Below are positions 1 through 64,000 of a DNA stretch of 64,000 bases, in pieces. The stretch is from assembly GCF_004683965.1 (NCBI RefSeq), contig NZ_CP038436.1, positions 1,550,001 through 1,614,000 on the forward strand, in the 5' to 3' direction. Below the pieces are notes generated by a model that was not told where the DNA came from, did no database searches, and saw only the letters and a list, made by a program, of their open reading frames with translations. This stretch comes from Nocardioides seonyuensis. GTDB taxonomy: Bacteria > Actinomycetota > Actinomycetes > Propionibacteriales > Nocardioidaceae. Position numbers and translations under genes: made by a program. Position 1 is the first letter of the stretch; each line of letters begins with the position of its first letter.

Positions 1-3000
1 CCCACTCGTCACGCGTCAGCTGTCGGTTGGCGAGGCGGCAGGCCCGGGCCACCCAGTCCCCGGGGTCGAGGCTGATCGTGCGGACGACGCCCCTGCGGTC
101 CTGCTCGACCTGCTCGAACCACGCCGTGAGCGACCCTGAGTCCTCGGCGAACCGGAGCACCCCCCACGACCCGTCCTCCATGACGGCGTTCCCCACCGGG
201 GACCAGGTCTCGGCGTCCCAGAGCACGACGTCTCCGTCGGTTCCCATCGTCGCCAGCCAGCGTCCGTCGGGGCTCATCTCTGTCTGCAGGACCCACCCGT
301 CGATCTCCAGTCGTGCGGGAGCCACCGGCTCGAACGTGTGGGCGTCGAGGAAGTGGACGGACCCCTCGAACGTGCCGATCGCAAGCGTGTCACCGTCCTC
401 CGTCCACGCAGCGCTGGTGAGGGAGTAGTCCGGTTCGTCGGCGGTGCCGGTCCCGTCCCGGGGCTCGTCGGTGATCTCGCCACGTCGCAGCTCGCGGCCG
501 GTGCGCGCGTCGACCACGACGACGGTGCTGTTGCGCATCAACGCGGCCTCGTCACCGCGCGGGGAGACGCGGACCTGGCCGTCGGGCTCGGTGTCCCCCA
601 GGAGCGGGTCTGCGTCGATCGGCTCCCCGACGATGCTGCGGGTCTCGAGGTCGACGACGGCCCAACCTAGCGAGCCGTTGACCACGGCGTGGGACCCGTC
701 CGGGGTGGTGTCGATCCACCGGGGGTACCACGGCAGCTCGAGGGTCTGCTCGAGCCTGCCGTCCTCGGCCGACCACCACGCCAGCCTGCCCCGGTCGTGG
801 TGGATGCCGGAGAAGTCGGGCTTCCACTCGTGGATCGCGCCGAGGACGGTCCTGTCGTCCGGGGCCATCGTGACGGAGCCGATCTGGCAGGAGCAGCCGT
901 CCACCTGCTCGAGCTCCTGGACCGAGTCGCGTCCGCTCGCCAGGTCGGCCACGGCGGCTCCGTTGAGCTCGACGCTGTTGTAACGGATGTAGGCGGTAAG
1001 CCGGCCGCGGACCGGGCCTGCGACGTGCGGCTCGACACGCACGGGCTCCTCGCTGAAGACCCCCTGGGGACGACCGAGGTCCCACGCGGTGCCCAGTCCC
1101 TCCCGGCCCGCGACCCACAGGAGGTCGCCCCCCGCGGCGAAGGTCGCGTCGATGGTGGCGCCGCTGTGGACACCGTCGAGCGTGGTGAGGAGCTGGCCTC
1201 GAGCGGCGTCCCGGACCTGCACCTCCTCGTCGAGAAGGACAGCGAAGCGCTCGCCGTCGGAGCTGAAGGCCACGCGTTGCACGAAGGAGGGCACGAGCAG
1301 CTCCTCGCCGACCGGACGGAAGTCCAGGTCGCGGAGCTGCAGGAAGAACTGGCTCGGTGTCTCCCTCACCGTGACGAGCCTGGCGCCCGCAGGCGCGACC
1401 GCGACCGGCAGGTGGGGGAGCCGGCGCGACGGTCGACCGAGCGACGGATCCACGAGCATGCCGCGACCGGGCTCGACCGACACGCTCACCCGGCCGTCGG
1501 GCCACGGACGCAGGAAATCGCCGAACGCGCCCAGGTGCTCGCTGTCGCGCACCGCGCCTCTCGCGTCGAGCACCAGCAGCTTGTCGGCCGCGGTGGTCAC
1601 GAGGCGACCGCCCGGCAGCCACGCCGCCTCGAACCCGACCAGGCGCGGCTCCGCGGCCGGCGGACCGGCCAGGCTCCCCCAGGGCACGTCCCGCGAGTCC
1701 AGCCGCCAGCGCTCCTCGCCGGTCGCCGGGTCGAGGAGCGCGAGCATGTTGTGCGACACCGTCCCCACCGGGACCGCGATGCCTGCGCCACCGACCGCCA
1801 TGTCACCCGGCTGCCCGGTCTCCCCGTCGATCTCGAACGACCTGCGCCACAGCTCCTCCCCCGACCGGGCGTCCAAGGCCCAAAGCTGCCCCTGGTCGGC
1901 CAGGAACACCGTGCGCCCGTCGATCGAGGTGGCGGCGTTGAGGAAGCGCGCCTTCTCGGTACGGACCATGCCCACGAGATGGGGGCTGCGCCCCAGCAGG
2001 CTCAGCAGCGCCCCGTAGGTCTCGGGGCTCTGCTCCAAGCGGACCGCCTCGACGGCCTCCAGGAGAGCGGTGTCGAGGAAGTCCTCGTTGAGCGCCTGGG
2101 CCGCGAGCCGCTTCGCGTCCGCCGCCCGCGCCGAGGCCTCGGCCCGATCGGTGGCGTCGGCCGCCTTCTGCCGGGCGATGAGGGCCACCGCACCCGCGAC
2201 GAGGGCCAGGACCAGGAGGGCCGCCAGGCCGGCGAGAAGGGTGCGCAGGCGGCGGTTCTGTCGTACGGCGCTCTCGGCTCGCTCCTCCGCCTTGCGGGTC
2301 TCCGCCTCGACCGCCCGGGTGCCGGCGTCGAGGAAGTCGTGCTCGAGAGCGGTGAGGCTTGCCTCGTCGCCGATCTCGACCGCCGAGTCCAACCGAACCC
2401 CGCGCCAGAGGTCAGCGGGGTCACGACCGTCGGCGTCCCACTCACGCGCCGCTTCGGCGAGCCGGTGCCGCACGCCACGCGCGTCGGCGTCCTCACGGAT
2501 CCACCCTGCGAGGCGCGGCCACTCGCGGAAGAGCGACTCGTGGGCCACCTCGACGTGGCCGTCGCTGCGGCTGAGCAGACGGGCGTCGGTGAAGTGCTGG
2601 ACGACCTCGATGCTTGCCGGGTCGGGGAGCGCAGCGACCTCGGCGTCGGGCACGCGCCGTCGTACGACGCCCGTGCCCTCACCGGGGCCGGTGAGCCGGA
2701 GCAGCAGGCTGCGCGCGGTCGTCTGCCGGTCGGGAGGCAGCGCGAGGTAGGCCTGCTCGGCGAGATGGACGATGGCGCCGGCGAGCCCGCCCATCCCGAC
2801 GTAGGCCGAGAGCGTGAGACGACGCTCCTCGCGCGCTTCCCACAGCTGGGTGAGCGCCACCGACAGGAGCGGGAGCAGACCCGGCTCGTCCCCCGCGTCG
2901 GAGACGATCGCATCGGCCAACCCCAGCTCGAGCTCGAGGCCGGCGGCTGCTGCCGGCAGGTGGATCGTGCGCTCGACCTCGGCCTCGGTGGGCGAGCCGA

Positions 3001-4957
3001 CCAGGACGGTGTCGTCGGCCAGCGCACGGGCCAGCCGTGGGTGCTCCGCCAGCTGCGCGACGTAGTCGGCGCGGATCGCCACCACGACGGTGATCTCCGC
3101 CTGTGGGTTGTGGACCAGGTCTGCGAGCAGGTCGAGGAAACGTGCACGCTCGTCCTCGTCGTCGCACGACGTCCATGCCTCCTCGAGCTGGTCGACGACG
3201 AGGACCGACCTCGACGACATCGGATGGTCGTCGAGAAGACGCGCCAGGACGTCGCCGGCGTCAGGGGTGCGGCCCGCCATCCCGAGGGCGGAGCGGGCGA
3301 GCTCACGGACCGGGTGGTCTCCCGGGCGCATCACCATGGTGGGCCACGACTCGCTGCCGGGCAGCCGGCCCGCGGCGAGGCCGGCCAGCAGGCCCGCGCG
3401 CAGCAACGACGACTTGCCACTGCCGCTGGCGCCCACGACGGCCAGGAGCCGACCCGCGGCAACCCGGGCCAGGAGCTCGGCGACCAGCCGTTCGCGTCCG
3501 ACGAACCAGGGTGCGTCGGAGACGTCGTACGACGCGAGACCGCGCCAGGGGCATGCGTCCGTCACGGCAGACGGGGTCGTCGCGGCCGTGCCGAGCGTCA
3601 CGACCCCTTCCACGATCTCCGCGCGGGCGGCGTCGAGCTGGGAGGCCGCCTCGTCCAGGCGGCCGGCCCCCGCCGCCACCCGTGCCCGGGCGGTGTCGCG
3701 CACCCAGCTCAGGGCGGCGTCGTGCACCGGCCCCGGCCACGCCGGCCCGGCGGCGAGGACGAACGCCGTCGCGCTGTCGACGTCGGCGGACGCAGCGTAG
3801 GCCGAGACGATCTCCCGCACAGCGCCTGCGTCGAGGGGCTCGAGGTCGAGCCCGAGTCCGCCGGGCGGCACGGTCGCGTCGGGCCGGGCCAGCTGCAGCA
3901 CCATCGAGCCCGGCTCGGCCGGCCGCACCGGGTGGTCGGACACGAGCAGGCCACCCGTCGGGGCGACGCCCTCGGTGCCGGCGGCGAAGGCGACGGGTCG
4001 GGCGGCGCGCGTGACGACCGAGGCGAGCTCCTGGGCGAGCCTGGTGGCCCCCGCACCCACAGGGCCGCGCACCACGACGGTGACCGCCTCACCCGCGCTC
4101 GCGCGCTGCCACGCCGACGTCAGAAGCCCCAGCTCCTCGTCCCGGCCGACCATCGGACGGCGGGGCGGGACGAGTGAGGCTGGGACCGACGGCCGCGACC
4201 GCAGCAGCGTGACGTCCTGGTGGAGGACGCGGGCGTGCATGGCCCGCAATTCCTCGCCGGGCTCGACCCCGAGCTGCTCGTCGAGCACGTGCCGGGCCCT
4301 GTCGTACGCCGCCAGCGCATCGCCCTGCCGATCCGCGCGGTAGAGCGCGAGCATGAGGACGGCCCAGAGTCGTTCTCGGTAGGGGTGCTCGTCCACGAGC
4401 TGCTCGAGCTGGGCGACTGCGGCAGCCTCGTGGCCGACCTCGAGCTCGGCCCGCCACCGGTCCTCCAGCGCTGCGAGCCGCAGCTCCTCCAGCCTGCGCG
4501 CCTCCGCCGCGCCGAAGCGGGTGTGCTCGAGCCCGGCATAGGCGGGTCCACGCCAGAGGTCGAGCGCCTCGCGCAAGGTGGCGACGCAGCTCGAGTGCCG
4601 GCCCTGCTCGAGCGCGTCGTGCCCGAGCCCGGCGAGACGTTCGAAGCGGTGCGCGTCGACGCTGTCCGCAGGCACCGCGAGGCGGTAGCCGCCGGGGTCG
4701 GTCACAAGCACCGAGGCGGAGGGGCCCCGGTCCGGGTCGATCGCCTGGCGCACCCGCAGGACGAAGGTCTGGACGGACTTCGCGGCGGACCGTGGGGGCT
4801 CCTCCCCCCAGAGTGCGTCCACCAGGTCCGGCACGGGCACTGTGCGACCCACGTGCGCGACCAGGTGGGAGAGCAGGGTCCGCTCCTTGACGCCCCTGAT
4901 CTCCACGGCAGCGTCGTCACCCGTGACCAGCAACGGCCCGAGCACACCGAACTCCAT
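1..4957 (-). CDS. SARP-type regulator with nSTAND ATPase and WD40-like repeats (partial, C-terminus outside window)
   Basis: The frame is open from ATG 4957 to the window edge, 1652 codons without a stop. Residues 1-95 form an OmpR-like winged helix (starts MEFGVLGPLLVTGDDAAVEI) and about 100-250 a bacterial transcriptional activation domain. A degenerate P-loop region (GPVGAGAT) follows. From residue 469 (CPWRGLASYD) comes the nSTAND1 signature, with a Walker A GASGSGKS ending near K515 and an LLVLALV-type membrane helix at about 904-926. Everything after about 985 is a beta-propeller/WD40-like region. The last readable residues (DPGDWVARACRLANRQLT) are the usual extreme C-terminus of this family, so only a few dozen residues are missing. 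TACCCT at 4964-4969, 6 nt before the ATG, supports this start. Family members are large signal-responsive transcription factors; the target is unknown. The opposite strand holds long shadow frames. Confidence 0.9.
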   Translation of the reverse strand, partial: MEFGVLGPLLVTGDDAAVEIRGVKERTLLSHLVAHVGRTVPVPDLVDALWGEEPPRSAAKSVQTFVLRVRQAIDPDRGPSASVLVTDPGGYRLAVPADSVDAHRFERLAGLGHDALEQGRHSSCVATLREALDLWRGPAYAGLEHTRFGAAEARRLEELRLAALEDRWRAELEVGHEAAAVAQLEQLVDEHPYRERLWAVLMLALYRADRQGDALAAYDRARHVLDEQLGVEPGEELRAMHARVLHQDVTLLRSRPSVPASLVPPRRPMVGRDEELGLLTSAWQRASAGEAVTVVVRGPVGAGATRLAQELASVVTRAARPVAFAAGTEGVAPTGGLLVSDHPVRPAEPGSMVLQLARPDATVPPGGLGLDLEPLDAGAVREIVSAYAASADVDSATAFVLAAGPAWPGPVHDAALSWVRDTARARVAAGAGRLDEAASQLDAARAEIVEGVVTLGTAATTPSAVTDACPWRGLASYDVSDAPWFVGRERLVAELLARVAAGRLLAVVGASGSGKSSLLRAGLLAGLAAGRLPGSESWPTMVMRPGDHPVRELARSALGMAGRTPDAGDVLARLLDDHPMSSRSVLVVDQLEEAWTSCDDEDERARFLDLLADLVHNPQAEITVVVAIRADYVAQLAEHPRLARALADDTVLVGSPTEAEVERTIHLPAAAAGLELELGLADAIVSDAGDEPGLLPLLSVALTQLWEAREERRLTLSAYVGMGGLAGAIVHLAEQAYLALPPDRQTTARSLLLRLTGPGEGTGVVRRRVPDAEVAALPDPASIEVVQHFTDARLLSRSDGHVEVAHESLFREWPRLAGWIREDADARGVRHRLAEAAREWDADGRDPADLWRGVRLDSAVEIGDEASLTALEHDFLDAGTRAVEAETRKAEERAESAVRQNRRLRTLLAGLAALLVLALVAGAVALIARQKAADATDRAEASARAADAKRLAAQALNEDFLDTALLEAVEAVRLEQSPETYGALLSLLGRSPHLVGMVRTEKARFLNAATSIDGRTVFLADQGQLWALDARSGEELWRRSFEIDGETGQPGDMAVGGAGIAVPVGTVSHNMLALLDPATGEERWRLDSRDVPWGSLAGPPAAEPRLVGFEAAWLPGGRLVTTAADKLLVLDARGAVRDSEHLGAFGDFLRPWPDGRVSVSVEPGRGMLVDPSLGRPSRRLPHLPVAVAPAGARLVTVRETPSQFFLQLRDLDFRPVGEELLVPSFVQRVAFSSDGERFAVLLDEEVQVRDAARGQLLTTLDGVHSGATIDATFAAGGDLLWVAGREGLGTAWDLGRPQGVFSEEPVRVEPHVAGPVRGRLTAYIRYNSVELNGAAVADLASGRDSVQELEQVDGCSCQIGSVTMAPDDRTVLGAIHEWKPDFSGIHHDRGRLAWWSAEDGRLEQTLELPWYPRWIDTTPDGSHAVVNGSLGWAVVDLETRSIVGEPIDADPLLGDTEPDGQVRVSPRGDEAALMRNSTVVVVDARTGRELRRGEITDEPRDGTGTADEPDYSLTSAAWTEDGDTLAIGTFEGSVHFLDAHTFEPVAPARLEIDGWVLQTEMSPDGRWLATMGTDGDVVLWDAETWSPVGNAVMEDGSWGVLRFAEDSGSLTAWFEQVEQDRRGVVRTISLDPGDWVARACRLANRQLTRDEW

Positions 4958-5074
4958 GCGGGGAGGGTAGGTCCAGGCGCTCACGACGACACCGTTCTCC
5001 TCATGCCCTGAGCATGTGCCGTTCCGGTCGCGGCCCGGTCGCGGCCCGGTCGCGTTCGCCCGCCGGGGCCAGGC
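4958..5074. other. Intergenic, with short direct repeats
   Basis: An 11-nt unit, ggtcgcggccc, repeats about two and a half times at 5030-5058, between the two minus-strand genes. No coding potential or clear terminator was seen. Confidence 0.4.
4964..4969 (-). promoter_or_regulatory. -10 box of the SARP/nSTAND gene
   Basis: On the minus strand TACCCT is followed by 6 nt and then the ATG at 4957, so the transcript is probably leaderless. Confidence 0.5.
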
Positions 5075-6484
5075 CTACCTCTTGACCTTGAGCTTGAGCT
5101 TGACCGGCACGTAGCCGTCCCTGGTCACCTTGACCGTGATCTTCCGCGGGCGGGGGTAGGCACGGAACTTGATCTTGCACTTGCCGGCGCCGTTCGTGGT
5201 GCACCGCTTGCCGGCGGCGCGCACCTTGGCACCGGAGACGCCGCCATCGACGTCGGTGACCTTGAAGACCACCTTCTGAGCCCGGCCAGCACGCCAGCGA
5301 CCGGGCGAGGCCTTGACGCTCATCTGTGCCTCGACCGACTGCGCATGCATGCGCACCGGGTCGCCCGACTCGGCGCCGGGCACGACCAGCTCGGCGCGCA
5401 ACGCGTCGACGCTGCTGACCACGACGCCGAAGGTGCTGTAGAGGTCGTCGAGCTCGGTGGGGCGCCGGTCGACGTCCCAGCCGCTCGCCGCGACCCGGGA
5501 GGCGCGCGGGGTGTAGCCGATGGGGCCCTGCGCCGCGACCCACAGGTGCCCGTCGGGCAGTGCGGCCAGCGAGGCGTTGCTGGCGCCGTCCATGCCCCGC
5601 ACCGGGTGGGTGCTGTTGGAGGAGATGTCCCAGAGCACGACCTTGCCGGCGACCACCAGGGCCGCGACCGGGCCCACGCCGGGACGGTCGACGACCGAGA
5701 TCGGCTGGTGGGGGATCGTGTGGGTGCCCGGCGCCTGGACGGGTGCGCCCAGGGTGGGCCACACCTGGCGGGCGAAGACCGCGTTGAGCCGGCTGCTCTG
5801 GTAGACGACGTGGACGACCCCTCCCGAGCTCACCAGGGAGGCACCCATGGCGTCGTGGTCGGTGAACTCCGCGACGACCGCCGAGGACAGGGCTGCTTCG
5901 GGCGTGGACCCGATGCTCCAGTGGAAGCCTCCGGTGTCGCCGAAGCCAGTGATCGGAGCGCCGGTGGCGGTGTAGGCCATGGTGACGCCACCGATGGTGT
6001 GGGTCTTCACGAGGACCTCCCTGGGCACCGCCCAGGTGAGGCCGCCGTCGCCCGAGACTGCGGTGTAGACGCCCTTGTAGGAGAAGAAGTCGGCGGTGCT
6101 GCCGTCGATGGAGCCGCGGAAGGCCAGGCGCAGGCTGCCGTCGGGGTTCACGCCGAGGTCCACTGGCGTGCCCAGCTGGGACCAGTTCGTCGGGAGCACC
6201 TTGCTCACCGGACCCTGCGCCCCGCTCGGCGAGATCGTGGTGTGCTCGTAGTTGTGGGTGCGGTCGGGGTTGTCGACCATCCACACCACGTGCTGGGTGC
6301 CGTCCGCCGCGCGGGCGACCGTCGCATCGGCGAAGTTGACGGACAGGCTCGGCGTCAGCGGCGCCCAGGAGCCGGTGGACACCCGCCCCTCGAGCTGCCC
6401 GGCGCTTGCCGTCGGCGTGACGGCCGTCGGCAGCAGCATGGTCGTCGAAGCCGCGAGCACGGCAGTGAGTCGGCGCAGGTGCAT
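5075..6484 (-). CDS. Secreted Asp-box (BNR-like) protein of unknown function
   Basis: 469 residues from ATG 6484. I prefer this start to an upstream in-frame codon because it begins a signal peptide ([17 protein letters not shown], then a small-residue cleavage region near ASAGQ) and follows a GGGGGA ribosome site. The middle is beta-rich and contains SGDGGLTW, an Asp-box of the kind found in sialidase-like propellers. No catalytic sialidase arginine triad is obvious, so enzymatic activity is not claimed. The last 80 residues form a lysine-rich beta domain (ends KLKLKVKR) of the Ig-like/carboxypeptidase-regulatory type; the secreted protein at 14884 ends in a similar basic beta domain. It is divergent from the M13 peptidase gene. 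Confidence 0.7.
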
Positions 6485-6629
6485 GGCGTGGGTCCCCCAG
6501 AGATCGTCGGTGCCACACGCCGGCGACGGATGGCGACAGCCAAGAGTGGCACTGCGCGAGGACCCCGTCACGAGTGGTCTGGACCGGTCGGTGACCGACG
6601 GGGCGATCAAATCTGTGGGCCTTCGGGGT

Positions 6630-6635
6630 TAGTGT
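6630..6635 (+). promoter_or_regulatory. -10 box of the M13 peptidase gene
   Basis: TAGTGT lies 7 nt before GTG 6643. This favours 6643 over the in-frame GTG at 6637. Confidence 0.45.
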
Positions 6636-6642
6636 CGTGGCC

Positions 6643-8598
6643 GTGAGCATCCTCGACGCGGCCCGCGAGGGCATGAACCCCGACATCCGCCCCCAGGACG
6701 ACCTGTTCGGCCACGTCAACGGACGCTGGCTCGACGAGGCGGAGATCCCGGCCGACAAGTCCGCGTGGGGCGCGTTCATCGCGCTCGCCGACGACGCCGA
6801 GCAGCAGGTCCGCGAGATCATCACCACCCTCGCGGAGAAGTCCGCTGACGAGCTCGACGGCGACGAGTCGGGTGACGAGCGCAAGATCGGCGACCTCTAC
6901 GCCTCGTTCATGGACACCGAGCGCATCAACGCCCTCGGCATCAGCCCGCTTCAGGGGATGCTTGACGAGGTCGCCGCCCTCGAGGACCTGGGGGGCCTGG
7001 CCACGTTCCTCGGTCGGTTCGAGCGTTCCGGCGGAGGCGGGTTCTTCGGTTCCTACGTCACCCCGGACCGCGGTGACGCCTCACGCAACATCGTCTACCT
7101 CATGCAGGGCGGCCTGGGCCTGCCCGACGAGTCCTACTACCGCGAGGAGAAGTTCGCCGAGATCCGCGGCAAGTACCTCGCCTACCTCACCCACCTCCTC
7201 ACCCTCGCGGACCACCCGTCCCCCTCGACCGCCGCCGACACCGTCATGGCCTTCGAGACCCGGCTCGCCAAGGGTCACTGGGAGGCGGCCGACACCCGCG
7301 ACGTCCAGCGGACGACCAACCACCTGACGCTCGAGGAGCTGCAGGCGAGCTGTCCCGCCTTCGACTTCACCGCCTACGCCGACGCGCTCGGCGGGTCCGC
7401 CGAGACCCTCGCTCGCACGGTCGTGATGCAGCCCGACTTCTTCGAGCACCTCTCCAGCGTGCTGGCGGAGACGTCGGTCGAGGACCTCCGTGACGTCCTC
7501 CAGGCCAAGATCGTCCGCAGCTTCGCCTCCTACCTCTCCGACGAGTTCGTCGAGGCCAACTTCGACTTCTACGGCCGCACCCTCAACGGCACCCCCGAGC
7601 TGCGTGAGCGCTGGAAGCGCGGGGTCGCCTTCGTCGAGGGTGCGATCGGCGAGGCGGTCGGCAAGGTCTACGTCTCCCAGCACTTCCCGCCGGCGTCCAA
7701 GCAGATGATGGACGAGCTCGTCGACAACCTCGTCAAGGCCTACCGCGTCTCGATCGAGGCGCTCGACTGGATGGGCGAGGACACCAAGCAGAAGGCCTAC
7801 GACAAGCTCGAGAAGTTCTACCCCAAGATCGGCTACCCCACCGAGTTCCGCGACTACTCCGCACTCGCGGTGAGCGCCGACGACCTCCTCGGCAACGCCC
7901 TGGCCTCGGCCGCCTTCGAGACCGACCGCGAGCTCGCCAAGGTGGGCCAGCCCGTCGACCGCGACGAGTGGCTGATGCTCCCCCAGACGGTCAACGCCTA
8001 CTACCACCCCGGCACCAACGAGATCTGCTTCCCCGCCGCGATCCTGCAGCCGCCCTTCTTCAGCCCCGAGGCAGAGTCCGCGGAGAACTACGGCGGCATC
8101 GGCGCAGTCATCGGCCACGAGATCGGCCACGGCTTCGACGACCAGGGCGCCCAGTACGACGGCGACGGCAACCTCCACGACTGGTGGACGGCCGACGACA
8201 AGGCCGCCTTCGAGGCCAAGTCCAAGAAGCTCATCGAGCAGTACGACGCCTTCGAGCCGCGCAACCTGCCCGGCGAGCACGTCAACGGTGCCCTCACCGT
8301 CGGCGAGAACATCGGCGACCTCGGCGGGCTGACCATCGCCCACAAGGCCTTCGTCATCAGCGAGGGCGGCGAGGCCTCCGACGACGACCGACGCACTCTC
8401 TTCCTCAACTGGGCGCACGTCTGGCGCACCAAGCGCCGCAAGGAGCAGGAGCTCCAGTACCTGACGGTCGACCCGCACAGCCCGGCCGAGTTCCGCGCCA
8501 ACATCGTGCGCAACCTCGACGAGTTCCACGAGGTCTTCGAGACCCAGCCCGACGACGGGCTCTGGCTCGACACCGAGGACCGCGTCCGGATCTGGTGA
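6643..8598 (+). CDS. M13 family zinc metallopeptidase (neprilysin/PepO type)
   Basis: 651 residues, full length for the family. The M13 N-terminal lid domain occupies roughly residues 20-400. The catalytic zinc site follows: HEIGH at 492-496 (two zinc histidines and the general-base glutamate), and ENIGD at 555-559 giving the third zinc ligand and its supporting aspartate. The C-terminus RVRIW matches the usual M13 ending (xxCxVW in animals). No signal peptide is visible, so a cytoplasmic endopeptidase acting on short peptides is likely. It is a single gene with its own promoter, followed by a hairpin repeat. Confidence 0.93.
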   Translation: MSILDAAREGMNPDIRPQDDLFGHVNGRWLDEAEIPADKSAWGAFIALADDAEQQVREIITTLAEKSADELDGDESGDERKIGDLYASFMDTERINALGISPLQGMLDEVAALEDLGGLATFLGRFERSGGGGFFGSYVTPDRGDASRNIVYLMQGGLGLPDESYYREEKFAEIRGKYLAYLTHLLTLADHPSPSTAADTVMAFETRLAKGHWEAADTRDVQRTTNHLTLEELQASCPAFDFTAYADALGGSAETLARTVVMQPDFFEHLSSVLAETSVEDLRDVLQAKIVRSFASYLSDEFVEANFDFYGRTLNGTPELRERWKRGVAFVEGAIGEAVGKVYVSQHFPPASKQMMDELVDNLVKAYRVSIEALDWMGEDTKQKAYDKLEKFYPKIGYPTEFRDYSALAVSADDLLGNALASAAFETDRELAKVGQPVDRDEWLMLPQTVNAYYHPGTNEICFPAAILQPPFFSPEAESAENYGGIGAVIGHEIGHGFDDQGAQYDGDGNLHDWWTADDKAAFEAKSKKLIEQYDAFEPRNLPGEHVNGALTVGENIGDLGGLTIAHKAFVISEGGEASDDDRRTLFLNWAHVWRTKRRKEQELQYLTVDPHSPAEFRANIVRNLDEFHEVFETQPDDGLWLDTEDRVRIW

Positions 8599-8658
8599 GG
8601 CCGGCGCCGGGTCGGTCGTCGTACTCCCCTCAGCTGCTGCCTTCGCATCCGTGTCGGG

Positions 8659-8713
8659 TTACCGAACAGTCGCGGGGCGGATGAGGCCTCCGAGCCCCCC
8701 GACTGTTCGGTAA
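8659..8713. repeat. Hairpin repeat, copy 1
   Basis: A perfect 14-bp inverted repeat (TTACCGAACAGTCG at 8659-8672 pairing with 8700-8713) encloses an inner GGGG/CCCC pairing and a GAGGCCTC palindrome in the loop. It has the same 53-nt core length as three other copies at 9858, 22323 and 41128. It stands between the M13 gene and the AbiEi/DUF559 gene. Confidence 0.85.
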
Positions 8714-8803
8714 GGCGGTCGGACCAGCTCCTGCGACGCCGCGGCCGGGGGGTCCTGTGGAGGACGAGAGCAGCAGACGCCCTGACTCCGCGACGCTGGG
8801 TCG

Positions 8804-9835
8804 GTGCCTCGCCATCGTTGGGACCCGATCGCGCCGCGCGTGCGGGTGGTCCACCCTCGACGCGTCGGCGAGGGGCTGACTCCAGACCAGGCTCGTGGCG
8901 GCCGATGGGTGAGGACGGCCTGTGGCCTCTACGTCCCCGTCGGCACTGATCGTGGCCCTGCCCAGCAGCGCATCGTCGAGGAGTCCGCGCGGCTGCCTCC
9001 CCACGCCGCCGTCACCGGATGGGCGTCCTGCCTCCTCCACGGAGCCGCCTGGTTCGACGGCCTCGGCACCGACGGCGTCTCGAGGCTGCCCGTGGGCGTT
9101 GCCGTAGGCCCTCGCGGGGGCGTACGACGACACGCCGGGATCGCCGTGTCCTTCGAGCGGCTGCCCGAGTGGGAGGTGTGGACGCGGTACGGCGTGAGGG
9201 TCACGCGTCCCGAGCGAGCCGTGTTCGACGAGATGCGTCGTCACGGCGAGCGCGAGGCCTTGGTGGTGCTGGAGTCCGCGCTCGCCGGGCGGATCACCTC
9301 CCTCGAGCGGCTCACCGCCTACGCGAGCACGCATCGCTCTGCCAGGCGGTCGGCGGTGGTGATGTGGGCCCTGCCGAGGGCTCGGGGGCGTGCCCGGTCG
9401 CCCATGGAGGTCCGCGTGCGCACCGTCGCCGAGGAGGACGCCGGTTGGTCACGGTTGATGGTCAACCGCGTGGTCATCGACGGGCAGGGCCGGCGCATCG
9501 GCGAGGTCGACCTCGTCGAGGCCGGCATGGAGGCCGCCATCGAGGTGGACGGTGCGGACCACCGGGACGGGCGACGCCAGGCACGGGACATCACCAAGGA
9601 GGAAGCCCTGCGTCAGGCCGGGTTCGAGGTGACCCGGGCGACGGGTCACCAGGCGTTGGACCCGTTGGCTCTCGCGGCCCGCCTCGTCGCCGTACGACGT
9701 CGGGCGCAGTCGCGTAGGCCAGGACCTCGGCGTTGGCGGCTGGCGCCGGAGACCTTCGACCTCGACGCGTGGCTGTGCGCGCGAGAGGCCACCGCGATGC
9801 TCTGGGAGCACCCGCCTGAGCAGCTCTCTGGTTGA
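8804..9835 (+). CDS. AbiEi-like/DUF559 endonuclease-fold protein
   Basis: 343 residues from a GTG. The N-terminal half resembles the AbiEi antitoxin-type module (winged helix, then GLYVPVG and the LHGAAWFDG region). The C-terminal half has the Vsr/DUF559 PD-(D/E)XK core: D236 in GEVDL, E247 and D249 in AAIEVDGADH, H253, then the downstream EEALRQAGFEVTRAT helix-strand. All the residues expected for metal binding are present, so nuclease activity is plausible but unproven. No toxin partner gene adjoins it. It is bracketed by hairpin repeats ending about 90 nt upstream and starting 22 nt downstream. Start choice is uncertain, because neither a TANNNT box nor a good ribosome site is visible. Confidence 0.75.
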   Translation: MPRHRWDPIAPRVRVVHPRRVGEGLTPDQARGGRWVRTACGLYVPVGTDRGPAQQRIVEESARLPPHAAVTGWASCLLHGAAWFDGLGTDGVSRLPVGVAVGPRGGVRRHAGIAVSFERLPEWEVWTRYGVRVTRPERAVFDEMRRHGEREALVVLESALAGRITSLERLTAYASTHRSARRSAVVMWALPRARGRARSPMEVRVRTVAEEDAGWSRLMVNRVVIDGQGRRIGEVDLVEAGMEAAIEVDGADHRDGRRQARDITKEEALRQAGFEVTRATGHQALDPLALAARLVAVRRRAQSRRPGPRRWRLAPETFDLDAWLCAREATAMLWEHPPEQLSG

Positions 9836-9856
9836 TTCCAGGAAGTCCTTCGGCAC

Positions 9857-9911
9857 TTACCGAACAGTCGCAGGGTCGAACCAGGCCTGAGACCCCCGGA
9901 CTGTTCGGTAA
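9857..9911. repeat. Hairpin repeat, copy 2
   Basis: Perfect 13-bp arms (TTACCGAACAGTC at 9857-9869 with 9899-9911) and an inner GGGTC/GACCC pairing that differs from copy 1 but still pairs. It is 55 nt long, as is copy 1. It follows the DUF559 gene by 22 nt. Confidence 0.85.
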
Positions 9912-9992
9912 CTCTCGGCGTGCCCGGGCGGGGCGGCCTCGTGCCGCCGAGCACCGGGACCTTCGGCCCCTCTCGGAGCACGCCCGCCTCGC

Positions 9993-9998
9993 TAGGCT
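9993..9998 (+). promoter_or_regulatory. -10 box of the universal stress protein gene
   Basis: TAGGCT, 6 nt before ATG 10005. Confidence 0.5.
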
Positions 9999-10004
9999 GA
10001 GGTC

Positions 10005-10466
10005 ATGACGGAGCGCAGCTCAGTGGTGATCGACGGCGGGATACTGGTGGGCCACGACGGGTCCGCCGCGTCGGGTCGGGCCGTGGCGTGGGCAGCCGAC
10101 CTTGCCGTCCGGCTCGGCCATCCCCTGCACGTCCTGCGTGCGTGGAGCCTGACCACGGCACCGAAGCCCGAGACGATGGAGCTCGGCTACGTCCCGCCGC
10201 CCGAGGACTTCGAGAAGGCCGTCCTCGCCGCACTCGCCCACGACATCGACGCGCTGGACCTGCCGACGGAGTGCGAGGTCGAGCTGCACGCCGCCCGCGG
10301 GCAGTCCTCGCACAGGCTGCTCGAGGCCGCCCACGGGGCCGACATGCTCGTGGTCGGTGCGCGCGGCGCCGGTGGCTTCCGGGGCCTGGGGTTCGGCTCC
10401 ACCGCCGACCAGGTCGTGCGCAACTCGCCCGTCCCGGTCGTCGTCGTCCCCGCCAGCCGCGACTGA
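10005..10466 (+). CDS. Universal stress protein, single UspA domain
   Basis: 153 residues, one Usp domain. The ILVGHDGS start-strand and the nucleotide-binding loop GARGAGGFRGLGFGST (pattern G-2X-G-9X-G-S/T) are both intact, so it should belong to the ATP-binding Usp class. These cytoplasmic proteins help cells survive starvation, redox or hypoxic stress. The next gene starts 18 nt later, so the two may be co-transcribed. Confidence 0.9.
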   Translation: MTERSSVVIDGGILVGHDGSAASGRAVAWAADLAVRLGHPLHVLRAWSLTTAPKPETMELGYVPPPEDFEKAVLAALAHDIDALDLPTECEVELHAARGQSSHRLLEAAHGADMLVVGARGAGGFRGLGFGSTADQVVRNSPVPVVVVPASRD

Positions 10467-10483
10467 GCCGGCTCCTGACCCAC

Positions 10484-11269
10484 GTGACGATCGACGCCAG
10501 GCCGGGGCACGACCAGGCGCGCCACCGTGTGCGCTGTGAGTGGGGACCCACCGGCGCGGCAGCGATCGGCTCCGACTACGCAGTCGTGGTCGACGTCCTG
10601 TCGTTCACGACCACGCTGACCGTGGCGCTCGAGGCGGGGATCGAGGTCTTCCCCTTCTCGTGGAAGGACGCCCGCGCCGCCGAGCACGCCGTACGACACG
10701 GCGCGACGCTCGCGGTGGGGCGCTTCGAGGCGCTGGGCCGGGCCGACGCCCGTCACATCTCGCTGTCCCCCGCCAGCATCGCGGCCGCCGAGGGGATCGA
10801 GCGCCTCGTGCTGCCGAGCCCCAACGGCTCGACGATCGCCTTCGGGCTCGCCGAGGCCGGGGCCACCGTCCTGGGTGCCAGCCTCCGCAACGCCGGTGCG
10901 GTGGCGCGGTGGCTCGCCGCGCGGGTGGCCGCCGGCGCCAGTGTGGCCGTCGTACCTGCCGGCGAGCGGTGGCCCGACGACACCCTGCGACCCGCCGTAG
11001 AAGACCTGTGGGGCGCCGGCGCGGTGCTCGCCGGCCTGGTCGACCACGGCATCGAGGGGCTCAGCCCCGAGGCGCGGGTGGCGGAGCACGCGTTCCGGGC
11101 GGCGCGCCTCCCCGATGACCTCAGCGAGGTGGCGAGCGCGGTCGAGCTCGCCGCGGCCGGGTTCCAGGACGATGTCGCCGTGGCGGGTGCGGTGGATGTC
11201 AGCGACGTCGTCCCGCTGCTGACGGGCGCCTCCTTCGTCCCGGCGACGCGCCGCGATCCGGCCGAATAG
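10484..11269 (+). CDS. 2-phosphosulfolactate phosphatase family protein (ComB-like)
   Basis: 261 residues from GTG 10484. The segment VDVLSFTTTLTVALEAG and the later LPSPNGSTI motif are typical of the ComB family, which in methanogens removes phosphate from 2-phosphosulfolactate during coenzyme M synthesis. Actinobacteria do not make coenzyme M, so the substrate here is unknown; a sulfonate or another phosphorylated acid is possible. It lies 17 nt after the universal stress gene and probably shares its transcript. An alternative start is the in-frame GTG at 10529, directly before the conserved CEWG strand. Confidence 0.75.
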   Translation: MTIDARPGHDQARHRVRCEWGPTGAAAIGSDYAVVVDVLSFTTTLTVALEAGIEVFPFSWKDARAAEHAVRHGATLAVGRFEALGRADARHISLSPASIAAAEGIERLVLPSPNGSTIAFGLAEAGATVLGASLRNAGAVARWLAARVAAGASVAVVPAGERWPDDTLRPAVEDLWGAGAVLAGLVDHGIEGLSPEARVAEHAFRAARLPDDLSEVASAVELAAAGFQDDVAVAGAVDVSDVVPLLTGASFVPATRRDPAE

Positions 11270-11294
11270 CACTGCGCCCGGGCGCGAGCACGCC

Positions 11295-11300
11295 TAGGCT
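11295..11300 (+). promoter_or_regulatory. -10 box of the second SARP regulator
   Basis: TAGGCT. The expected transcript start near 11307 leaves a short leader containing the purine-rich ribosome site at 11317-11324 (AGGGGGAG) in front of GTG 11329. Confidence 0.4.
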
Positions 11301-11328
11301 CCTCCCCGGCAGAATGAGGGGGAGCGGA

Positions 11329-14223
11329 GTGATCGAGGTCCTGGGACCGCTGCAGGTCCGTGGCGACGGTGGCGTCGTCGACGTCGGCTCGCCACGCCAC
11401 CGCGAGGTGCTGGCCGCACTCGTGGTGGACGTCGGCCGGGTCGTCTCCAGCGACGCGCTCCTCGAGCGGGTGTGGGGGGATGCGCGCCGTGGCGCGAGCA
11501 CCTCCAACCTGCACGCCGTCATCTCGCGGCTGCGGGGGCGGCTCGAGGCGGCCGGCGAAGGCGTCCGGATCGCCACGGCCTCGCCCGGCTACCGCCTCGA
11601 GGCCGACGGTGCCGTGGACGCGCTCGTCTTCGCCGACCTCCTCGCTCGCGCGCGGTCGTCGTACGCCGCCGGCGACCTCGCCGACGCGCACACCGACCTC
11701 GAGGAGGCGCTCGCGCTGTGGCGCGGACCGGCGTACGGCGACATCTCGCTGCCGTTCGCCGAGGTCGAGGCGGCGCGGCTCGAGGGCCAGCGGCTCGCAG
11801 CGTGCGAGCTGATGGTCGACGTCGAGCTGCGTCTGGGCAAGACCGGGGCGGCGCTCGAGCGGCTCCCGGCCCTGGTGGGCGAGCAGCCCCTGCGGGAGGC
11901 GTTCCGTCGCCAGCAGATGCTGGCGCTCTACCGCTCGGGCCGACAGGCCGAGGCCCTGGAGGTCTTCGCCCAGGTGCGCGAGCTGCTGGCCGACGAGCTG
12001 GGGATCGACCCGGCTCCGCCGCTGCAGGAGCTCCACCAGCGGATCCTCGAACAGGACGAGGACCTCCTGGCCACGCCCGCCGAGGCGCCGGCCCCGACGC
12101 CGCGGTCCGGCGTGGCCGCGGACCACCCTCAGCCCGCCGCGTCGCCCTGGCACTCCGAGATCGTGGTCCCCGCCGACGACCTGGTCGGTCGCGAGCACGA
12201 CGTGGAGTACCTCCGCGACCTCCTCACCGCCTCCCCGCAACGACTGGTCACGGTCACCGGCGTGGGAGGTGTCGGCAAGACGCGGCTGGCCTATGCCGTC
12301 GCGCAGGCCTCGCGGGAGGCGTTCCCCGACGGCGTCATGATCGTCTCCCTGGTCCCGCTCGCCGACCCCGACCTGGTGCTCCCGGCGATCGGTCGCGCGG
12401 CCGGGCTGAGCGGAGTCGAGGGCCTCGACCCGCTCGACGCTGTCGTCCAACAGCTCCGGACACGTCGGGTGCTGCTGGTGCTCGACAACTTCGAGCACGT
12501 CCTCGGCGCCTCTGCCTCGCTGGCCCAGCTGGTGGCCATGTGTCCGCGATTGACCGTGCTCGCCACGAGCCGGACCAGCCTGCAGGTGCGCGGAGAGCTG
12601 CACTACCAGCTCGCGCCTCTCGCACTCCCGGGCACCGAGGACGCCGACCCTGGGGTCGTCTCGGACTCCGCCGCGGCCGCGCTGTTCGTGGAGCGTGCCG
12701 GGCTCGTGGAGCCGGGGTTCGCGCTCGACGACACCAACGCCGCGGCCGTGGCCGGCATCTGTCGTCGGCTCGCGGGCATCCCGCTGGCACTGGAGCTCGC
12801 GGCTGCCCGCGCCCACCTGCTGCGGCCCGCTGACATCCTCGAGCGCATCGACCAGGTGATGGCGGCCTCCGGCGCCCGTGACCTGCCCGCGCGCCAGCGC
12901 ACGATGAGGGCAGCGCTCGACTGGAGCTACCAGCTGCTGGAGCCCGACGAGCAGCGGCTCTTCCGGCTCCTGGCCGTCTTCGCCGACGGCTTCACCCTCG
13001 ACGCCGTCGAGGCCGTGCAGACGGCCGCCTTTCCCGACGAGCACCTCGACGTCTTCGGGCTCCTGGAGTCCCTGGTGGCTCACTCGCTGGTGCTCCGCGA
13101 CCACGACAACCCCGAGGTGGTGAGGTTCCGGATGCTCGAGCCGGTCAGCCAGTTCGCCGCCTCGTGCCTCGTCGGTGACGAGGAGCGAGCCGTCCGCAAC
13201 GCCCACCTGCAGCACTTCCTGGAGCTGGCCGAGGAGTCCGCCACCTCCTACCGGAGCATGGGCAGCACCCGCGCGGCCCTCGCGGTGACCCAGCGCGAGC
13301 ACGCCAACCACGTCGCGGCCGCCGAGTGGGCGCTCGACGCCGGCGAGGGCGATCTTGCCGGGCGCATGGTGTGGGCGATGTGGCTCTACTGGTGGCTGCG
13401 CGGCCACCTGATCGTGGGACGCCGCCTGGCCCAGGGGTGCCTCGACCTGGACCCCAGCGGTCCCGTCGCGGTCCGGGCCCACGCGGTGATGGGCGCGATG
13501 GCCTTCGCGCAGGGTGACACCGTGCTGGCCCGCCACTGGTGCCGCGGGGCCACGCTGGGACGGAGCATCGGCGACCAGGAGGGCGAGGCCCACAACGTCG
13601 CCGGCGAGGGGCTGATCGCGTTGGCCGAGGATCACCTGGTCGAGGCCGAGGAGCGCTTCGTGGCGACCATCGAGCTGTGCGAGAGCGTCGACCTGGCCGG
13701 CGAGTGGCTGTGGACGCTCGCCCACGTGTGGCTCGGCACCGTCCGCCTGCTGCAGGGCTCTCCGGAGGCAGCCGTCCCACTCCTCGAGGGCGCCCTCGAG
13801 GCAGCCCGGCGCCGTGACGACCCGCCGGGCATCTACATCGCCCTGTTCACCTCGGTCCAGGTCGCGCTCTCCCTCGGTGACCTGGCGACTGCCAGGACGC
13901 AGCTCCACGAGGGCGTCGGGCTGAGCCTCGAGACCGGCGACATGGCCAACCTCGCCTACTTCCTCGAGGCGCTCGCCGTGGTCGAGTCCCAGGAGGGTCG
14001 CCACGAGCACGTCCTGATGCTCCACGGCGCCGCGGGCCGCCTGCGCGAGACCGTGGGCGCCAACATCTACGGCTACTACCAGCCGGACGAGCAGCTGCTG
14101 GCCGACGCCCTGGGCAGGGCGCGCGCCGAGCTCGGTCCGTCGTACGACGACGTGGTCGCCCGCGGCCGCGCCCTGACCATCGAGGGCGTGGTCGCCCTCG
14201 CCACCGGCCAGCCGCAGGCCTGA
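11329..14223 (+). CDS. AfsR/SARP-type regulator with NB-ARC-like ATPase and TPR-like C-terminus
   Basis: 964 residues. I place the start at GTG 11329 rather than ATG 11314, because a strong AGGGGGAG site precedes it and the protein then opens directly with IEVLGPLQVRG, as is usual in the family. The winged-helix DNA-binding domain covers about 1-95 and the BTAD about 95-245. The STAND ATPase follows with Walker A GVGGVGKTR (K317) and Walker B LLVLDNFEH, and helical TPR-like repeats run to the end. It is a cytoplasmic, probably signal-gated transcription activator. No obvious regulon adjoins it; the downstream acetyltransferase and secreted protein are candidates by position only. Confidence 0.9.
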   Translation: MIEVLGPLQVRGDGGVVDVGSPRHREVLAALVVDVGRVVSSDALLERVWGDARRGASTSNLHAVISRLRGRLEAAGEGVRIATASPGYRLEADGAVDALVFADLLARARSSYAAGDLADAHTDLEEALALWRGPAYGDISLPFAEVEAARLEGQRLAACELMVDVELRLGKTGAALERLPALVGEQPLREAFRRQQMLALYRSGRQAEALEVFAQVRELLADELGIDPAPPLQELHQRILEQDEDLLATPAEAPAPTPRSGVAADHPQPAASPWHSEIVVPADDLVGREHDVEYLRDLLTASPQRLVTVTGVGGVGKTRLAYAVAQASREAFPDGVMIVSLVPLADPDLVLPAIGRAAGLSGVEGLDPLDAVVQQLRTRRVLLVLDNFEHVLGASASLAQLVAMCPRLTVLATSRTSLQVRGELHYQLAPLALPGTEDADPGVVSDSAAAALFVERAGLVEPGFALDDTNAAAVAGICRRLAGIPLALELAAARAHLLRPADILERIDQVMAASGARDLPARQRTMRAALDWSYQLLEPDEQRLFRLLAVFADGFTLDAVEAVQTAAFPDEHLDVFGLLESLVAHSLVLRDHDNPEVVRFRMLEPVSQFAASCLVGDEERAVRNAHLQHFLELAEESATSYRSMGSTRAALAVTQREHANHVAAAEWALDAGEGDLAGRMVWAMWLYWWLRGHLIVGRRLAQGCLDLDPSGPVAVRAHAVMGAMAFAQGDTVLARHWCRGATLGRSIGDQEGEAHNVAGEGLIALAEDHLVEAEERFVATIELCESVDLAGEWLWTLAHVWLGTVRLLQGSPEAAVPLLEGALEAARRRDDPPGIYIALFTSVQVALSLGDLATARTQLHEGVGLSLETGDMANLAYFLEALAVVESQEGRHEHVLMLHGAAGRLRETVGANIYGYYQPDEQLLADALGRARAELGPSYDDVVARGRALTIEGVVALATGQPQA

Positions 14224-14303
14224 TCCCGCCGAGCCCGCAACCAGCCGCAGCATCGCAGCCAGCCGCAGGCGACCCGCAAGACCGCCCGGCGAACGTTGTC
14301 GCC

Positions 14304-14825
14304 ATGAGCACCGACGTCATCACCTGGCTCCCCGAGGAGTGGTCGCACCCCGTCCACGTCCCGATGGGCCGGGACCACCACCTGCGGCCCCTCCGGGCGA
14401 CCGACCTGGATCTTGCCACCGCCGCCGTATCGTCCTCCCGGGTCCGGCTGTGGTCGATCTACGGCCGCGCCTGGGGCTGGCCGCCGGCGGGCCTCACCCG
14501 GGAGCAGGAGCTCGTGGAGCTCACCCGGGCCGAGGCCGAGATCGCGGCCCACGAGTCCTTCGACTACGGCCTGTTCGACCGCGACGAGACGGCGCTGCTC
14601 GGGTGCGTGCACCTGGACCCGACGCCCAAGACCGGCGCCGATGCCGACATCTCCTGGTGGGTCGTCGACGCACTGGTCGGCAGCGAGTTGGAGGCACTTC
14701 TCGCGACCTTCGTGCCCACCTGGGTCGCCGCCGAGTGGCCCCTGGCCCGGCCCCGCTACGTCGGGCGCGACCTCACCTGGGACGACTGGCTCGACCTCCC
14801 CGAGGACGTCCCACCACTCCCCTGA
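14304..14825 (+). CDS. GNAT-like acetyltransferase family protein
   Basis: 173 residues. The start region (HHLRPLRATDLDLATAAV) matches the entry strand of GNAT proteins, and the middle LLGCVHLDPTPKTGADADISWWV looks like the GNAT beta4-beta5 pair. The acetyl-CoA pyrophosphate loop (Q/RxxGxG/A) is not clear, so catalysis is doubtful. It begins 80 nt after the SARP gene and ends 58 nt before a secreted-protein gene. The preceding spacer repeats cagccgca three times. Confidence 0.55.
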   Translation: MSTDVITWLPEEWSHPVHVPMGRDHHLRPLRATDLDLATAAVSSSRVRLWSIYGRAWGWPPAGLTREQELVELTRAEAEIAAHESFDYGLFDRDETALLGCVHLDPTPKTGADADISWWVVDALVGSELEALLATFVPTWVAAEWPLARPRYVGRDLTWDDWLDLPEDVPPLP

Positions 14826-14883
14826 CAGATCGACCCATCACTCCAACCATCACCACTCGCAAGACACCACGAAAGGCACCGCC

Positions 14884-15948
14884 ATGAAGAAGCTCCCCCT
14901 GGCCCTGACCGCGATGACCGCCATCGTCGCAGGCCTGCTCGCACCCGGAGGCGCAAGCGCCAGTGCGGGCACCTGGAACGACGGGTTCCAGTACGAGGAC
15001 CAGATGGTCAGCTGCGCTACCGGCCAGGTGACGACCGGCGTGAGCGCCAACGTCGGCTGGATGTCGCCGACCGGCGCAGTGCCGAAGGTCGGTGAGGTGT
15101 TCTGGCTGCGCGGCTATGCCGGGCTCGTCGGAATGCCGTGCAGCAGCGGCACCAACATCATCCCCGAGATCATGGTCCCCGACGGGATCGAGTTCGCCGA
15201 GGGCGAGGTCCGTTGGGACATCAGCAAGCCGGGTGAGCAAGTCCTCACCGAGGACCCGATCAGCGCCGACCCCAACGGACAGAACGGCGGGATCATGATC
15301 GGCAACGCCGACGAGACCCCCTTCAAGCTCAGGCAGGGCGAGATCCTGGAGTTCCAGTTCCCGGTGCGTGCCACCCGCGAGCTCAAGGGCCCGGCCACCC
15401 AGCAGCCCCAGTGCCAGTCGCGCATCGACGGGGACGCACCGTGCCCGATCAGCCAGTCCGGTGACCACTTCCAGGTCGCCTTCCTGACCAACGGCCACGG
15501 TGGCGACCGGTGGTACGTCACGCCGTTCGTCGGGCTCTTCGCGACCGACGGCAGCACGCCGCCGCCGACCACGCCGCCGACGACGAACCCGGTGCCCGGT
15601 CCCGGCACCACGCCGACCCCCGGCACCACCCCGGCACCGGCCCCTGCCCCCGGCTCGGCCGCGGGCCAGGCGGCGTCGAGCACGTCGGCGAAGTGGAAGA
15701 TCACCAAGGCCGGCAAGGGCAAGGCCACCATCACGGTCACCTCGGGTGCCGCTCCGGTGGGCGGCGTGATCGTCAAGGACAAGGGCCGCACCCTGGCCAA
15801 GGCGACGCTCAAGGCGACCGACAACGGCCGGGTGGTCATCAAGCTCCCCCGGCTGCGCAAGGGCAAGCACGTGCTCGTCGCGCAGTTCCGAGGCTCGTCC
15901 ACCGTGGCCGCCTCGGTCTCCCCCAAGCGGGTGGTCCGGCTCCGCTGA
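14884..15948 (+). CDS. Secreted protein with proline/threonine linker and basic Ig-like C-terminal domain
   Basis: 354 residues from ATG 14884, preceded by a GAAAGG ribosome site. A signal peptide (MKKLPLALTAMTAIVAGLLA, cleavage near ASASAG) is followed by a beta-rich extracellular domain to about residue 220. A Pro/Thr/Ala linker of about 40 residues (PPPTTPPTTNP type) comes next, then a lysine-rich beta domain (SAKWKITKAGKGKATITV). It has no sortase motif or terminal membrane helix, so it should be released or held by charge. Function is unknown. Two strong hairpins follow. Confidence 0.75.
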   Translation: MKKLPLALTAMTAIVAGLLAPGGASASAGTWNDGFQYEDQMVSCATGQVTTGVSANVGWMSPTGAVPKVGEVFWLRGYAGLVGMPCSSGTNIIPEIMVPDGIEFAEGEVRWDISKPGEQVLTEDPISADPNGQNGGIMIGNADETPFKLRQGEILEFQFPVRATRELKGPATQQPQCQSRIDGDAPCPISQSGDHFQVAFLTNGHGGDRWYVTPFVGLFATDGSTPPPTTPPTTNPVPGPGTTPTPGTTPAPAPAPGSAAGQAASSTSAKWKITKAGKGKATITVTSGAAPVGGVIVKDKGRTLAKATLKATDNGRVVIKLPRLRKGKHVLVAQFRGSSTVAASVSPKRVVRLR

Positions 15949-15964
15949 CCCGCGCCCTCCCTCT

Positions 15965-16003
15965 CACGGCCGCACCGTCGCTCCCCCCGGCGGTGCGGCC
16001 GTG
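15965..16003. terminator. Hairpin terminator, convergent region (first of two)
   Basis: Arms CACGGCCGCACCG (15965-15977) and 15991-16003 pair perfectly over 13 bp. It lies just after the secreted-protein stop and before the convergent ABC permease. Confidence 0.7.
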
Positions 16004-16013
16004 GTCTCGCACA

Positions 16014-16049
16014 CCAGTGGCCCTGCCGTGGACACGGCAGGGCCACTGG
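16014..16049. terminator. Hairpin terminator, convergent region (second of two)
   Basis: A perfect 17-bp stem (16014-16030 with 16033-16049) with only two unpaired bases. It is symmetric, so it can act on both strands, and it ends 12 nt before the permease stop codon. Confidence 0.7.
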
Positions 16050-16060
16050 CGCGTTCGGGA

Positions 16061-16858
16061 CTACTTGACCTCGGACCGCAGGACGAGCCTCAGCCCGAGC
16101 AGGGCCGGCAGCACGAGCCAGAACGAGGTGGTCACCCCGATCTGTGCCCACTGCTCCGCGCTCGGCGTCCCCTCGAAGAGGAACGACCGCGCCCAGTTCG
16201 CGTCCACCCACGGCTGGATGTCGACGAACCCAGGCTCGCTGGCGCTCAGGATCCCGGCGATGGCCGGGAGCACCAGGGCGAGCACGAGGTACGCCACCAG
16301 CGCGCCGGCCGAGCTCCGGAAGACCATTCCCAGCATCGTGCCGGTGAGCAGGCACAGCAGGCTGCCCAGCACGATGTTGAAGACCTCGACGGCCGAGACG
16401 TCCCAGACCAGGTCGGTGCCGGCGATCGCCGTACCCACCAGGTTCCCGACCACACCGACGGCGAGGGCGAAGAACATCGCGACGACGCCGACGACCACCG
16501 AGGAGATGGTCTTGGCCAGCAGGACCCGGCTGCGGTCGGGGACCATCGTGAACGTGGACAGCCCGGTGCGCTGGCTCCACTCCCCGGTGATGGAGAGCGC
16601 CGCGATCATCGGCAGCACGAGCGTCATGGGGAAGCCGAGAGCCTTGGCGAACGTGTAGAAGGTCAGGTCCTCGTCGGGCGCGAAGAGGACCACCCCGATC
16701 ATGGTCAGCAAGGCGAAGATCACGATGCTGGCCATCAGCCAGAACCCCGATCGGGTGTCGAACATCTTGCGAAGCTCCACGCGGACGACACGTCCCAGGG
16801 GGACGGGCGCCACGCGCACTGCCTGCACGTCTCGGACGAGGGTGGCCGTGGTGGTCAT
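16061..16858 (-). CDS. ABC-2 type transporter permease
   Basis: 265 residues with six hydrophobic spans (examples: VIFALLTMIGVVLFA, VVVGVVAMFFALAVGVVG, LGSLLCLLTGTMLGM). The arrangement is that of DrrB/ABC-2 export permeases. The ATG at 16858 overlaps the stop of the ATPase gene by 4 nt (ATGA), so the two are translationally coupled. It should form the membrane half of a drug, lipid or peptide exporter. Confidence 0.85.
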   Translation of the reverse strand: MTTTATLVRDVQAVRVAPVPLGRVVRVELRKMFDTRSGFWLMASIVIFALLTMIGVVLFAPDEDLTFYTFAKALGFPMTLVLPMIAALSITGEWSQRTGLSTFTMVPDRSRVLLAKTISSVVVGVVAMFFALAVGVVGNLVGTAIAGTDLVWDVSAVEVFNIVLGSLLCLLTGTMLGMVFRSSAGALVAYLVLALVLPAIAGILSASEPGFVDIQPWVDANWARSFLFEGTPSAEQWAQIGVTTSFWLVLPALLGLRLVLRSEVK

Positions 16859-17775
16859 GCTGCTCTCCTCTCACTCTTGGTGTGTCGCTTGTTGTCTCGC
16901 TGGGTGTCGGCGGTGAGCTGGAGGAACATGTCCTCGAGGCCACTGTCGGTGGGACGCAGGTCCGTGACGACGACCCCGGCCCGGAGGGCAACCCGTCCCA
17001 CGTCGGCCGGGTCGGCGTCGGTGCTGATGACGCCGTCATGGAGGAGGGTGGTGTCGGCCCCGGTCGCCTGCAGGGCCCCGAGCAGCACCCGTGGGTCCTC
17101 TGCCCGCACGACGCTGCCCACTCCCCGCAGCAGGTCGGCCTTGCTCCCCTGGCACACGGTTCGACCCGCGCCGATCATCACGATGTCGTCCGCGATGACC
17201 TCCACCTCACGAAGGAGGTGCGAGGAGAGCAGGACGGCGCCGCCACGGTCGGCGAAGTCGCGGAGCAGGTCGCGCATCCAGCGGATCCCCGCGGGGTCGA
17301 GACCGTTCGCCGGCTCGTCGAGGATGAGCGCACCCGGGTTGCCGATCAGGGCAGCGGCGATCCCGAGGCGTTGCCGCATCCCGAGGGAGTAGTTGCCCAC
17401 CCGGCGGTCCGGCTCGTCGCCGGTGAGGCTGACCAGCTCGAGCATCTCCTCGACGCGTCCGGCCGGCACCCCCATGGTGCGTTGGGCGATCGTGAGGATC
17501 TCCCGGCCGGTACGGCCGGCGTGCTGGGCCGATGCGTCGAGCATGACGCCGACCTCACGCCCGGGGTTCGGCAGGTCGCGGAAGGAACGTCCGGCCACGG
17601 TCGTCGTGCCCGAGGTCGGCTTCGTCAGGCCGACGACCATCCGCATGGTGGTGGACTTCCCCGCGCCGTTGGGACCGAGGAAACCGGTGACACGGCCCGG
17701 CTCGGCCACGAAGCTGACGTCGTCGACGACGAGGTTGTGGCCGTACTTCTTGGTGAGGTTCTCGATGGTGATCAC
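16855..17775 (-). CDS. ABC transporter ATP-binding protein
   Basis: 306 residues from GTG 17775, chosen because AAAGGAG lies 7 nt upstream and the protein then starts with MITIENLTKKYG. The reading frame is open further upstream, but those codons are not typical of the family. Walker A GPNGAGKST (K40), signature YSLGMRQRLG, Walker B ALILDEPANGLDP and the switch histidine region SSHLL are all present. It energises the permease encoded by the overlapping next gene. A TAGCGT box at 17811-17816 could be its promoter. It sits beside a two-component system, as is common for antibiotic-sensing exporters. Confidence 0.93.
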   Translation of the reverse strand: MITIENLTKKYGHNLVVDDVSFVAEPGRVTGFLGPNGAGKSTTMRMVVGLTKPTSGTTTVAGRSFRDLPNPGREVGVMLDASAQHAGRTGREILTIAQRTMGVPAGRVEEMLELVSLTGDEPDRRVGNYSLGMRQRLGIAAALIGNPGALILDEPANGLDPAGIRWMRDLLRDFADRGGAVLLSSHLLREVEVIADDIVMIGAGRTVCQGSKADLLRGVGSVVRAEDPRVLLGALQATGADTTLLHDGVISTDADPADVGRVALRAGVVVTDLRPTDSGLEDMFLQLTADTQRDNKRHTKSERRAA

Positions 17776-17920
17776 GAGGACTCCTTTCGTGGGTGATGAC
17801 TGGTTCTCGACGCTAGGTACGGCGCCGCGGGCGCGCGTCGTCGAGAGGTCGCGAGCCCGCTGCGACCAAGCGAGGAGGCCGGTCCTCCGGAAGTAGGACC
17901 CTGGTCGGGCAGGGGGCTGC

Positions 17921-18574
17921 TCAGGCCTCGTGCTGGAAGAGCCCGGACTGGTAGGCGAGGACGATCGCCTGGGCACGGTCGCGCAGCCCCAGCTTCTGCA
18001 GCAGGCGGGTGACGTGTGTCTTGACCGTCGTGTCGCTGATGAACAGCTCCTCGCCGATCTCGGCGTTGGAGAGCCCTCGGGTGATCAGCTCGAAGACCTC
18101 GAGCTCCCTGGAGGTCAGGTCGGCGATCCCGGGGGGCGGCGCCTGGTGGCGGGTGCCGGCGAAGTGGCGGATCACCCGCCGGGTGACCGTCGGGGAGAGC
18201 AGCGCCTCGCCGGACGCGACCGTCCGCACGGCTGCCAGCAGCTGCTCGGGCGGGTCGTCCTTCAGCACGAAGCCGCTCGCGCCGGCGCGCAGTGCCTCGA
18301 ACACGTAGTCGTCGAGGTCGAAGGTCGTCAGGATCAGCACCCGGGCGTCGCTGTCGGTGGCGAGGATGCGCCGCGTCGCCTCCAGACCGTCGAGCTCGGG
18401 CATCCGGATGTCCATCAGGATCACGTCCGGGTGCAGGCGGGCCGCGTGTGCCACGGCCTCCCGGCCCGTGGCGGCCTCCGCCACGACCTCGATGCCGGGC
18501 TCGTCGGACAGCAGCATCCGGAACCCGGCGCGGACCATGGCCTGGTCGTCCACCACGAGCACGCGGATCGTCAT
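17921..18574 (-). CDS. NarL/LuxR-family response regulator
   Basis: 217 residues. The receiver domain has the acidic pair VVDDQ, phospho-acceptor D55 (VILMDIRMPE) and the conserved lysine in GFVLKDD. The C-terminal LuxR helix-turn-helix (LTSRELEVFELITRGLSNAEIG) binds DNA. The ATG overlaps the histidine kinase stop by 4 nt. The likely target is the adjacent ABC exporter operon, 145 nt downstream on the same strand. Confidence 0.93.
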   Translation of the reverse strand: MTIRVLVVDDQAMVRAGFRMLLSDEPGIEVVAEAATGREAVAHAARLHPDVILMDIRMPELDGLEATRRILATDSDARVLILTTFDLDDYVFEALRAGASGFVLKDDPPEQLLAAVRTVASGEALLSPTVTRRVIRHFAGTRHQAPPPGIADLTSRELEVFELITRGLSNAEIGEELFISDTTVKTHVTRLLQKLGLRDRAQAIVLAYQSGLFQHEA

Positions 18575-19740
18575 GGCCGCTCGACCTCCCGCGGCAGGCG
18601 GGCGCGGACGAGGAAGCCGCCTCCGGGGGCGGGCCCGGCCGACATCTCGCCGCCGAAGAGCTTGACCCGTTCGCGGATGCCCACGAGACCGTGGCCGTGG
18701 CCACCGCTGGCTCCCGGGTCCCCGGCTCCGTGGTCCCGGACCTCGAGCAGCAGCTCGTCGGGTGCGTAGTCCACCGTCACCTCGGCCCGTCCAGCGCCGG
18801 AGTGCCGCAGGCTGTTGGTGAGTCCCTCCTGGACGATGCGGTAGGCCGACAGGTCGAGCCCTGGGGGCAGCGGCACCGGCTCGCCGCGCACGTGCACGTC
18901 GACCCTCAGTCCCGCGGCGTCGACGTCGTGCACGAGGCGGGCGAGGTCGCCCAGTCCGGGACGCGGCAGCAGCTCGGCCTCGTCCCCCTCCTCGCGCATG
19001 GCGGTGAGGAGTCGGCGCATCTCGGCGAGCGCCGTACGTCCGGCCTCCTCCACGTTTCGCAGGGCCTCACGCTCCGCCTCGGCGTCCTCGGGCAGGCGGT
19101 GGCGTACGGCTCCGACCTGGAGCACGATCACGCTCACGGCGTGGGCGACCACGTCGTGGAGCTCGCGGGCGATCCGGCCGCGCTCCTCGGCGACGGCGAT
19201 CCTGGCCGCGGCCTCGCGCTCCCGCTCGGCACGGACGGCCCTGCCCTCGGCGGCCTCGGTGCGCTCGGTCCTCTCGCGCAGGGCCCAGCCGACCAACCAG
19301 CCGATCGCGAACATCAGCGGCACGGAGAGCAGGTCGTCGGCCGAGGAGTCTGGTCCGTTGCGCACGACCGCCACCGAGCCGGTCAGCACGATCACCAGCC
19401 CCAGGCGGGACAGCGCCGCGTTGCGGTGGCTGCCGAGGAGCACCGCGGCACCCATCCCCGCGATGAGGATGGCGCCCCCGTTGACGATCAGCTGCCCGTC
19501 GAGGAAGGACAGGGCGGAGCACATGACCCACGTGCACGCGGGCGCCGCGAACGGGAACCTGTGGCGGGCCAGCAGCACCAGCACCGCGCCGGTGATGCCG
19601 ATGACCCCGAGCACGAAGCGCGGCCCGGTCGGGTGCAGCAGGTCGTCACGCAGCACGGTCGTCGTCGCGGTCACCACCGCCGTGACCACGACCAGGAGGT
19701 CGAGGCCAAGTCTGGCGGCGAACGGCCCGGCGCGGCTCAC
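18571..19740 (-). CDS. Sensor histidine kinase (HisKA_3 type)
   Basis: 389 residues from GTG 19740, supported by TACGTT at 19747-19752, 6 nt upstream. The open frame continues further but without membrane or start features. Five or six N-terminal hydrophobic helices form the sensor. A coiled coil leads to the phospho-acceptor H195 in RIARELHDVVAH, and the HATPase domain carries the N box (IVQEGLTNSLRHS) and a G box (GHGLVGIRER). Its partner is the overlapping response regulator. Confidence 0.92.
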   Translation of the reverse strand: MSRAGPFAARLGLDLLVVVTAVVTATTTVLRDDLLHPTGPRFVLGVIGITGAVLVLLARHRFPFAAPACTWVMCSALSFLDGQLIVNGGAILIAGMGAAVLLGSHRNAALSRLGLVIVLTGSVAVVRNGPDSSADDLLSVPLMFAIGWLVGWALRERTERTEAAEGRAVRAEREREAAARIAVAEERGRIARELHDVVAHAVSVIVLQVGAVRHRLPEDAEAEREALRNVEEAGRTALAEMRRLLTAMREEGDEAELLPRPGLGDLARLVHDVDAAGLRVDVHVRGEPVPLPPGLDLSAYRIVQEGLTNSLRHSGAGRAEVTVDYAPDELLLEVRDHGAGDPGASGGHGHGLVGIRERVKLFGGEMSAGPAPGGGFLVRARLPREVERP

Positions 19741-19746
19741 CCCGTC

Positions 19747-19752
19747 AACGTA
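19747..19752 (-). promoter_or_regulatory. -10 box of the histidine kinase gene
   Basis: TACGTT on the minus strand, 6 nt before GTG 19740. Confidence 0.45.
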
Positions 19753-19859
19753 CGGCGAGTGCGTTCCCGACGGCGTCCACCAAAGGGAGGACATCGACTC
19801 GCCGCTCGGTACCCCCCAGGACGCGGCCTTCCGACGACGCGCGGCGGCGCGAGCGCTCC

Positions 19860-19865
19860 TAGCGT
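19860..19865 (+). promoter_or_regulatory. -10 box of the 56-residue gene
   Basis: TAGCGT, which would give a leader of about 35 nt ending in the GAGGAGA ribosome site. Confidence 0.35.
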
Positions 19866-19907
19866 CGGAGACGTCCCGCAGCACCCCATCGCACCGAGGA
19901 GACCGAG

Positions 19908-20078
19908 ATGAGCACCTCACGCACCATCGAGCACGAGCAGGGCACCTACGTCCCCCGACCCCGCCACCTCCACAACGGCTACTACGCAGGCGACTTCCGC
20001 CACGCGCGGCCCACGTCACCCGAGACCCTGCAGATGATCATGGACATGCATCGTCCGCCCTGGACGCCGCCCCTGTGA
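19908..20078 (+). CDS. Small protein, 56 residues, unknown function
   Basis: A short frame with a strong start: GAGGAGA 6 nt before ATG 19908, and stop TGA at 20076. The sequence begins MSTSRTIEHEQGTYVPRPRH, continues with HNGYYAGDFRHAR and ends in HRPPWTPPL. It is hydrophilic, rich in Arg, His, Pro and Tyr, and has no membrane helix or zinc motif. It is divergent from the histidine kinase and has its own terminator. I do not recognise the family. Codon third positions are GC-rich like the neighbours, which supports real coding. Confidence 0.65.
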   Translation: MSTSRTIEHEQGTYVPRPRHLHNGYYAGDFRHARPTSPETLQMIMDMHRPPWTPPL

Positions 20079-20095
20079 ACCCACCGCACGTCCTT

Positions 20096-20126
20096 CCCGC
20101 CGCCGCCTGTGGATGGCGGCGGCGGG
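20096..20126 (+). terminator. Hairpin terminator after the 56-residue gene
   Basis: Perfect 12-bp stem CCCGCCGCCGCC / GGCGGCGGCGGG with a 7-nt loop, starting 17 nt after the stop codon. Confidence 0.65.
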
Positions 20127-20155
20127 TCGTCGGCGCCTGTTGGTAGACAGTGCGC

Positions 20156-22318
20156 ATGACCCCACAGGCGAGCGACGACGTACGACACCAGGCGCGTGCC
20201 GCTGCCGAGGAGCACCTGCGGGCGCTGGTCGGCCGCGACGACGCGGTCCTGCGCGAGGACCAGTGGTCAGCCATCGAGGCGCTGGCAGTCGACCGGCGCC
20301 GGGCGCTGGTGGTCCAGCGCACCGGGTGGGGCAAGTCGGCCGTCTACTTCGTGGCGACCCTGCTGCTGCGAGCCCAGGGAGCCGGGCCGACGGTGATCAT
20401 CTCGCCCCTGCTGGCGCTGATGCGCAACCAGATCGCCGCCGCCGAGCGCGCCGGCATCCGAGCCGTCACGATCAACTCCACCAACATCGAGGCGTGGCAG
20501 CCCATCCACGACTCGATCCGAGCCGGCGAGGTCGACGTGCTGCTCGTGAGTCCCGAGCGGCTCAACAACCCGGGCTTCCGGGACGAGGTGCTGCCTCGGC
20601 TGGCCGCCACCGCCGGGCTCCTCGTCATCGACGAGGCCCACTGCATCTCCGACTGGGGTCACGACTTCCGCCCCGACTACCGCCGCATCCGCACCCTGCT
20701 CGGCGAGCTGCCCGAGGGCATCCCCGTGCTCGCCACCACCGCCACCGCCAATGCCCGGGTGACCGCCGACGTGGCCGAGCAGCTCGCTCCGCCCGAGTCG
20801 ACTTCGCTGGTCGAGGAGGGCCCCCCGGGCCCGTCACGAGACCACGTCCTCGTGCTGCGCGGCTCGCTCGACCGTGAGTCGCTGCGGCTCGGCGTCGTGC
20901 AGCTCAAGACCCCCGAGCAGCGCCTGGCCTGGCTCGCCGACCACCTCACCGAACAGCCGGGCTCCGGCATCATCTACTGCCTCACCGTCGCGGCGACCCA
21001 GGAGGTCGCCGCCTACCTCCGCGAGCGCGGTCACGAGGTCCGGGCCTACTCCGGCCAGACCGAGACCACCGAGCGACAGGCCCTCGAGGAGGCCCTGGTC
21101 GAGGGACGGATCAAGGCGCTGGTCGCCACCAGCGCGCTGGGGATGGGATTCGACGCCACCTTGGGCTTCGTCATCAACCTGGGTGCGCCCCAGTCGCCGG
21201 TGGCCTACTACCAGCAGGTCGGCCGGGCCGGGCGTGGCACCGACGAGGCGAGCGTGGTGCTCCTGCCCCAGATCGAGGACCGCGACATCTGGGCCTACTT
21301 CGCCTCCCTCGCCTTCCCCGGCGAGGAGCAGGTGCGCACGACGCTCGACGTGCTGGCCGGCGCCGGCCGCCCGCTGTCGACTCCTGCCCTCGAGACCAGC
21401 GTCGACCTCAGCCGCAACCGCCTCGAGACGATGCTCAAGGTGCTCGACGTCGACGGGGCCGTGCGCCGCGTCCAGGGCGGCTGGGTCGCGACGGGCGAGC
21501 CCTGGACCTACGACGCCGAGCGCTACGCCAGGGTCGCCCAGGCCCGGGAGCGCGAGCAGCAGGCGATGCTCGACTACCTCCGCACCACCGAGTGCCGGAT
21601 GCGCTACCTCCGCCACCAGCTCGACGACCCGACGAGTGCCGACTGCGGGCGGTGCGACAACTGTGGCGGGCTGTCGCTGTCCACGTCGGTGTCAGAGGCT
21701 GCCGTCGCCCAGGCTGGTGAGCGACTGGCACGGCCCGGCGTGGCGATCGAGCCGCGCAAGATGTGGCCCACGGCCCTCTCCGGCCTCGGCCTGTCCCTGA
21801 GCGGCAAGATCAAGGAAGGTGCCGAGGAAGGTCGCGCCATCGCCCGGCTGACCGACCTCGGCCACGGCCAGGCGTTGCGCGAGCTCTTCCGCGAGTCCAC
21901 CGTCGACGGCCCGGTGCCGCCGCGGCTGGCCCAGGCCTTGCTGACGGTGATGAAGGACTGGTCGACCACGTGGTCGGCCCGTCCTGACGTCATCGTCGCG
22001 GTCGAGTCGGCTCGCCGGCCCGCCCTGACACGAGACCTGGCCGACGGGCTGGCCCGGGTCATGCAGATCCCCGTGGCCGGGTCGTGGGCCCTCGTCGACC
22101 CCGACGTCCCGCCCGGCGCCGGTCAGGCCAACTCCGCCCAGCGGGTCGCCGCCGTCAGCCGTCGCTTCGCGCTGCAGGCGGAGGTCCCAGCCGCGGCGAG
22201 CGTGCTGCTGGTCGACGACCTCGTCGTCTCGGGGTGGACGCTCACCCTCGCGGCCCGCGCGCTTCGCGAGGCAGGCGCGGGCGCCGTGCTGCCGCTCGCA
22301 CTCGGCACCCAGACCTGA
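20156..22318 (+). CDS. RecQ-family ATP-dependent DNA helicase with C-terminal phosphoribosyltransferase-like segment
   Basis: 720 residues from ATG 20156, with a TAGACA box 6 nt upstream. Walker A TGWGKSA (K60), DEAH box LLVIDEAHCISDWGHDFRPD (D159), and helicase C motifs TSALGMGFD and QQVGRAGRG are all intact. The zinc-binding RecQ-Ct is visible as a first cysteine in TTECRMRYL and then DCGRCDNCGG. The final 130 residues contain SVLLVDDLVVSGWTLT (D687-D688), the PRPP-loop pattern of phosphoribosyltransferases. Helicase activity in recombination repair is expected; the role of the tail is unknown. Confidence 0.9.
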   Translation: MTPQASDDVRHQARAAAEEHLRALVGRDDAVLREDQWSAIEALAVDRRRALVVQRTGWGKSAVYFVATLLLRAQGAGPTVIISPLLALMRNQIAAAERAGIRAVTINSTNIEAWQPIHDSIRAGEVDVLLVSPERLNNPGFRDEVLPRLAATAGLLVIDEAHCISDWGHDFRPDYRRIRTLLGELPEGIPVLATTATANARVTADVAEQLAPPESTSLVEEGPPGPSRDHVLVLRGSLDRESLRLGVVQLKTPEQRLAWLADHLTEQPGSGIIYCLTVAATQEVAAYLRERGHEVRAYSGQTETTERQALEEALVEGRIKALVATSALGMGFDATLGFVINLGAPQSPVAYYQQVGRAGRGTDEASVVLLPQIEDRDIWAYFASLAFPGEEQVRTTLDVLAGAGRPLSTPALETSVDLSRNRLETMLKVLDVDGAVRRVQGGWVATGEPWTYDAERYARVAQAREREQQAMLDYLRTTECRMRYLRHQLDDPTSADCGRCDNCGGLSLSTSVSEAAVAQAGERLARPGVAIEPRKMWPTALSGLGLSLSGKIKEGAEEGRAIARLTDLGHGQALRELFRESTVDGPVPPRLAQALLTVMKDWSTTWSARPDVIVAVESARRPALTRDLADGLARVMQIPVAGSWALVDPDVPPGAGQANSAQRVAAVSRRFALQAEVPAAASVLLVDDLVVSGWTLTLAARALREAGAGAVLPLALGTQT

Positions 22319-22321
22319 CCG

Positions 22322-22376
22322 CTACCGAACGGTCGCGGGGTCTGCGCAGGCACGAGGCCCCCGATCCGTTCGGAAA
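22322..22376. repeat. Hairpin repeat, copy 3
   Basis: Arms CCGAACGG (22325-22332) and CCGTTCGG (22366-22373) with inner GGGG/CCCC pairing and the same 53-nt core length. Relative to copies 1 and 2 the A-T pair in the arm is changed to G-C on both sides. It lies between the convergent RecQ and MFS genes and may serve as their terminator. Confidence 0.75.
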
Positions 22377-22414
22377 CGGAGCGGGGGCCAATCGCGCGTG
22401 CTGGACTCGCGGGG

Positions 22415-23998
22415 TCAGTGACCCATCAGCGCGGCGGGATCCACCGGCTCGACCCGCTTACGCGGGAGGAAGGCCGCCGGGATCAGGCAGCAGGCAACCA
22501 GGATCGTGGCGACGACGAACACTGTCGCGAACGAGTCGGCCATGTCCTGGGTCGCCTGCGTGAAGATCCCCGGGAGTGCGGCCGGGTCGATACCGAGCGC
22601 CTGCGCGGCCTGGGCGACGACCGAGGGGTCCTCGTTGCCGTCGGTCGCCTCGTTGAGCGCCGTGGCCTGCGCGACCGCATCGCTCTTCTTGAGCTCGTTG
22701 GTCAGGATCACCGAGAAGAGCGCCGTCCCGATCGAGGCCGCGACCTGCTGGGTGATGTTGAGCAGGGTCGAGCCGCGGGCGACGTTGTGCTCGGTCAGCG
22801 TGGCAAGCGCGGCCGTCATGATCGGCATCATCGTGGCGCCGAGCCCCAGCCCCATGACGAAGAGCGCCGACAGCATGTAGGCGTAGGACGTGTCGGCGCC
22901 GATCTGGGTGAACATCCCCAGGCCGGCGGTGATCACCGAGATGCCGACCAGGACGATCTTGCCGGGACCGATGCGGTCGGCCAGGATGCCGGCGATCGGC
23001 ATGGTGAGCATCGCGCCCACGCCCTGCGGGGCCAGGAGCAGGCCCGCGCCGAGAGCGTCCTCCCCGCGCACCTGGATGAAGTAGAGCGGGAAGAGCAGCG
23101 AGGCACCGAAGAAGGCGATGGCGAAGAGCATCATCGCGATCACGGCCACCGTCATGTTCTTGTTGACGAACAGACGGAGCTCGACGAGCGGGTGGATGTT
23201 GTTGCGGTTGAGCGCCCACGGGACGAACGCGACGATCAGCAGGAGGCCCACCGTAGCCGGGATCCCGACCTCCTTGGCGAAGAAGGTGCCGTGCTCGGGG
23301 ATGGAGCTGACGCCGTACAGGAACGCGGCGAGACCCGGCGAGAGCAGCAGCATGCCGATCCAGTCGAAGGTCTCCGACGGCTCGACCTCGTCCTTGGGAA
23401 GGACGACGGCGGCGTAGACGAGCGCGGCGACGCCGATGGGCAGGTTGATCAGGAAGATCCACTGCCACGAGGCGTTGTCGATGAGGGCACCGCCGATGAT
23501 GGGCCCGAAGATCGGGCCGAGCAGCATGGGGATGCCCATGATGGCCATGACGCGCCCGATGCGCTCGGGGCCGGCCGCGTGGGTCAGGATCGTCATGCCG
23601 AGCGGCATCAGCATGCCACCGCCGAGGCCCTGCAGGACGCGGTAGATCACGAGCAGCTCGAGCGAGGTGGCCATGGCGCACAGCACCGAGCCGGCGGTGA
23701 ACAGCGTGACGGCCACCAGGTAGAGCCGCTTGGTGCCGAAGCGGTCGGCCGCCCAGCCCGTCAGCGGAATGACGCTGGCGAGTGCCAGCGTGTAGCCGGT
23801 CATGGTCCAGGCGACGTCGGCCGCGGTCGCGTCGAACTCCTCCTGGAAGGTGTTGAGCGCCACCGAGACGACCGTGATGTCGAGGATGGACATGATCGCG
23901 CCGAGGACGACGACGCCGGCGACCATCAGGACGCTCTTGTCGAGCTTGTCGGTGTGCTGGGGCGCGGTCTCGCCCTCGTGGATGTCGGTGTGTGTCAC
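22415..23998 (-). CDS. DHA2-family (14-TMS) MFS multidrug efflux transporter, copy A
   Basis: 527 residues. Conserved motif A (GWAADRFGTKRLY), the early MSILDITVVSVALNTF motif and 14 hydrophobic spans place it in the EmrB/QacA group of proton-coupled drug exporters. GTG 23998 is preceded at 6 nt by TAACCT (24005-24010), fitting a leaderless transcript. An interrupted dyad (attggt at 24010-24015, accaat at 24031-24036) upstream may be a regulator site. It is strongly similar along its length to copy B just upstream, so the pair arose by tandem duplication. Confidence 0.93.
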   Translation of the reverse strand: MTHTDIHEGETAPQHTDKLDKSVLMVAGVVVLGAIMSILDITVVSVALNTFQEEFDATAADVAWTMTGYTLALASVIPLTGWAADRFGTKRLYLVAVTLFTAGSVLCAMATSLELLVIYRVLQGLGGGMLMPLGMTILTHAAGPERIGRVMAIMGIPMLLGPIFGPIIGGALIDNASWQWIFLINLPIGVAALVYAAVVLPKDEVEPSETFDWIGMLLLSPGLAAFLYGVSSIPEHGTFFAKEVGIPATVGLLLIVAFVPWALNRNNIHPLVELRLFVNKNMTVAVIAMMLFAIAFFGASLLFPLYFIQVRGEDALGAGLLLAPQGVGAMLTMPIAGILADRIGPGKIVLVGISVITAGLGMFTQIGADTSYAYMLSALFVMGLGLGATMMPIMTAALATLTEHNVARGSTLLNITQQVAASIGTALFSVILTNELKKSDAVAQATALNEATDGNEDPSVVAQAAQALGIDPAALPGIFTQATQDMADSFATVFVVATILVACCLIPAAFLPRKRVEPVDPAALMGH

Positions 23999-24004
23999 CC
24001 GTGA

Positions 24005-24010
24005 AGGTTA
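24005..24010 (-). promoter_or_regulatory. -10 box of MFS copy A
   Basis: TAACCT, 6 nt before GTG 23998. An ATTGGT...ACCAAT dyad adjoins it at 24010-24036. Confidence 0.45.
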
Positions 24011-24075
24011 TTGGTTGCCGCTGACAACCGACCAATCATTATCGCGGTGGGCTGGGTCACGTGCGGAGCGCGAGG

Positions 24076-25650
24076 TCAGTGCCTGACCCCGGCGCTCGGA
24101 TCGACCGGGCCCTCGGGCGGATTGCGCGGCAGGAAGAAAGCCGGGACGAGGACGCAGCCCACCAGGGCCGTGGCGACGACGAAGACCATCGCGAACCCGT
24201 CGGCGAGCTCCGGCAGCGCCGCGGGCGCGAGCGCATCGAGCTGGGCCCTGAGCTCGGCGGCCTTCGCTCCGCTGGCCTGGGAGAGCATCCCCTTGACGGC
24301 CTGGTAGGTGCCGGCGGTCTCGCTGCCCTTGACCTGGTGGGTCAGCACGACCGAGAGGAGCGCCGTGCCGATCGCTCCGGCGAGCTGGTTGGTGATGTTC
24401 ATCAGTGCCGTGCCGCGGGCGATGTCGTGGTCGGCGAGCGTCTGGAGCGCCGAGCTCATGATCGGCATCATCGTGGAGCCCATGCCCAGGCCCATGACGA
24501 ACAGCGCGCCGAGCATGAAGCCGTAGGACGTGTCGGCCTCGAGCTGGGTGAACATCGCCATCCCGATCGTGACCAGGGTGACGCCGACCATCACGACCTT
24601 CCCGGGCCCCTTCCTGTCGGCGAGGAGCCCGGCGACGGGCATCGTGATCATGGCCCCCAGGCCCTGGGGGGCGAGGAGCAGACCGGCGCCGAGGGCATCC
24701 TCCCCACGGACCTGCTGGAAGTAGAGCGGGAAGAGCAGCGATGCACCGAAGAACGCCATCGCGAACAGCGCCATGGCGATCACGGCCACCGCCATCTTGA
24801 GGTTCTGGAGCAGCCGCAGCTCGACGAGTGGCCGGATGTTGCGCCCGCTCAGTGCCCACGGCACGAAGGCGACGACGAGCACCAGGCCCAGCGTGGCAGG
24901 CAGGCCCACCTCGCGGTGCAGGAAAGTGCCGTGCTCGGGGATGGAGGAGACGCCGTAGAGGAAGAGTGCGAGCCCGGGCGAGAGCAGCAGCATGCCGATC
25001 CAGTCGAAGGTCTCCGACGGCTCGACGTGATCCTCGGGCAGGACGACCATCGCGTAGCCCAGCGCGATGACCCCGATCGGCAGGTTGATCAGGAAGATCC
25101 ACGGCCACGACGCGGTCTCGATGAGCCAGCCGCCCAGGATGGGCCCGAAGATCGGGCCGAGCAGCATCGGGATGCCCAGCACCGCCATCACCCGCCCGAT
25201 GCGGTTCGGTCCGGCAGCCCGGGTCAGGATCGTCATCCCGAGCGGCAGCAGCATGCCGCCCCCGAGGCCCTGCAGCACCCGGAACATGACGAGCACCTGC
25301 AGCGAGTCGGCGAGGGCGCACAGCACGGAGCCGACCGTGAAGAGGAACACCGCCAGGAGGTAGAGGCGCTTGGTCCCGAAGCGGTCGGCCGCCCATCCCG
25401 TCAGCGGGATCACCGACGCCAGGGCGAGGGTGTAGCCGGTCATGGTCCAGGCGACCTGGGCGGACGTCGCCTCGAACTCGTTCTGGAAGGTCTCCAGCGC
25501 CACCGACACGACCGTGATGTCGAGGATCGACATGATGGCTCCCAGGACGACGACGCCGGCCACGAGCAGCACCGGCTTGTCGAGCCGGTCGCTGTGCTCC
25601 GGCGGGCGCTCCGGGGTGTGCTCGGCGGGGGTCGCGTCGGTGGTGGTCAC
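24076..25650 (-). CDS. DHA2-family (14-TMS) MFS multidrug efflux transporter, copy B
   Basis: 524 residues, sharing with copy A the blocks MSILDITVVSVAL, AWTMTGYTLALASVIPLTG and FDWIGMLLLSPG. They differ mostly in the N-terminal tail, the large loop near the C-terminus and the last helix. GTG 25650 follows TAGCCT (25657-25662) by 6 nt. The 77-nt gap to copy A holds copy A's own promoter, so the two can be expressed separately. The substrate is unknown. No regulator gene adjoins the pair. Confidence 0.93.
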   Translation of the reverse strand: MTTTDATPAEHTPERPPEHSDRLDKPVLLVAGVVVLGAIMSILDITVVSVALETFQNEFEATSAQVAWTMTGYTLALASVIPLTGWAADRFGTKRLYLLAVFLFTVGSVLCALADSLQVLVMFRVLQGLGGGMLLPLGMTILTRAAGPNRIGRVMAVLGIPMLLGPIFGPILGGWLIETASWPWIFLINLPIGVIALGYAMVVLPEDHVEPSETFDWIGMLLLSPGLALFLYGVSSIPEHGTFLHREVGLPATLGLVLVVAFVPWALSGRNIRPLVELRLLQNLKMAVAVIAMALFAMAFFGASLLFPLYFQQVRGEDALGAGLLLAPQGLGAMITMPVAGLLADRKGPGKVVMVGVTLVTIGMAMFTQLEADTSYGFMLGALFVMGLGMGSTMMPIMSSALQTLADHDIARGTALMNITNQLAGAIGTALLSVVLTHQVKGSETAGTYQAVKGMLSQASGAKAAELRAQLDALAPAALPELADGFAMVFVVATALVGCVLVPAFFLPRNPPEGPVDPSAGVRH

Positions 25651-25656
25651 CGATGG

Positions 25657-25662
25657 AGGCTA
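25657..25662 (-). promoter_or_regulatory. -10 box of MFS copy B
   Basis: TAGCCT, 6 nt before GTG 25650; the flanking CAATAGCCT resembles CAATAACCT at copy A. Confidence 0.45.
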
Positions 25663-25739
25663 TTGGCGCGACAGGCCACCGGCCGGTCCGTCTCGCGGCG
25701 GGCTGGCGATGCCGGGAACTCGCTGTGGGTGCTCCGCGT

Positions 25740-25745
25740 TAGGTT
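25740..25745 (+). promoter_or_regulatory. -10 box of the SNF2 helicase gene
   Basis: TAGGTT; a start of transcription near 25752 leaves a short leader with a GGGAGGG ribosome site before ATG 25774. Confidence 0.4.
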
Positions 25746-25773
25746 CGAGGTCGGTCGAGGGAGGGTGTGCTGC

Positions 25774-28533
25774 ATGGGTTTCGTCCCGGTGACCGGACCC
25801 GCGAGATTCATCGCGGCCGAGCCTCCTCGCGAGGGGGCCATCGAGTTCAGTGACGACCGGCGCCGGATCGTGCTGCCGGTGCGTGGCGCCCTGCCGGTGC
25901 TGGCCGGGGCGCGGGGAGACCTCGACGCCCACCCGTCGGTGGCCCTGATGGCCGGCACCGCACTGCTCGGCCTCCAGCTCGTCGCGGCCGGCCGGTTCGC
26001 CCCTGACCCCGGCGGCGACCACTGGCGCGTCGCCGGCCTCGAGCCCGCCGACGAGCAGCGCATCCTCGACCTGGCCACCGCCCGGTCCCACGACGGCTTC
26101 GACGTCGCCACCGCCGAGGGCGTGGTGCGGGCGCTGCTCGACGCGATCGTCGACACCGTTCCCCGCACCGCCCCCCTCGCCGCTCGACGTACGACACCCC
26201 GCGCAGCGCCGCGGCTGCGACTGGTCACCGCCGCTCCCGCCGAGCCCGACGAGTTCAGCCACCAGCTCCAGCAGCGCCTGGCGCGGATGCGTGCCCGCCA
26301 CAGCGACGACCGGCCACACCTGGTGTCGCTCTCGCTGCGGGTCGAGGCCGACGAGGAGGAGCTGGTCGCCGGAGCCGTCCGCCTGGTCCTGCAGGTGCAC
26401 GCGCTCGACAATCCCTCCCACCTCGCTGACGCAGCCGTCCTCTGGGCCGAGGCGGGACCCGAGGCCACCCACGGGTTCGGTGAGCGCGCCCGCACCCACG
26501 CGGCGATCGCCCTGCGCGCCGCCGCCGACGCGTGGCCGGTGCTCGACCGCCTCCTCGACCTGCGTGTCCCCGACCAGATCACGCTCGACTCCGACGAGCT
26601 CCTCTCGCTCCTCGACTCGGGCGCGGTGGCGCTGGAGGCTGCCGGCTGCCCGGTGCTGTGGCCGCGCTACCTCGACCGCGACGTCACCCAGCGCGTGGAG
26701 CTGGGTGCTGCGCCGAGCACCCGGGCACAGAGCGGTCGCGAGGAGCCCCTGCAGGAGGGTCTCTTCGGGCCGCAGGCGCTCTTCGGCTTCCGGTGGCAGC
26801 TCTCCCTGCACGGCGATCCCCTCACCGAGGACGAGATGGATGCCCTCGCCCACAGCACGGCGCCGATCATCAAGCTCCGCGACAACTGGGTCGCGGTCGA
26901 CTCCGGTGTCCTCAAGCGTGCGCGCAAGCGCCTGCTCCGCACGGTCACCCCGGCGCAGGCGCTGGCGGCGGCGCTCACCGAGGTCGTCGAGGTCGAGGAC
27001 GGCAGCTACCAGGCGGTGGTGGGCGCGAGCCTGCTCAGGGTGCGCGACCGCCTCCTCACGTCCGCGACGAACGAGCCCGTCGACGTGCCGCCGGGGCTGC
27101 AGGCGACATTGCGCGACTACCAGCGTCACGGCCTCACCTGGCTCGCCGAGCTCACCTCGCTCGGGCTGGGCGCGTGCCTCGCCGACGACATGGGACTCGG
27201 CAAGACCATCACCGTGATCGCGCTCCACCTGCACCGGCGGGGTCTCGAGACAGGAGGCGGACCGACGCTGGTGGTGTGCCCTGCCTCGCTGCTCGGCAAC
27301 TGGGAGGCCGAGATCCGCAGGTTCGCTCCCGGCGTGCCCGTGCGCCGTCACCACGGTTCGGCCCGCGACCTCGACGGCGCCGAGCTCGGGTTCGTGCTGA
27401 CCACCTACGGCACCATGCGCAACGACGCGGCACTGCTGGCCGAGGTGCCGTGGGACCTCGTCGTCGCCGACGAGGCACAGCACGTGAAGAACTCCCGGTC
27501 CGCGGCTGCGCGCGCGCTGCGCACCATCCCGAGTCGGGCCCGGGTGGCGTTGACCGGGACACCCGTCGAGAACGACCTCTCCGAGCTCTGGTCGATCCTC
27601 GACTGGGCGATCCCCGGACTGCTCGGCAGCCGCGCTGCCTTCCGCAAGGCGTGGGCGGCGCCGATCGAGGCGGGCGTCGACCCGGCGAAGGCTCGGCAGT
27701 TCGCTGCCCTGATCGACCCCTTCCTGCTGCGTCGCCGCAAGTCCGACCCCGGCATCGCGCCTGAGCTCCCGGCCAAGACCGAGACCGATCACCTGATCGG
27801 GCTCACCCGTGAGCAGGTCGTCCTCTACGAGACGTTGGTCCGCGACTCCATGCGGCGCATCGAGGAGGCCGACGAGGAGACGCGTCGCGGTCTGGTCCTC
27901 AAGCTGTTGACGGGGCTCAAGCAGATCTGCAACCACCCGGCCCACTACCTGCGTCAGGCCAACCCACGGCTGCGCGGCCGCTCCGAGAAGCTCGACCTGC
28001 TCGACGAGCTCCTCGGCACCGTGCTCGCCGAGGACGGCGCCGTCCTCGTCTTCACTCAGTACGTCGCCATGGCTCGCCTGCTCGAGCACCACCTCGCCGC
28101 CGCCGGCATCCCGCACCAGCTGCTCCACGGCGGCACCCCGGTGCGCGAGCGCGAGGCGATGGTCGCGCGGTTCCAGGCGGGGCCGGGCGACCCGGCGCAC
28201 GTGCCGGTCTTCCTGCTGTCCCTCAAGGCCGGTGGCACCGGGCTCAACCTCACCCAGGCTGACCACGTCATCCATTTCGACCGCTGGTGGAACCCCGCCG
28301 TCGAGGACCAGGCGACCGATCGCGCCTACCGCATCGGGCAGACCCGGCCGGTGCAGGTGCACCGGTTCGTCACGCAGGGCACCATCGAGGAGCGGATCGC
28401 GGCGCTGCTGACCCGCAAGCGGTCGATCGCCGACTCCGTGCTGGCTCGCGGGGAGACGGCGCTCACCGAGCTCAGCAACGACGACCTGCGCGACCTGGTG
28501 GAGCTGCGACCCGATCCGGCCGGCGGCCGCTGA
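25774..28533 (+). CDS. SNF2/Rad54-family ATP-dependent helicase (HepA-like)
   Basis: 919 residues from ATG 25774, chosen over the much longer open frame upstream, which is antisense to the MFS gene. Residues 1-440 form the bacterial SNF2 N-terminal region. The ATPase core has Walker A DDMGLGKT (K477), DEAQ box at 566-569 and SALTGTPVEN-like motif III (VALTGTPVEN). The helicase C-terminal motifs GGTGLNLTQADHVIHFD and ATDRAYRIGQ are intact. These proteins translocate on double-stranded DNA or remodel stalled RNA polymerase. It overlaps the SWIM gene by one base (TGATG), a pairing widespread in actinobacteria. Confidence 0.93.
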   Translation: MGFVPVTGPARFIAAEPPREGAIEFSDDRRRIVLPVRGALPVLAGARGDLDAHPSVALMAGTALLGLQLVAAGRFAPDPGGDHWRVAGLEPADEQRILDLATARSHDGFDVATAEGVVRALLDAIVDTVPRTAPLAARRTTPRAAPRLRLVTAAPAEPDEFSHQLQQRLARMRARHSDDRPHLVSLSLRVEADEEELVAGAVRLVLQVHALDNPSHLADAAVLWAEAGPEATHGFGERARTHAAIALRAAADAWPVLDRLLDLRVPDQITLDSDELLSLLDSGAVALEAAGCPVLWPRYLDRDVTQRVELGAAPSTRAQSGREEPLQEGLFGPQALFGFRWQLSLHGDPLTEDEMDALAHSTAPIIKLRDNWVAVDSGVLKRARKRLLRTVTPAQALAAALTEVVEVEDGSYQAVVGASLLRVRDRLLTSATNEPVDVPPGLQATLRDYQRHGLTWLAELTSLGLGACLADDMGLGKTITVIALHLHRRGLETGGGPTLVVCPASLLGNWEAEIRRFAPGVPVRRHHGSARDLDGAELGFVLTTYGTMRNDAALLAEVPWDLVVADEAQHVKNSRSAAARALRTIPSRARVALTGTPVENDLSELWSILDWAIPGLLGSRAAFRKAWAAPIEAGVDPAKARQFAALIDPFLLRRRKSDPGIAPELPAKTETDHLIGLTREQVVLYETLVRDSMRRIEEADEETRRGLVLKLLTGLKQICNHPAHYLRQANPRLRGRSEKLDLLDELLGTVLAEDGAVLVFTQYVAMARLLEHHLAAAGIPHQLLHGGTPVREREAMVARFQAGPGDPAHVPVFLLSLKAGGTGLNLTQADHVIHFDRWWNPAVEDQATDRAYRIGQTRPVQVHRFVTQGTIEERIAALLTRKRSIADSVLARGETALTELSNDDLRDLVELRPDPAGGR

Positions 28534-29231
28534 TGGGCTCGGTGAGCCATCCCCGCCTCGCACCCCGCCGGTCGGCGACCGGCGGCACGTGGTGGAGCAA
28601 GGCGGTGCTGCGTGCCGTCGAGGAGGCCGCCTTCTCGCAGACCGACCTCAAGCGCGGCCGCGCGCTCGCCCGCGCCGGTGCCGTCGGCAGCATCTCCGTC
28701 ACCGAGGGCAGCGCCGTGGCCGCGGTGCACGAGCGCGACGACACCTTCACGGTGACCGTCACGGTCCCGGTGCTCGACGACGTCGGGGCCGCGACCTTCG
28801 TCGAGGTCGTTGCTGCCGAGTCCGGCCGGATCGGCGCGCTGCTCGCCGGTCAGCTGCCGCACCCGTTCGTCGAGGCGATCGAGGAGGCCGGCGTCGAGCT
28901 GCTGCCGTACGGCGGCGAGCTCGGTGCCGCCTGCACCTGCGACGCCTGGCTCGACCCCTGCCCCCACGCGCTGGCGGTGCTCACCCAGGTGGCCTGGCTG
29001 ATCCAGGCCGAGCCGTTCGTGCTGACGCACCTGCGCGGGCTCTCCCGCGAGGTGGTGCTGCAACGGCTCCACGACATGACGCTCCGACCGGGCGACGGCG
29101 CGGCCACGGGATCCGACGAGGCACTGGGTCGCACCGACGACGACCTCGCGGTCGCCGTCGACGCCGCGGACCGCGCGGCCCGGGCGGTGGAGCTGTTCGA
29201 GCAGGGCCGCGCCGACGACCTCACCCTCTAG
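28533..29231 (+). CDS. SWIM zinc-finger protein, SNF2 partner
   Basis: 232 residues. The zinc motif is CTCDAWLDPCPHA (C-x-C-x(n)-C-x-H), the SWIM pattern that binds DNA or protein partners. Around it are a beta-rich N-terminal region and a helical tail. Its ATG shares one base with the SNF2 stop, so translation is coupled and the two products probably work together on DNA. It has no catalytic motif of its own. Confidence 0.85.
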   Translation: MGSVSHPRLAPRRSATGGTWWSKAVLRAVEEAAFSQTDLKRGRALARAGAVGSISVTEGSAVAAVHERDDTFTVTVTVPVLDDVGAATFVEVVAAESGRIGALLAGQLPHPFVEAIEEAGVELLPYGGELGAACTCDAWLDPCPHALAVLTQVAWLIQAEPFVLTHLRGLSREVVLQRLHDMTLRPGDGAATGSDEALGRTDDDLAVAVDAADRAARAVELFEQGRADDLTL

Positions 29232-29323
29232 GCCGCGCGACGACCGGATCGTCGTACGTCGTTCAGGACGTGTGCTGTCTCGGCTGCCCGGGCCGCCGGA
29301 TCGTCAGACGTCCCGCACGAGGC

Positions 29324-29833
29324 TCAGGCCTCGGTGGTGGCGAGCGGGCGGGCGCCGAGCTCCTCGTCGAGGCGCAGCAGGCCGGGACCGTCGTCGTTGA
29401 TCATCTCCACGCGTCCGACGATCTCGCGGACGGTGGCCTCCTCCTCGACCTGCTCCTCCAGGAACCAGTTGAGGAGCGGTCGGGCGTCGAGGTCGCCCTC
29501 GGCCTCGGCGGCACGGTAGAGGTTGCGGATCGACTCGGAGACCCGCTGCTCGTGCTGGAGGGCCGCGCTGAAGGCGTCCAGGACAGAGGTCACCGTCACC
29601 TGCGGAGCGTTCATGGCCCCGATCCTGGGGTGGTTGTCGCGGTCGGCGAGGTGGTCGATGAACTTGTTGGCGTGGACGATCTCCTCGTCCGCCTGGTGGC
29701 GCAGCCAGGCCGCCATCCCGGGGAGGTCCCGCAGCTCCAGCTCGATCGCGAGCTGCCGGTAGACCAGCGAAGCCTCGAACTCCAGGGTGATCTGGTCGTT
29801 GAACGCGTCCTCGAGAGTGGCGGAGAGCTTCAT
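29324..29833 (-). CDS. Ferritin-like iron storage protein
   Basis: 169 residues, a four-helix ferritin with the ferroxidase ligands visible in LEFEASLVYRQLA (first glutamate and tyrosine) and ADEEIVHANKFIDH (glutamate and histidine), and a later EEQVEEEATV glutamate cluster. It oxidises and stores iron in a 24-subunit cytoplasmic shell and resembles actinobacterial BfrB. The ATG overlaps the TetR stop by 4 nt (ATGA). A TACGCT box 7 nt upstream, inside the TetR 3' end, could also give a separate leaderless transcript. Confidence 0.9.
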   Translation of the reverse strand: MKLSATLEDAFNDQITLEFEASLVYRQLAIELELRDLPGMAAWLRHQADEEIVHANKFIDHLADRDNHPRIGAMNAPQVTVTSVLDAFSAALQHEQRVSESIRNLYRAAEAEGDLDARPLLNWFLEEQVEEEATVREIVGRVEMINDDGPGLLRLDEELGARPLATTEA

Positions 29834-30411
29834 GACTCCGAGCGTAGCGACACCCTCGGATCAGTCGGGACCCCCATCGCACGCAGCGCGGTCGTGCGGA
29901 GCAGCTCGCGCATCTGGTCGTCCGGGAGCAGCCCGCTGTGGGGGGTGGAGTTGATCAGGCCGAACGCGATGTGGGCGGTGGCCCGTGCGGTCTCGGGACG
30001 GAGCGACAGGTCGACGCGACGCAGCTGGCTCGCCCACACGTCGACGTAGTCGCGCTGGAGGGCCCGCACCCGCTCGCGGGCCGGCGCCGGCAGGGATGCC
30101 CAGTCGCGGTCCTGGACGACGATGAGCGCGCGGTGGCCGAGGGCGAACTCGATGTGCCAGTCGATCAGCGCCTCGAGGGCCTCGACCGGGCTCGTGGACT
30201 CCCGGACCCGCACGCGACCCTCGCTGAGCAGCTCCTCGCTGATCGAGACGAGCATGTCGGCCAGCATCGCGTCCTTGGACGGGAAGTGCTTGTAGAGCGC
30301 GGGCCCGCTGACGCCGCAGGCAGCGCCGAGGTCGGCCACCGACACGCCGTGGAAGCCGCGCTCGGCGAAGAGCTCGGCGGCGATGTCGAGGATCTGCTGA
30401 CGACGGGTCAC
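29830..30411 (-). CDS. TetR-family transcriptional repressor
   Basis: 193 residues from GTG 30411. The N-terminal helix-turn-helix reads ILDIAAELFAERGFHGVSV then GVSGPALYKHFPSKDAML, a classic TetR module; the ligand-binding half is unrecognised. The frame is open further upstream, but the start used here lies 7 nt after TAACCT (30419-30424), which is itself inside a 24-bp palindrome. The protein therefore probably represses itself. A near-copy of that palindrome covers the promoter of the methylcrotonyl-CoA carboxylase operon at 32531. TetR genes beside carboxylase operons are known in mycobacteria. It may be co-transcribed with ferritin. Confidence 0.88.
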   Translation of the reverse strand: MTRRQQILDIAAELFAERGFHGVSVADLGAACGVSGPALYKHFPSKDAMLADMLVSISEELLSEGRVRVRESTSPVEALEALIDWHIEFALGHRALIVVQDRDWASLPAPARERVRALQRDYVDVWASQLRRVDLSLRPETARATAHIAFGLINSTPHSGLLPDDQMRELLRTTALRAMGVPTDPRVSLRSES

Positions 30412-30416
30412 CCCAC

Positions 30417-30440
30417 TGAGGTTAGTGGTCACTAACCTCA
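30417..30440. promoter_or_regulatory. Palindromic operator at the TetR promoter
   Basis: Perfect arms TGAGGTTAGTG (30417-30427) and its complement (30430-30440) around a two-base centre. The minus-strand -10 TAACCT is within it, 7 nt before GTG 30411. It matches the 32531-32554 site at 19 of 24 positions. Confidence 0.75.
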
Positions 30441-30615
30441 AGTGCTGGCCCTGTGTCCCGTGATCGAGACGCGGAAACGGAATCATGCTTCACCCCACAA
30501 ATGCCCCGCAGACAGTGTGCGGCCGTGCGGCGGGGTCTGCAGCGGTGCAGCCACCTGTTCCACGGTGGTGCCAGCACCAACGCTCGGGAGACGACGGGCG
30601 CACTAGGCTCCGGCC
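30441..30615. other. Divergent intergenic region
   Basis: The rest of the spacer between the TetR gene and the response regulator. TAGGCT at 30604-30609, 6 nt before ATG 30616, is the forward promoter -10. Nothing else is apparent. Confidence 0.45.
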
Positions 30616-31305
30616 ATGGGGATCCGACTGGTGCTCGCCGAGGACGGCGACCTGCTGCGTGCGGGCATCCTGGCGCTCCTGGAGTCCTACGAGGACCTCG
30701 AGATCGTCGCCACCGCCACCAGCCTGCCGGAGCTGCTCTCGGCCGTCGCCGAGCACGAGCCGGACGTCGTGCTCACGGACATCCGGATGCCTCCCGACTT
30801 CACCGACGAGGGCATCCGTGCCGCGAACCAGCTCCGCCAGACCCATCCGGGCACCGGCGTCATCGCCCTGACGCAGTACAGCGACGTCGAGTACGCCCTG
30901 GACCTCGTGCGCGACGGCAGCGACGGTCGCGGCTACCTCCTCAAGGAACGGGTCGCCGCCGTTGACGAGCTCGTCGCCGCCATCCGCACGGTCGCCGCGG
31001 GTGGATCGGTCATCGACCAGCTCGTCGTCGACGCGCTGGTCGCCACCAGCACCCGGCGGCACGACTCCGTCCTCGACCGGTTGACCAAGCGCGAGCTCGA
31101 GGTCCTCGCGATGGTCGCGCGCGGGATGACCAACGGCTCGATCGCCGCAGCGCTGGTGATCAGCGAGCGCTCGGTCGAGAAGCACATCAACTCGATCTTC
31201 AGCAAGCTCGACCTCCCGGCGGACTCCCCGGTGCACCGCAGGGTGGCAGCGACGCTCGTGTTCCTCAGCGAGGCGGGAGTCGGCGGCAGGAACCGGCTCC
31301 TGTGA
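30616..31305 (+). CDS. NarL/LuxR-family response regulator
   Basis: 229 residues. Receiver domain with LAEDGD acidic pair, phospho-acceptor D55 (VVLTDIRMPP) and lysine in GYLLKER. The LuxR helix-turn-helix (LTKREL, then GSIAAALVISERSVEKHI) follows. It precedes its kinase, with 10 nt between them, and lies between the TetR gene and the operon that carries the TetR-like operator. Its targets cannot be deduced. Confidence 0.92.
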   Translation: MGIRLVLAEDGDLLRAGILALLESYEDLEIVATATSLPELLSAVAEHEPDVVLTDIRMPPDFTDEGIRAANQLRQTHPGTGVIALTQYSDVEYALDLVRDGSDGRGYLLKERVAAVDELVAAIRTVAAGGSVIDQLVVDALVATSTRRHDSVLDRLTKRELEVLAMVARGMTNGSIAAALVISERSVEKHINSIFSKLDLPADSPVHRRVAATLVFLSEAGVGGRNRLL

Positions 31306-31315
31306 AGGGGCCCCG

Positions 31316-32500
31316 ATGACGGTGCTCTCGGGATGGAGCACCCTCGAGCCCTCGCTCCAGCGGATCCTGCGCTGGAACCTCACCGCGATGACGGTGTCGC
31401 TCGCGATCCTCGTGCTCGTCTACTCCGGCGGCTACCGGCACGGCTCGGTGCGCAACGACATCTTCGCCCTGGCGGCCTCGGTCGTGGTGATGCTCAGCAC
31501 GCTGCTGGTCGCCAAGCGGTGGGGGCCGGGCATCACGGTGCTGGGGCTGACGGTGGCAGCGACGCTGTTCTCCGTGGCGGCCACGTGGGCCAGCCCCTAC
31601 CTGAGCCCCCTGTGCGTGATGATCATGCTGCTGCCGCTCCTGGTGGCTGTGAACCACCTGTCGCGGCGCTGGATCAACGGACTCATGGTCCATGCCGTGC
31701 TCGGCGGGGCCGCCGTGGCCGCACTGGCCGAGTGGCGCCGCGACGCGATGCCCACCGACACCTGGCTGGTGGGCGCGGTCGTCATCGGCACCTTCATGCC
31801 CAGCGCGTCGCTGATCGTGGTGTTCCTGGTCCGCGACACCTTCCACCGGTTGAACAGCCAGTCCGAACAGCTGCGCGAGTCCCGCCGCCGAGTCGGGGAG
31901 GTGGCGGACGCGGCGAGGCGGAGCATGGAGCGCGACCTGCACGACGGCGCCCAGCAGCGCCTGCTGGCGATGAGCGTCACGATCGAGCGCGCCCGCAAGG
32001 CGGTTGCCGCCGGACAGACCGAGGACGCCGCCGTGCTGATCAGCCAGCTCGCCGACGACAACCACGAGACCACGCGCGAGCTGCGAGAGCTCGCGCGCGG
32101 CATCTACCCGCCCCTGCTCGCCGAGCGCGGCCTGGTGGCCGCGCTGCAGTCTGCGGCCCGGCGCGCCGCGCTGCCGGTCACCCTGCACGCCGACGACTTC
32201 GAACGGCCCCCGATGGCAGTGGAGAACGCCGCCTACTTCTGCATCCTCGAGGCGCTGACCAACGCCATCAAGCACTCCAGCGCCACCGAGGTGGTCATCA
32301 CGCTGCGTGCCGACCCGGGCCTGGAGTTCTTCGTCGCCGACGACGGCCGTGGCTTCGACCCGGCCGCGGTGTCGACCCCCAACGGCCTGCTGGGCATGGA
32401 GGCGAGGATGGAGGCGGTCCAGGGGGTGCTGCACGTCATGTCCGCGCCGGGCAGGGGCACGACGCTGCACGGACGCTTCCCGGCTGACCTGGACGCTTGA
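31316..32500 (+). CDS. Sensor histidine kinase (HisKA_3 type)
   Basis: 394 residues from ATG 31316, with GAAGGGG 6 nt upstream. Five or so N-terminal membrane helices, then a dimerisation helix with phospho-acceptor H209 in MERDLHDGAQQRLLAM. The HATPase domain has CILEALTNAIKHS (N box), DDGRGFD and NGLLGMEARM. The ELARGIYPPLL block is typical of the NarX/DesK-like class. It is the partner of the preceding response regulator. After the stop, the heptamer ctggacg recurs at about 18-nt spacing up to the carboxylase operator. Confidence 0.92.
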   Translation: MTVLSGWSTLEPSLQRILRWNLTAMTVSLAILVLVYSGGYRHGSVRNDIFALAASVVVMLSTLLVAKRWGPGITVLGLTVAATLFSVAATWASPYLSPLCVMIMLLPLLVAVNHLSRRWINGLMVHAVLGGAAVAALAEWRRDAMPTDTWLVGAVVIGTFMPSASLIVVFLVRDTFHRLNSQSEQLRESRRRVGEVADAARRSMERDLHDGAQQRLLAMSVTIERARKAVAAGQTEDAAVLISQLADDNHETTRELRELARGIYPPLLAERGLVAALQSAARRAALPVTLHADDFERPPMAVENAAYFCILEALTNAIKHSSATEVVITLRADPGLEFFVADDGRGFDPAAVSTPNGLLGMEARMEAVQGVLHVMSAPGRGTTLHGRFPADLDA

Positions 32501-32530
32501 CCCACCTGGACGGCTGATCGATCTGGACGG

Positions 32531-32554
32531 TGAGGTTAACGATCGCTAACCTGA
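32531..32554. promoter_or_regulatory. Palindromic operator at the carboxylase operon promoter
   Basis: Imperfect 24-bp palindrome (10 of 12 positions pair; left arm TGAGGTTAACGA). TAACCT at 32547-32552 is the probable -10, 6 nt before GTG 32559. Layout and sequence match the TetR promoter site. Confidence 0.7.
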
Positions 32555-32558
32555 CGGT

Positions 32559-34130
32559 GTGGCCGACACCCTTCCCCCCACGATGCGCGAGCTCGTCGAC
32601 GACCTGCGCGCCCGCCTTGAGCGAGCACGCCTCGGTGGCTCCGAGAGCGCGCGGCGCAAGCACACCGACCGGGGCAAGCTCCTGGTCCGCGACCGCGTCG
32701 ACCGCCTCCTCGACCCCGGCAGCCCCTTCCTCGAGCTGAGCCCGCTCGCGGCGTTCGGGATGTACGGCAAGGACGCCGCTGACGACTACGCCGTCCCCAG
32801 CGCGAGCATCGTCACCGGCATCGGGCTCGTCCACGGCAGACCCGTGATGGTCATCGCCAACGACGCCACCGTCAAGGGCGGCACCTACTACCCGATGACG
32901 GTCAAGAAGCACCTCCGGGCGCAGACGATCGCGGCGGAGAACCACCTTCCCTGCATCGCCCTGGTCGACTCAGGCGGGGCGTTCCTGCCGATGCAGGACG
33001 AGGTCTTCCCCGATCGCGAGCACTTCGGGCGCATCTTCTTCAACCAGGCCAACCTCTCTGCCAAGGGTGTGCCGCAGCTCGCTGCCGTGATGGGCTCCTG
33101 CACGGCCGGCGGCGCCTACGTGCCGGCGATGTCGGACGAGACGGTCATCGTCCGCAACCAGGGCACGATCTTCCTCGGAGGCCCGCCACTGGTGAAGGCC
33201 GCGACCGGCGAGGTCGTCACGGCCGAGGAGCTGGGCGGCGGCGACGTCCACGCCCGCACCTCCGGGGTCGTCGACCACCTCGCCGAGGACGACGCCCACG
33301 CGCTCGCCATCCTGCGCAGCGTCATCGACACGCTCCCCGCCCGGGGTCTCGTGACAGGACTTCGTCCTTCCTCGACCATCGGGGGCGACGTCGAGGAGCC
33401 CCACGAGCCGCCGGAGTCGCTCTACGACGTCGTGCCCGCCGACACCCGCACGCCGTACGACGTGCGCGAGGTCATCCGCCGCGTCGTCGACGGCAGCCGG
33501 TTCCACGAGTTCAAGAAGCTGTACGGCGACACCCTGGTGTGCGGCTTCGCGCGGATCCACGGCCACGAGGTCGGCATCGTGGCCAACAACGGGATCCTGT
33601 TCAGCGAGTCCGCGCTCAAGGGCGCCCACTTCGTCGAGCTGTGCAACCAGCGCAAGATCCCGCTGGTCTTCCTGCAGAACATCACCGGCTTCATGGTCGG
33701 CCGCGAGTACGAGAACAAGGGCATCGCCCGCGACGGCGCCAAGCTGGTCACCGCGGTGGCGTGCAGCGTCGTACCCAAGTTCACCATCGTCATCGGCGGC
33801 TCGTTCGGCGCCGGCAACTACGGCATGTGCGGTCGCGCCTACGACCCGCGGTTCCTATGGATGTGGCCCAACGCGCGGATCTCGGTGATGGGCGGCGAGC
33901 AGGCCGCCGGCGTGCTGTCGACCGTCGCGGGCCGCGAGGACGACGAGGAGTTCAAGGCGCCGATCCGCGAGCAGTACGAGACCCAGGGCAACCCCTACTA
34001 CGCCACCGCGCGGCTGTGGGACGACGGCGTCATCGACCCCGCCGACACCCGCCGGGTCCTCGGCATGGCGCTGACGGTGACGTCCACCGTCCCCGTGCCC
34101 GAGCCCTCCTACGGCATCTTCCGCATGTAG
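32559..34130 (+). CDS. accD1: Methylcrotonyl-CoA carboxylase, carboxyltransferase (beta) subunit
   Basis: 523 residues, a carboxyltransferase of the acyl-CoA carboxylase beta family. The N-terminal half has [16 protein letters not shown] and [16 protein letters not shown]; the C-terminal half has [27 protein letters not shown] and GGEQAAGVL. The first and last groups are characteristic of the methylcrotonyl-CoA (MCC beta/AccD1) branch rather than propionyl-CoA. It transfers CO2 from biotin to 3-methylcrotonyl-CoA in leucine degradation. Oddity: codons 263-274 ([12 protein letters not shown]) are encoded by a 34-nt dispersed repeat lying in the linker between the two halves; an identical copy follows the gene. 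The GTG start is leaderless. Confidence 0.92.
33345..33378 (+). repeat. 34-nt dispersed repeat, copy 1 (inside coding sequence)
   Basis: Identical to 34137-34170 over 34 bases and related to the inverted copy at 48671. It contains a small hairpin AGGAC-TTC-GTCCT. The gene reads through it in frame. Confidence 0.85.
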
Positions 34131-34136
34131 TACCTC

Positions 34137-34170
34137 GGTCTCGTGACAGGACTTCGTCCTTCCTCGACCA
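34137..34170 (+). repeat. 34-nt dispersed repeat, copy 2
   Basis: Lies in the 58-nt gap between the beta and alpha subunit genes, 7 nt after the stop codon, with the AGGAC-TTC-GTCCT hairpin. It is too weak and internal to act as a strong terminator. Confidence 0.85.
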
Positions 34171-34188
34171 CCGGACAAGGAGCTCCGC

Positions 34189-36024
34189 TTGAACACCGTC
34201 CTCATCGCCAACCGTGGCGAGATCGCGCGCCGCGTCATCCACACCGCTCGCCGCCTCGGCTGGCAGACGGTCGCGATCCACACCGACCTCGACGTCGCGG
34301 CGCTGCACGTGCAGGAGGCCGACCGCGCGGTGCGCGTCGGCTCCTACCTCGACGTCGACGAGGTCGTCGCCGCCGCCCGCGAGTCCGGGGCCGGCCACGT
34401 GCACCCCGGCTACGGGTTCCTGTCCGAGCGCTCACCCTTCGCCCGCGCGCTGGCCGACGCCGGGATCACCCTCGTCGGGCCCAGCGCGGACGTGATGGAC
34501 GCGATGGGACGCAAGGACGCCGCCCGCGAGATCGCCGTCGCAGCCGGCGTCCCCGTCGTGCCGTCGTACTCCCTCGACGACGACGCGGCGTCTCTCGCCT
34601 ATCCGGTCCTGGTGAAGGCAGCGGCGGGGGGCGGGGGCAAGGGGATGCGCGTCGTGCGCGGCGCCGCCGACCTCGCCGACGCCAAGGCCGCCGCGGCCCG
34701 CGAGGCCGCCAGCTCCTTCGGCGACGACACCCTGCTGATCGAGAAGTACGTCGAGTCCGGCCGCCACATCGAGGTCCAGGTCATGGGTGACTCCCACGGC
34801 ACCGTCCTGCACTTCTTCGAGCGCGACTGCTCCACGCAGCGGCGCCACCAGAAGGTGCTCGAGGAGGCACCCGCGCCGACGATCACCGAGGAGCAGCGCG
34901 GCGAGATCACGCGCGCCGCCGTAGCGCTCGCCCAGCAGGCCGGCTACACCAACGCGGGCACCGTCGAGTTCCTCCTCGACAACGCCACCGGCGAGTTCTA
35001 CTTCCTGGAGATGAACACCCGCCTCCAGGTCGAGCACCCGGTCACCGAGGAGGTCGCCCGGGCCCGCGGCGAGCGCGTCGACCTCGTCGAGCTCCAGCTG
35101 CTGGTCGCGACCGGTGAGGCCCTGCCGATGACGCAGGACGACATCACTCTCGAGGGCCACGCCATCGAGGCGCGCGTCTACGCCGAGGACTCCTTCAACG
35201 GCTTCCTGCCGCAGGCCGGCCGGGCCACGCACGTGGCCTGGCCGCAGGGCTCGGGTGTCCGTGTCGACCACGCCCTGGAGACCGGCCAGGACGTGTCGAC
35301 GTCCTACGACCCGATGCTCGGGAAGGTGATCGCGTGGGGCGAGGACCGGGAGATCGCCCGACGCACGCTGGTTCGCGCCCTCCACCGCACGGAGATCGCG
35401 GGCCTGACGACCAACACCGGCTTCCTGCGGGTGCTGGCAAGCTCCGAGGAGTTCCGCGACGCAAGGATCGACACCGCCTGGCTCGACCACCACGACGTAC
35501 CCCCGCCCGACGACGCGCAGGCCCGGATGGCAGCGGCGGCCGCGCTGCTCCCGTCCGTGCAAGCGGGTCCGTGGCAGGCAGACGGGTGGCGGCTGGGCAG
35601 TGACCCGGCGCCGGTCATGGTCGTGGTCGGCGACGAGCTCGTGGAGGTCTCCCGCACCGGCCCCGGGCCCCACCAGTACGTCGCGGTGACGTCGGCCGCG
35701 GTCGAGGTCATCGACGCCGGCCACCGCTTCGTCTTCGACCGTCACGACCCCTTTGCCGACACCGCGGCGGGGGTGGGCGACGGGAGGATCACCGCGCCGA
35801 TGCCCGGCACCGTGCTGTCCGTGGCCGTCGAGGTCGGGCAGGACGTGGCCGAGGGTGAGACGCTGGGGGCCATGGAGGCGATGAAGATGGAGCTCGCGCT
35901 CAAGGCTCCCTTCGCCGGCACCGTCACCGAGGTCGGCGCCGCCGCGGGTGACCAGGTCAAGCTCGGCGCGGCCCTGTTCGTGGTGGAGCCGGCCGACTTC
36001 CGTCATGCAGAAGGTGAGCTATGA
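34189..36024 (+). CDS. accA1: Methylcrotonyl-CoA carboxylase, biotin carboxylase/carrier (alpha) subunit
   Basis: 611 residues from TTG 34189, with AAGGAG 7 nt upstream. Biotin carboxylase domain at 1-445: NRGEIARR, HPGYGFLSE, glycine-rich ATP loop AAAGGGGKGM, RDCSTQRRHQKVLEEAP and FLEMNTRLQVEHPVTE. A middle linking domain follows, and the C-terminal biotinyl domain has EAMKMEL with biotinylated K566. ATP-dependent carboxylation of the carrier biotin feeds the beta subunit. Its stop overlaps the lyase start by 4 nt. Confidence 0.93.
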   Translation: MNTVLIANRGEIARRVIHTARRLGWQTVAIHTDLDVAALHVQEADRAVRVGSYLDVDEVVAAARESGAGHVHPGYGFLSERSPFARALADAGITLVGPSADVMDAMGRKDAAREIAVAAGVPVVPSYSLDDDAASLAYPVLVKAAAGGGGKGMRVVRGAADLADAKAAAAREAASSFGDDTLLIEKYVESGRHIEVQVMGDSHGTVLHFFERDCSTQRRHQKVLEEAPAPTITEEQRGEITRAAVALAQQAGYTNAGTVEFLLDNATGEFYFLEMNTRLQVEHPVTEEVARARGERVDLVELQLLVATGEALPMTQDDITLEGHAIEARVYAEDSFNGFLPQAGRATHVAWPQGSGVRVDHALETGQDVSTSYDPMLGKVIAWGEDREIARRTLVRALHRTEIAGLTTNTGFLRVLASSEEFRDARIDTAWLDHHDVPPPDDAQARMAAAAALLPSVQAGPWQADGWRLGSDPAPVMVVVGDELVEVSRTGPGPHQYVAVTSAAVEVIDAGHRFVFDRHDPFADTAAGVGDGRITAPMPGTVLSVAVEVGQDVAEGETLGAMEAMKMELALKAPFAGTVTEVGAAAGDQVKLGAALFVVEPADFRHAEGEL

Positions 36025-36992
36025 GCTCGACATCGCATGACGGATCGCGCCCACTGCCCATGACCGTCCCGGCCCAGGGGCTGCCGACCAGCGTCACGAT
36101 CTACGAGGTCGGCCCGCGCGACGGCCTGCAGAACGAGAAGACGATCGTCCCGGTCGAGGTCAAGGCCGAGTTCGTCGCTCGCCTGCTCTCGGCCGGGCTG
36201 CCGGTCGTGGAGGCGACGAGCTTCGTGCACCCGAAGTGGGTGCCGCAGCTCGCCGATGCCGCCGAGCTCATCCCGATGCTCGGCTCCGGTGGTCGTGCCT
36301 GCCCGGTGCTCGTGCCCAACGAGCGCGGCCTCGACCGCGCCCTCGAGCTGGGCATGGAGCGCATCGCGATCTTCGGCAGCGCCACCGAGACCTTCGCCCA
36401 GAAGAACCTCAACCGCAGCCTCGACGGCCAGCTCGAGATGTTCGAGCCGACCGTCGCCCGGGCACTCGAGGCCGGGATGGACGTCCGCGCCTACGTCTCC
36501 ATGTGCTTCGGCGACCCCTGGGAGGGAGCGGTCCCGGTCGAGCAGGTCGTCACGGTCGGCAAGCGGCTCCTCGACCTCGGCGCCAGCCAGCTCAGCCTCG
36601 GCGACACGATCGGTGTGGCCACCCCCGGCCACGTGACGGCCCTGCTCGAGGCGTTCGGCGACGCCGGGATCGGCTGCGACCGGCTGGCCATGCACTTCCA
36701 CGACACCTACGGGCAGGCGCTGGCCAACACCTACTCCGCCCTCCGGTCGGGAGTCACGACCTACGACGCGAGCGCCGGCGGCCTGGGCGGTTGTCCCTAT
36801 GCCAAGAGCGCGACCGGCAACCTCGCCACCGAGGACCTCGTGTGGATGCTCGACGGGCTCGGGATCGACCACGGCGTCGACCTCGGCGCCGTGGTGGAGA
36901 CGAGCGTGTGGATGGCCGGTGAGCTCGGCCGCCCGAGCCCCAGCGCCGTCGTACGTGCCCTCGGAGGCGCGCCCCTAGACTCACCCGCATGA
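36021..36992 (+). CDS. Hydroxymethylglutaryl-CoA lyase
   Basis: 323 residues, TIM-barrel lyase of the HMGL-like family. VGPRDGLQNE carries the metal and substrate residues, MHFHDTYGQAL the histidine metal ligands, and GGLGGCPYAKSATGN the active-site cysteine signature. It splits HMG-CoA into acetyl-CoA and acetoacetate, the last step of leucine breakdown. The isovaleryl-CoA dehydrogenase and methylglutaconyl-CoA hydratase of the pathway are not in the window. It is coupled to both neighbours by 4-nt overlaps; the end of the gene also contains the -10 box of the following sulfotransferase gene. Confidence 0.92.
   Translation: MSSTSHDGSRPLPMTVPAQGLPTSVTIYEVGPRDGLQNEKTIVPVEVKAEFVARLLSAGLPVVEATSFVHPKWVPQLADAAELIPMLGSGGRACPVLVPNERGLDRALELGMERIAIFGSATETFAQKNLNRSLDGQLEMFEPTVARALEAGMDVRAYVSMCFGDPWEGAVPVEQVVTVGKRLLDLGASQLSLGDTIGVATPGHVTALLEAFGDAGIGCDRLAMHFHDTYGQALANTYSALRSGVTTYDASAGGLGGCPYAKSATGNLATEDLVWMLDGLGIDHGVDLGAVVETSVWMAGELGRPSPSAVVRALGGAPLDSPA
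36976..36981 (+). promoter_or_regulatory. -10 box of the sulfotransferase-like operon
   Basis: TAGACT inside the lyase 3' end, 7 nt before ATG 36989, so the next genes can be read independently of the leucine operon. Confidence 0.45.
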
Positions 36993-38077
36993 GCCGCGTC
37001 GTCCACCTCCACATCGGCGCTCCCAAGACCGGGACGACCTACCTGCAGGACAGGCTGAGGCTCAACGCCCCCACGCTCGCCCAGCACGGCCTCGTGATCC
37101 CCGCACCCAACCGGTTCGTCGATGCCGACCTGTTCCACTTCCGCGCGGCGCTCGACCTCCTCGACCAGGACTGGGGCGGTCCGCCCGGGCACGCCCGCGG
37201 GGCCTGGGACGCCATGGTCAAGCGCGTCAACCGGGCCCGCGGCTCGGTCGTGATCAGCCACGAGATCCTCGCCCCCGCCAAGCCCGACAAGATCGCCAAG
37301 GCGATGAACGACCTCGCCGGCAACGAGATCCACATCGTCTACTCCGCGCGCGACCTCGGTCGTCAGCTCCCCGCCGCCTGGCAGGAGTCCATCAAGCAGG
37401 GCCGCAAGTGGTCGTTCGCCCGCTTCCTCAACAAGGTCGAGCGATCGAGCCCGTGGTTCAGCCGGGCGATGGACCTCCCCAACGTCCTCTCCCAGTGGGG
37501 GGCCAAGCTGCCTCCCGAGCGCATCCACGTCGTCACCGTGCCCCACGACCGCGGCCCCACCGGCAACGAGCTGTGGCTTCGGTTCTGCCGCGCCTTCGGC
37601 ATCGACCCCGCCTGGGCGCCGCTCGACTCCGAGCGCGACAACCGCTCCCTCGGCATCGCCGAGACGTCCCTGCTGCGCCGGCTCAACCGACGCCTGGAGC
37701 TCGGCGTCTGGCGCGAGCCGGTCTACGACTCGCTGATCCGCGAGCTGCTCGCCCAGGAGGTGCTGGTCGCCCGCAACACCCTGCCGGTGCGCCTGCCCCC
37801 TGACCGCTACGACTTCGCCGAGGAGCGCGCCGAGCACTGGATCGAGTGGATCAAGGGCAGCGGTGTCGACGTCATCGGCGACCCCGAGGACCTGCGCCCG
37901 CGCCGGCCCGGCCCCGAGGAGAAGTGGCACAACCCCGACCGGGTGCGCGCCAAGCTCGAGCTCGGCGCCGCCCTCGACGCCCTGACGGTGATGACCCAGG
38001 AGGCCGCGGCAAGCCGGTCCGAGGACGGCCTCGGCGGTCGGCTGCGCGACACCGCCCGCCGGCTGCGCGACCGTTGA
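36989..38077 (+). CDS. Sulfotransferase-like protein 1
   Basis: 362 residues. The N-terminal LHIGAPKTGTTYLQDRL is a 5'-phosphosulfate-binding loop as in PAPS-dependent sulfotransferases. The VISHEIL and HIVYSARDLGRQLPAAWQE blocks correspond to the 3'-phosphate-binding region, with the conserved Arg/Ser. No membrane helix. The acceptor is unknown; lipid or glycan acceptors are plausible. It is homologous to the gene at 39228 throughout and overlaps the following gene by 4 nt (TTGA). Confidence 0.75.
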   Translation: MSRVVHLHIGAPKTGTTYLQDRLRLNAPTLAQHGLVIPAPNRFVDADLFHFRAALDLLDQDWGGPPGHARGAWDAMVKRVNRARGSVVISHEILAPAKPDKIAKAMNDLAGNEIHIVYSARDLGRQLPAAWQESIKQGRKWSFARFLNKVERSSPWFSRAMDLPNVLSQWGAKLPPERIHVVTVPHDRGPTGNELWLRFCRAFGIDPAWAPLDSERDNRSLGIAETSLLRRLNRRLELGVWREPVYDSLIRELLAQEVLVARNTLPVRLPPDRYDFAEERAEHWIEWIKGSGVDVIGDPEDLRPRRPGPEEKWHNPDRVRAKLELGAALDALTVMTQEAAASRSEDGLGGRLRDTARRLRDR

Positions 38078-39231
38078 CCGGCCCGACAGCCGTCCGAGCA
38101 GCCGGTGCGACTCGGGCATGGGGCTGGGTGGCCCACCTGCGCTCCGGAGGTACGACACCCTGGTCGCGGTGGAGCGGCGAGGCAGCTGCTGCCGGGCGCG
38201 TGCTGCCCGGCGCCCAGCAGCTCGAGCTGCTCCGCCGCGTCAACGAGTCGCTGGCGACCGGCCACGCCGCGGACGCGTCCACCGAGGCATCGACGCGGCT
38301 CGCCGACAGGGTGCTGAGCGCCCCCGCCGCCGGCCGGGGCAAGCCCGACCTCGCCCTCGCCGGCGTGGGCACCCACGACTTCGGCCCCCGCCCGGTCGAT
38401 CCCGGGGAGCTCCCTGCCCGGGAGCTGGTCCGCGTCGCGACGACGCTGCTCGCCGAGGACCTCGTGGCGCTCGGCGTGGCCCCCGAGCGCGAGCCGCTCG
38501 GCAGGCCGTGGCGGCGACGCCACCGGCTCATCGGCGACCCCTTCGTCGTCGGGCGCCTGACCCCGGTGCTCAAGGCCCGCGGTCGTCCGCAGGGCGGGCC
38601 GCTCCCCCACGTCGTGGTCGCGGCCGGACCGATGGACGAGCTGCTCGCGCACACCTGGACCCAGCGGTGCTTCGAGCACGGCACCATGCCGTGGCTCGAC
38701 TGGCTGCGCTACTGGCGCGAGCGCGACCAGCTGCCGCCGCGGCTCGACCTCGCCACCGCCGCCGCCCGCTGGACCCACCAGCCCCGGCAGGTGCGCATCG
38801 TGACCGACCGCTCCCGCCTGGCCAGCGAGCTGGGCGTGCGGCGCGTCCCGCCGGTGACCCTCCCCGGCGCCGATGCCGCCGAGCTCTCCCGCAGGGTCGC
38901 CGCCCTGGTGGGGCTGCTCGTGCCCGCCGACCGGCGGCCCGCGCTGATGTCGCGGACGTGGCTCCCCCGGATCCCGCCCACCGACACCGCGCCGGTCGTC
39001 GTACCCCCCGGCGAGCGCGAGTGGATCGAGCGGGCGGCGGACCGGGTGGCTCGTCAGGTGCGCCGCGCTGGCTACCCTGTCGTGGGCGACCTGGCCGACC
39101 TCGCGCCGCGCTTCTCGGCCACGTCCGTCACGGACGCTGGGCTCGATCCGCGAGAGCTCGACGGCCGCGTGCTCGACCTGGCCGTGCGCATGCTGATCGA
39201 GGGCAACACCGAGGGGAGGGAGGGCCGATGA
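38074..39231 (+). CDS. Divergent sulfotransferase-like paralogue lacking the PAPS loop
   Basis: 385 residues from TTG 38074, whose last three bases with the next A (TTGA) overlap the previous stop; no other start fits the coupling. I align PHVVVAAGPMDELLAHTWTQ, the WLDWLRYW segment and RRAGYPVVGDLADLAP with HIVYSARDLGRQLPAAWQE, FARFLNKVE and GSGVDVIGDPEDLRP of the flanking paralogues. The N-terminal GxPKTGT loop is absent and the R/S pair of the phosphate site is replaced. It therefore looks like a non-catalytic member, perhaps a partner subunit. The homology is judged by eye. Confidence 0.6.
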   Translation: MTGPTAVRAAGATRAWGWVAHLRSGGTTPWSRWSGEAAAAGRVLPGAQQLELLRRVNESLATGHAADASTEASTRLADRVLSAPAAGRGKPDLALAGVGTHDFGPRPVDPGELPARELVRVATTLLAEDLVALGVAPEREPLGRPWRRRHRLIGDPFVVGRLTPVLKARGRPQGGPLPHVVVAAGPMDELLAHTWTQRCFEHGTMPWLDWLRYWRERDQLPPRLDLATAAARWTHQPRQVRIVTDRSRLASELGVRRVPPVTLPGADAAELSRRVAALVGLLVPADRRPALMSRTWLPRIPPTDTAPVVVPPGEREWIERAADRVARQVRRAGYPVVGDLADLAPRFSATSVTDAGLDPRELDGRVLDLAVRMLIEGNTEGREGR

Positions 39232-40430
39232 CGCGCAAGGTGCTGCTGCACGTCGGCTCCCCCAAGACCGGCACCTCCCACCTCCAGGACGTGCTCTTCC
39301 GCCACCAGCACCTCCTGCGCGACCACGGCATCCTCTACCCCGCAGATCGCTTCGACGCCCACTTCCTGGCCGCTCTCGACCTGATGAAGCTTCCGTGGGG
39401 CGGCCTGGAGACGCAGGCCGTCGGTGCCTGGGAGCGACTGGCCGACCAGGTGCGCGACTGGCCGGGCACGTCCATCATCAGCCACGAGATCCTGGCGGTC
39501 GCCTCGGCCACCCAGGCCCAGCAGGCGATCGACTCGCTCGGCGACGCCGAGGTCCACCTGGTGCTGTCTGCGCGGGACCTCGTGCGCCAGATCCCCGCCG
39601 AGTGGCAGGAGAACGTCAAGCACCGCAGCCACGTCACCTACGCGCGGTTCCTCGAGCAGATCCGCGACCCCGGTCGCGAGACGCGGATCGGCTCGTGGTT
39701 CTGGGGCGCCCAGGAGGTGCCCGACATCCTGGCCCGGTGGGGGTCGTCGCTGCCACCGGAGCGGGTCCACGTCGTCACCGTGCCGCCGCCCGGCGCCGAG
39801 CGCGACGAGCTGTGGCGTCGCTTCAGCCGCACCTTCGGGCTCGACGACCTGCCGCTGGACCTGACCCCCGAGCGGGCCAACCCCTCGCTCGGTGTCCCGG
39901 AGACGGCGCTGCTGCGCCGCGTCAACGCGCGGTTCACCTCGATCGTGGCGCCGCCCGACTACCGCCACCTGGTGCGCGAGGTGCTCGCCCACCAGACGCT
40001 GTCGCACCGTGAGAGCGCCGCCCGGCTCACGCTGCCGCCGCTCGCCCACGAGTGGGCCCAGGACCTCTCCCGCAGCTGGATCGCCGAGATCGAACGCCAA
40101 GGGTACGACGTCGTCGGTGACCTCACCGACCTGATCGGCGCCCCGGCCGGGGAGTGGAACGACCCCGATGCCGTGGCAGCCAGGGACCTCCTCCCGCCGG
40201 CCGTGGACGCGATCGGGGCGCTGCTGGTGGAGGGCGCCCGGCTGCGCGACGTCGAGGAGCGGCTCCACGGCGAGATCCGGGAGCTGAGGGGTGAGCTCGA
40301 CCGGGCCCGGCAGACGGTGTCCCACCGCCTGCGGCGCAAGGTCGTCGCGTCGCTGGAGGGCAGCGCGGCGGGGCGAGGAGCGCTCGACTTCTACCGGCGG
40401 TTGCGGGGCAGGAGCTCGCGGTCGGCGTAG
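39228..40430 (+). CDS. Sulfotransferase-like protein 2
   Basis: 400 residues from ATG 39228, with a GAGGGAGGG ribosome site and a 4-nt overlap with the preceding stop. The PAPS loop LHVGSPKTGTSHLQ is intact, then IISHEIL and HLVLSARDLVRQIPAEWQE. An extra C-terminal coiled coil (RDVEERLHGEIRELRGELD) precedes a basic tail. It closes the three-gene run. Its last 40 nt are also the end of the convergent EcsC gene. Confidence 0.75.
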   Translation: MTRKVLLHVGSPKTGTSHLQDVLFRHQHLLRDHGILYPADRFDAHFLAALDLMKLPWGGLETQAVGAWERLADQVRDWPGTSIISHEILAVASATQAQQAIDSLGDAEVHLVLSARDLVRQIPAEWQENVKHRSHVTYARFLEQIRDPGRETRIGSWFWGAQEVPDILARWGSSLPPERVHVVTVPPPGAERDELWRRFSRTFGLDDLPLDLTPERANPSLGVPETALLRRVNARFTSIVAPPDYRHLVREVLAHQTLSHRESAARLTLPPLAHEWAQDLSRSWIAEIERQGYDVVGDLTDLIGAPAGEWNDPDAVAARDLLPPAVDAIGALLVEGARLRDVEERLHGEIRELRGELDRARQTVSHRLRRKVVASLEGSAAGRGALDFYRRLRGRSSRSA

Positions 40431-41071
40431 CGCCCGATCCGCCAGGTCGCGATGCCGTCGGCGCTCGCGCCGACGACGCCACCGACGACCGGGACCTTGC
40501 GGCCGATGGTGACCGCCAGGCGCTTGCCGGCGACGCGGGTGATGAGCTGGGTGGCCACGACGGCGGCGATCGCCTCGTCCCACCGGGCGTCGGCCTCGGG
40601 GGCGGTGGCCAGGGCCAGCGGCCGCGCGGGGAGCTTCTTCTGCTTGATGAGGCCGTCGACCTCGTCCTCGCCGAGCAGCAGCGCGAGGATGGCGTTGCGC
40701 ACGCGCGGGTCGGCGAGGTCGTAGCCCCGCAGGTGGGCGATGCCGGCCACCATGCGGCACTGGATCACCGCGAGGCCGGCAACGTTGGCCGGGATCGTGA
40801 CGGCCGCGGTGACCAGGCCGCCGATGTTGGTGATGAAACCCTGAGCGCCGGCGATGCGGACGTTGTTCTCGATGACCTCGTGGATAGCCCGATCGACGTC
40901 ACCGTGCTGCTCGGCGAGCTGCTTGTCGGCCGCCTTGGCTGCGCCCGGCAGCGGACCCACCCCGTCGATCGCGCGGTTGAGCGCCTCGCGGACGAATCCG
41001 GTGGTCATCCCCGGTGCCAGGTCCTGGATCCTGGGTGCCAGCTGACGTGCGACGGTCGCCTTGATTCCCAT
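40391..41071 (-). CDS. EcsC-family protein
   Basis: 226 residues. The block GFITNIGGLVTAAVTIPANVAG, followed by IQCRMVAGIAHLRGYDL and VRNAILALLLG, is the EcsC family pattern; two hydrophobic spans could touch the membrane. The molecular role is unknown; the name derives from an ABC-transporter-linked protein of Bacillus. ATG 41071 follows TAGGAT (41079-41084) by 7 nt. Its 3' end overlaps the convergent sulfotransferase gene by 40 nt. Confidence 0.8.
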   Translation of the reverse strand: MGIKATVARQLAPRIQDLAPGMTTGFVREALNRAIDGVGPLPGAAKAADKQLAEQHGDVDRAIHEVIENNVRIAGAQGFITNIGGLVTAAVTIPANVAGLAVIQCRMVAGIAHLRGYDLADPRVRNAILALLLGEDEVDGLIKQKKLPARPLALATAPEADARWDEAIAAVVATQLITRVAGKRLAVTIGRKVPVVGGVVGASADGIATWRIGRYADRELLPRNRR

Positions 41072-41125
41072 GCATCCGATCCTAGGGGTTGCTCCCAGCG
41101 GCCCCTCGCTCTTCCCGCCACGGCC

Positions 41126-41182
41126 GCTACCGAACGGTACGGGGGCCGATGGGCGCCGCGGACCCCGCGACTGTTCGGTAGC
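41126..41182. repeat. Hairpin repeat, copy 4
   Basis: Arms GCTACCGAACGGT (41126-41138) and 41170-41182 pair at 12 of 13 positions, the exception being a G-T wobble. The core is again 53 nt. Here it lies between divergent promoters, so it cannot be a terminator for either gene. Confidence 0.8.
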
Positions 41183-41219
41183 TCGGCTCTCGACGACGAT
41201 CGCCGGCGGGATCGTGGTC

Positions 41220-41225
41220 TAGCGT
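41220..41225 (+). promoter_or_regulatory. -10 box of aat
   Basis: TAGCGT, 6 nt before GTG 41232. Confidence 0.5.
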
Positions 41226-41231
41226 GCCATC

Positions 41232-41918
41232 GTGCCCGTCGAGCCCGACCCCACGCCGTGGGCGTTCCCTCCCCCCGATCGCTGGGATCCCAGCGACGAC
41301 CTGGTCGCCCTGGGCGCCGACCTGGCTCCCGGCACGCTGCTGGCGGCCTACCGCGCCGGTCTGTTCCCCATGCCGACCGACTTCGACGGCGAGGCGATGG
41401 GCTGGTTCTCCCCGACCCGCCGCGGCGTGCTGCCGCTCGACAACCTCCGCGTGACGCGTTCGCTGCGCCGCTCGGCGCGCACCTTCGAGATCCGCGTCGA
41501 CACCGCGTTCGACCAGGTGGTCGCCGAGTGCGGCCACCCCGACCGGCCCGACGGCTGGATCACCCCCGAGTTCCGCGAGGCCTACGGGCTGCTCCACCGG
41601 ATGGGGTGGGCCCACTCGGTGGAGGCGTGGCGCGACGGGCGACTGGCCGGCGGGCTGTACGGCGTCGCCGTTGGCGGGCTGTTCGCGGGCGAGTCGATGT
41701 TCCACACCGAGCGCGACGCCTCCAAGGTGGCGCTGGTGGGGCTGGTCGACCTGCTCTCCGACGAGCACGCCGCCGACCGGGTCCTGGACGTGCAGTGGGT
41801 GACCCCGCACCTGGCCACCCTCGGCGTCGTCGCGCGGTCGCGGGCGTCGTACCTCGCCTCGCTCCGACGTGCGCTGGAGCTCCCGGAGCCGCTGGGGCTC
41901 GTCGCACCTGCTCGGTAG
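41232..41918 (+). CDS. aat: Leucyl/phenylalanyl-tRNA-protein transferase
   Basis: 228 residues, the usual length. Family signatures LAAYRAGLFPMP, WFSPTRRGVLPLD, GWITPEFREAY, GLYGVAVGGLFAGESMFH and VQWVTPHLATLG are all present. It adds Leu or Phe from tRNA to proteins with N-terminal Arg or Lys, marking them for ClpS/ClpAP-type degradation. It is expressed from its own leaderless promoter and followed 9 nt later by a lipoprotein gene, which has a separate -10 box. Confidence 0.95.
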   Translation: MPVEPDPTPWAFPPPDRWDPSDDLVALGADLAPGTLLAAYRAGLFPMPTDFDGEAMGWFSPTRRGVLPLDNLRVTRSLRRSARTFEIRVDTAFDQVVAECGHPDRPDGWITPEFREAYGLLHRMGWAHSVEAWRDGRLAGGLYGVAVGGLFAGESMFHTERDASKVALVGLVDLLSDEHAADRVLDVQWVTPHLATLGVVARSRASYLASLRRALELPEPLGLVAPAR

Positions 41919-41921
41919 GGT
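41916..41921 (+). promoter_or_regulatory. -10 box of the lipoprotein gene
   Basis: TAGGGT, overlapping the aat stop codon (TAG) and 6 nt before ATG 41928. Confidence 0.45.
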
Positions 41922-41927
41922 GCGTGC

Positions 41928-42392
41928 ATGAGCCGTCGCCACCTCGCCCTGCCGCTCGTCGGCGTCCTCCTGGCTGCGACGGCCGTCGCCTGCGGCGGCA
42001 GCGACGACGCACCCACGAACGCCTCCGACAAGGACTTCTGCGAGGGACAGTCCAGCCTCATGCAGGACCTGGCGACGAGTGCCCAGAAGACGCCCGAGCC
42101 GACCGAGCTGGCCGAGCTGATCCAGGACTGGGCCGACGAGGTCGAGGAGATCGGCACCCCCGACGACATCCCCGAGGACGCCCGGGCGGGCTTCGAGACC
42201 ACGCTCGAGCAGGCCCGCGACATCTCCGCCGAGGACCTCGAGCAGGACAACCTCGACAAGCTCGGCGAGGACCTCTCGGGCGAGGCCGAGAAGCAGGCCG
42301 AGGCGTTCAACCGCTACGTCGGCGAGACGTGCGGTGACGTGTTCGGTGACCTCGACCTGCCCGAGGTGCCGGAGCTCTCCGAGAACCCGTGA
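41928..42392 (+). CDS. Putative lipoprotein, acidic, unknown function
   Basis: 154 residues. A signal peptide (SRRHLALPLVGVLLAATAVA) runs into CGGSDD, a slightly atypical lipobox. The mature part is very acidic, with two further cysteines (KDFCEGQ and GETCGD) that may form a disulfide across a helical domain. I do not recognise a family. It is probably anchored on the outer face of the membrane. Confidence 0.65.
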   Translation: MSRRHLALPLVGVLLAATAVACGGSDDAPTNASDKDFCEGQSSLMQDLATSAQKTPEPTELAELIQDWADEVEEIGTPDDIPEDARAGFETTLEQARDISAEDLEQDNLDKLGEDLSGEAEKQAEAFNRYVGETCGDVFGDLDLPEVPELSENP

Positions 42393-42464
42393 GACCCCAA
42401 GAAACTGGATGCCTTTTCGTCGATTCCGCTGACACCGGGCCGCGGCTGGGGCAACCTTGTCCTT

Positions 42465-42502
42465 GACGCCGCCCTGGTGACCCGAGACGCCAGGGCGGTG
42501 TC
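42465..42502. terminator. Hairpin terminator between convergent genes
   Basis: 13-bp stem GACGCCGCCCTGG (42465-42477) with 42490-42502, one G-T pair, followed by TTCGATTTC on the + strand. It separates the lipoprotein gene from the convergent Fpg/Nei gene. Confidence 0.7.
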
Positions 42503-42526
42503 TTCGATTTCACGGAGCTTCGCGGG

Positions 42527-43408
42527 CTACTTCAGCAGGCGCGACATCCGCCGGTCGGCCAGCGGCTTGCCCCCGGTCTGGCAGGTCGGGCAGTACTGCA
42601 GGCTCGAGTCGGCGAAGGACACCTCGCGCACGACGTCGCCGCAGACCGGGCAGGCCTGACCGGTGCGGCCGTGCACCGCGAGGTGGCTCTTCTTCTCCCC
42701 CTTCAGCTCACTGGCGGCGAGCCCGGAGGAGCGGGCCACCGCGTCGCCGAGGGTGTCGCGGATGGCGTCGTACAGCGTCTGCACGTCGGCCTCCTCCAGG
42801 CTGCTGGCCGGCTTGAACGGCGACATGCGAGCGGCGTGGAGGATCTCGTCGGAGTAGGCGTTGCCGATCCCGGCGATGGTGCCCTGGTGGCGCAGGACGC
42901 CCTTGATCTGCTTGCGGCCCTCGGCCTCGAGGATGGCTTTCAGGGCGTCGATGGTGAACTCGTCGGCGAGGGGATCGGGGCCCAGGCGGGCGATCCCCTC
43001 CACCTCGCGGGGGTCGCGGACGACGTAGATCGCCAGGCTCTTCTTGGTCCCGGCCTCGGTGATGTCGAGGCCGGCCTGCCTGTCTGTCTCGGGGTCGTCG
43101 ATCACGACGCGCGCCGCGAGCGGGTTCTTGCTGTTGGGCCGTGCAGGGAGGGCCGGCACCTCGTCGCGCCACCGGATCCACCCGGCGCGGGCGAGGTGGA
43201 CGATGAAGTGGGTGCCGCTGGCGGTGATGTCGAGGAACTTGCCGTGTCGCGTGACGTCCTCGACCAGGGTCCCGTGCAGCGAGTGCAGCGGGGGGTCGAA
43301 GGTCTTCAGGGCGCTGAACGCCGCCAGGTCGATCCGCGTGATCGCGCGGTCGACCAGGCGCTGCTTGAGGTCCGCGGCGAGGGCCTGGACCTCGGGAAGC
43401 TCGGGCAC
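42527..43408 (-). CDS. Fpg/Nei-family DNA glycosylase
   Basis: 293 residues from GTG 43408, with TAGACT 6 nt upstream (43415-43420). It starts MPELPEV, so catalytic Pro2 and Glu3 are present, with the lysine in TRHGKFL. The H2TH region includes GIGNAYSDEILHAA, and the C-terminal zinc finger is ACPVCG...YCPTCQTGG. It excises oxidised bases and nicks the site by beta/delta elimination. The Fpg-versus-Nei specificity cannot be settled from the motifs alone. It is a monocistronic gene. Confidence 0.92.
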   Translation of the reverse strand: MPELPEVQALAADLKQRLVDRAITRIDLAAFSALKTFDPPLHSLHGTLVEDVTRHGKFLDITASGTHFIVHLARAGWIRWRDEVPALPARPNSKNPLAARVVIDDPETDRQAGLDITEAGTKKSLAIYVVRDPREVEGIARLGPDPLADEFTIDALKAILEAEGRKQIKGVLRHQGTIAGIGNAYSDEILHAARMSPFKPASSLEEADVQTLYDAIRDTLGDAVARSSGLAASELKGEKKSHLAVHGRTGQACPVCGDVVREVSFADSSLQYCPTCQTGGKPLADRRMSRLLK

Positions 43409-43414
43409 GCCCAG

Positions 43415-43420
43415 AGTCTA
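43415..43420 (-). promoter_or_regulatory. -10 box of the Fpg/Nei gene
   Basis: TAGACT on the minus strand, 6 nt before GTG 43408. Confidence 0.5.
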
Positions 43421-43446
43421 GGCGTGCCCGAGCTCCCGGTCCCGGC

Positions 43447-44862
43447 TCAGCGCGGGATGGTCATCGACGCCACGCTCGTCGCCCCGTTGCGCGGGTTGGC
43501 GAAGGTGATCGTCGCGGTGGCCAGCGGCTTCGTCTCGAGGGCGTCGGCCTGGGCGCGCAGGACACGGGCCTGCTTGACGAGCTTCTTGGCCTTCTTGAGG
43601 AGCTTCTTGGCCTTCTTCTTCAGCTTCTTGGCCTTCTTGCCGTTGGCGTTGGCGGCCTTCTTGAGGAGCTTCTTGGCCTTCTTCTTCAGCTTCTTGGCCT
43701 TCTTCAGCTTGGTCTTCGCGGTGGCCCGCAGCTGGCCGGGGAGCGCCCGGGCCTCGGCCAGGAACGCCGCACCTGCGGCCGTCATCGGGATCGACACGTG
43801 GGTGACGGTGCCGGGCGGGACGGCGAAGCTGCCCGCCGCGATCTGCGTCGGGACGAGGTCGGCCCTCGGGTCAGCCGAGCGCGCCGGGGTGCGCCCGGAA
43901 GCCAGCGTCGGGTTGGCGACGATGGAGACGTTGGCCTCGCAACCGATCGGGCCGGGCGGCAGGTTGCACGCGATCGGCAGGGTGACTCCGGTGGCCGTGA
44001 GGGCCGCTGGTGCCGCGAGCGTCACGCTGGTCGTCCCCTCGTCGGGGTCGAGAGCGAGCGACTTGCACTGCCCGGCGGGCAGCTCCTCGTAGCGGAGGTT
44101 GTCGAGGAACACCGCGGAGTCCAGGATGCCATCGCCCTGGTCGAAGACCGTGAGGTAGAGCGTGTTGGTCGAACCGGGTGCCACCGGGGTGCGGGCCACG
44201 AGCGGCAGGGTCGCACCGTCGTAGGTCGTGCCGGCGGCGTTGGCGGGGTTCATCGCGCTGGGACCAGCCCCGTCGACCGAGACCTGGTCACCGGCGCCCG
44301 CGGCGAAGTTGCCGGGAGCGACGATCTGCTGGGTCGCCCCGTCGACGCTGATCGAGTTTGTGTTGAGCTGCGCCACGAACGCGTCGTTGAAGCCCGAGTT
44401 GACGAACTCGGGGAACTCCTCGGAGAGGAAGCGGAAGTCGAAGGCCAGGCACGACGCGCTCGCCGCACCGAGGTCGATGCGAACGGTCTGCTCGTCGTTG
44501 ACCTGCGGGGCGATGGGCGACTCGGTGCCGTAGTCGTAGCTGGTGCTGCCGTCGTCGTTGGGCCGGTCGGCGTAGACGGCGCTGCCGGAGGTCAGCACGC
44601 CGAACGTGTCGCCTGCGGTCGGGAACCCGGCGAAGGGCGTGGTCGCCACGCCGGTCGGACAGGCCGTGGACCCGTCGGAGTCCTCTTCGCAGGCGCTGCT
44701 CTGGACGAACGATGCGGCCGTCCTCGAGGCGTTGCCCAGGATCGCGTCGGTGAAGGTGCCGGCGTCAGGTGTCGGTGTCACGGCGGCGAAGGCGGCGGTG
44801 CCGCTCAGTGCCAGTGCCGCGGAGGCAGTTCCGACGATGCCCAGTCTGGTGATTCTCTTCAT
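43447..44862 (-). CDS. Secreted choice-of-anchor-L-like protein with lysine-rich repeat helix
   Basis: 471 residues. The signal peptide is MKRITRLGIVGTASAALALS, cleaved near AFAAV. Residues 40-260 resemble the choice-of-anchor L domain (LAFDFRFLSEEFPEFVNSG, FNDAFVAQL, FLDNLRYE). A beta domain follows, and at about residues 380-435 there is an extraordinary Lys/Ala/Leu segment built from KKAKKL and KKKAKKLLKKA units. A short beta tail ends the protein. The lysine segment should form a strongly positive amphipathic helix that may bind cell-wall polyanions, lipid head groups or DNA. No enzyme motif. It stands alone between the glycosylase and a divergent small gene. Confidence 0.7.
   Translation of the reverse strand: MKRITRLGIVGTASAALALSGTAAFAAVTPTPDAGTFTDAILGNASRTAASFVQSSACEEDSDGSTACPTGVATTPFAGFPTAGDTFGVLTSGSAVYADRPNDDGSTSYDYGTESPIAPQVNDEQTVRIDLGAASASCLAFDFRFLSEEFPEFVNSGFNDAFVAQLNTNSISVDGATQQIVAPGNFAAGAGDQVSVDGAGPSAMNPANAAGTTYDGATLPLVARTPVAPGSTNTLYLTVFDQGDGILDSAVFLDNLRYEELPAGQCKSLALDPDEGTTSVTLAAPAALTATGVTLPIACNLPPGPIGCEANVSIVANPTLASGRTPARSADPRADLVPTQIAAGSFAVPPGTVTHVSIPMTAAGAAFLAEARALPGQLRATAKTKLKKAKKLKKKAKKLLKKAANANGKKAKKLKKKAKKLLKKAKKLVKQARVLRAQADALETKPLATATITFANPRNGATSVASMTIPR
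43588..43704. repeat. 51-nt direct repeat in the lysine-rich coding segment
   Basis: Two identical 51-nt stretches (43588-43638 and 43654-43704) start 66 nt (22 codons) apart and encode the repeated KKAKKLKKKAKKLLKK unit. Confidence 0.85.
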
Positions 44863-44992
44863 GTGTCAACCCCGTGTTCAGAGGCCGTGGCAGTCACGGC
44901 CGGCGACAAACGCTAGGCGTCGGCGAAGCACACGTCACCTTGGTGCTCAAGGTGCTCTAGACCAGTGCAGTCCGTCGGGGCCACAATGGGGG

Positions 44993-45256
44993 ATGGCGAT
45001 GGCACGGCCGCTGCCCCGCACCGGGGGCGTGTTCCTCGACCCGCGGGGCGAGGAACGATCCTTGCGCGTGTCCTGGCACAGCGAGGCGGACCTCGTGGTG
45101 CTCTCGCTGTGGCGCGACAACGTCTGCACCGGCACCTTCCGCCTCGCCCTCGACGAGGTGCCCGACCTGATCGCCCTGCTGCGGTCGGGTCTCGACACGT
45201 CGTACGACATCGCCCGTCGGCGACGCGACCGTGCGGAGGGCAGCCAGGCCGGCTGA
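44993..45256 (+). CDS. Small conserved actinobacterial protein
   Basis: 87 residues from ATG 44993 (an alternative ATG at 44999 has the better ribosome site, GGGGGA). The core SLRVSWHSEADLVVLSLWRD then NVCTGTFRLALDEVPDLI is, from memory, a family found across Streptomyces and relatives, of unknown function. It is beta-rich with a short C-terminal Arg/Ala helix. It is transcribed divergently from the secreted lysine-rich protein; the 130-nt spacer shows no other feature. Confidence 0.7.
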   Translation: MAMARPLPRTGGVFLDPRGEERSLRVSWHSEADLVVLSLWRDNVCTGTFRLALDEVPDLIALLRSGLDTSYDIARRRRDRAEGSQAG

Positions 45257-45263
45257 CCGATCC

Positions 45264-45287
45264 CCTCTCCCCCTCTCCCCCTCTCCT
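45264..45287. repeat. Short tandem repeat
   Basis: A cccctctc-type octamer repeats about three times directly after the small gene. Confidence 0.6.
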
Positions 45288-45296
45288 GACTTGGGG

Positions 45297-45378
45297 GATA
45301 TCCGGTGACTCTCCCGCTTTGTGGCCGAAGCATTGGGTGCAAGGCGGGAGAGCTGGGTGATATCCGGTGACTCTCCCG
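45297..45378. repeat. 20-nt direct repeats with alternative hairpins
   Basis: gatatccggtgactctcccg occurs at 45297-45316 and again at 45359-45378. GCGGGAGAG at 45344-45352 can pair with CTCTCCCGC at 45309-45317 (9 bp) or with CTCTCCCG at 45371-45378 (8 bp). Confidence 0.75.
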
Positions 45379-45407
45379 TCCGCGCGGACTCGCGGAGTAT
45401 CGGGGTG

Positions 45408-45439
45408 TCTAGGGAAGTTCCTAGACCGGCCGATACCGT
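45408..45439 (+). promoter_or_regulatory. Promoter of the AAA ATPase gene with palindrome
   Basis: TCTAGG/CCTAGA dyad at 45408-45425 lies upstream of TACCGT at 45434-45439, the probable -10, 6 nt before GTG 45446. The dyad covers the -35 area and may be an operator. Confidence 0.45.
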
Positions 45440-45445
45440 CGGATC

Positions 45446-46651
45446 GTGGACCCGATCCGTAATCCCTACGCGCCCGGTGCGGGCCAGCGCCCGCCCGAGC
45501 TCGCCGGTCGTGACGAGCAGCTGGCCGCCTTCGACATCGTCCTCGAGCGCGTGGCGAAGGGGCGACCGGAGCGCTCGCTCGTCCTCACCGGGCTGCGCGG
45601 CGTCGGCAAGACCGTGCTGCTCAACGCACTGCGCGGTACCGCCGTGCGCAAGGGCTGGGGCACCGGCAAGCTGGAGGCGCGTCCCGACCAAGGCCTGCGG
45701 CGACCGCTGAGCAGCGCGCTCCACCAGGCGGTGCGCGAGCTCGGCCACCGCGACGAGGAGTCCGTCGACCACGTCCTCGGCGTGGTCCGTTCCTTCGCCC
45801 AGCGCGACGCAGGCGCGGGCGCGAGGCTCAAGGACCAGTGGAGCCCGGGCATCGACGCGCCAGCGGTGCGCGGACGCGCCGACTCGGGTGACATCGAGAT
45901 CGACCTGGTCGAGCTGTTCACCGACCTCGGCGGGCTCGCCGCCGACGTCGGCAAGGGCGTCGCGGTCTTCATCGACGAGATGCAGGACCTCGGCCCCGAC
46001 GACGTCTCCGCACTCTGCGCCGCGTGCCACGAGCTCAGCCAGAGCGGGCTGCCCGTCATCGTGGTGGGCGCGGGCCTGCCGCACCTCCCAGCCGTGCTGT
46101 CGGCGAGCAAGTCCTACTCCGAGCGGCTCTTCCGCTACCAGCGCATCGACCGGCTCTCGCGCGAGGCCGCCGACCGCGCACTCAGCGCCCCCGCCGACGA
46201 CGAGGGCGCGTCCTACGAGGATGCCGCCCTGGCTGCGATGTACGACGCCACGGGCGGCTACCCCTACTTCATCCAGGCCTACGGCAAGGCGGTGTGGGAC
46301 CGCGCTCCCCGCAGCCCCATCACCGCCGACGACGTCGCCGTCGCGGCGCCGGAGGCGGAGTCGGAGCTGGCTGTCGGGTTCTTCGGGTCGCGCTACGAGC
46401 GGGCCACGCCCGGGGAGCGCGACTACCTGATGGCGATGGCGGACGTGGCGGCTGCGGCCGAGCCGGCGGACGGCGCCGACGCCGACGCCGTACCCACCGC
46501 CGACGTGGCGGCCGCGCTCGGCAAGAAGCCGCAGTCCCTCAGTCCGGCCCGGGACGCCTTGCTGAAGAAGGGCCTGATCTACTCCGGCGAGCGCGGCCGG
46601 ATCGCCTTCACCGTCCCTCACTTCGGCCGCTACCTGCGCGAGCGCGGCTGA
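45446..46651 (+). CDS. AAA ATPase, ORC/CDC6-like
   Basis: 401 residues from a leaderless GTG. Walker A GLRGVGKTVLL and Walker B GVAVFIDEMQDL are intact. Sensor-type GAGLPHLPAVL and the arginine-rich SERLFRYQRIDRLS follow, and the C-terminal 90 residues form a winged helix (VAAALGKKPQSLSPARDALLKKGLI). The family occurs throughout actinobacteria and sometimes in mobile elements; its function is not established. It has an unusual upstream region with direct repeats and a palindrome. Confidence 0.8.
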   Translation: MDPIRNPYAPGAGQRPPELAGRDEQLAAFDIVLERVAKGRPERSLVLTGLRGVGKTVLLNALRGTAVRKGWGTGKLEARPDQGLRRPLSSALHQAVRELGHRDEESVDHVLGVVRSFAQRDAGAGARLKDQWSPGIDAPAVRGRADSGDIEIDLVELFTDLGGLAADVGKGVAVFIDEMQDLGPDDVSALCAACHELSQSGLPVIVVGAGLPHLPAVLSASKSYSERLFRYQRIDRLSREAADRALSAPADDEGASYEDAALAAMYDATGGYPYFIQAYGKAVWDRAPRSPITADDVAVAAPEAESELAVGFFGSRYERATPGERDYLMAMADVAAAAEPADGADADAVPTADVAAALGKKPQSLSPARDALLKKGLIYSGERGRIAFTVPHFGRYLRERG

Positions 46652-46719
46652 CACCACGGGGACCTCGGGGCGAGGTGAAGGGCCTTGCCGCGGGACGACC
46701 CGAGGCGTTGAGTGGTCAC

Positions 46720-47061
46720 ATGACCACAGGAATCGACCCCAGCGTCGCCCCCTCGGGGCCAGGCTGTGTGGAGTGCGAAGCCGCCGGAGAATGGTGGGTG
46801 CACCTGCGTCGGTGCGCCCAGTGCGGCCATGTCGGCTGCTGTGACTCCAGCCCAGGTCGGCACGCGACGCGCCACTTCGAGGAGACCGGCCACCCGGTGG
46901 TGCAGAGCTACGAGCCCGGTGAGGACTGGTTCTGGGACTACCCCTCGGAGTCCGTCGTCGAGGGTCCTCGACTGAGCGACCCGCAGGGTCACCCTGACGA
47001 GCAATCGGCACCCGGTCCCGCGGAACGCCTCCCGGAGGACTGGCGCGACCACGTTCGCTGA
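46720..47061 (+). CDS. UBP-type zinc finger protein
   Basis: 113 residues. The finger reads GCVECEAAG, then RCAQCGHVGCCDSSPGRHA, then TRHFEETGHPVV, so all the Cys and His ligands of the ZnF-UBP fold are present. In eukaryotes this fold binds the ubiquitin C-terminus; in actinobacteria the ligand is unknown. The C-terminal 45 residues are polar and Pro-rich. Confidence 0.85.
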   Translation: MTTGIDPSVAPSGPGCVECEAAGEWWVHLRRCAQCGHVGCCDSSPGRHATRHFEETGHPVVQSYEPGEDWFWDYPSESVVEGPRLSDPQGHPDEQSAPGPAERLPEDWRDHVR

Positions 47062-47184
47062 GACCCCCGCGGCAGTCCCCCACCGACGAAGGCCCGGGTC
47101 TTGCCTCCTCGTCGTCCGCCGGCGGGTTACGGTGGCCTCGGTCCGAGGACCGCTCCGTGTTCACCAGACCAGGAAGGGCCCGAC

Positions 47185-47856
47185 GTGGGTGTGCCGGGTG
47201 TCGACTTCCCCGAGGCGCGGGACGTGGTCGACGTCATGGTTCCCGGGCGCGGCGAGGTGCTGCTGAGCCGTGTGGAGACCGGCGCCGACGCCGACATCGT
47301 GGTGACGGTCGGCGAGACGCGTCACCAGCGTCGGCTGCCGCTGCCCGTCGGTGAGCGGCTCGAGCTGGTCTGGAAGGGTCCCGAGGACCTCCGGTCCCTC
47401 CCGGTGGAGATCGTCGCCCTGCTGCCAGGCGAGACGCCGCTGTGGCAGCTGCGGCCCGTGGGCCCGTCCAGCCGGGGTCAGCGCCGATCAGCGGTCCGCG
47501 CCGAGCTGGCCGTGCCGTTCTCGCTGCGCTTCAAGACCGACGAGGCGGCCGGCACGACGATCGACGTCAGCGAGGGCGGCGCTCGCGGGGTCTTCGCGAC
47601 CCCCACCGACGTGGAGGACGCGGACAGCATCTTCGTCCAGGACCTCGAGCCGGGCGACCCGGTCACGGTGCGCCTGGGCTTCGACGAGGGCGAGATGACC
47701 TGTCGGGCGGAGGTCGTCCGCCGGTTCCAGCAGCGCCCCGACCACCGCCCCGAGGTGACGTTCAAGTTCGTCGGGCTCTCCGAGAAGGACGCCGACCGGG
47801 TGCGAGCCCAGGTGTTCGTGCAGCTGCGCACCCAGCTGGCCCGCCGGATCGACTGA
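47185..47856 (+). CDS. PilZ-domain protein (YcgR-like), probable c-di-GMP receptor
   Basis: 223 residues from GTG 47185, with GGAAGGG 7 nt upstream; TACGGT at 47128-47133 may be the -10. A YcgR-like N-terminal beta domain (residues 1-95) is followed by a PilZ domain with RRSAVR (RxxxR) and DVSEGG (D/NxSxxG), both needed to bind cyclic di-GMP. It probably adjusts motility, envelope or secretion in response to c-di-GMP. The next gene starts 2 nt after its stop, so they share a transcript. Confidence 0.85.
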   Translation: MGVPGVDFPEARDVVDVMVPGRGEVLLSRVETGADADIVVTVGETRHQRRLPLPVGERLELVWKGPEDLRSLPVEIVALLPGETPLWQLRPVGPSSRGQRRSAVRAELAVPFSLRFKTDEAAGTTIDVSEGGARGVFATPTDVEDADSIFVQDLEPGDPVTVRLGFDEGEMTCRAEVVRRFQQRPDHRPEVTFKFVGLSEKDADRVRAQVFVQLRTQLARRID

Positions 47857-47858
47857 CC

Positions 47859-48677
47859 ATGGCCGGCACCGTGCGCCTGAGAGGCTCGGCACCGAGGCCC
47901 CAGGTCGTGGCCCACCGTGGCAGCAGTCACGACACGGCCGAGCACACTCTCGGCGCCTACCTGCGGGCGCTCGAGGTCGGTGCCGAGGGGTTGGAGTGCG
48001 ACGTGCGGCTGACCGCCGACGGGCACCTCGTCTGCGTCCACGACCGCGACCTGCGCCGTACGGCGTCCACCCGCGGCGCCGTCTCCACGATGAACCTCGC
48101 CGAGCTCGACGAGCTCGACTTCGCGTCGTGGAAGAACCCGTGGGCCGACCTCGACGACGAGGCGCCCGAGGTGGATCCGGAGACCGGGAAGGTGCTCACG
48201 CTGCGCAAGCTCCTCGAGACGGTCGCCGACTTCGACCGCCGCGTCGAGCTCGCGATCGAGACCAAGCACCCCACCAGGTACGGCGGCCTGGTCGAGCGCC
48301 GCCTCGTGGAGCTGCTCGACGACTTCGGCTGGAGCGGCAAGAAGTCGCCCGCGCGGGTCATGAGCTTCTCCTACAACGCCATCAACCGGGTGCAGCGCCT
48401 GGCGCCCGACCTGCGCGTCGTCATGCTGGTGGAGAAGGCCCACCACTGGCCGCTGCTGCGGCCGGTCGTCGGCCCCGACTGGATCATCGGGCCGGGCATC
48501 AAGGAGCTGCGCGACCACCCCGGGCTCGGCAAGCACCTGCGCAAGGCGGACCGCGAGATCCACGTGTGGACCGTCAACACCGCCGACGACCTGCAGCTGT
48601 GCCTGGACCTCGACGTGACCGCGGTGATCAGCGACCATCCGGCGCACATGCTCGAGCTGCTGGACTCCGCTGGTTGA
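47859..48677 (+). CDS. Glycerophosphodiester phosphodiesterase
   Basis: 272 residues. The GDPD motifs VAHRGSSHDTAEHTLGA (catalytic His and Arg), LECDVRLTADGHLVCVHD (metal Glu and Asp, second His) and the late VWTVNTADDL strand are intact. It hydrolyses glycerophosphodiesters to glycerol-3-phosphate and an alcohol. No signal peptide, so cytoplasmic. It is coupled to the PilZ gene by 2-nt spacing. Oddity: its stop codon lies inside the inverted 34-nt repeat that begins at 48671. Confidence 0.92.
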   Translation: MAGTVRLRGSAPRPQVVAHRGSSHDTAEHTLGAYLRALEVGAEGLECDVRLTADGHLVCVHDRDLRRTASTRGAVSTMNLAELDELDFASWKNPWADLDDEAPEVDPETGKVLTLRKLLETVADFDRRVELAIETKHPTRYGGLVERRLVELLDDFGWSGKKSPARVMSFSYNAINRVQRLAPDLRVVMLVEKAHHWPLLRPVVGPDWIIGPGIKELRDHPGLGKHLRKADREIHVWTVNTADDLQLCLDLDVTAVISDHPAHMLELLDSAG

Positions 48678-48704
48678 GGAAGGACGGAGTCCGGTCTCGA
48701 AACC
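48671..48704 (-). repeat. 34-nt dispersed repeat, copy 3 (inverted)
   Basis: The reverse complement matches the copies at 33345 and 34137 at most positions. Its hairpin stem is GGAC/GTCC with a different loop. It supplies the TGA of the phosphodiesterase gene. Confidence 0.75.
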
Positions 48705-48711
48705 CCCCGGA

Positions 48712-48717
48712 TAGGCT
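48712..48717 (+). promoter_or_regulatory. -10 box of the SEC-C gene
   Basis: TAGGCT, 7 nt before ATG 48725 and just after the 34-nt repeat. Confidence 0.5.
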
Positions 48718-48724
48718 CCCGCGC

Positions 48725-49654
48725 ATGGCCAAGAAGTCACGCACGCGCAACCAGACGACGCCCGCCGCCGACGGAGAGGTCGGCCCCCGCCAGCCCTGCC
48801 CGTGCGGCTCGGGCAAGCGCTACAAGGCGTGCCACGGCTCTGCCGGTGGCGCCCCGACCTTCGTGGCCCGCCCCTTCGAGGGCATGCCGAGCGAGTGCGA
48901 CGTCATCGCGCTGCGCGAGCTGGTGCCGGCCGCGACCGCGCCCCTGAGCCTCAAGGACGGCGATCGCACCGTCCAGCTCTGCACCCTGCTGCCCGGCGCG
49001 GCGCCCGCCCTGGTCCGTGACAGCGGCGAGGTCTGGCTCGGCCTCCAGGTCCACCACCAGTACGGCGACCCGGCCCGCGACCTCGGCGCCGTGCTGCAGG
49101 CTGCACTGGCCACCGAGGAGCCGGGTCACATCGGGCTGACCGTCGAGCCGGGCGAGGGCCCCAGGCTGCAGGACCTGATCAGCAACGACTCGCTCGACAT
49201 CACGGTGCACGACGGCTTCGGCTTCTGGCTGGCCGACGTCGCCGAGCGCGACGCCACCATGGAGGCGGCCCTCGACCAGGCCAACGGTGCGGCGTTCCCG
49301 ACCCGTCGGCTGGAGTCGGTGGAGGCGGCCTACTGGACCGACGTCTCCACCAAGGAGCACCTGCGCTGGGTGATGCCGCACGCCGAGGACGAGCTCCTCG
49401 ACGCGCTCGCGCGGCTGCACGCTGCCGGCCAGGACTCCCTCGCCGACGGGTCCCGCTTCGTGGGGATGTTCCGCGCCCACGGCCTGCTCGCCCCGGTCTG
49501 GGACCTCCCCCTCGGCACCGGCGCCGAGGTGCTGGAGGAGCCGGCTGCGCGCTTCGCCGCCGACCTCGCCGAGGCATTCGAGGGTGGCGAGCTCACCGCA
49601 GCCGAGCGGTCGGCCCGCGCCGGGCTGGCGAACCGTCAGGTCACGATTCGGTGA
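48725..49654 (+). CDS. SEC-C motif protein (DUF5926-like)
   Basis: 309 residues. A basic N-terminus leads to PCPCGSGKRYKACHG, a SecA-type zinc motif (C-x-C-x8-C-H). The rest is an actinobacterial domain with DGFGFWLADV and LRWVMPHAEDELLDALARL. The zinc motif suggests a link with translation or secretion machinery, but nothing is proven. It is monocistronic and ends upstream of a strong terminator. Confidence 0.8.
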   Translation: MAKKSRTRNQTTPAADGEVGPRQPCPCGSGKRYKACHGSAGGAPTFVARPFEGMPSECDVIALRELVPAATAPLSLKDGDRTVQLCTLLPGAAPALVRDSGEVWLGLQVHHQYGDPARDLGAVLQAALATEEPGHIGLTVEPGEGPRLQDLISNDSLDITVHDGFGFWLADVAERDATMEAALDQANGAAFPTRRLESVEAAYWTDVSTKEHLRWVMPHAEDELLDALARLHAAGQDSLADGSRFVGMFRAHGLLAPVWDLPLGTGAEVLEEPAARFAADLAEAFEGGELTAAERSARAGLANRQVTIR

Positions 49655-49717
49655 GATCGGTGTCACAGACTGGTCCGGGCTTGGAAGGACCGACTACGGC
49701 GGGTAGATTGCGCCCAG

Positions 49718-49755
49718 CCCGGTCGTTGTTGTCTCCCCCGTCGACAACGGCCGGG
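49718..49755 (+). terminator. Terminator hairpin, tail displaced by the transposon
   Basis: 12-bp stem (cccggtcgttgt at 49718-49729 with 49744-49755, one G-T pair). The following TTCTTACA is the duplicated target, so before insertion the stem would have been followed by TTCTTACATTT. Confidence 0.7.
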
Positions 49756-49763
49756 TTCTTACA
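49756..49763. repeat. Target site duplication, left
   Basis: TTCTTACA, identical to 54207-54214, directly abutting the left inverted repeat. Confidence 0.88.
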
Positions 49764-49780
49764 GACCTACGGTGAAAACC
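49764..49780 (+). repeat. Left terminal inverted repeat
   Basis: GACCTACGGTGAAAACC. A second GGAAAACC follows at 49785-49792 as a possible subterminal transposase site. Confidence 0.85.
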
Positions 49781-49796
49781 GTGCGGAAAACCCCAG

Positions 49797-49817
49797 ACCG
49801 GCCCCGAGCGGGCCGGT
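49797..49817. terminator. Bidirectional hairpin terminator inside the left end
   Basis: ACCGGCCC / GGGCCGGT with a 5-nt loop, followed by TTT on the + strand and by a GGGGTTTT stretch on the other. It can end transcripts from the transposase gene and block read-in. Confidence 0.65.
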
Positions 49818-49962
49818 TTTGGCGTTCCGGGGGCCAGTCGAGGCGCATCCGGGCCAGAATCGCGTCGCTTACGGACCTGTTCAGGCCGGATTTCGGTGTG
49901 CGGGCATGGCTGTAACCGCCGAAGGGCTGGGAGCCGAGGCGGTGGGCCGGGACGCGGGGGCG
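49818..49962. other. Non-coding left end of the transposon
   Basis: Between the hairpin and the transposase stop. No gene was recognised; the 308-nt stretch from 49655 holds only two hairpins, the duplication and the inverted repeat. Confidence 0.5.
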
Positions 49963-51672
49963 CTACGCGGTGTCGTCGATGACGTTGGGTTCACCGTGCG
50001 CTTGGAGGTGTACCTGCCAAGCCGCTGCGTTGATCGCGATGCTTGATGCGAGAAGCCGCAGTTCTTGTCCGAGCACGTCGCGGGGCAGGTACTTGACGCG
50101 TGCCTTGAGGTCGGCGTGCCGGGCTTCGGTGTCGTTGCGGGCACCGTAGAGGTACTTGAACTGGGGTGAGCCGGGCGAGTAGACGCGCGACACCTCGCCC
50201 CAGTTGGTGTTGCCGGGGCTGGTGCTCGGGCCGTCGGTGTGGAACAGGGGGACGCGGACCTTGACCTGTTCGCGTTGGCAGTCGAGCGTCACAAGGAGGT
50301 AGTCGCGGTACTTGCCGGGCTTGCCGCGTCGTTCGTATCCGTCGGCGATGAGGAGTCGGGGTGCGTCTTCGCCGTCTGCCTTGGTGATGACTTCGATGAG
50401 TTCACCGCCGACGGCGTAGATGGGGTGCTCGCACTGGAACCCGAACTGGTCGGTGTGGGTGTGGATGTGGCGGAGTTTGCTCTTCTCCTTGCGGGAGGGG
50501 TTGAGGCGCTTGCCTGCTCCGCCGTCGGGGTTGCTGGCGGCGTGCGGGTAGTTGATGACGTGGATGCCGTCGCGCTGCAATTTGGTGACGGCGTTGCCTC
50601 GGATGGCGGAGTCGAACAGGAGCCCTCGGATGCCGCCCTTGGCGAGGTCGGCCAGTTCGGGCAGGGAGTCGAGGACCGCCGCGCTTTCGTCGTTCGCGGA
50701 GCCGGGGAGGTCCTTGTGGGTGTGAATCAGGTCGAGGATGAGCCGGGACAGGTACTGACCGTTGATGCGGGCAGACATGATCGTGAACTTGGAGCCGTAG
50801 ACCTCCCGCTTGTCGCCGGTGAAGTGCTTGTCGGCGGAGCCGATGACGTACTTCCGTGAGAAGGGGAAGACGACACCATCGCCAGCCGCGCACGAGTTGC
50901 GGTCCGGTCGACGGAACGCCCACACGGCTTCGGGGTGCAGGATGCCCATGGCGTGGGCCTGGTCGATGCCGAGGCGGCGGAAGGCGTGGAACGCCTTGTC
51001 GCGCATGCCGTAGTCGGGGTGCCCGACGGGGATGGGTCCCCGGTACTTGCCCTTCTTCTCGATGCCGCGCCAGCGGAGTTTGAAGTGGTCGAGGTGGTGC
51101 CTGCTGGGGGCGTCGCTGTGCGGGCGGGGACGGAGAGGGACAACAACGTTGAGGTTGCGTTGGCGCGCCTTCGTGCGCTCTGACTTCTGCGTTCCGGGCT
51201 TCGCCATCGGCTGGCGCTGCGCGCCGGGCTTACGACAAGGGAGGTCGCGCAGCAGCGTCATGTTCTCTGGAACGTAGGCGTCGACGTCAGCAACGAAGTC
51301 TTTCCGGTTGCGTTCGTCGCTGATGTGGTCGACGGCCCTCTTGACGGAGGCGTTCCCGGCGATTCCGGATGCGCAGACGAGGAGGAACAGGAACCAGTCC
51401 GGGAAGTGCTGCGGAGCGCCGCTGCCACGCTGTTCGTCAGCGAACAGGTTGTTGTGGGGGAAGACCTGTTCGCAGAAGAACCAGAACCAGTCGCTGCAGT
51501 AGAGGGCACGCACCTGGGCGCTCATGGCGACGCCTTGGAGTTCCTCACCGTCGCGGGTCTGACGCATCGCGAACAGGGCCTCGGGGTCTTCCCACCCTGA
51601 GAGTGCTTCGTTGACCTTCTCGGTGGGGATGGACGCGAACCGGTCGTCGGGCGTGACCCGGAGCGCAGTCAT
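49963..51672 (-). CDS. DDE-type transposase, family not assigned
   Basis: 569 residues. I read an RNase-H-like DDE core: D near residue 264 in CAAGDGVVFPFS, then the YGSKFTIMSARING strand, D near 352 in RGLLFDSAIRGNAV, and E near 510 in GARNDTEARHADLKARVKYL, followed by a long helix. The N-terminal 130 residues (FWFFCEQVFPHNN region) are unlike the common IS families I know. The gene lies within matched inverted repeats and an 8-bp duplication, so it should mobilise the element. The start codon overlaps the stop of a small upstream frame by 4 nt. Codon use is less GC-biased than in the flanking genes. Confidence 0.75.
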   Translation of the reverse strand: MTALRVTPDDRFASIPTEKVNEALSGWEDPEALFAMRQTRDGEELQGVAMSAQVRALYCSDWFWFFCEQVFPHNNLFADEQRGSGAPQHFPDWFLFLLVCASGIAGNASVKRAVDHISDERNRKDFVADVDAYVPENMTLLRDLPCRKPGAQRQPMAKPGTQKSERTKARQRNLNVVVPLRPRPHSDAPSRHHLDHFKLRWRGIEKKGKYRGPIPVGHPDYGMRDKAFHAFRRLGIDQAHAMGILHPEAVWAFRRPDRNSCAAGDGVVFPFSRKYVIGSADKHFTGDKREVYGSKFTIMSARINGQYLSRLILDLIHTHKDLPGSANDESAAVLDSLPELADLAKGGIRGLLFDSAIRGNAVTKLQRDGIHVINYPHAASNPDGGAGKRLNPSRKEKSKLRHIHTHTDQFGFQCEHPIYAVGGELIEVITKADGEDAPRLLIADGYERRGKPGKYRDYLLVTLDCQREQVKVRVPLFHTDGPSTSPGNTNWGEVSRVYSPGSPQFKYLYGARNDTEARHADLKARVKYLPRDVLGQELRLLASSIAINAAAWQVHLQAHGEPNVIDDTA

Positions 51673-51887
51673 GACTGGTCCCCGACACGGTGGGCGGGCG
51701 GCTGGTGGTCAGGGTCGTCGGAGATGAGCCAGTTGTGACCGACGACGTGGGCAGCACCGTCAAGGCTCGACATGCCAAGGCGGCGGGCAACTTCTTCAAG
51801 GCTTCCGGTGTCGGCTCGCGTACCAGCCCACCCGCACGTCGACAGTGTTGATCGCCGAGCCGGTTCAACGGAAGAGGCGACCATCAT
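51669..51887 (-). CDS. Small frame coupled to the transposase, doubtful gene
   Basis: 72 codons from ATG 51887 (or 51884), ending in TGA that overlaps the transposase ATG. The middle, GSLEEVARRLGMSSLDGAAH, could be a helix-turn-helix. Overlap suggests coupling and a possible accessory or regulatory protein, but there is no clear ribosome site and no family I recognise. Confidence 0.35.
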   Translation of the reverse strand: MMVASSVEPARRSTLSTCGWAGTRADTGSLEEVARRLGMSSLDGAAHVVGHNWLISDDPDHQPPAHRVGDQS

Positions 51888-51946
51888 GTACTTGCCACGA
51901 GCCGCCTGAACGGCCCGTTGCTAGAGGCATCCGTCGAGGAGACCCT

Positions 51947-52363
51947 TCAAGCGAGTCGCTCGCCCAGCAGGTGGATGAACTCATCCGCCATGGCGAGTTG
52001 ACGGACCAGTTGTTCGCGTCGTCCGGCAGCCTCACCGAGAACCCCGGTCAGCCGCTCTCGGGCGTGCTCAGAGTCGGGCGTACTGGCTTGCTGGAGGGTT
52101 TCGATGTCGCGCATGGCTGCGCTCATCTGGTCGAGGGAGAACCCGAGCGGCTTCATGCGGCGGATGAGGAGAATCTTGTCGACGTCGGCTTCGGTGTATA
52201 GCCGGAAGCCGCCGTCGGTGCGACCGGAAGGGCGGAGTAGGCCGACCTCTTCCCAGTGGCGCAGGCTGCGGAGCGACAGTTCGGTACGGGCGGCGACTTC
52301 ACCGATGTGCATGGCGGGCGGCTCGCCTCCTGGGCGGGCACCGGGCGCTGCTTCGTTCGGCAC
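51947..52363 (-). CDS. MerR-family transcriptional regulator
   Basis: 138 residues from GTG 52363, which has GAGAGGGG 5 nt upstream (GTG 52378 is an alternative). The winged-helix region MHIGEVAARTELSLRSLRHW then EEVGLLRPSGRTDGGFRLY is classical MerR; a dimerisation helix follows. No cysteine metal-binding loop is visible, so the effector is probably not a mercury-type metal. It is divergent from the SulP gene, with a MerR-like dyad at 52395-52413 between them. It is therefore the likely regulator of SulP and itself. Confidence 0.88.
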   Translation of the reverse strand: MPNEAAPGARPGGEPPAMHIGEVAARTELSLRSLRHWEEVGLLRPSGRTDGGFRLYTEADVDKILLIRRMKPLGFSLDQMSAAMRDIETLQQASTPDSEHARERLTGVLGEAAGRREQLVRQLAMADEFIHLLGERLA

Positions 52364-52394
52364 AGTGGCCCCTCTCACTCCGGACGGATTGCAA

Positions 52395-52413
52395 CCCTAA
52401 CGCGATGTGAGGG
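52395..52413. promoter_or_regulatory. MerR-type dyad between divergent promoters
   Basis: CCCTAAC-GCGAT-GTGAGGG, 6 of 7 positions pairing. It directly precedes TACGGT (52414-52419), the probable SulP -10; on the other strand TAGGGT (52394-52399) may be the MerR -10. Confidence 0.6.
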
Positions 52414-52419
52414 TACGGT
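52414..52419 (+). promoter_or_regulatory. -10 box of the SulP gene
   Basis: TACGGT; transcription near 52426 would give a leader of about 135 nt. Confidence 0.45.
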
Positions 52420-52435
52420 TGTTTTCAGACTTCCG

Positions 52436-52555
52436 CTGGCGACGACGCCAGCACGCGCAACCGTCATGGTGCGCACCATCAACCCCCTCAGCCAAGTCGG
52501 TCGGGCCTGTCCTCACGCAGCGACAGGCCCCACCGGCTCCCCCTTGAACGGAGCC
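52436..52555 (+). promoter_or_regulatory. Structured leader of the SulP gene
   Basis: Four elements in order: hairpin CTGGCG-ACGA-CGCCAG (52436-52451); perfect palindrome ATGGTGCGCACCAT (52466-52479); 9-bp hairpin GGGCCTGTC/GACAGGCCC (52503-52530); and 6-bp hairpin GGCTCC/GGAGCC (52535-52555) that hides the GGAG ribosome site. This looks like an attenuator or a cis-regulatory RNA. Confidence 0.55.
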
Positions 52556-52564
52556 CTTCTTTGA
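52466..52564 (+). CDS. Possible leader peptide upstream of SulP
   Basis: A 32-residue frame beginning [19 protein letters not shown]; its TGA overlaps the SulP TTG (TTGA). Translation would melt the hairpin covering the ribosome site. Its own start has no convincing Shine-Dalgarno sequence. Confidence 0.35.
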
Positions 52565-54075
52565 GCACGCCCACCACGCATGCGCCGGTGACCCACCGTG
52601 AACCATCGGTTCGCGAAGCGTTGCGGTCACCCAAGATGCTGCGCACCGAGGTCCTGGCTGGCCTCGTCGTCGCGTTGGCTCTCATCCCTGAGGCCATCTC
52701 GTTCTCCATCATCGCCGGAGTGGACCCCCGGGTCGGGCTGTTCGCGTCGTTCACGATGGCGGTGTCCATCGCGTTCCTCGGCGGACGTCCGGCAATGATT
52801 TCTGCTGCGACCGGTGCCATCGCACTCGTCATCGCACCGGTGATGCGCGACTACGGCTACGACTACCTCATTGCGACCGTGCTCCTCGGTGGCCTCATTC
52901 AGGTCGCGCTCGGGCTGGGCGGCTTCGGCAAGTTGATGCGATTCATTCCCCGCTCGGTCATGGTCGGGTTCGTCAACGCCCTCGCCATCCTCATCTTTAT
53001 GGCGCAGATCCCGTACATGGTCAACGTGCCGTGGCTGGTCTACCCGATGATTGCCGTCGGCATCGCCATCATGGTTGGCCTCCCGCGCGTCACGAGGGTC
53101 GTCCCCGCCCCGTTGGTTGCCATTGTTGCCCTCACCGGGTTCACCGTTCTCGCGGCACTCACCGTCCCCAACGTCGGCGACGAAGGCGAACTGCCCGACA
53201 GCCTCCCGTCCCTGTTCATCCCCAACGTGCCGTTGAACCTGAACACCCTCGAAATCATTGCCCCCTACGCCCTGGCGATGGCGTTGGTGGGTCTGCTGGA
53301 GTCGCTCCTGACCGCCAAGTTGGTCGACGACATCACTGACACACACTCGAACAAGACCCGCGAGTCGTGGGGTCAAGGCGTAGCGAACGTCATCACCGGG
53401 TTCTTCGGCGGCATGGGCGGCTGCGCCATGATTGGGCAGACCCTCATCAACGTGAACGTCTCGGGTGCCCGCACCCGTATCTCCACGTTCCTCGCCGGTG
53501 TCTTCCTGCTCATCCTCGTCGTCGGGTTCGGCGACGTTGTCGCCATCATCCCGATGGCTGCACTGGTCGCGGTCATGATCATCGTCGCCGTTGGCACCTT
53601 TGACTGGCACTCCATCCAGCCCGCCACCCTGCGCCGGATGCCGAAGTCAGAGACCATCGTCATGGTCGCCACCGTTGGCGTCACCGTCGCCACCCACAAC
53701 CTCGCCATCGGCGTCGTGGTGGGCGTCCTCGTCGCGATGACCCTGTTCGCTCGCCGGGTCGCGCACCTCACTGAGACCCGCCGCGAGTTGGTCGAGGACC
53801 GCAACGGCGTCGCGACCGCCGTCTACCACGTCACCGGCGAACTGTTCTTCGCCTCCTCCAACGACCTCTACACCCAGTTCGAGTACGCCGACGACCCTCA
53901 GCAGGTCGTCATCGACCTCACCCAGTCCCACATCTGGGACGCCTCCACCGTCGCCTCCCTCGACGCCATCACCAACAAGTACGAGCGCAAGGGCAAGACC
54001 GTCGACATCGTCGGCCTCAACGACGCCAGCGCAGAACGCCACGAGCGGCTCACTGGGCAGTTGTCGTCTCACTGA
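52561..54075 (+). CDS. SulP-family inorganic anion transporter with STAS domain
   Basis: 504 residues from TTG 52561, 7 nt after GGAG. The membrane domain (about residues 30-400) begins [20 protein letters not shown], the SulP signature, and continues [16 protein letters not shown]. The cytosolic STAS domain at about 415-500 contains [21 protein letters not shown]. Family members move sulfate, bicarbonate or dicarboxylates with Na+ or H+; the substrate cannot be told here. It is a cargo gene of the transposon, divergent from the MerR gene and preceded by a structured leader. Confidence 0.9.
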
Positions 54076-54189
54076 CCACTCAACCTTCGTGGGGGCGGCG
54101 GTGTCCCTTTCGCTCGTCGTCCGCGTTACTGCGAACCGACGTACGCGTTACCGCTCCGAAAGACGCGCGTCGCTGACCTCGGCCTTTGA

Positions 54190-54206
54190 GGTTTTCCACG
54201 TAGGTC
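54190..54206 (-). repeat. Right terminal inverted repeat
   Basis: GGTTTTCCACGTAGGTC; the reverse complement matches the left end except for two adjacent bases. Confidence 0.85.
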
Positions 54207-54214
54207 TTCTTACA
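54207..54214. repeat. Target site duplication, right
   Basis: TTCTTACA, directly after the right inverted repeat. Confidence 0.88.
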
Positions 54215-54240
54215 TTTCCAGGGCGCTCAGCCACCAGGGG

Positions 54241-54555
54241 TCAGTGGATGACCTTGAGCCCCACGACGCAGCCGATGATGCCCAGCACGAGGAGCACCTT
54301 CGCCACCGAGACCGGCTCGTCGCCGGTCAGCATCGCGAAGGCGACCGTGAGGGAGGCGCCGATACCGACCCACACGGCGTACGACGTGCCGACGGGGAGG
54401 TCGCGCATCGCGTAGGCCAGGCCGCCCATGCTCAGCACCAGCGCCACCACGAAGGTGACCGACGGTCCCACCCGCGTGAACCCCTCGGAGCGACCCAGCG
54501 CCGTGGCCCACACTGCCTCGAGGACGCCCGACAGGACGAGCACCAACCACGGCAT
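54241..54555 (-). CDS. SMR-family small multidrug or guanidinium exporter
   Basis: 104 residues with four membrane helices. The essential glutamate is E13 in LSGVLEAVWATALG, and the third-helix signature GTSYAVWVGIGA is present. The Glu context resembles the SugE/Gdx guanidinium branch, though QAC-type cannot be excluded. The antiparallel dimer exchanges H+ for a cation. ATG 54555 overlaps the cyclase stop by one base, so it is the last gene of the cyclic-nucleotide operon. Confidence 0.88.
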   Translation of the reverse strand: MPWLVLVLSGVLEAVWATALGRSEGFTRVGPSVTFVVALVLSMGGLAYAMRDLPVGTSYAVWVGIGASLTVAFAMLTGDEPVSVAKVLLVLGIIGCVVGLKVIH

Positions 54556-55547
54556 CACTGGCCCCCGGGGCTTCTGACCACCCAGGCCTCGAGCTTCGAG
54601 AAGCCCTTGACGGAGACCCGCCGGAGCCGCCGCCAGCGCGGGCCTTCCTCGTCCTTGTCCTCGGTCTCGTCGACCATCGCGTCGTGGGTGCCGTGGTCGA
54701 CCACGACCGCCCCGGGACGGGCGACCGAGGTCAGGCGCGCAGCGACGTTGACGGTCGAGCCGTAGACGTCGCCGAGGCGTCGTACGACGGGGCCGTAGGC
54801 GATGCCGGCGCGCACCTGGGGGAAGAGGTCGTCGTCGTCGGCACCGCGGCGGGTGAGCTCGAGAGCCACGTCCACGGCGGCCGCCGGGTCGTCGACGGTG
54901 AACAGCACCTCGTCGCCGATGGTCTTGATGACACGGCCACCGTGGTCGACCACCGTGGCGGTCGTCTCACGCTCGAAGTTCTCGATCCAGGTGACCAGCT
55001 CGTGCTCGTCGAGCGCCTTGCTCTGTGCGGTGTAGCCGACGATGTCGACGAAGCACACGGCCATCCGGGCCTCGCCCTCGACCAGCGAGTCGGTCTCGCT
55101 GAGCAGCCGGCTGGCCGCACTGGCGAGATGGCGTCGCCAGACGTAGGCCTGGAGCTGCTCGACACGGGGCAGCGCCTCCAACGCGAGCTCGGTGAGCCGT
55201 GCGTCGGGGTCGGGCCCCTCCACTGCGATGCCGGCCAGCAGGCTGACCTGCCAGTCGGCCAGGCGTGCGTAGCTGCGACCCCACGTGCGCACCAGCGCAG
55301 CCTGCGAGTCACCGCTGAGGATGCCCAGCGCGACGAGCTCGACGGAGGTCTTCAGGGCCTCGACGTCGCTGGGGGCGAAGGCGATGTCCTCGTCGCTGTG
55401 GTGGGGGAACCCGAGGTGGTGCCACAGCTCCTCGGCGAGGTCGAGGGGAACCCCGGCACGCTCGGAGACCTCGACCCTGGTCAGGCTCGGCGACTCGCCG
55501 AGGAGGAACGCCTCGAGGTCCTCGACCGTGCGGGAGAGGTCACCCAA
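54555..55547 (-). CDS. Class III adenylate cyclase with N-terminal regulatory domain
   Basis: 330 residues from TTG 55547, 4 nt after the preceding stop and with GAGGG upstream. Residues 1-165 are helical and resemble the autoinhibitory domain of mycobacterial Rv1264-type cyclases. The catalytic domain has metal Asp in CFVDIVGYT, second Asp in KTIGDEVLF and the transition-state Asn/Arg in TVNVAARL. It should make cAMP in the cytoplasm. The preceding gene encodes a cyclic-nucleotide-binding protein, which suggests a local sensor-effector pair. Confidence 0.88.
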   Translation of the reverse strand: MGDLSRTVEDLEAFLLGESPSLTRVEVSERAGVPLDLAEELWHHLGFPHHSDEDIAFAPSDVEALKTSVELVALGILSGDSQAALVRTWGRSYARLADWQVSLLAGIAVEGPDPDARLTELALEALPRVEQLQAYVWRRHLASAASRLLSETDSLVEGEARMAVCFVDIVGYTAQSKALDEHELVTWIENFERETTATVVDHGGRVIKTIGDEVLFTVDDPAAAVDVALELTRRGADDDDLFPQVRAGIAYGPVVRRLGDVYGSTVNVAARLTSVARPGAVVVDHGTHDAMVDETEDKDEEGPRWRRLRRVSVKGFSKLEAWVVRSPGGQ

Positions 55548-55551
55548 GACG

Positions 55552-55920
55552 TCAGCCCTCGATCCGCTCCGCGGCCGCGGAGCGCAGTGCCTCACCGAAG
55601 GCGGGGACGTCGTCGGCAAGGCGCTCGAGCTGCTCGCTGGTGAAGTGGACGACCTTGAGCGGCGTGAGCGAGACGACCGAGGCCGAGCGCAGCGTGTGGT
55701 TGACGATGGCGGACTCGCCGACGACGTTGCCGGCCCCGAGCCGCGCGACCTCCTCGCCGTGACGGCGCACCGAGACCTCGCCCTCGAGGATCAGGTAGGC
55801 CTTGTCGGCGGGGGTGCCCTCGCCGATCGGCGACCACCCCTGCGGGAGCGTCAGTCTGGTGCCGGCGGCCAGTACGCGCTTGGCGTCCTGGGGATCGAGG
55901 GAGTCGAGGATCTCGGCCAT
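55552..55920 (-). CDS. Cyclic-nucleotide-binding domain protein
   Basis: 122 residues from ATG 55920, preceded by AAGGA. A single CRP-like beta-roll: AYLILEGEVSVRRHGEEVARLG, then GNVVGESAIVNHTLRSASV, where GES and R are the phosphate-binding cassette positions. No DNA-binding domain follows, so it may gate another protein. It lies 4 nt before the cyclase gene in the same operon. Confidence 0.85.
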   Translation of the reverse strand: MAEILDSLDPQDAKRVLAAGTRLTLPQGWSPIGEGTPADKAYLILEGEVSVRRHGEEVARLGAGNVVGESAIVNHTLRSASVVSLTPLKVVHFTSEQLERLADDVPAFGEALRSAAAERIEG

Positions 55921-56019
55921 GAAGGGTCCTTGGTGCTCGGTGGTGGTGGGGACAGTCTGTCCAACGATCGGGGTGGCCGTGCGTGATGCCCAGTCCACGA
56001 GCGGCCAGCACCTGAGCGG

Positions 56020-57243
56020 TCAGTCCTGCGGCAGCGGGTCCCTGGAGATCGGGCAGCTCATGCAGCGCGGGCCGCCCCGACCGGAACCCAGCTCGGACCC
56101 GGCGACGCGGACGACCTCGATGCCGGCCTCCTCGAGGCGCTCGTTGGTCTCGTCGTTGCGCTCGTAGGCGACCGCGACGCGCGGTGCGAGGGCCAGGGTG
56201 TTGTTGCCGTCGTCCCACTGCTCCCGCTCGGCGGTGACCGGGTCGAGGCCGGTGTCGATCTGGTGGAGGGTGTCGATCTGCATCGCCTTGGCGGCAGCGA
56301 CGAGGAACGGCGCGTGCTGGCTGACGTCGAGCACCAGGTCGTTCTCGTCGGACCCGTGATCAGCGACGGTGACCGTGACGGCCTCGAGGGTGTGGGCGAT
56401 GTTGGGGTACATCACCACCTTGTCGACGTCGACCATCGTGCAGATGGTGTCGAGGTGCATGGTGGCCCGCTCCTGGGCGATCGGCACCGCGAGGACCGTG
56501 TGGGCCAGGTCGGCGTGGAAGACCTGGCGGGCCAGCCGCTCGACGCCTGCGGGCGTCGTACGCTCCCCGACGCCGACCGCGACGACGCCCGGGGCGAGCA
56601 GCAGGACGTCGCCACCCTCCACGTGCTCGTTGTGCCAGCCGTGGATCCGGCGGGTGCCGGCGAAACGCGGGTGCTCGGTGTAGATCAGCTCGGTCAGCTG
56701 GGTCTCCCGCTTGCGGGCCGGCATCGCCAGGCTCGTGACGGCCACCCGGTCGCGGATCCAGACGCTGGAGTCGCGCGTGAACAGCAGGTTGGGGAGCGGG
56801 TCGACCAGGAAGTCGTGGGGGTCGAGGAGGCTGGTGACCAGGCCGTGGCCGCCGCGCACCTCGTCGTTGCGGATCCCGGCGATGAGGATCTCGGTGAGCT
56901 CGACCGGGCTCTTGTCGCGCAGCGCGGTCGCGAGGTAGCGCCGCATCGTGTCGCCGAGGTGGAGCCCGCTCAGCGCGCTGGTGATCGCGTGGTTGCGCGC
57001 CAGCTCGCTCTCGAGGGTCTCGGTGAGGAGCTCGCTCAGGTAGAGCACCTCCACCCCCCGACCGCGCAGGGTCTCGGCGAACGCGTCGTGCTCCTCCTGG
57101 GCCCGGTTGACCCACGGGATCCCGTCGAAGAGGAGCTTGTCGTTGTTGCGCGGGGTGAGCCTCTTGAGCTCGTTGCCCGGCCGGTGGAGCATCACTGTGG
57201 TCAGGCGGCCGACCTCGCTGTCGGCGCCGTGCGGGGTGGACAT
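56020..57243 (-). CDS. arcA: Arginine deiminase
   Basis: 407 residues from ATG 57243. Catalytic and binding motifs: [32 protein letters not shown] and the active cysteine C394 in [11 protein letters not shown]. It hydrolyses arginine to citrulline and ammonia, feeding ATP formation or acid resistance. The other arginine-deiminase pathway genes (arcB, arcC, arcD) are not in the window. TAGAGT (57251-57256) lies 7 nt upstream and overlaps the stop codon of the preceding gene. Confidence 0.95.
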
Positions 57244-57250
57244 GGCGTCG

Positions 57251-57256
57251 ACTCTA
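57251..57256 (-). promoter_or_regulatory. -10 box of arcA
   Basis: TAGAGT; its first three bases are the stop codon of the DUF6058/GNAT gene. Confidence 0.5.
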
Positions 57257-58423
57257 ACGTCCCCGCCCCGCGCGCCACTCGTCGGCGAGCAGGGCGTAGT
57301 CGAGGGAGTCGGTCCATCGGCCCTTGGACCAGAAGTCGCCGATCCGGTGCGACTCACGCCGCATCCCGAGGCGCTCGCAGAGCGCCGCCGACCGGTCGTT
57401 GCGGGCGTCGAGGTTGGCGACGACCCGCCGCAGGCCGTAGTGCTCGAAGGCGATCTCGAGCACTGCGCGGGCTGCCTCGGTGGCGTAGCCGTGGCCGCCC
57501 TGCCCCGGGACGATGGTCCACCCGATCTCACCCTCGGTGAGCCCCGTGCCGCCGAGGATCAGGATCACGTCGCCGACGACCGTCCCGTCCGCGACGGTCT
57601 CGGCGACGAGGCGGAGGAAGAAGGGGTCCGGCTCCTCGACGTTGCGGCGCACCCACGCGGTCACCTCGGCCGGGTTCATGGGCAGGCTGAGCAGCAGGCT
57701 GCTCCACTCCTCCGAGGCCCACGCCTCGAAGAACGCGGCCTCGTCGCCGTACTGCAACGGGCGCAGCACGAGGCGTTCGGTGCGGATCCGGACGTCGGGG
57801 GCCACCGGCGTCAGGAACTCACGCCGGGGCGCCTCCACCCAGGTCTCCCGCACGGTCGGTCCACCGAACCGCAGTCGGTCGTGGTCGGTCATCGGCAGCA
57901 GGAGCTCGTCGAGGCCGAGCACGCCCACGACCCCGTTGACCGCCTCACCCAGCATCCCGCGCGCGACCGGGTCGCGTCGATCGCGGCGCAGCGCGTCGAC
58001 GGCGGCCTGAGCCTGGGCCACCCGTGCGGCCTTCTGCGTGATGCGCACCGGCGTGACGTCACGCAGGCAGACGTAGCGGCCGGAGAGGTAATGGCCCCAC
58101 TCGTCCTCAGCGGTGGCAGGGTCGTCGGGCCAGAAGGACACGAACCAGTCGTGCAGCCGATCGGTCCCACCCGCTACCTCGGCGAGCCGGGCGTGGTCAG
58201 CGGGCACCATGGGGGTGCCGTCGGAGAGGAGGTACGACGGCAGCGGCAGGCGGCCGGCCAGCATGTCGCGCAGCACGGCGTCGCTGCCCACCTCGACGAA
58301 GTGCTCGCGCACGTAGGCGTCGTCACCGGCCGTCATCGCGTGCTCGCCGTTGGTCGCGACGTAGCGCCGGCGCACGTCCGCCAGGAGGTCGGGATCCAGC
58401 GGCGTCAGGTCATCAGCTCCCAC
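57254..58423 (-). CDS. DUF6058-like N-terminal domain fused to GNAT acetyltransferase
   Basis: 389 residues from GTG 58423, which overlaps the previous gene by 19 nt. Residues 1-190 look like DUF6058 ([20 protein letters not shown] is the signature). Residues 215-389 are a RimJ-type GNAT domain: [15 protein letters not shown], then the acetyl-CoA loop [20 protein letters not shown] and [16 protein letters not shown]. It probably acetylates a small molecule or a protein N-terminus. The fusion could link a sensing domain to the enzyme. It lies between the GDT1-like gene and arcA on the same strand. Confidence 0.75.
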
Positions 58424-59010
58424 AGGGTCAACCCTGCCATCAGGACGCACACGGTCGCACCCACGTAATGGAGCACCGAGAGGCGGACGTGGTTGAGGAG
58501 AACGCGCCCGACGATGACCGCGAGCCCGGACACCGCGAGCAGCGCGCCCCAGGCACCCAGGAAGACGCTCACCGGGTCGTCGTACTTGGCGACGAGGGAG
58601 ATCGTGAGCAGCTGGGAGAGGTCGCCCCACTCGGCGGCGAAGAGCACCAGGAAGCTGGTCAGCACCACCTTGAGTCCGTGGGCGGTGGGGTCGGCCTTCT
58701 CGGCGTACTCCGACTCCTGCTCGGGCTCGTGCGCATCTGCCGACCGGGCCTCGCGGACGAGGATCACCGCGCCGATGGAGAACATCACCGCGGCGGCGAC
58801 GTGGACGGCGTCGTCGGGGAGGAAGGACGCCGCCTTGCCGAGCCCCACGGCGACAAGGGTCTGGGCCAGGAACGCGAGCCCGACACCGATCCAGACGAAC
58901 AGCGGGCGCATCTTGGTCGACATGACCAGCGTCGCGATGAAGGTCTTGTCGGGCAGCTCGACGACGAAGATCGAGCCGAACGTCAGGACCACCACCACCA
59001 GATCGAGCAC
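58405..59010 (-). CDS. TMEM165/GDT1 (UPF0016) family cation transporter
   Basis: 201 residues, six helices in two repeats. The paired ion motifs are VELPDKTF (variant of E-x-G-D-K-T) and AEWGDLSQ. Family members export Mn2+ or exchange Ca2+/Mn2+ for H+. A charged loop (HEPEQESEYAEK) separates the halves. GTG 59010 has GAGAGGA upstream and follows larC by 12 nt, so it belongs to the lar operon and may serve its metal supply. Confidence 0.88.
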   Translation of the reverse strand: MLDLVVVVLTFGSIFVVELPDKTFIATLVMSTKMRPLFVWIGVGLAFLAQTLVAVGLGKAASFLPDDAVHVAAAVMFSIGAVILVREARSADAHEPEQESEYAEKADPTAHGLKVVLTSFLVLFAAEWGDLSQLLTISLVAKYDDPVSVFLGAWGALLAVSGLAVIVGRVLLNHVRLSVLHYVGATVCVLMAGLTLWELMT

Positions 59011-59022
59011 CGACCCATCCTC

Positions 59023-60209
59023 TCAGCCGCGCTCGCGCAGAAGGGCCCGGGTCGCTGCGACCGCCTCGGCGAGGACGTCGTTGGCGGGTCGGCCCAGGGC
59101 GCTCGCAGCTCGCGCGACGTCGTCCCACTCCGGCTGGGCGTTGACGATCTCGCCCTCGTGACGGGCGAGCTTGACGTCGATGCCGTGGCCGTCGACCTCG
59201 ACGGCGACCATCTCGCGGTCGAGCGCATGCTTGCCGAGCGGGACCTCACGCACCCCGATGGTGGAGGTGTGACGCCAGATGGCCGCCCGCACCCGTTCGG
59301 CGTCCGCAGCCGAGACCAGCACCGAGAGCGTGTGGGCAGGGCGACCCTTCTTCATCAGGATCGGGGTGAGCCAGGCATCGCTGGCACCCGCCTCGAGCAG
59401 CGCCGCGATCACGCTGGGCCACACCCGCGGGTCGAGGTCGTCGATGTTGGACTCGATCAGCAACGGCTGGCGCCGGTCGACGTCGGCGCCCACCGGCTCG
59501 CCCACGAGGATCCGCAGGACGTTGGCGTGGGTGTCGGGGTCGCGGCCGCCCGCACCCACGCCGACCTCGCGCACGGTCATCTCCGGCTGGGGCCCCCAGG
59601 TGTCGGCCAGCGTCGTCAGGAGCGCGGCGCCGGTGGGCGTGCACGACTCGGTCTCGCCCGGTCCCGCCAGCGAGGGCACGCCGCGCAGCAGCTCGGCCAC
59701 GGCCGGTGGGGGGACGGGCAACAGGCCGTGGGCGCCGCGGACGGTGCCCGAGCCCACCGCGACGGGCGACACGGTGATCGTGCTCCCGGCGGCTCGCCGG
59801 AGCTCGACGAAGCCAGCGCACGCCCCGACGACGTCGGCGATCGCGTCGAGGGCACCCACCTCGTGGAAGGCGACGTCGAGGGGGTCTGCGCCGTGGACCC
59901 GGGCCTCGGCGGCGGCGAGCCGCTCGAAGACCCGCAGCGCGAGGGCCCGGACGTCCTCGTGGAGCTCGGCGGCCAGCAGGCGCGTGCGGATGTCGCGCCA
60001 GGTGCGGTGGTGCTCGGAGTCTTCGATCTCCACGTGGCAGCGGGTCGCGGCGAAGCCGTTGCGCTGGACCTGCTCGACCCGCAGCGACACGGGCTCGGGC
60101 GCGATCGCGTCGACGGCCGCCTGGATCACGGAGAGATCCGCCCCGGCACCGAGCAGCGCACCGAGCAGCATGTCGCCGCTGGCGCCCCCGGAGGCATCCA
60201 CCCAGATGG

Positions 60210-60213
<4 letters not shown>
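59023..60213 (-). CDS. larC: LarC, nickel insertion for the nickel-pincer cofactor
   Basis: 396 residues. DASGGASGDMLLGALLGAG, VAFHEVGALDAIADVVGA and IESNIDDLDPRVWPSV are LarC signatures; the middle His/Gly region is shorter than in Lactobacillus. It inserts nickel with CTP into the pincer nucleotide used by lactate racemase and related enzymes. GTG overlaps the larB stop by 4 nt. It appears to be one uninterrupted frame. Confidence 0.92.
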
Positions 60214-60920
<707 letters not shown>

Positions 60921-60926
60921 GCTCCG

Positions 60927-60932
60927 AACCTA
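60927..60932 (-). promoter_or_regulatory. -10 box of the larB operon
   Basis: TAGGTT on the minus strand, 6 nt before GTG 60920; just after the prephenate dehydratase stop. Confidence 0.5.
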
Positions 60933-60938
60933 CCCCGG

Positions 60939-61814
60939 TCAGGCGCTCCGGAACTCGTCGGCCGGGTAGACGCCGAGCACCTTGACCTCGGTGGTGAAGA
61001 AGGCGAGCTCCTCGAGCGCGTTGCGCACCGCCGGGTCGTCGGGGTGGCCGTCGACCTCGGCAAGGAACTGGGTGGCCGTGAAGTGACCGCCGACCATGTA
61101 GCTCTCGAGCTTGGTCATGTTGACGCCGTTGGTCGCGAACCCGCCGAGCGCCTTGTAGAGCGCGGCCGGGAGGTTGCGGACGTTGAAGATGAACGAGGTG
61201 ACCACCGGGCCGTTGCCACGGGGAGCCTTGTCGAAGTCGCGCGAGAGCACGATGAAGCGCGTCGTGTTGTGGTCCTCGTCCTCGACCTCGTCGCGCAGGA
61301 CCTCGAGGCCGTAGATCTCGGCGGCAAGCGGCGGCGAGATCGCGGCCTGGGTCGGGTCGCCGGCCTCGGCGACCTCGCGAGCCGCCCCGGCGGTATCGCC
61401 CGCGACGACCGGGACCAGCCCGAGCTCTCGGATCACCCGACGGCACTGGCCGAGGGCGTGCACGTGGCTGTGCACCGTGCGCAGCTGGGAGACGTCGGTG
61501 CCCGGCAGGCCCATCAGCGCGAACTGGATGCGGAGGAACCGCTCGCCCACGATGTGCAGGCTCGAGGCTGGCAGGAAGTGGTGGATGTCGGCCACCCGCC
61601 CCGCGAGGGAGTTGTCGATCGGGATCATCGCGAGGTCGGCGTCGCCGTTCTCGACGACGGCGAAGACGTCCTCGAACGATGCGCACGGGACGGCTTCCCA
61701 CTCCGGGTAGGCCTGCTGGCACACCAGGTGGCTGTTGGCGCCGGGCTCGCCCTGGTAGGCGATCCTCCCGGTCGCGGAGTTCGTCGTCCCGCTCACGGTC
61801 GTCGAGTTTGGCAC
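60939..61814 (-). CDS. pheA: Prephenate dehydratase
   Basis: 291 residues. The PDT domain has RIAYQGEPGANSHL, IPIDNSLAGRV and the catalytic NTTRFIVLSR (TRF motif). The C-terminal ACT domain starts TSFIFNVRNLPAALYKAL and carries the KLES allosteric motif, so feedback inhibition by phenylalanine is likely. It converts prephenate to phenylpyruvate. GTG 61814 has no clear ribosome site or TANNNT box; the true start may be GTG 61790. Confidence 0.93.
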   Translation of the reverse strand: MPNSTTVSGTTNSATGRIAYQGEPGANSHLVCQQAYPEWEAVPCASFEDVFAVVENGDADLAMIPIDNSLAGRVADIHHFLPASSLHIVGERFLRIQFALMGLPGTDVSQLRTVHSHVHALGQCRRVIRELGLVPVVAGDTAGAAREVAEAGDPTQAAISPPLAAEIYGLEVLRDEVEDEDHNTTRFIVLSRDFDKAPRGNGPVVTSFIFNVRNLPAALYKALGGFATNGVNMTKLESYMVGGHFTATQFLAEVDGHPDDPAVRNALEELAFFTTEVKVLGVYPADEFRSA

Positions 61815-61854
61815 GCCCGGCCGCGTCCACCCGCCCCCGCCCGGTGATCGGTCA

Positions 61855-61860
61855 TAGGGT
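61855..61860 (+). promoter_or_regulatory. -10 box of the DUF4446 gene
   Basis: TAGGGT, 6 nt before GTG 61867. Confidence 0.5.
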
Positions 61861-61866
61861 CGCGAC

Positions 61867-62268
61867 GTGCTGATCGTCGCCCTCCTCGCCCTGGCCGTCG
61901 CCCTGGCCGCCGCAGCGATGGCCGCCGTCGCCCTGCGCCGTGCCCAGCAGCCGCCTGCGCGCGGCAGTGCCGACGCCCTCCCCGAGGACGTCGTGGGCCT
62001 GCGTCAGGAGGTCGCCGCCCTCCAGGCCGAGAACGCCGACGCCCTGCGCCACCTGTCGGTGGTGAGGTACGACGCCTTCGGCGACGTCGGCGGCCACCTC
62101 AGCTGGAGCCTGGCGATGCTCGACGACGCCGGGCACGGAGTCGTGCTCACCTCCATCCACGGGCGCAGCGAGGCCCGCACCTACGCCAAGTCGATCAGCG
62201 GCTGGGCGTGCGAGCAGCCCCTCTCGCCCGAGGAGGAGGAGGCGATCGAGCACGCCCGGCCTGCGTGA
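61867..62268 (+). CDS. DUF4446 family protein
   Basis: 133 residues. One N-terminal membrane helix, a short coiled coil, then VVRYDAFGDVGGHLSWSLAM and LTSIHGRSEARTYAKSI, the DUF4446 signature, ending in an acidic EEEEAI helix. It should be anchored with the domain in the cytoplasm. Function is unknown; it is divergent from pheA. Confidence 0.85.
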   Translation: MLIVALLALAVALAAAAMAAVALRRAQQPPARGSADALPEDVVGLRQEVAALQAENADALRHLSVVRYDAFGDVGGHLSWSLAMLDDAGHGVVLTSIHGRSEARTYAKSISGWACEQPLSPEEEEAIEHARPA

Positions 62269-62284
62269 CGACCCGGCAGGAGAG

Positions 62285-62626
62285 TCAGGACCGCAGGACC
62301 TTCTCCATGGCCTTGCCACGGGCGAGCTCGTCGACGAGCTTGTCGAGGTAGCGGATCCGGCGCATCAGCGGGTCCTCGACGTCCTGCACCTTCACCCCGC
62401 ACACGCTGCCGGTGATCTGGTCGACGCGGGGGTTCAGCCGCGCCTGGGTGAAGAAGTCGGCGAAGGTCGTCTCGTTGGCGAGGTGGCGTGCGAGCTCGGT
62501 CTCGTCGTAGCCGGTGAGCCAGCAGATGACCTGGTGGAGCTCGGCCTTGCTGCGGCCCTTCTTCTCGACCTTGGTGACGTAGTGGGGGTAGACCGAGGCG
62601 ACGCTGACGTCGAAGATGCGGTGCAC
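62285..62626 (-). CDS. DUF2200 family protein
   Basis: 113 residues. [20 protein letters not shown] then [13 protein letters not shown] and [21 protein letters not shown] match DUF2200. A small soluble protein of unknown role. GTG 62626 is preceded at 7 nt by TAGGCT (62634-62639). Confidence 0.88.
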
Positions 62627-62633
62627 CCGTAGG

Positions 62634-62639
62634 AGCCTA
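62634..62639 (-). promoter_or_regulatory. -10 box of the DUF2200 gene
   Basis: TAGGCT, 7 nt before GTG 62626. Confidence 0.5.
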
Positions 62640-62666
62640 CGCGTGGCTCGTGCCGCGGGACAGGGC

Positions 62667-64000
62667 TCAGCGCGGCACCCGCACGAGCAGTCGCCCGTGG
62701 ATGCACTCCATGCGCAGCTCGCGGCCCGGCCCGATCGAGTCGCCGTCGAGCTGGCGCGGGGTGTCCGTGTGGGCGCGCAGGACCACGCGCTGGCCGGTGC
62801 GGCGGTCGATCAGCTCGTCGACCCGCGTGCTGCGGGCCAGCACCCGGGTGGCGAGCGGGATCCAGGACAGGAACTTCTTGGGGTGGAGGATCACCACGTC
62901 GAGGAGGCCGTCGTCGATGGCAGCGTCCGGGAGGAGGGGCATCCCCGCCTGCAGGTAGCCGACGTTGCCGACCACGACGGTGCGGGCGCGGTGGATCGTC
63001 GGCTCCTCGTCGTCGATGGCGATCTCGACCTTCACCGCCGGGAACATCAGGGACTTCAGCCCGGACAGGACGTAGGCCACCCAGCCGATCCGCTTCTTGA
63101 TGTCGTCGTTGACTCCCTCCATGATCGCGGCGTCGAAGCCCATCCCCGCCATCACCATGAAGTGGGTCTTCTCGATGCCGTCGCCGCTGACCTCGACCAG
63201 GTCGATGGCGCGGTCCTGGCCGTTGAGGGCGACGTCGATGGCGGAGCGGATGTAGAGCGGGATGCCCAGGTTGCGTGCGAGGAGGTTGCCGGTGCCGGCC
63301 GGCACGATCCCGACCGGAATGCCCGTGCCGGCGAGCTCCGCGCAGACCTCGCGGACGGTGCCGTCGCCGCCGCAAACCATGACGAGGTCGGCGCCCTCGA
63401 CCGACGCCTTCTCCGCCATGCCGGTCCCGGGGTCCTCGACGGTCGTGTAGTGCCAGACCGGCTCCGACCAGCCCGACTCACGGGCGAGGTCACCGACGAT
63501 CGCGCGGAACTGACCGACGTCCTCGACCTTGATCGGGTTGAGCACCACCGCGAGGCGCCGCTGGGAGACGAAGACCTCCGGCAGGGGCTGGTTGCGTGCC
63601 GCGATCGAGCGCGGGCGCGGGTCGAGGACCGCGAGCCCGAGGAGCACGACGGCCGCACCCAGCAGCGACCCACCCACGACGTCGCTGGGGAAGTGTCGGC
63701 CCAGGAAGACGCGGTCGGCGCAGACCAGGAGCCACCACAGCAGCGCCACGCCGGTGGCGAGGCGGCGCAGCTGGGAGCGGCGTACGAAGAGCAGTGCGAG
63801 GACGATGAGGATGCCGGCGAACGCGGCCGCGGACGACGCGTGGCCCGACGGGAAGCTGTGGGTGTCGTGGAGCCCGACGGTGTCCTGCCACTGGGGGCGG
63901 TCGCGACCGAGCCAGAGCTTGAGCACGGTGGTCGCCAGCGCCGTCACCACCATGACGAAGACGGCGAAGGCCGCGGCCCGGCGCTGCCCGCGGACGAACA
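62667..64000 (-). CDS. PAP2 phosphatase / diacylglycerol-kinase-like fusion (partial, N-terminus outside window)
   Basis: The frame stays open to the right edge, so the start is missing. The PAP2 part shows [18 protein letters not shown] and [12 protein letters not shown], the three phosphatase motifs, among membrane helices. After a linker (about 145 codons from the edge) the lipid-kinase domain has [13 protein letters not shown] and [16 protein letters not shown]. Both active sites are intact. Such fusions may turn over phosphatidic acid or undecaprenyl phosphate; substrate unknown. Confidence 0.9.

What the first reader, a model, noticed from the sequence alone, without database searches (positions are those of the whole stretch)
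49764..54206. Intact unit transposon carrying a SulP transporter and MerR regulator
Seen: 17-bp inverted ends (15 of 17 identical) exactly abut an 8-bp direct duplication TTCTTACA on each side, and the enclosed 4443 bp includes a DDE transposase with all three acidic residues readable. I do not recognise the transposase family. Anion-transporter cargo under its own MerR control is unusual for a unit transposon, and the element may be active.
Basis: partly seen in the sequence, partly recalled or inferred. Interest (0 to 1): 0.75.

Follow-up and report, generated by a model that had tools for sequence, protein, structure and literature searches.

The report
Site-targeted transposon carrying anion transporter
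A 4.4-kb mobile DNA element in a Nocardioides-type bacterium has captured an ordinary transporter and its regulator; it belongs to an apparently undescribed transposon family that lands beside tRNA genes or one conserved RNA-like hairpin, probably guided by a disarmed recombinase that this copy has lost.

Summary

In 16 of 16 other loci with a near-full-length transposase, a gene for a tyrosine-recombinase-fold protein lies directly upstream; Arg-I, His-II and the aligned tyrosine are absent in 39 of 39 aligned members. The window keeps only its last ~50 codons. Relatives insert precisely at tRNA 5' ends: both ends were found in 8 of 16, with duplications of 8 or 11-12 bp covering the first 7-10 tRNA nucleotides. 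The window element and one in N. malaquae instead abut the same conserved hairpin. Several relatives carry defence genes. Best reading: IS4/Tn5-like transposons with a TnsF-like disarmed-recombinase target selector, lost in this copy. The selector role is inferred, not shown.

The parts
49704..49709 (+). -10-like box TAGATT in front of the target hairpin
   Evidence: read in the sequence; similar promoter-like stretch in most of the 20 empty sites; promoter function inferred
49717..49755 (+). target: conserved hairpin (14-15-bp stem, C-rich loop) downstream of the SEC-C gene, directly abutting the duplication
   Evidence: single copy in this genome; no Rfam match
49756..49763 (.). left target duplication TTCTTACA
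49764..49780 (.). left (transposase-proximal) inverted end
49796..49818 (.). terminator-like hairpin inside the transposase-proximal end
   Evidence: -26.2 kcal/mol, followed by TTTT in the outward direction
49963..51672 (-). DDE transposase, 569 aa, Tn5/IS4-type fold; D265, D354, E516; Y509, R512, K523
51669..51830 (-). remnant (about 50 codons, C terminus) of the tyrosine-recombinase-fold partner gene, overlapping the transposase start codon
51947..52378 (-). MerR-family regulator (closest NCBIfam models CueR and ZntR, far below their cut-offs)
52561..54075 (+). SulP-family anion transporter with STAS domain
   Evidence: only 31% and 28% identical paralogues in the genome
54190..54206 (.). 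right inverted end
54207..54214 (.). right target duplication TTCTTACA

Best explanation
The element is a cut-and-paste transposon moved by a Tn5/IS4-fold DDE transposase (fold and motifs shown; chemistry inferred). Its family normally encodes, directly upstream of the transposase, a protein with a tyrosine-recombinase (integrase) fold that lacks the catalytic residues. That partner most likely binds a short structured-RNA gene (a tRNA, or here the hairpin downstream of the SEC-C gene) and delivers the transposase to a fixed spot beside it, as TnsF does for the Tn7-like Tn6022. Insertion duplicates 8 or 11-12 bp; at tRNAs this regenerates the first nucleotides, so the tRNA body stays complete, and some element ends carry an outward -10-like box that could replace the separated promoter. 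In the window copy a MerR-SulP pair of the genus stands where all but the last ~50 codons of the partner gene should be, so this copy probably cannot choose its target by itself.
Against: No experiment; nothing here shows that the partner binds target DNA or the transposase. No second end in 8 of 16 tRNA-type loci; chance repeats of 10-12 nt also occur in that search (e.g. G806, G852), so G073 and G816 (11 bp) lean on end similarity. 9 of 27 sources have no tRNA: the two hairpin loci, four near contig ends or fragmentary, and three or so unexplained (L077, L110, L117). Duplication length differs between clades. The -10 pattern was chosen after seeing the ends; 7 of 13 tRNA-type ends have it within 130 nt (shuffle mean 0.85, maximum 4 in 2000), 6 of 13 do not. 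The second end of the N. malaquae element was not found. Many close partners have a Tyr three residues on (VGYD), so a shifted nucleophile is not strictly excluded. The window insertion itself carries no intact partner.
Confidence: 0.6

Rival explanations
1. The transposase alone recognises the tRNA or hairpin site; the recombinase-fold partner is a regulator or end-binding architectural protein.
For: The window element shows a clean insertion at the hairpin although it now has only a partner remnant. Some IS4-type elements are known for insertion specificity of their own (IS231A, passage in PMC2266710).
Against: The partner has an integrase fold, a fold built to bind inverted-repeat sites, and is kept next to the transposase in 16 of 16 loci. 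The partner may have been lost after this insertion.
Confidence: 0.22
2. The partner is a working recombinase that resolves cointegrates or circularises the element, as TnpI does in some Tn3-family transposons (recalled).
For: Integrase fold; Arg-II kept in 31 of 39; N. malaquae copy is named site-specific integrase by NCBI.
Against: Arg-I 0 of 39, His-II 0 of 39, no aligned Tyr in 39 of 39.
Confidence: 0.08
3. The window element is an ordinary IS4-type unit transposon; its place beside the hairpin is coincidence and the partner remnant is unrelated debris.
For: Single copy; partner gone.
Against: A 44%-identical transposase sits beside the same hairpin in N. malaquae; the remnant is in frame, overlaps the transposase start as in L002, and matches family members at up to 69%.
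Confidence: 0.06

Closest known systems
Tn6022 and TnsF (Tn7-like; PMC10293859, passages read)
   Same: A tyrosine-recombinase-derived protein without catalytic activity is encoded with a DDE transposition system and selects the target.
   Different: Tn6022 needs TnsA, TnsB, TnsC and TniQ and targets comM; TnsF has N-terminal zinc fingers and a partial catalytic domain. Here one Tn5-fold transposase is the only other conserved protein seen, and the targets are tRNA 5' ends or a hairpin. Sequence homology with TnsF was not tested.
IS4 family (IS231, IS50/Tn5 and others; PMC2266710, passages read)
   Same: DDE with YREK signature, Tn5 fold, duplications of 8-13 bp; passenger genes known in IS231-type elements.
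   Different: No sequence match to any Pfam or NCBIfam transposase model; protein of 569 aa; ends start GAC rather than CA or CT; paired partner gene; tRNA or hairpin targeting. The Lys of YREK is not kept in the distant branches.
Tsy elements (PMC10293859)
   Same: Recombinase-related target selector.
   Different: Tsy uses active tyrosine recombinases and no DDE transposase.
Ty1 and Dictyostelium TRE5 retrotransposons (listings only)
   Same: Insert on the 5' side of tRNA genes.
   Different: Eukaryotic retrotransposons guided by RNA polymerase III factors, not a DNA transposon with its own selector.

Membership tests
IS4 family | DDE triad with YREK, Y-(2)-R-(3)-E-(6)-K | tested here: met
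   Window protein Y509, R512, E516, K523; Lys lost in L016-type relatives
IS4 family | Duplication of about 8-13 bp | tested here: met
   8 bp in window; 8 or 11-12 bp in relatives
IS4 family | Tn5-type fold of the transposase | tested here: met
IS4 family | Conserved terminal bases of the described subgroups (5'-CA, CT, CW, -AATR) | tested here: not met
   Window ends start GAC; subgroup ends from passages of PMC2266710
IS4 family | Recognisable sequence similarity to known members | tested here: not met
   No hit in Pfam or NCBIfam for the window protein; none above noise in 26 family members in Pfam. ISfinder not available
Tn7-like with TnsF | TnsA, TnsB, TnsC, TniQ | tested here: not met
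   Not among the 4 ORFs scanned in the complete window element; not among the ORFs scanned from G245 and G274 elements (only part of their cargo ORFs)
Tn7-like with TnsF | Target selector with inactive tyrosine-recombinase domain | tested here: inconclusive
   Fold and missing residues shown; selector role not testable here
Tyrosine recombinase (active) | Arg-I, His, Arg-II, His/Trp, Tyr | tested here: not met
   Arg-I 0 of 39, His-II 0 of 39, Arg-II 31 of 39, third His 1 of 39, Tyr no aligned residue in 39 of 39

The most novel reading that the evidence does not exclude
A transposon family of Actinomycetes in which a single Tn5-fold DDE transposase is paired with a dedicated, catalytically dead tyrosine-recombinase-fold protein that selects the target (tRNA 5' ends, or one conserved hairpin RNA gene) without a Tn7-type relay, regenerates the first tRNA nucleotides through its duplication, and ferries anti-phage defence genes.
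Probability: 0.55. Interest if true: 0.85.

Novelty: new variant of a known kind. Interest (0 to 1): 0.72.

Why it matters
If right, recruitment of a disarmed tyrosine recombinase as a target selector has happened outside Tn7, in what looks like a two-gene system with no ATPase relay. That would be a very simple form of protein-guided DDE transposition and a testable model of how target selectors arise. It would also name a vehicle for restriction-modification and other defence genes in Actinomycetes, and show a bacterial DDE transposon using the 5' side of tRNA genes, a choice I otherwise found in print only for eukaryotic retrotransposons (listing). The window copy is a natural partner-less member.

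Tried and rejected
Family names: Pfam and NCBIfam give nothing for the transposase and PDB sequences only an epimerase at E 0.8; 26 family members in Pfam give only scattered single weak hits, best E 0.03.

Other collections: no relative in viral contigs (two peptide patterns only) or phages; one distant plasmid copy, 25% identity over 51%.

The window's end pattern does not occur in the N. malaquae locus at up to 3 mismatches, and the second end of that element was not found. Blind end-finding in the relatives failed until the tRNA boundary was used.

Hairpin as a known RNA family: no Rfam match.

Shared cargo with the closest metagenomic transposases: no MerR homologue in the listing lies on a contig of length 6362 or 44636; only 120 of 899 were listed, so this is weak.

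A partner supplied by the window's own genome: besides the remnant the only hit is an ordinary XerC.

Capture through the tRNA-Arg(CCT) locus, where MerR-SulP sits natively in 4 of 29 loci and in L138: suggestive, but gene orientation does not fit a simple route; left open.

Left out of counts: the 16-of-16 partner count excludes fragments (L112, L117-L119, L121, L122), the broken L116 copy, and a second, more distant DDE-like ORF type in L019, L020, L021 and L110.

Literature: searches showed no description of this family; only PMC10293859 and PMC2266710 were opened (passages), the rest seen as listings.
Full report
1. Observation. In an unbiased scan of 20 kb for duplication-plus-inverted-end pairs it ranks first, 27.0 against 24.0 for the best unrelated pair; confined to the junction it is 26.4 against 19.5. 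The element is single-copy in a closed 3.97-Mb genome.

2. Empty site. The left flank ends with a 39-nt hairpin (49717-49755) downstream of a SEC-C-type gene. I fetched 20 secC 3' regions from other genomes of the genus; 20 of 20 have the hairpin and no element. L055 reads CCGGG-CTTTCACA-TTTCC, the same 8-bp spacing as the window flanks; the others vary in the few bases after the hairpin. The hairpin is nearly invariant over 40 nt including its loop, has a TAGATT-like box upstream in most, occurs once in the genomes of the window and of G245 (3 of 7 searched genomes had any match at up to 3 mismatches), and matches no Rfam family. It may be a small RNA gene; that is inference.

4. A lost partner. 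In N. malaquae the transposase gene overlaps the stop of a 371-codon ORF. Its last ~50 codons match window 51669-51830, in frame and with the same 4-base overlap. I searched 341 genomes of the family (9 with a match), 391 of the order (5) and 394 of the class (18), sets that overlap, and took wide loci. Of loci with a transposase ORF of at least 450 aa and 160 bits, 16 of 16 have this second gene directly upstream. The window is the exception.

5. What the partner is. Weak Pfam integrase and integrase N-terminal matches (13 of 30 members each at E up to 1, best 3.6e-6 and 7.7e-5). The model (pLDDT 81.7) matches XerA, lambda integrase and Tn1549 integrase. Aligned with this genome's own XerC, Arg-I is absent in 39 of 39, His-II in 39 of 39, the third His present in 1 of 39, and nothing aligns with the catalytic Tyr in 39 of 39; Arg-II is kept in 31 of 39. 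Many close members have a Tyr three residues further on. The partner is therefore most likely a DNA-binding protein, not a recombinase.

6. Where relatives insert. ARAGORN on 27 sources finds a tRNA on the same strand 140-229 bp after the transposase stop in 14; four more have a tRNA near an element end (L019-L021, L116); nine have none. Targets are tRNA-Arg(CCT) mostly, also Lys(TTT), Gly(CCC), Arg(TCT). Searching for the second end with the tRNA boundary fixed gave 8 of 16: 12-bp duplications (CC plus the first 10 tRNA nucleotides) in G245, G274, G890 and G601, 11 bp in G073 and G816, 8 bp (first 8 nucleotides) in G002 and G286. Chance repeats of 10-12 nt occur in that search, so G073 and G816 rest partly on end similarity. 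G245 also has natural empty counterparts: five loci with SulP directly followed by tRNA-Arg(CCT). Tandem elements are seen at G002, G601 and perhaps G286. G696 has two copies at two different tRNA-Lys genes.

7. Window and N. malaquae. Their transposases are 44% identical, they fall in one supported nine-row clade (100/99), and both lie directly beyond the same hairpin. The element end facing the hairpin holds a strong terminator-like hairpin in both (-26.2 and -27.5 kcal/mol), while none of 13 tRNA-type ends goes below -15.7 (the L002 boundary is a guess). Conversely 7 of 13 tRNA-type ends and 0 of 2 hairpin-type ends have an outward TA[ACG]A[AC]T box within 130 nt (shuffle mean 0.85, maximum 4; pattern chosen after looking). 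This fits the idea that an element in front of a tRNA must bring a promoter. The boundary also abuts an inverted repeat in both cases (D-arm or hairpin), which suits binding by an integrase-fold dimer; this is inference.

8. Cargo. MerR (nearest models CueR and ZntR, far below cut-off) and SulP with STAS domain. Of the 29 best-ranked loci of the genus, 28 match both at 75-85% nucleotide identity. In this genome the other SulP proteins are 31% and 28% identical, so the element seems to hold the only copy of this type. MerR-SulP lies beside tRNA-Arg(CCT), the family's commonest target, in 4 of 29 loci and L138, and in G245 the element sits exactly between SulP and that tRNA. Relatives carry or adjoin defence genes: type III restriction (L002), type I modification and specificity genes (L018, L019), methyltransferase and helicase (L021), AbiTii, DolB and PDC-M11A matches (L020) (ends not found for L002 and L019).

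9. Comparison with print. TnsF of Tn6022 is a disarmed tyrosine-recombinase protein shown to select comM for a Tn7-like transposon (PMC10293859, passages). The IS4 family is defined by YREK and duplications of about 8-13 bp (PMC2266710, passages). The searches showed no description of a Tn5-fold transposase with such a partner at tRNA genes; the library holds open-licence papers only.

10. Verdict. The element is real; its cargo is ordinary; its family is the interesting part. New variant of a known kind; selector role inferred at about 0.6.

Noticed in passing
window 49704-49755; L054-L073: A nearly invariant 39-40-nt hairpin with C-rich loop and promoter-like box behind the SEC-C gene in 20 of 20 genomes examined; no Rfam match. 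Possible small RNA gene of the genus.
   Followed up: partly
L019 10473-12365, L020 6008-7879, L021 9446-11239, L110 185-2002: A second, more distant DDE-like ORF of about 600 codons, in L020 and L021 with its own weak recombinase-fold neighbour; larger elements may carry two such pairs.
   Followed up: no
L039, L041, L042, L048, L138: Native MerR-SulP directly followed by tRNA-Arg(CCT), the commonest target of the family; may bear on how the window element got its cargo.
   Followed up: partly
G002, G601, G286: Element ends repeated next to one tRNA: tandem insertions at the same target.
   Followed up: no
L077 10629-13152 and 14958-19223: S. mirabilis plasmid pI has the pair, annotated hypothetical, near a tyrosine recombinase, site-specific integrase and DUF6262 trio.
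   Followed up: no
L109 ends, L108 end, L122 end: Contigs that break inside these elements, suggesting several copies in G678, G696 and G784.
   Followed up: partly
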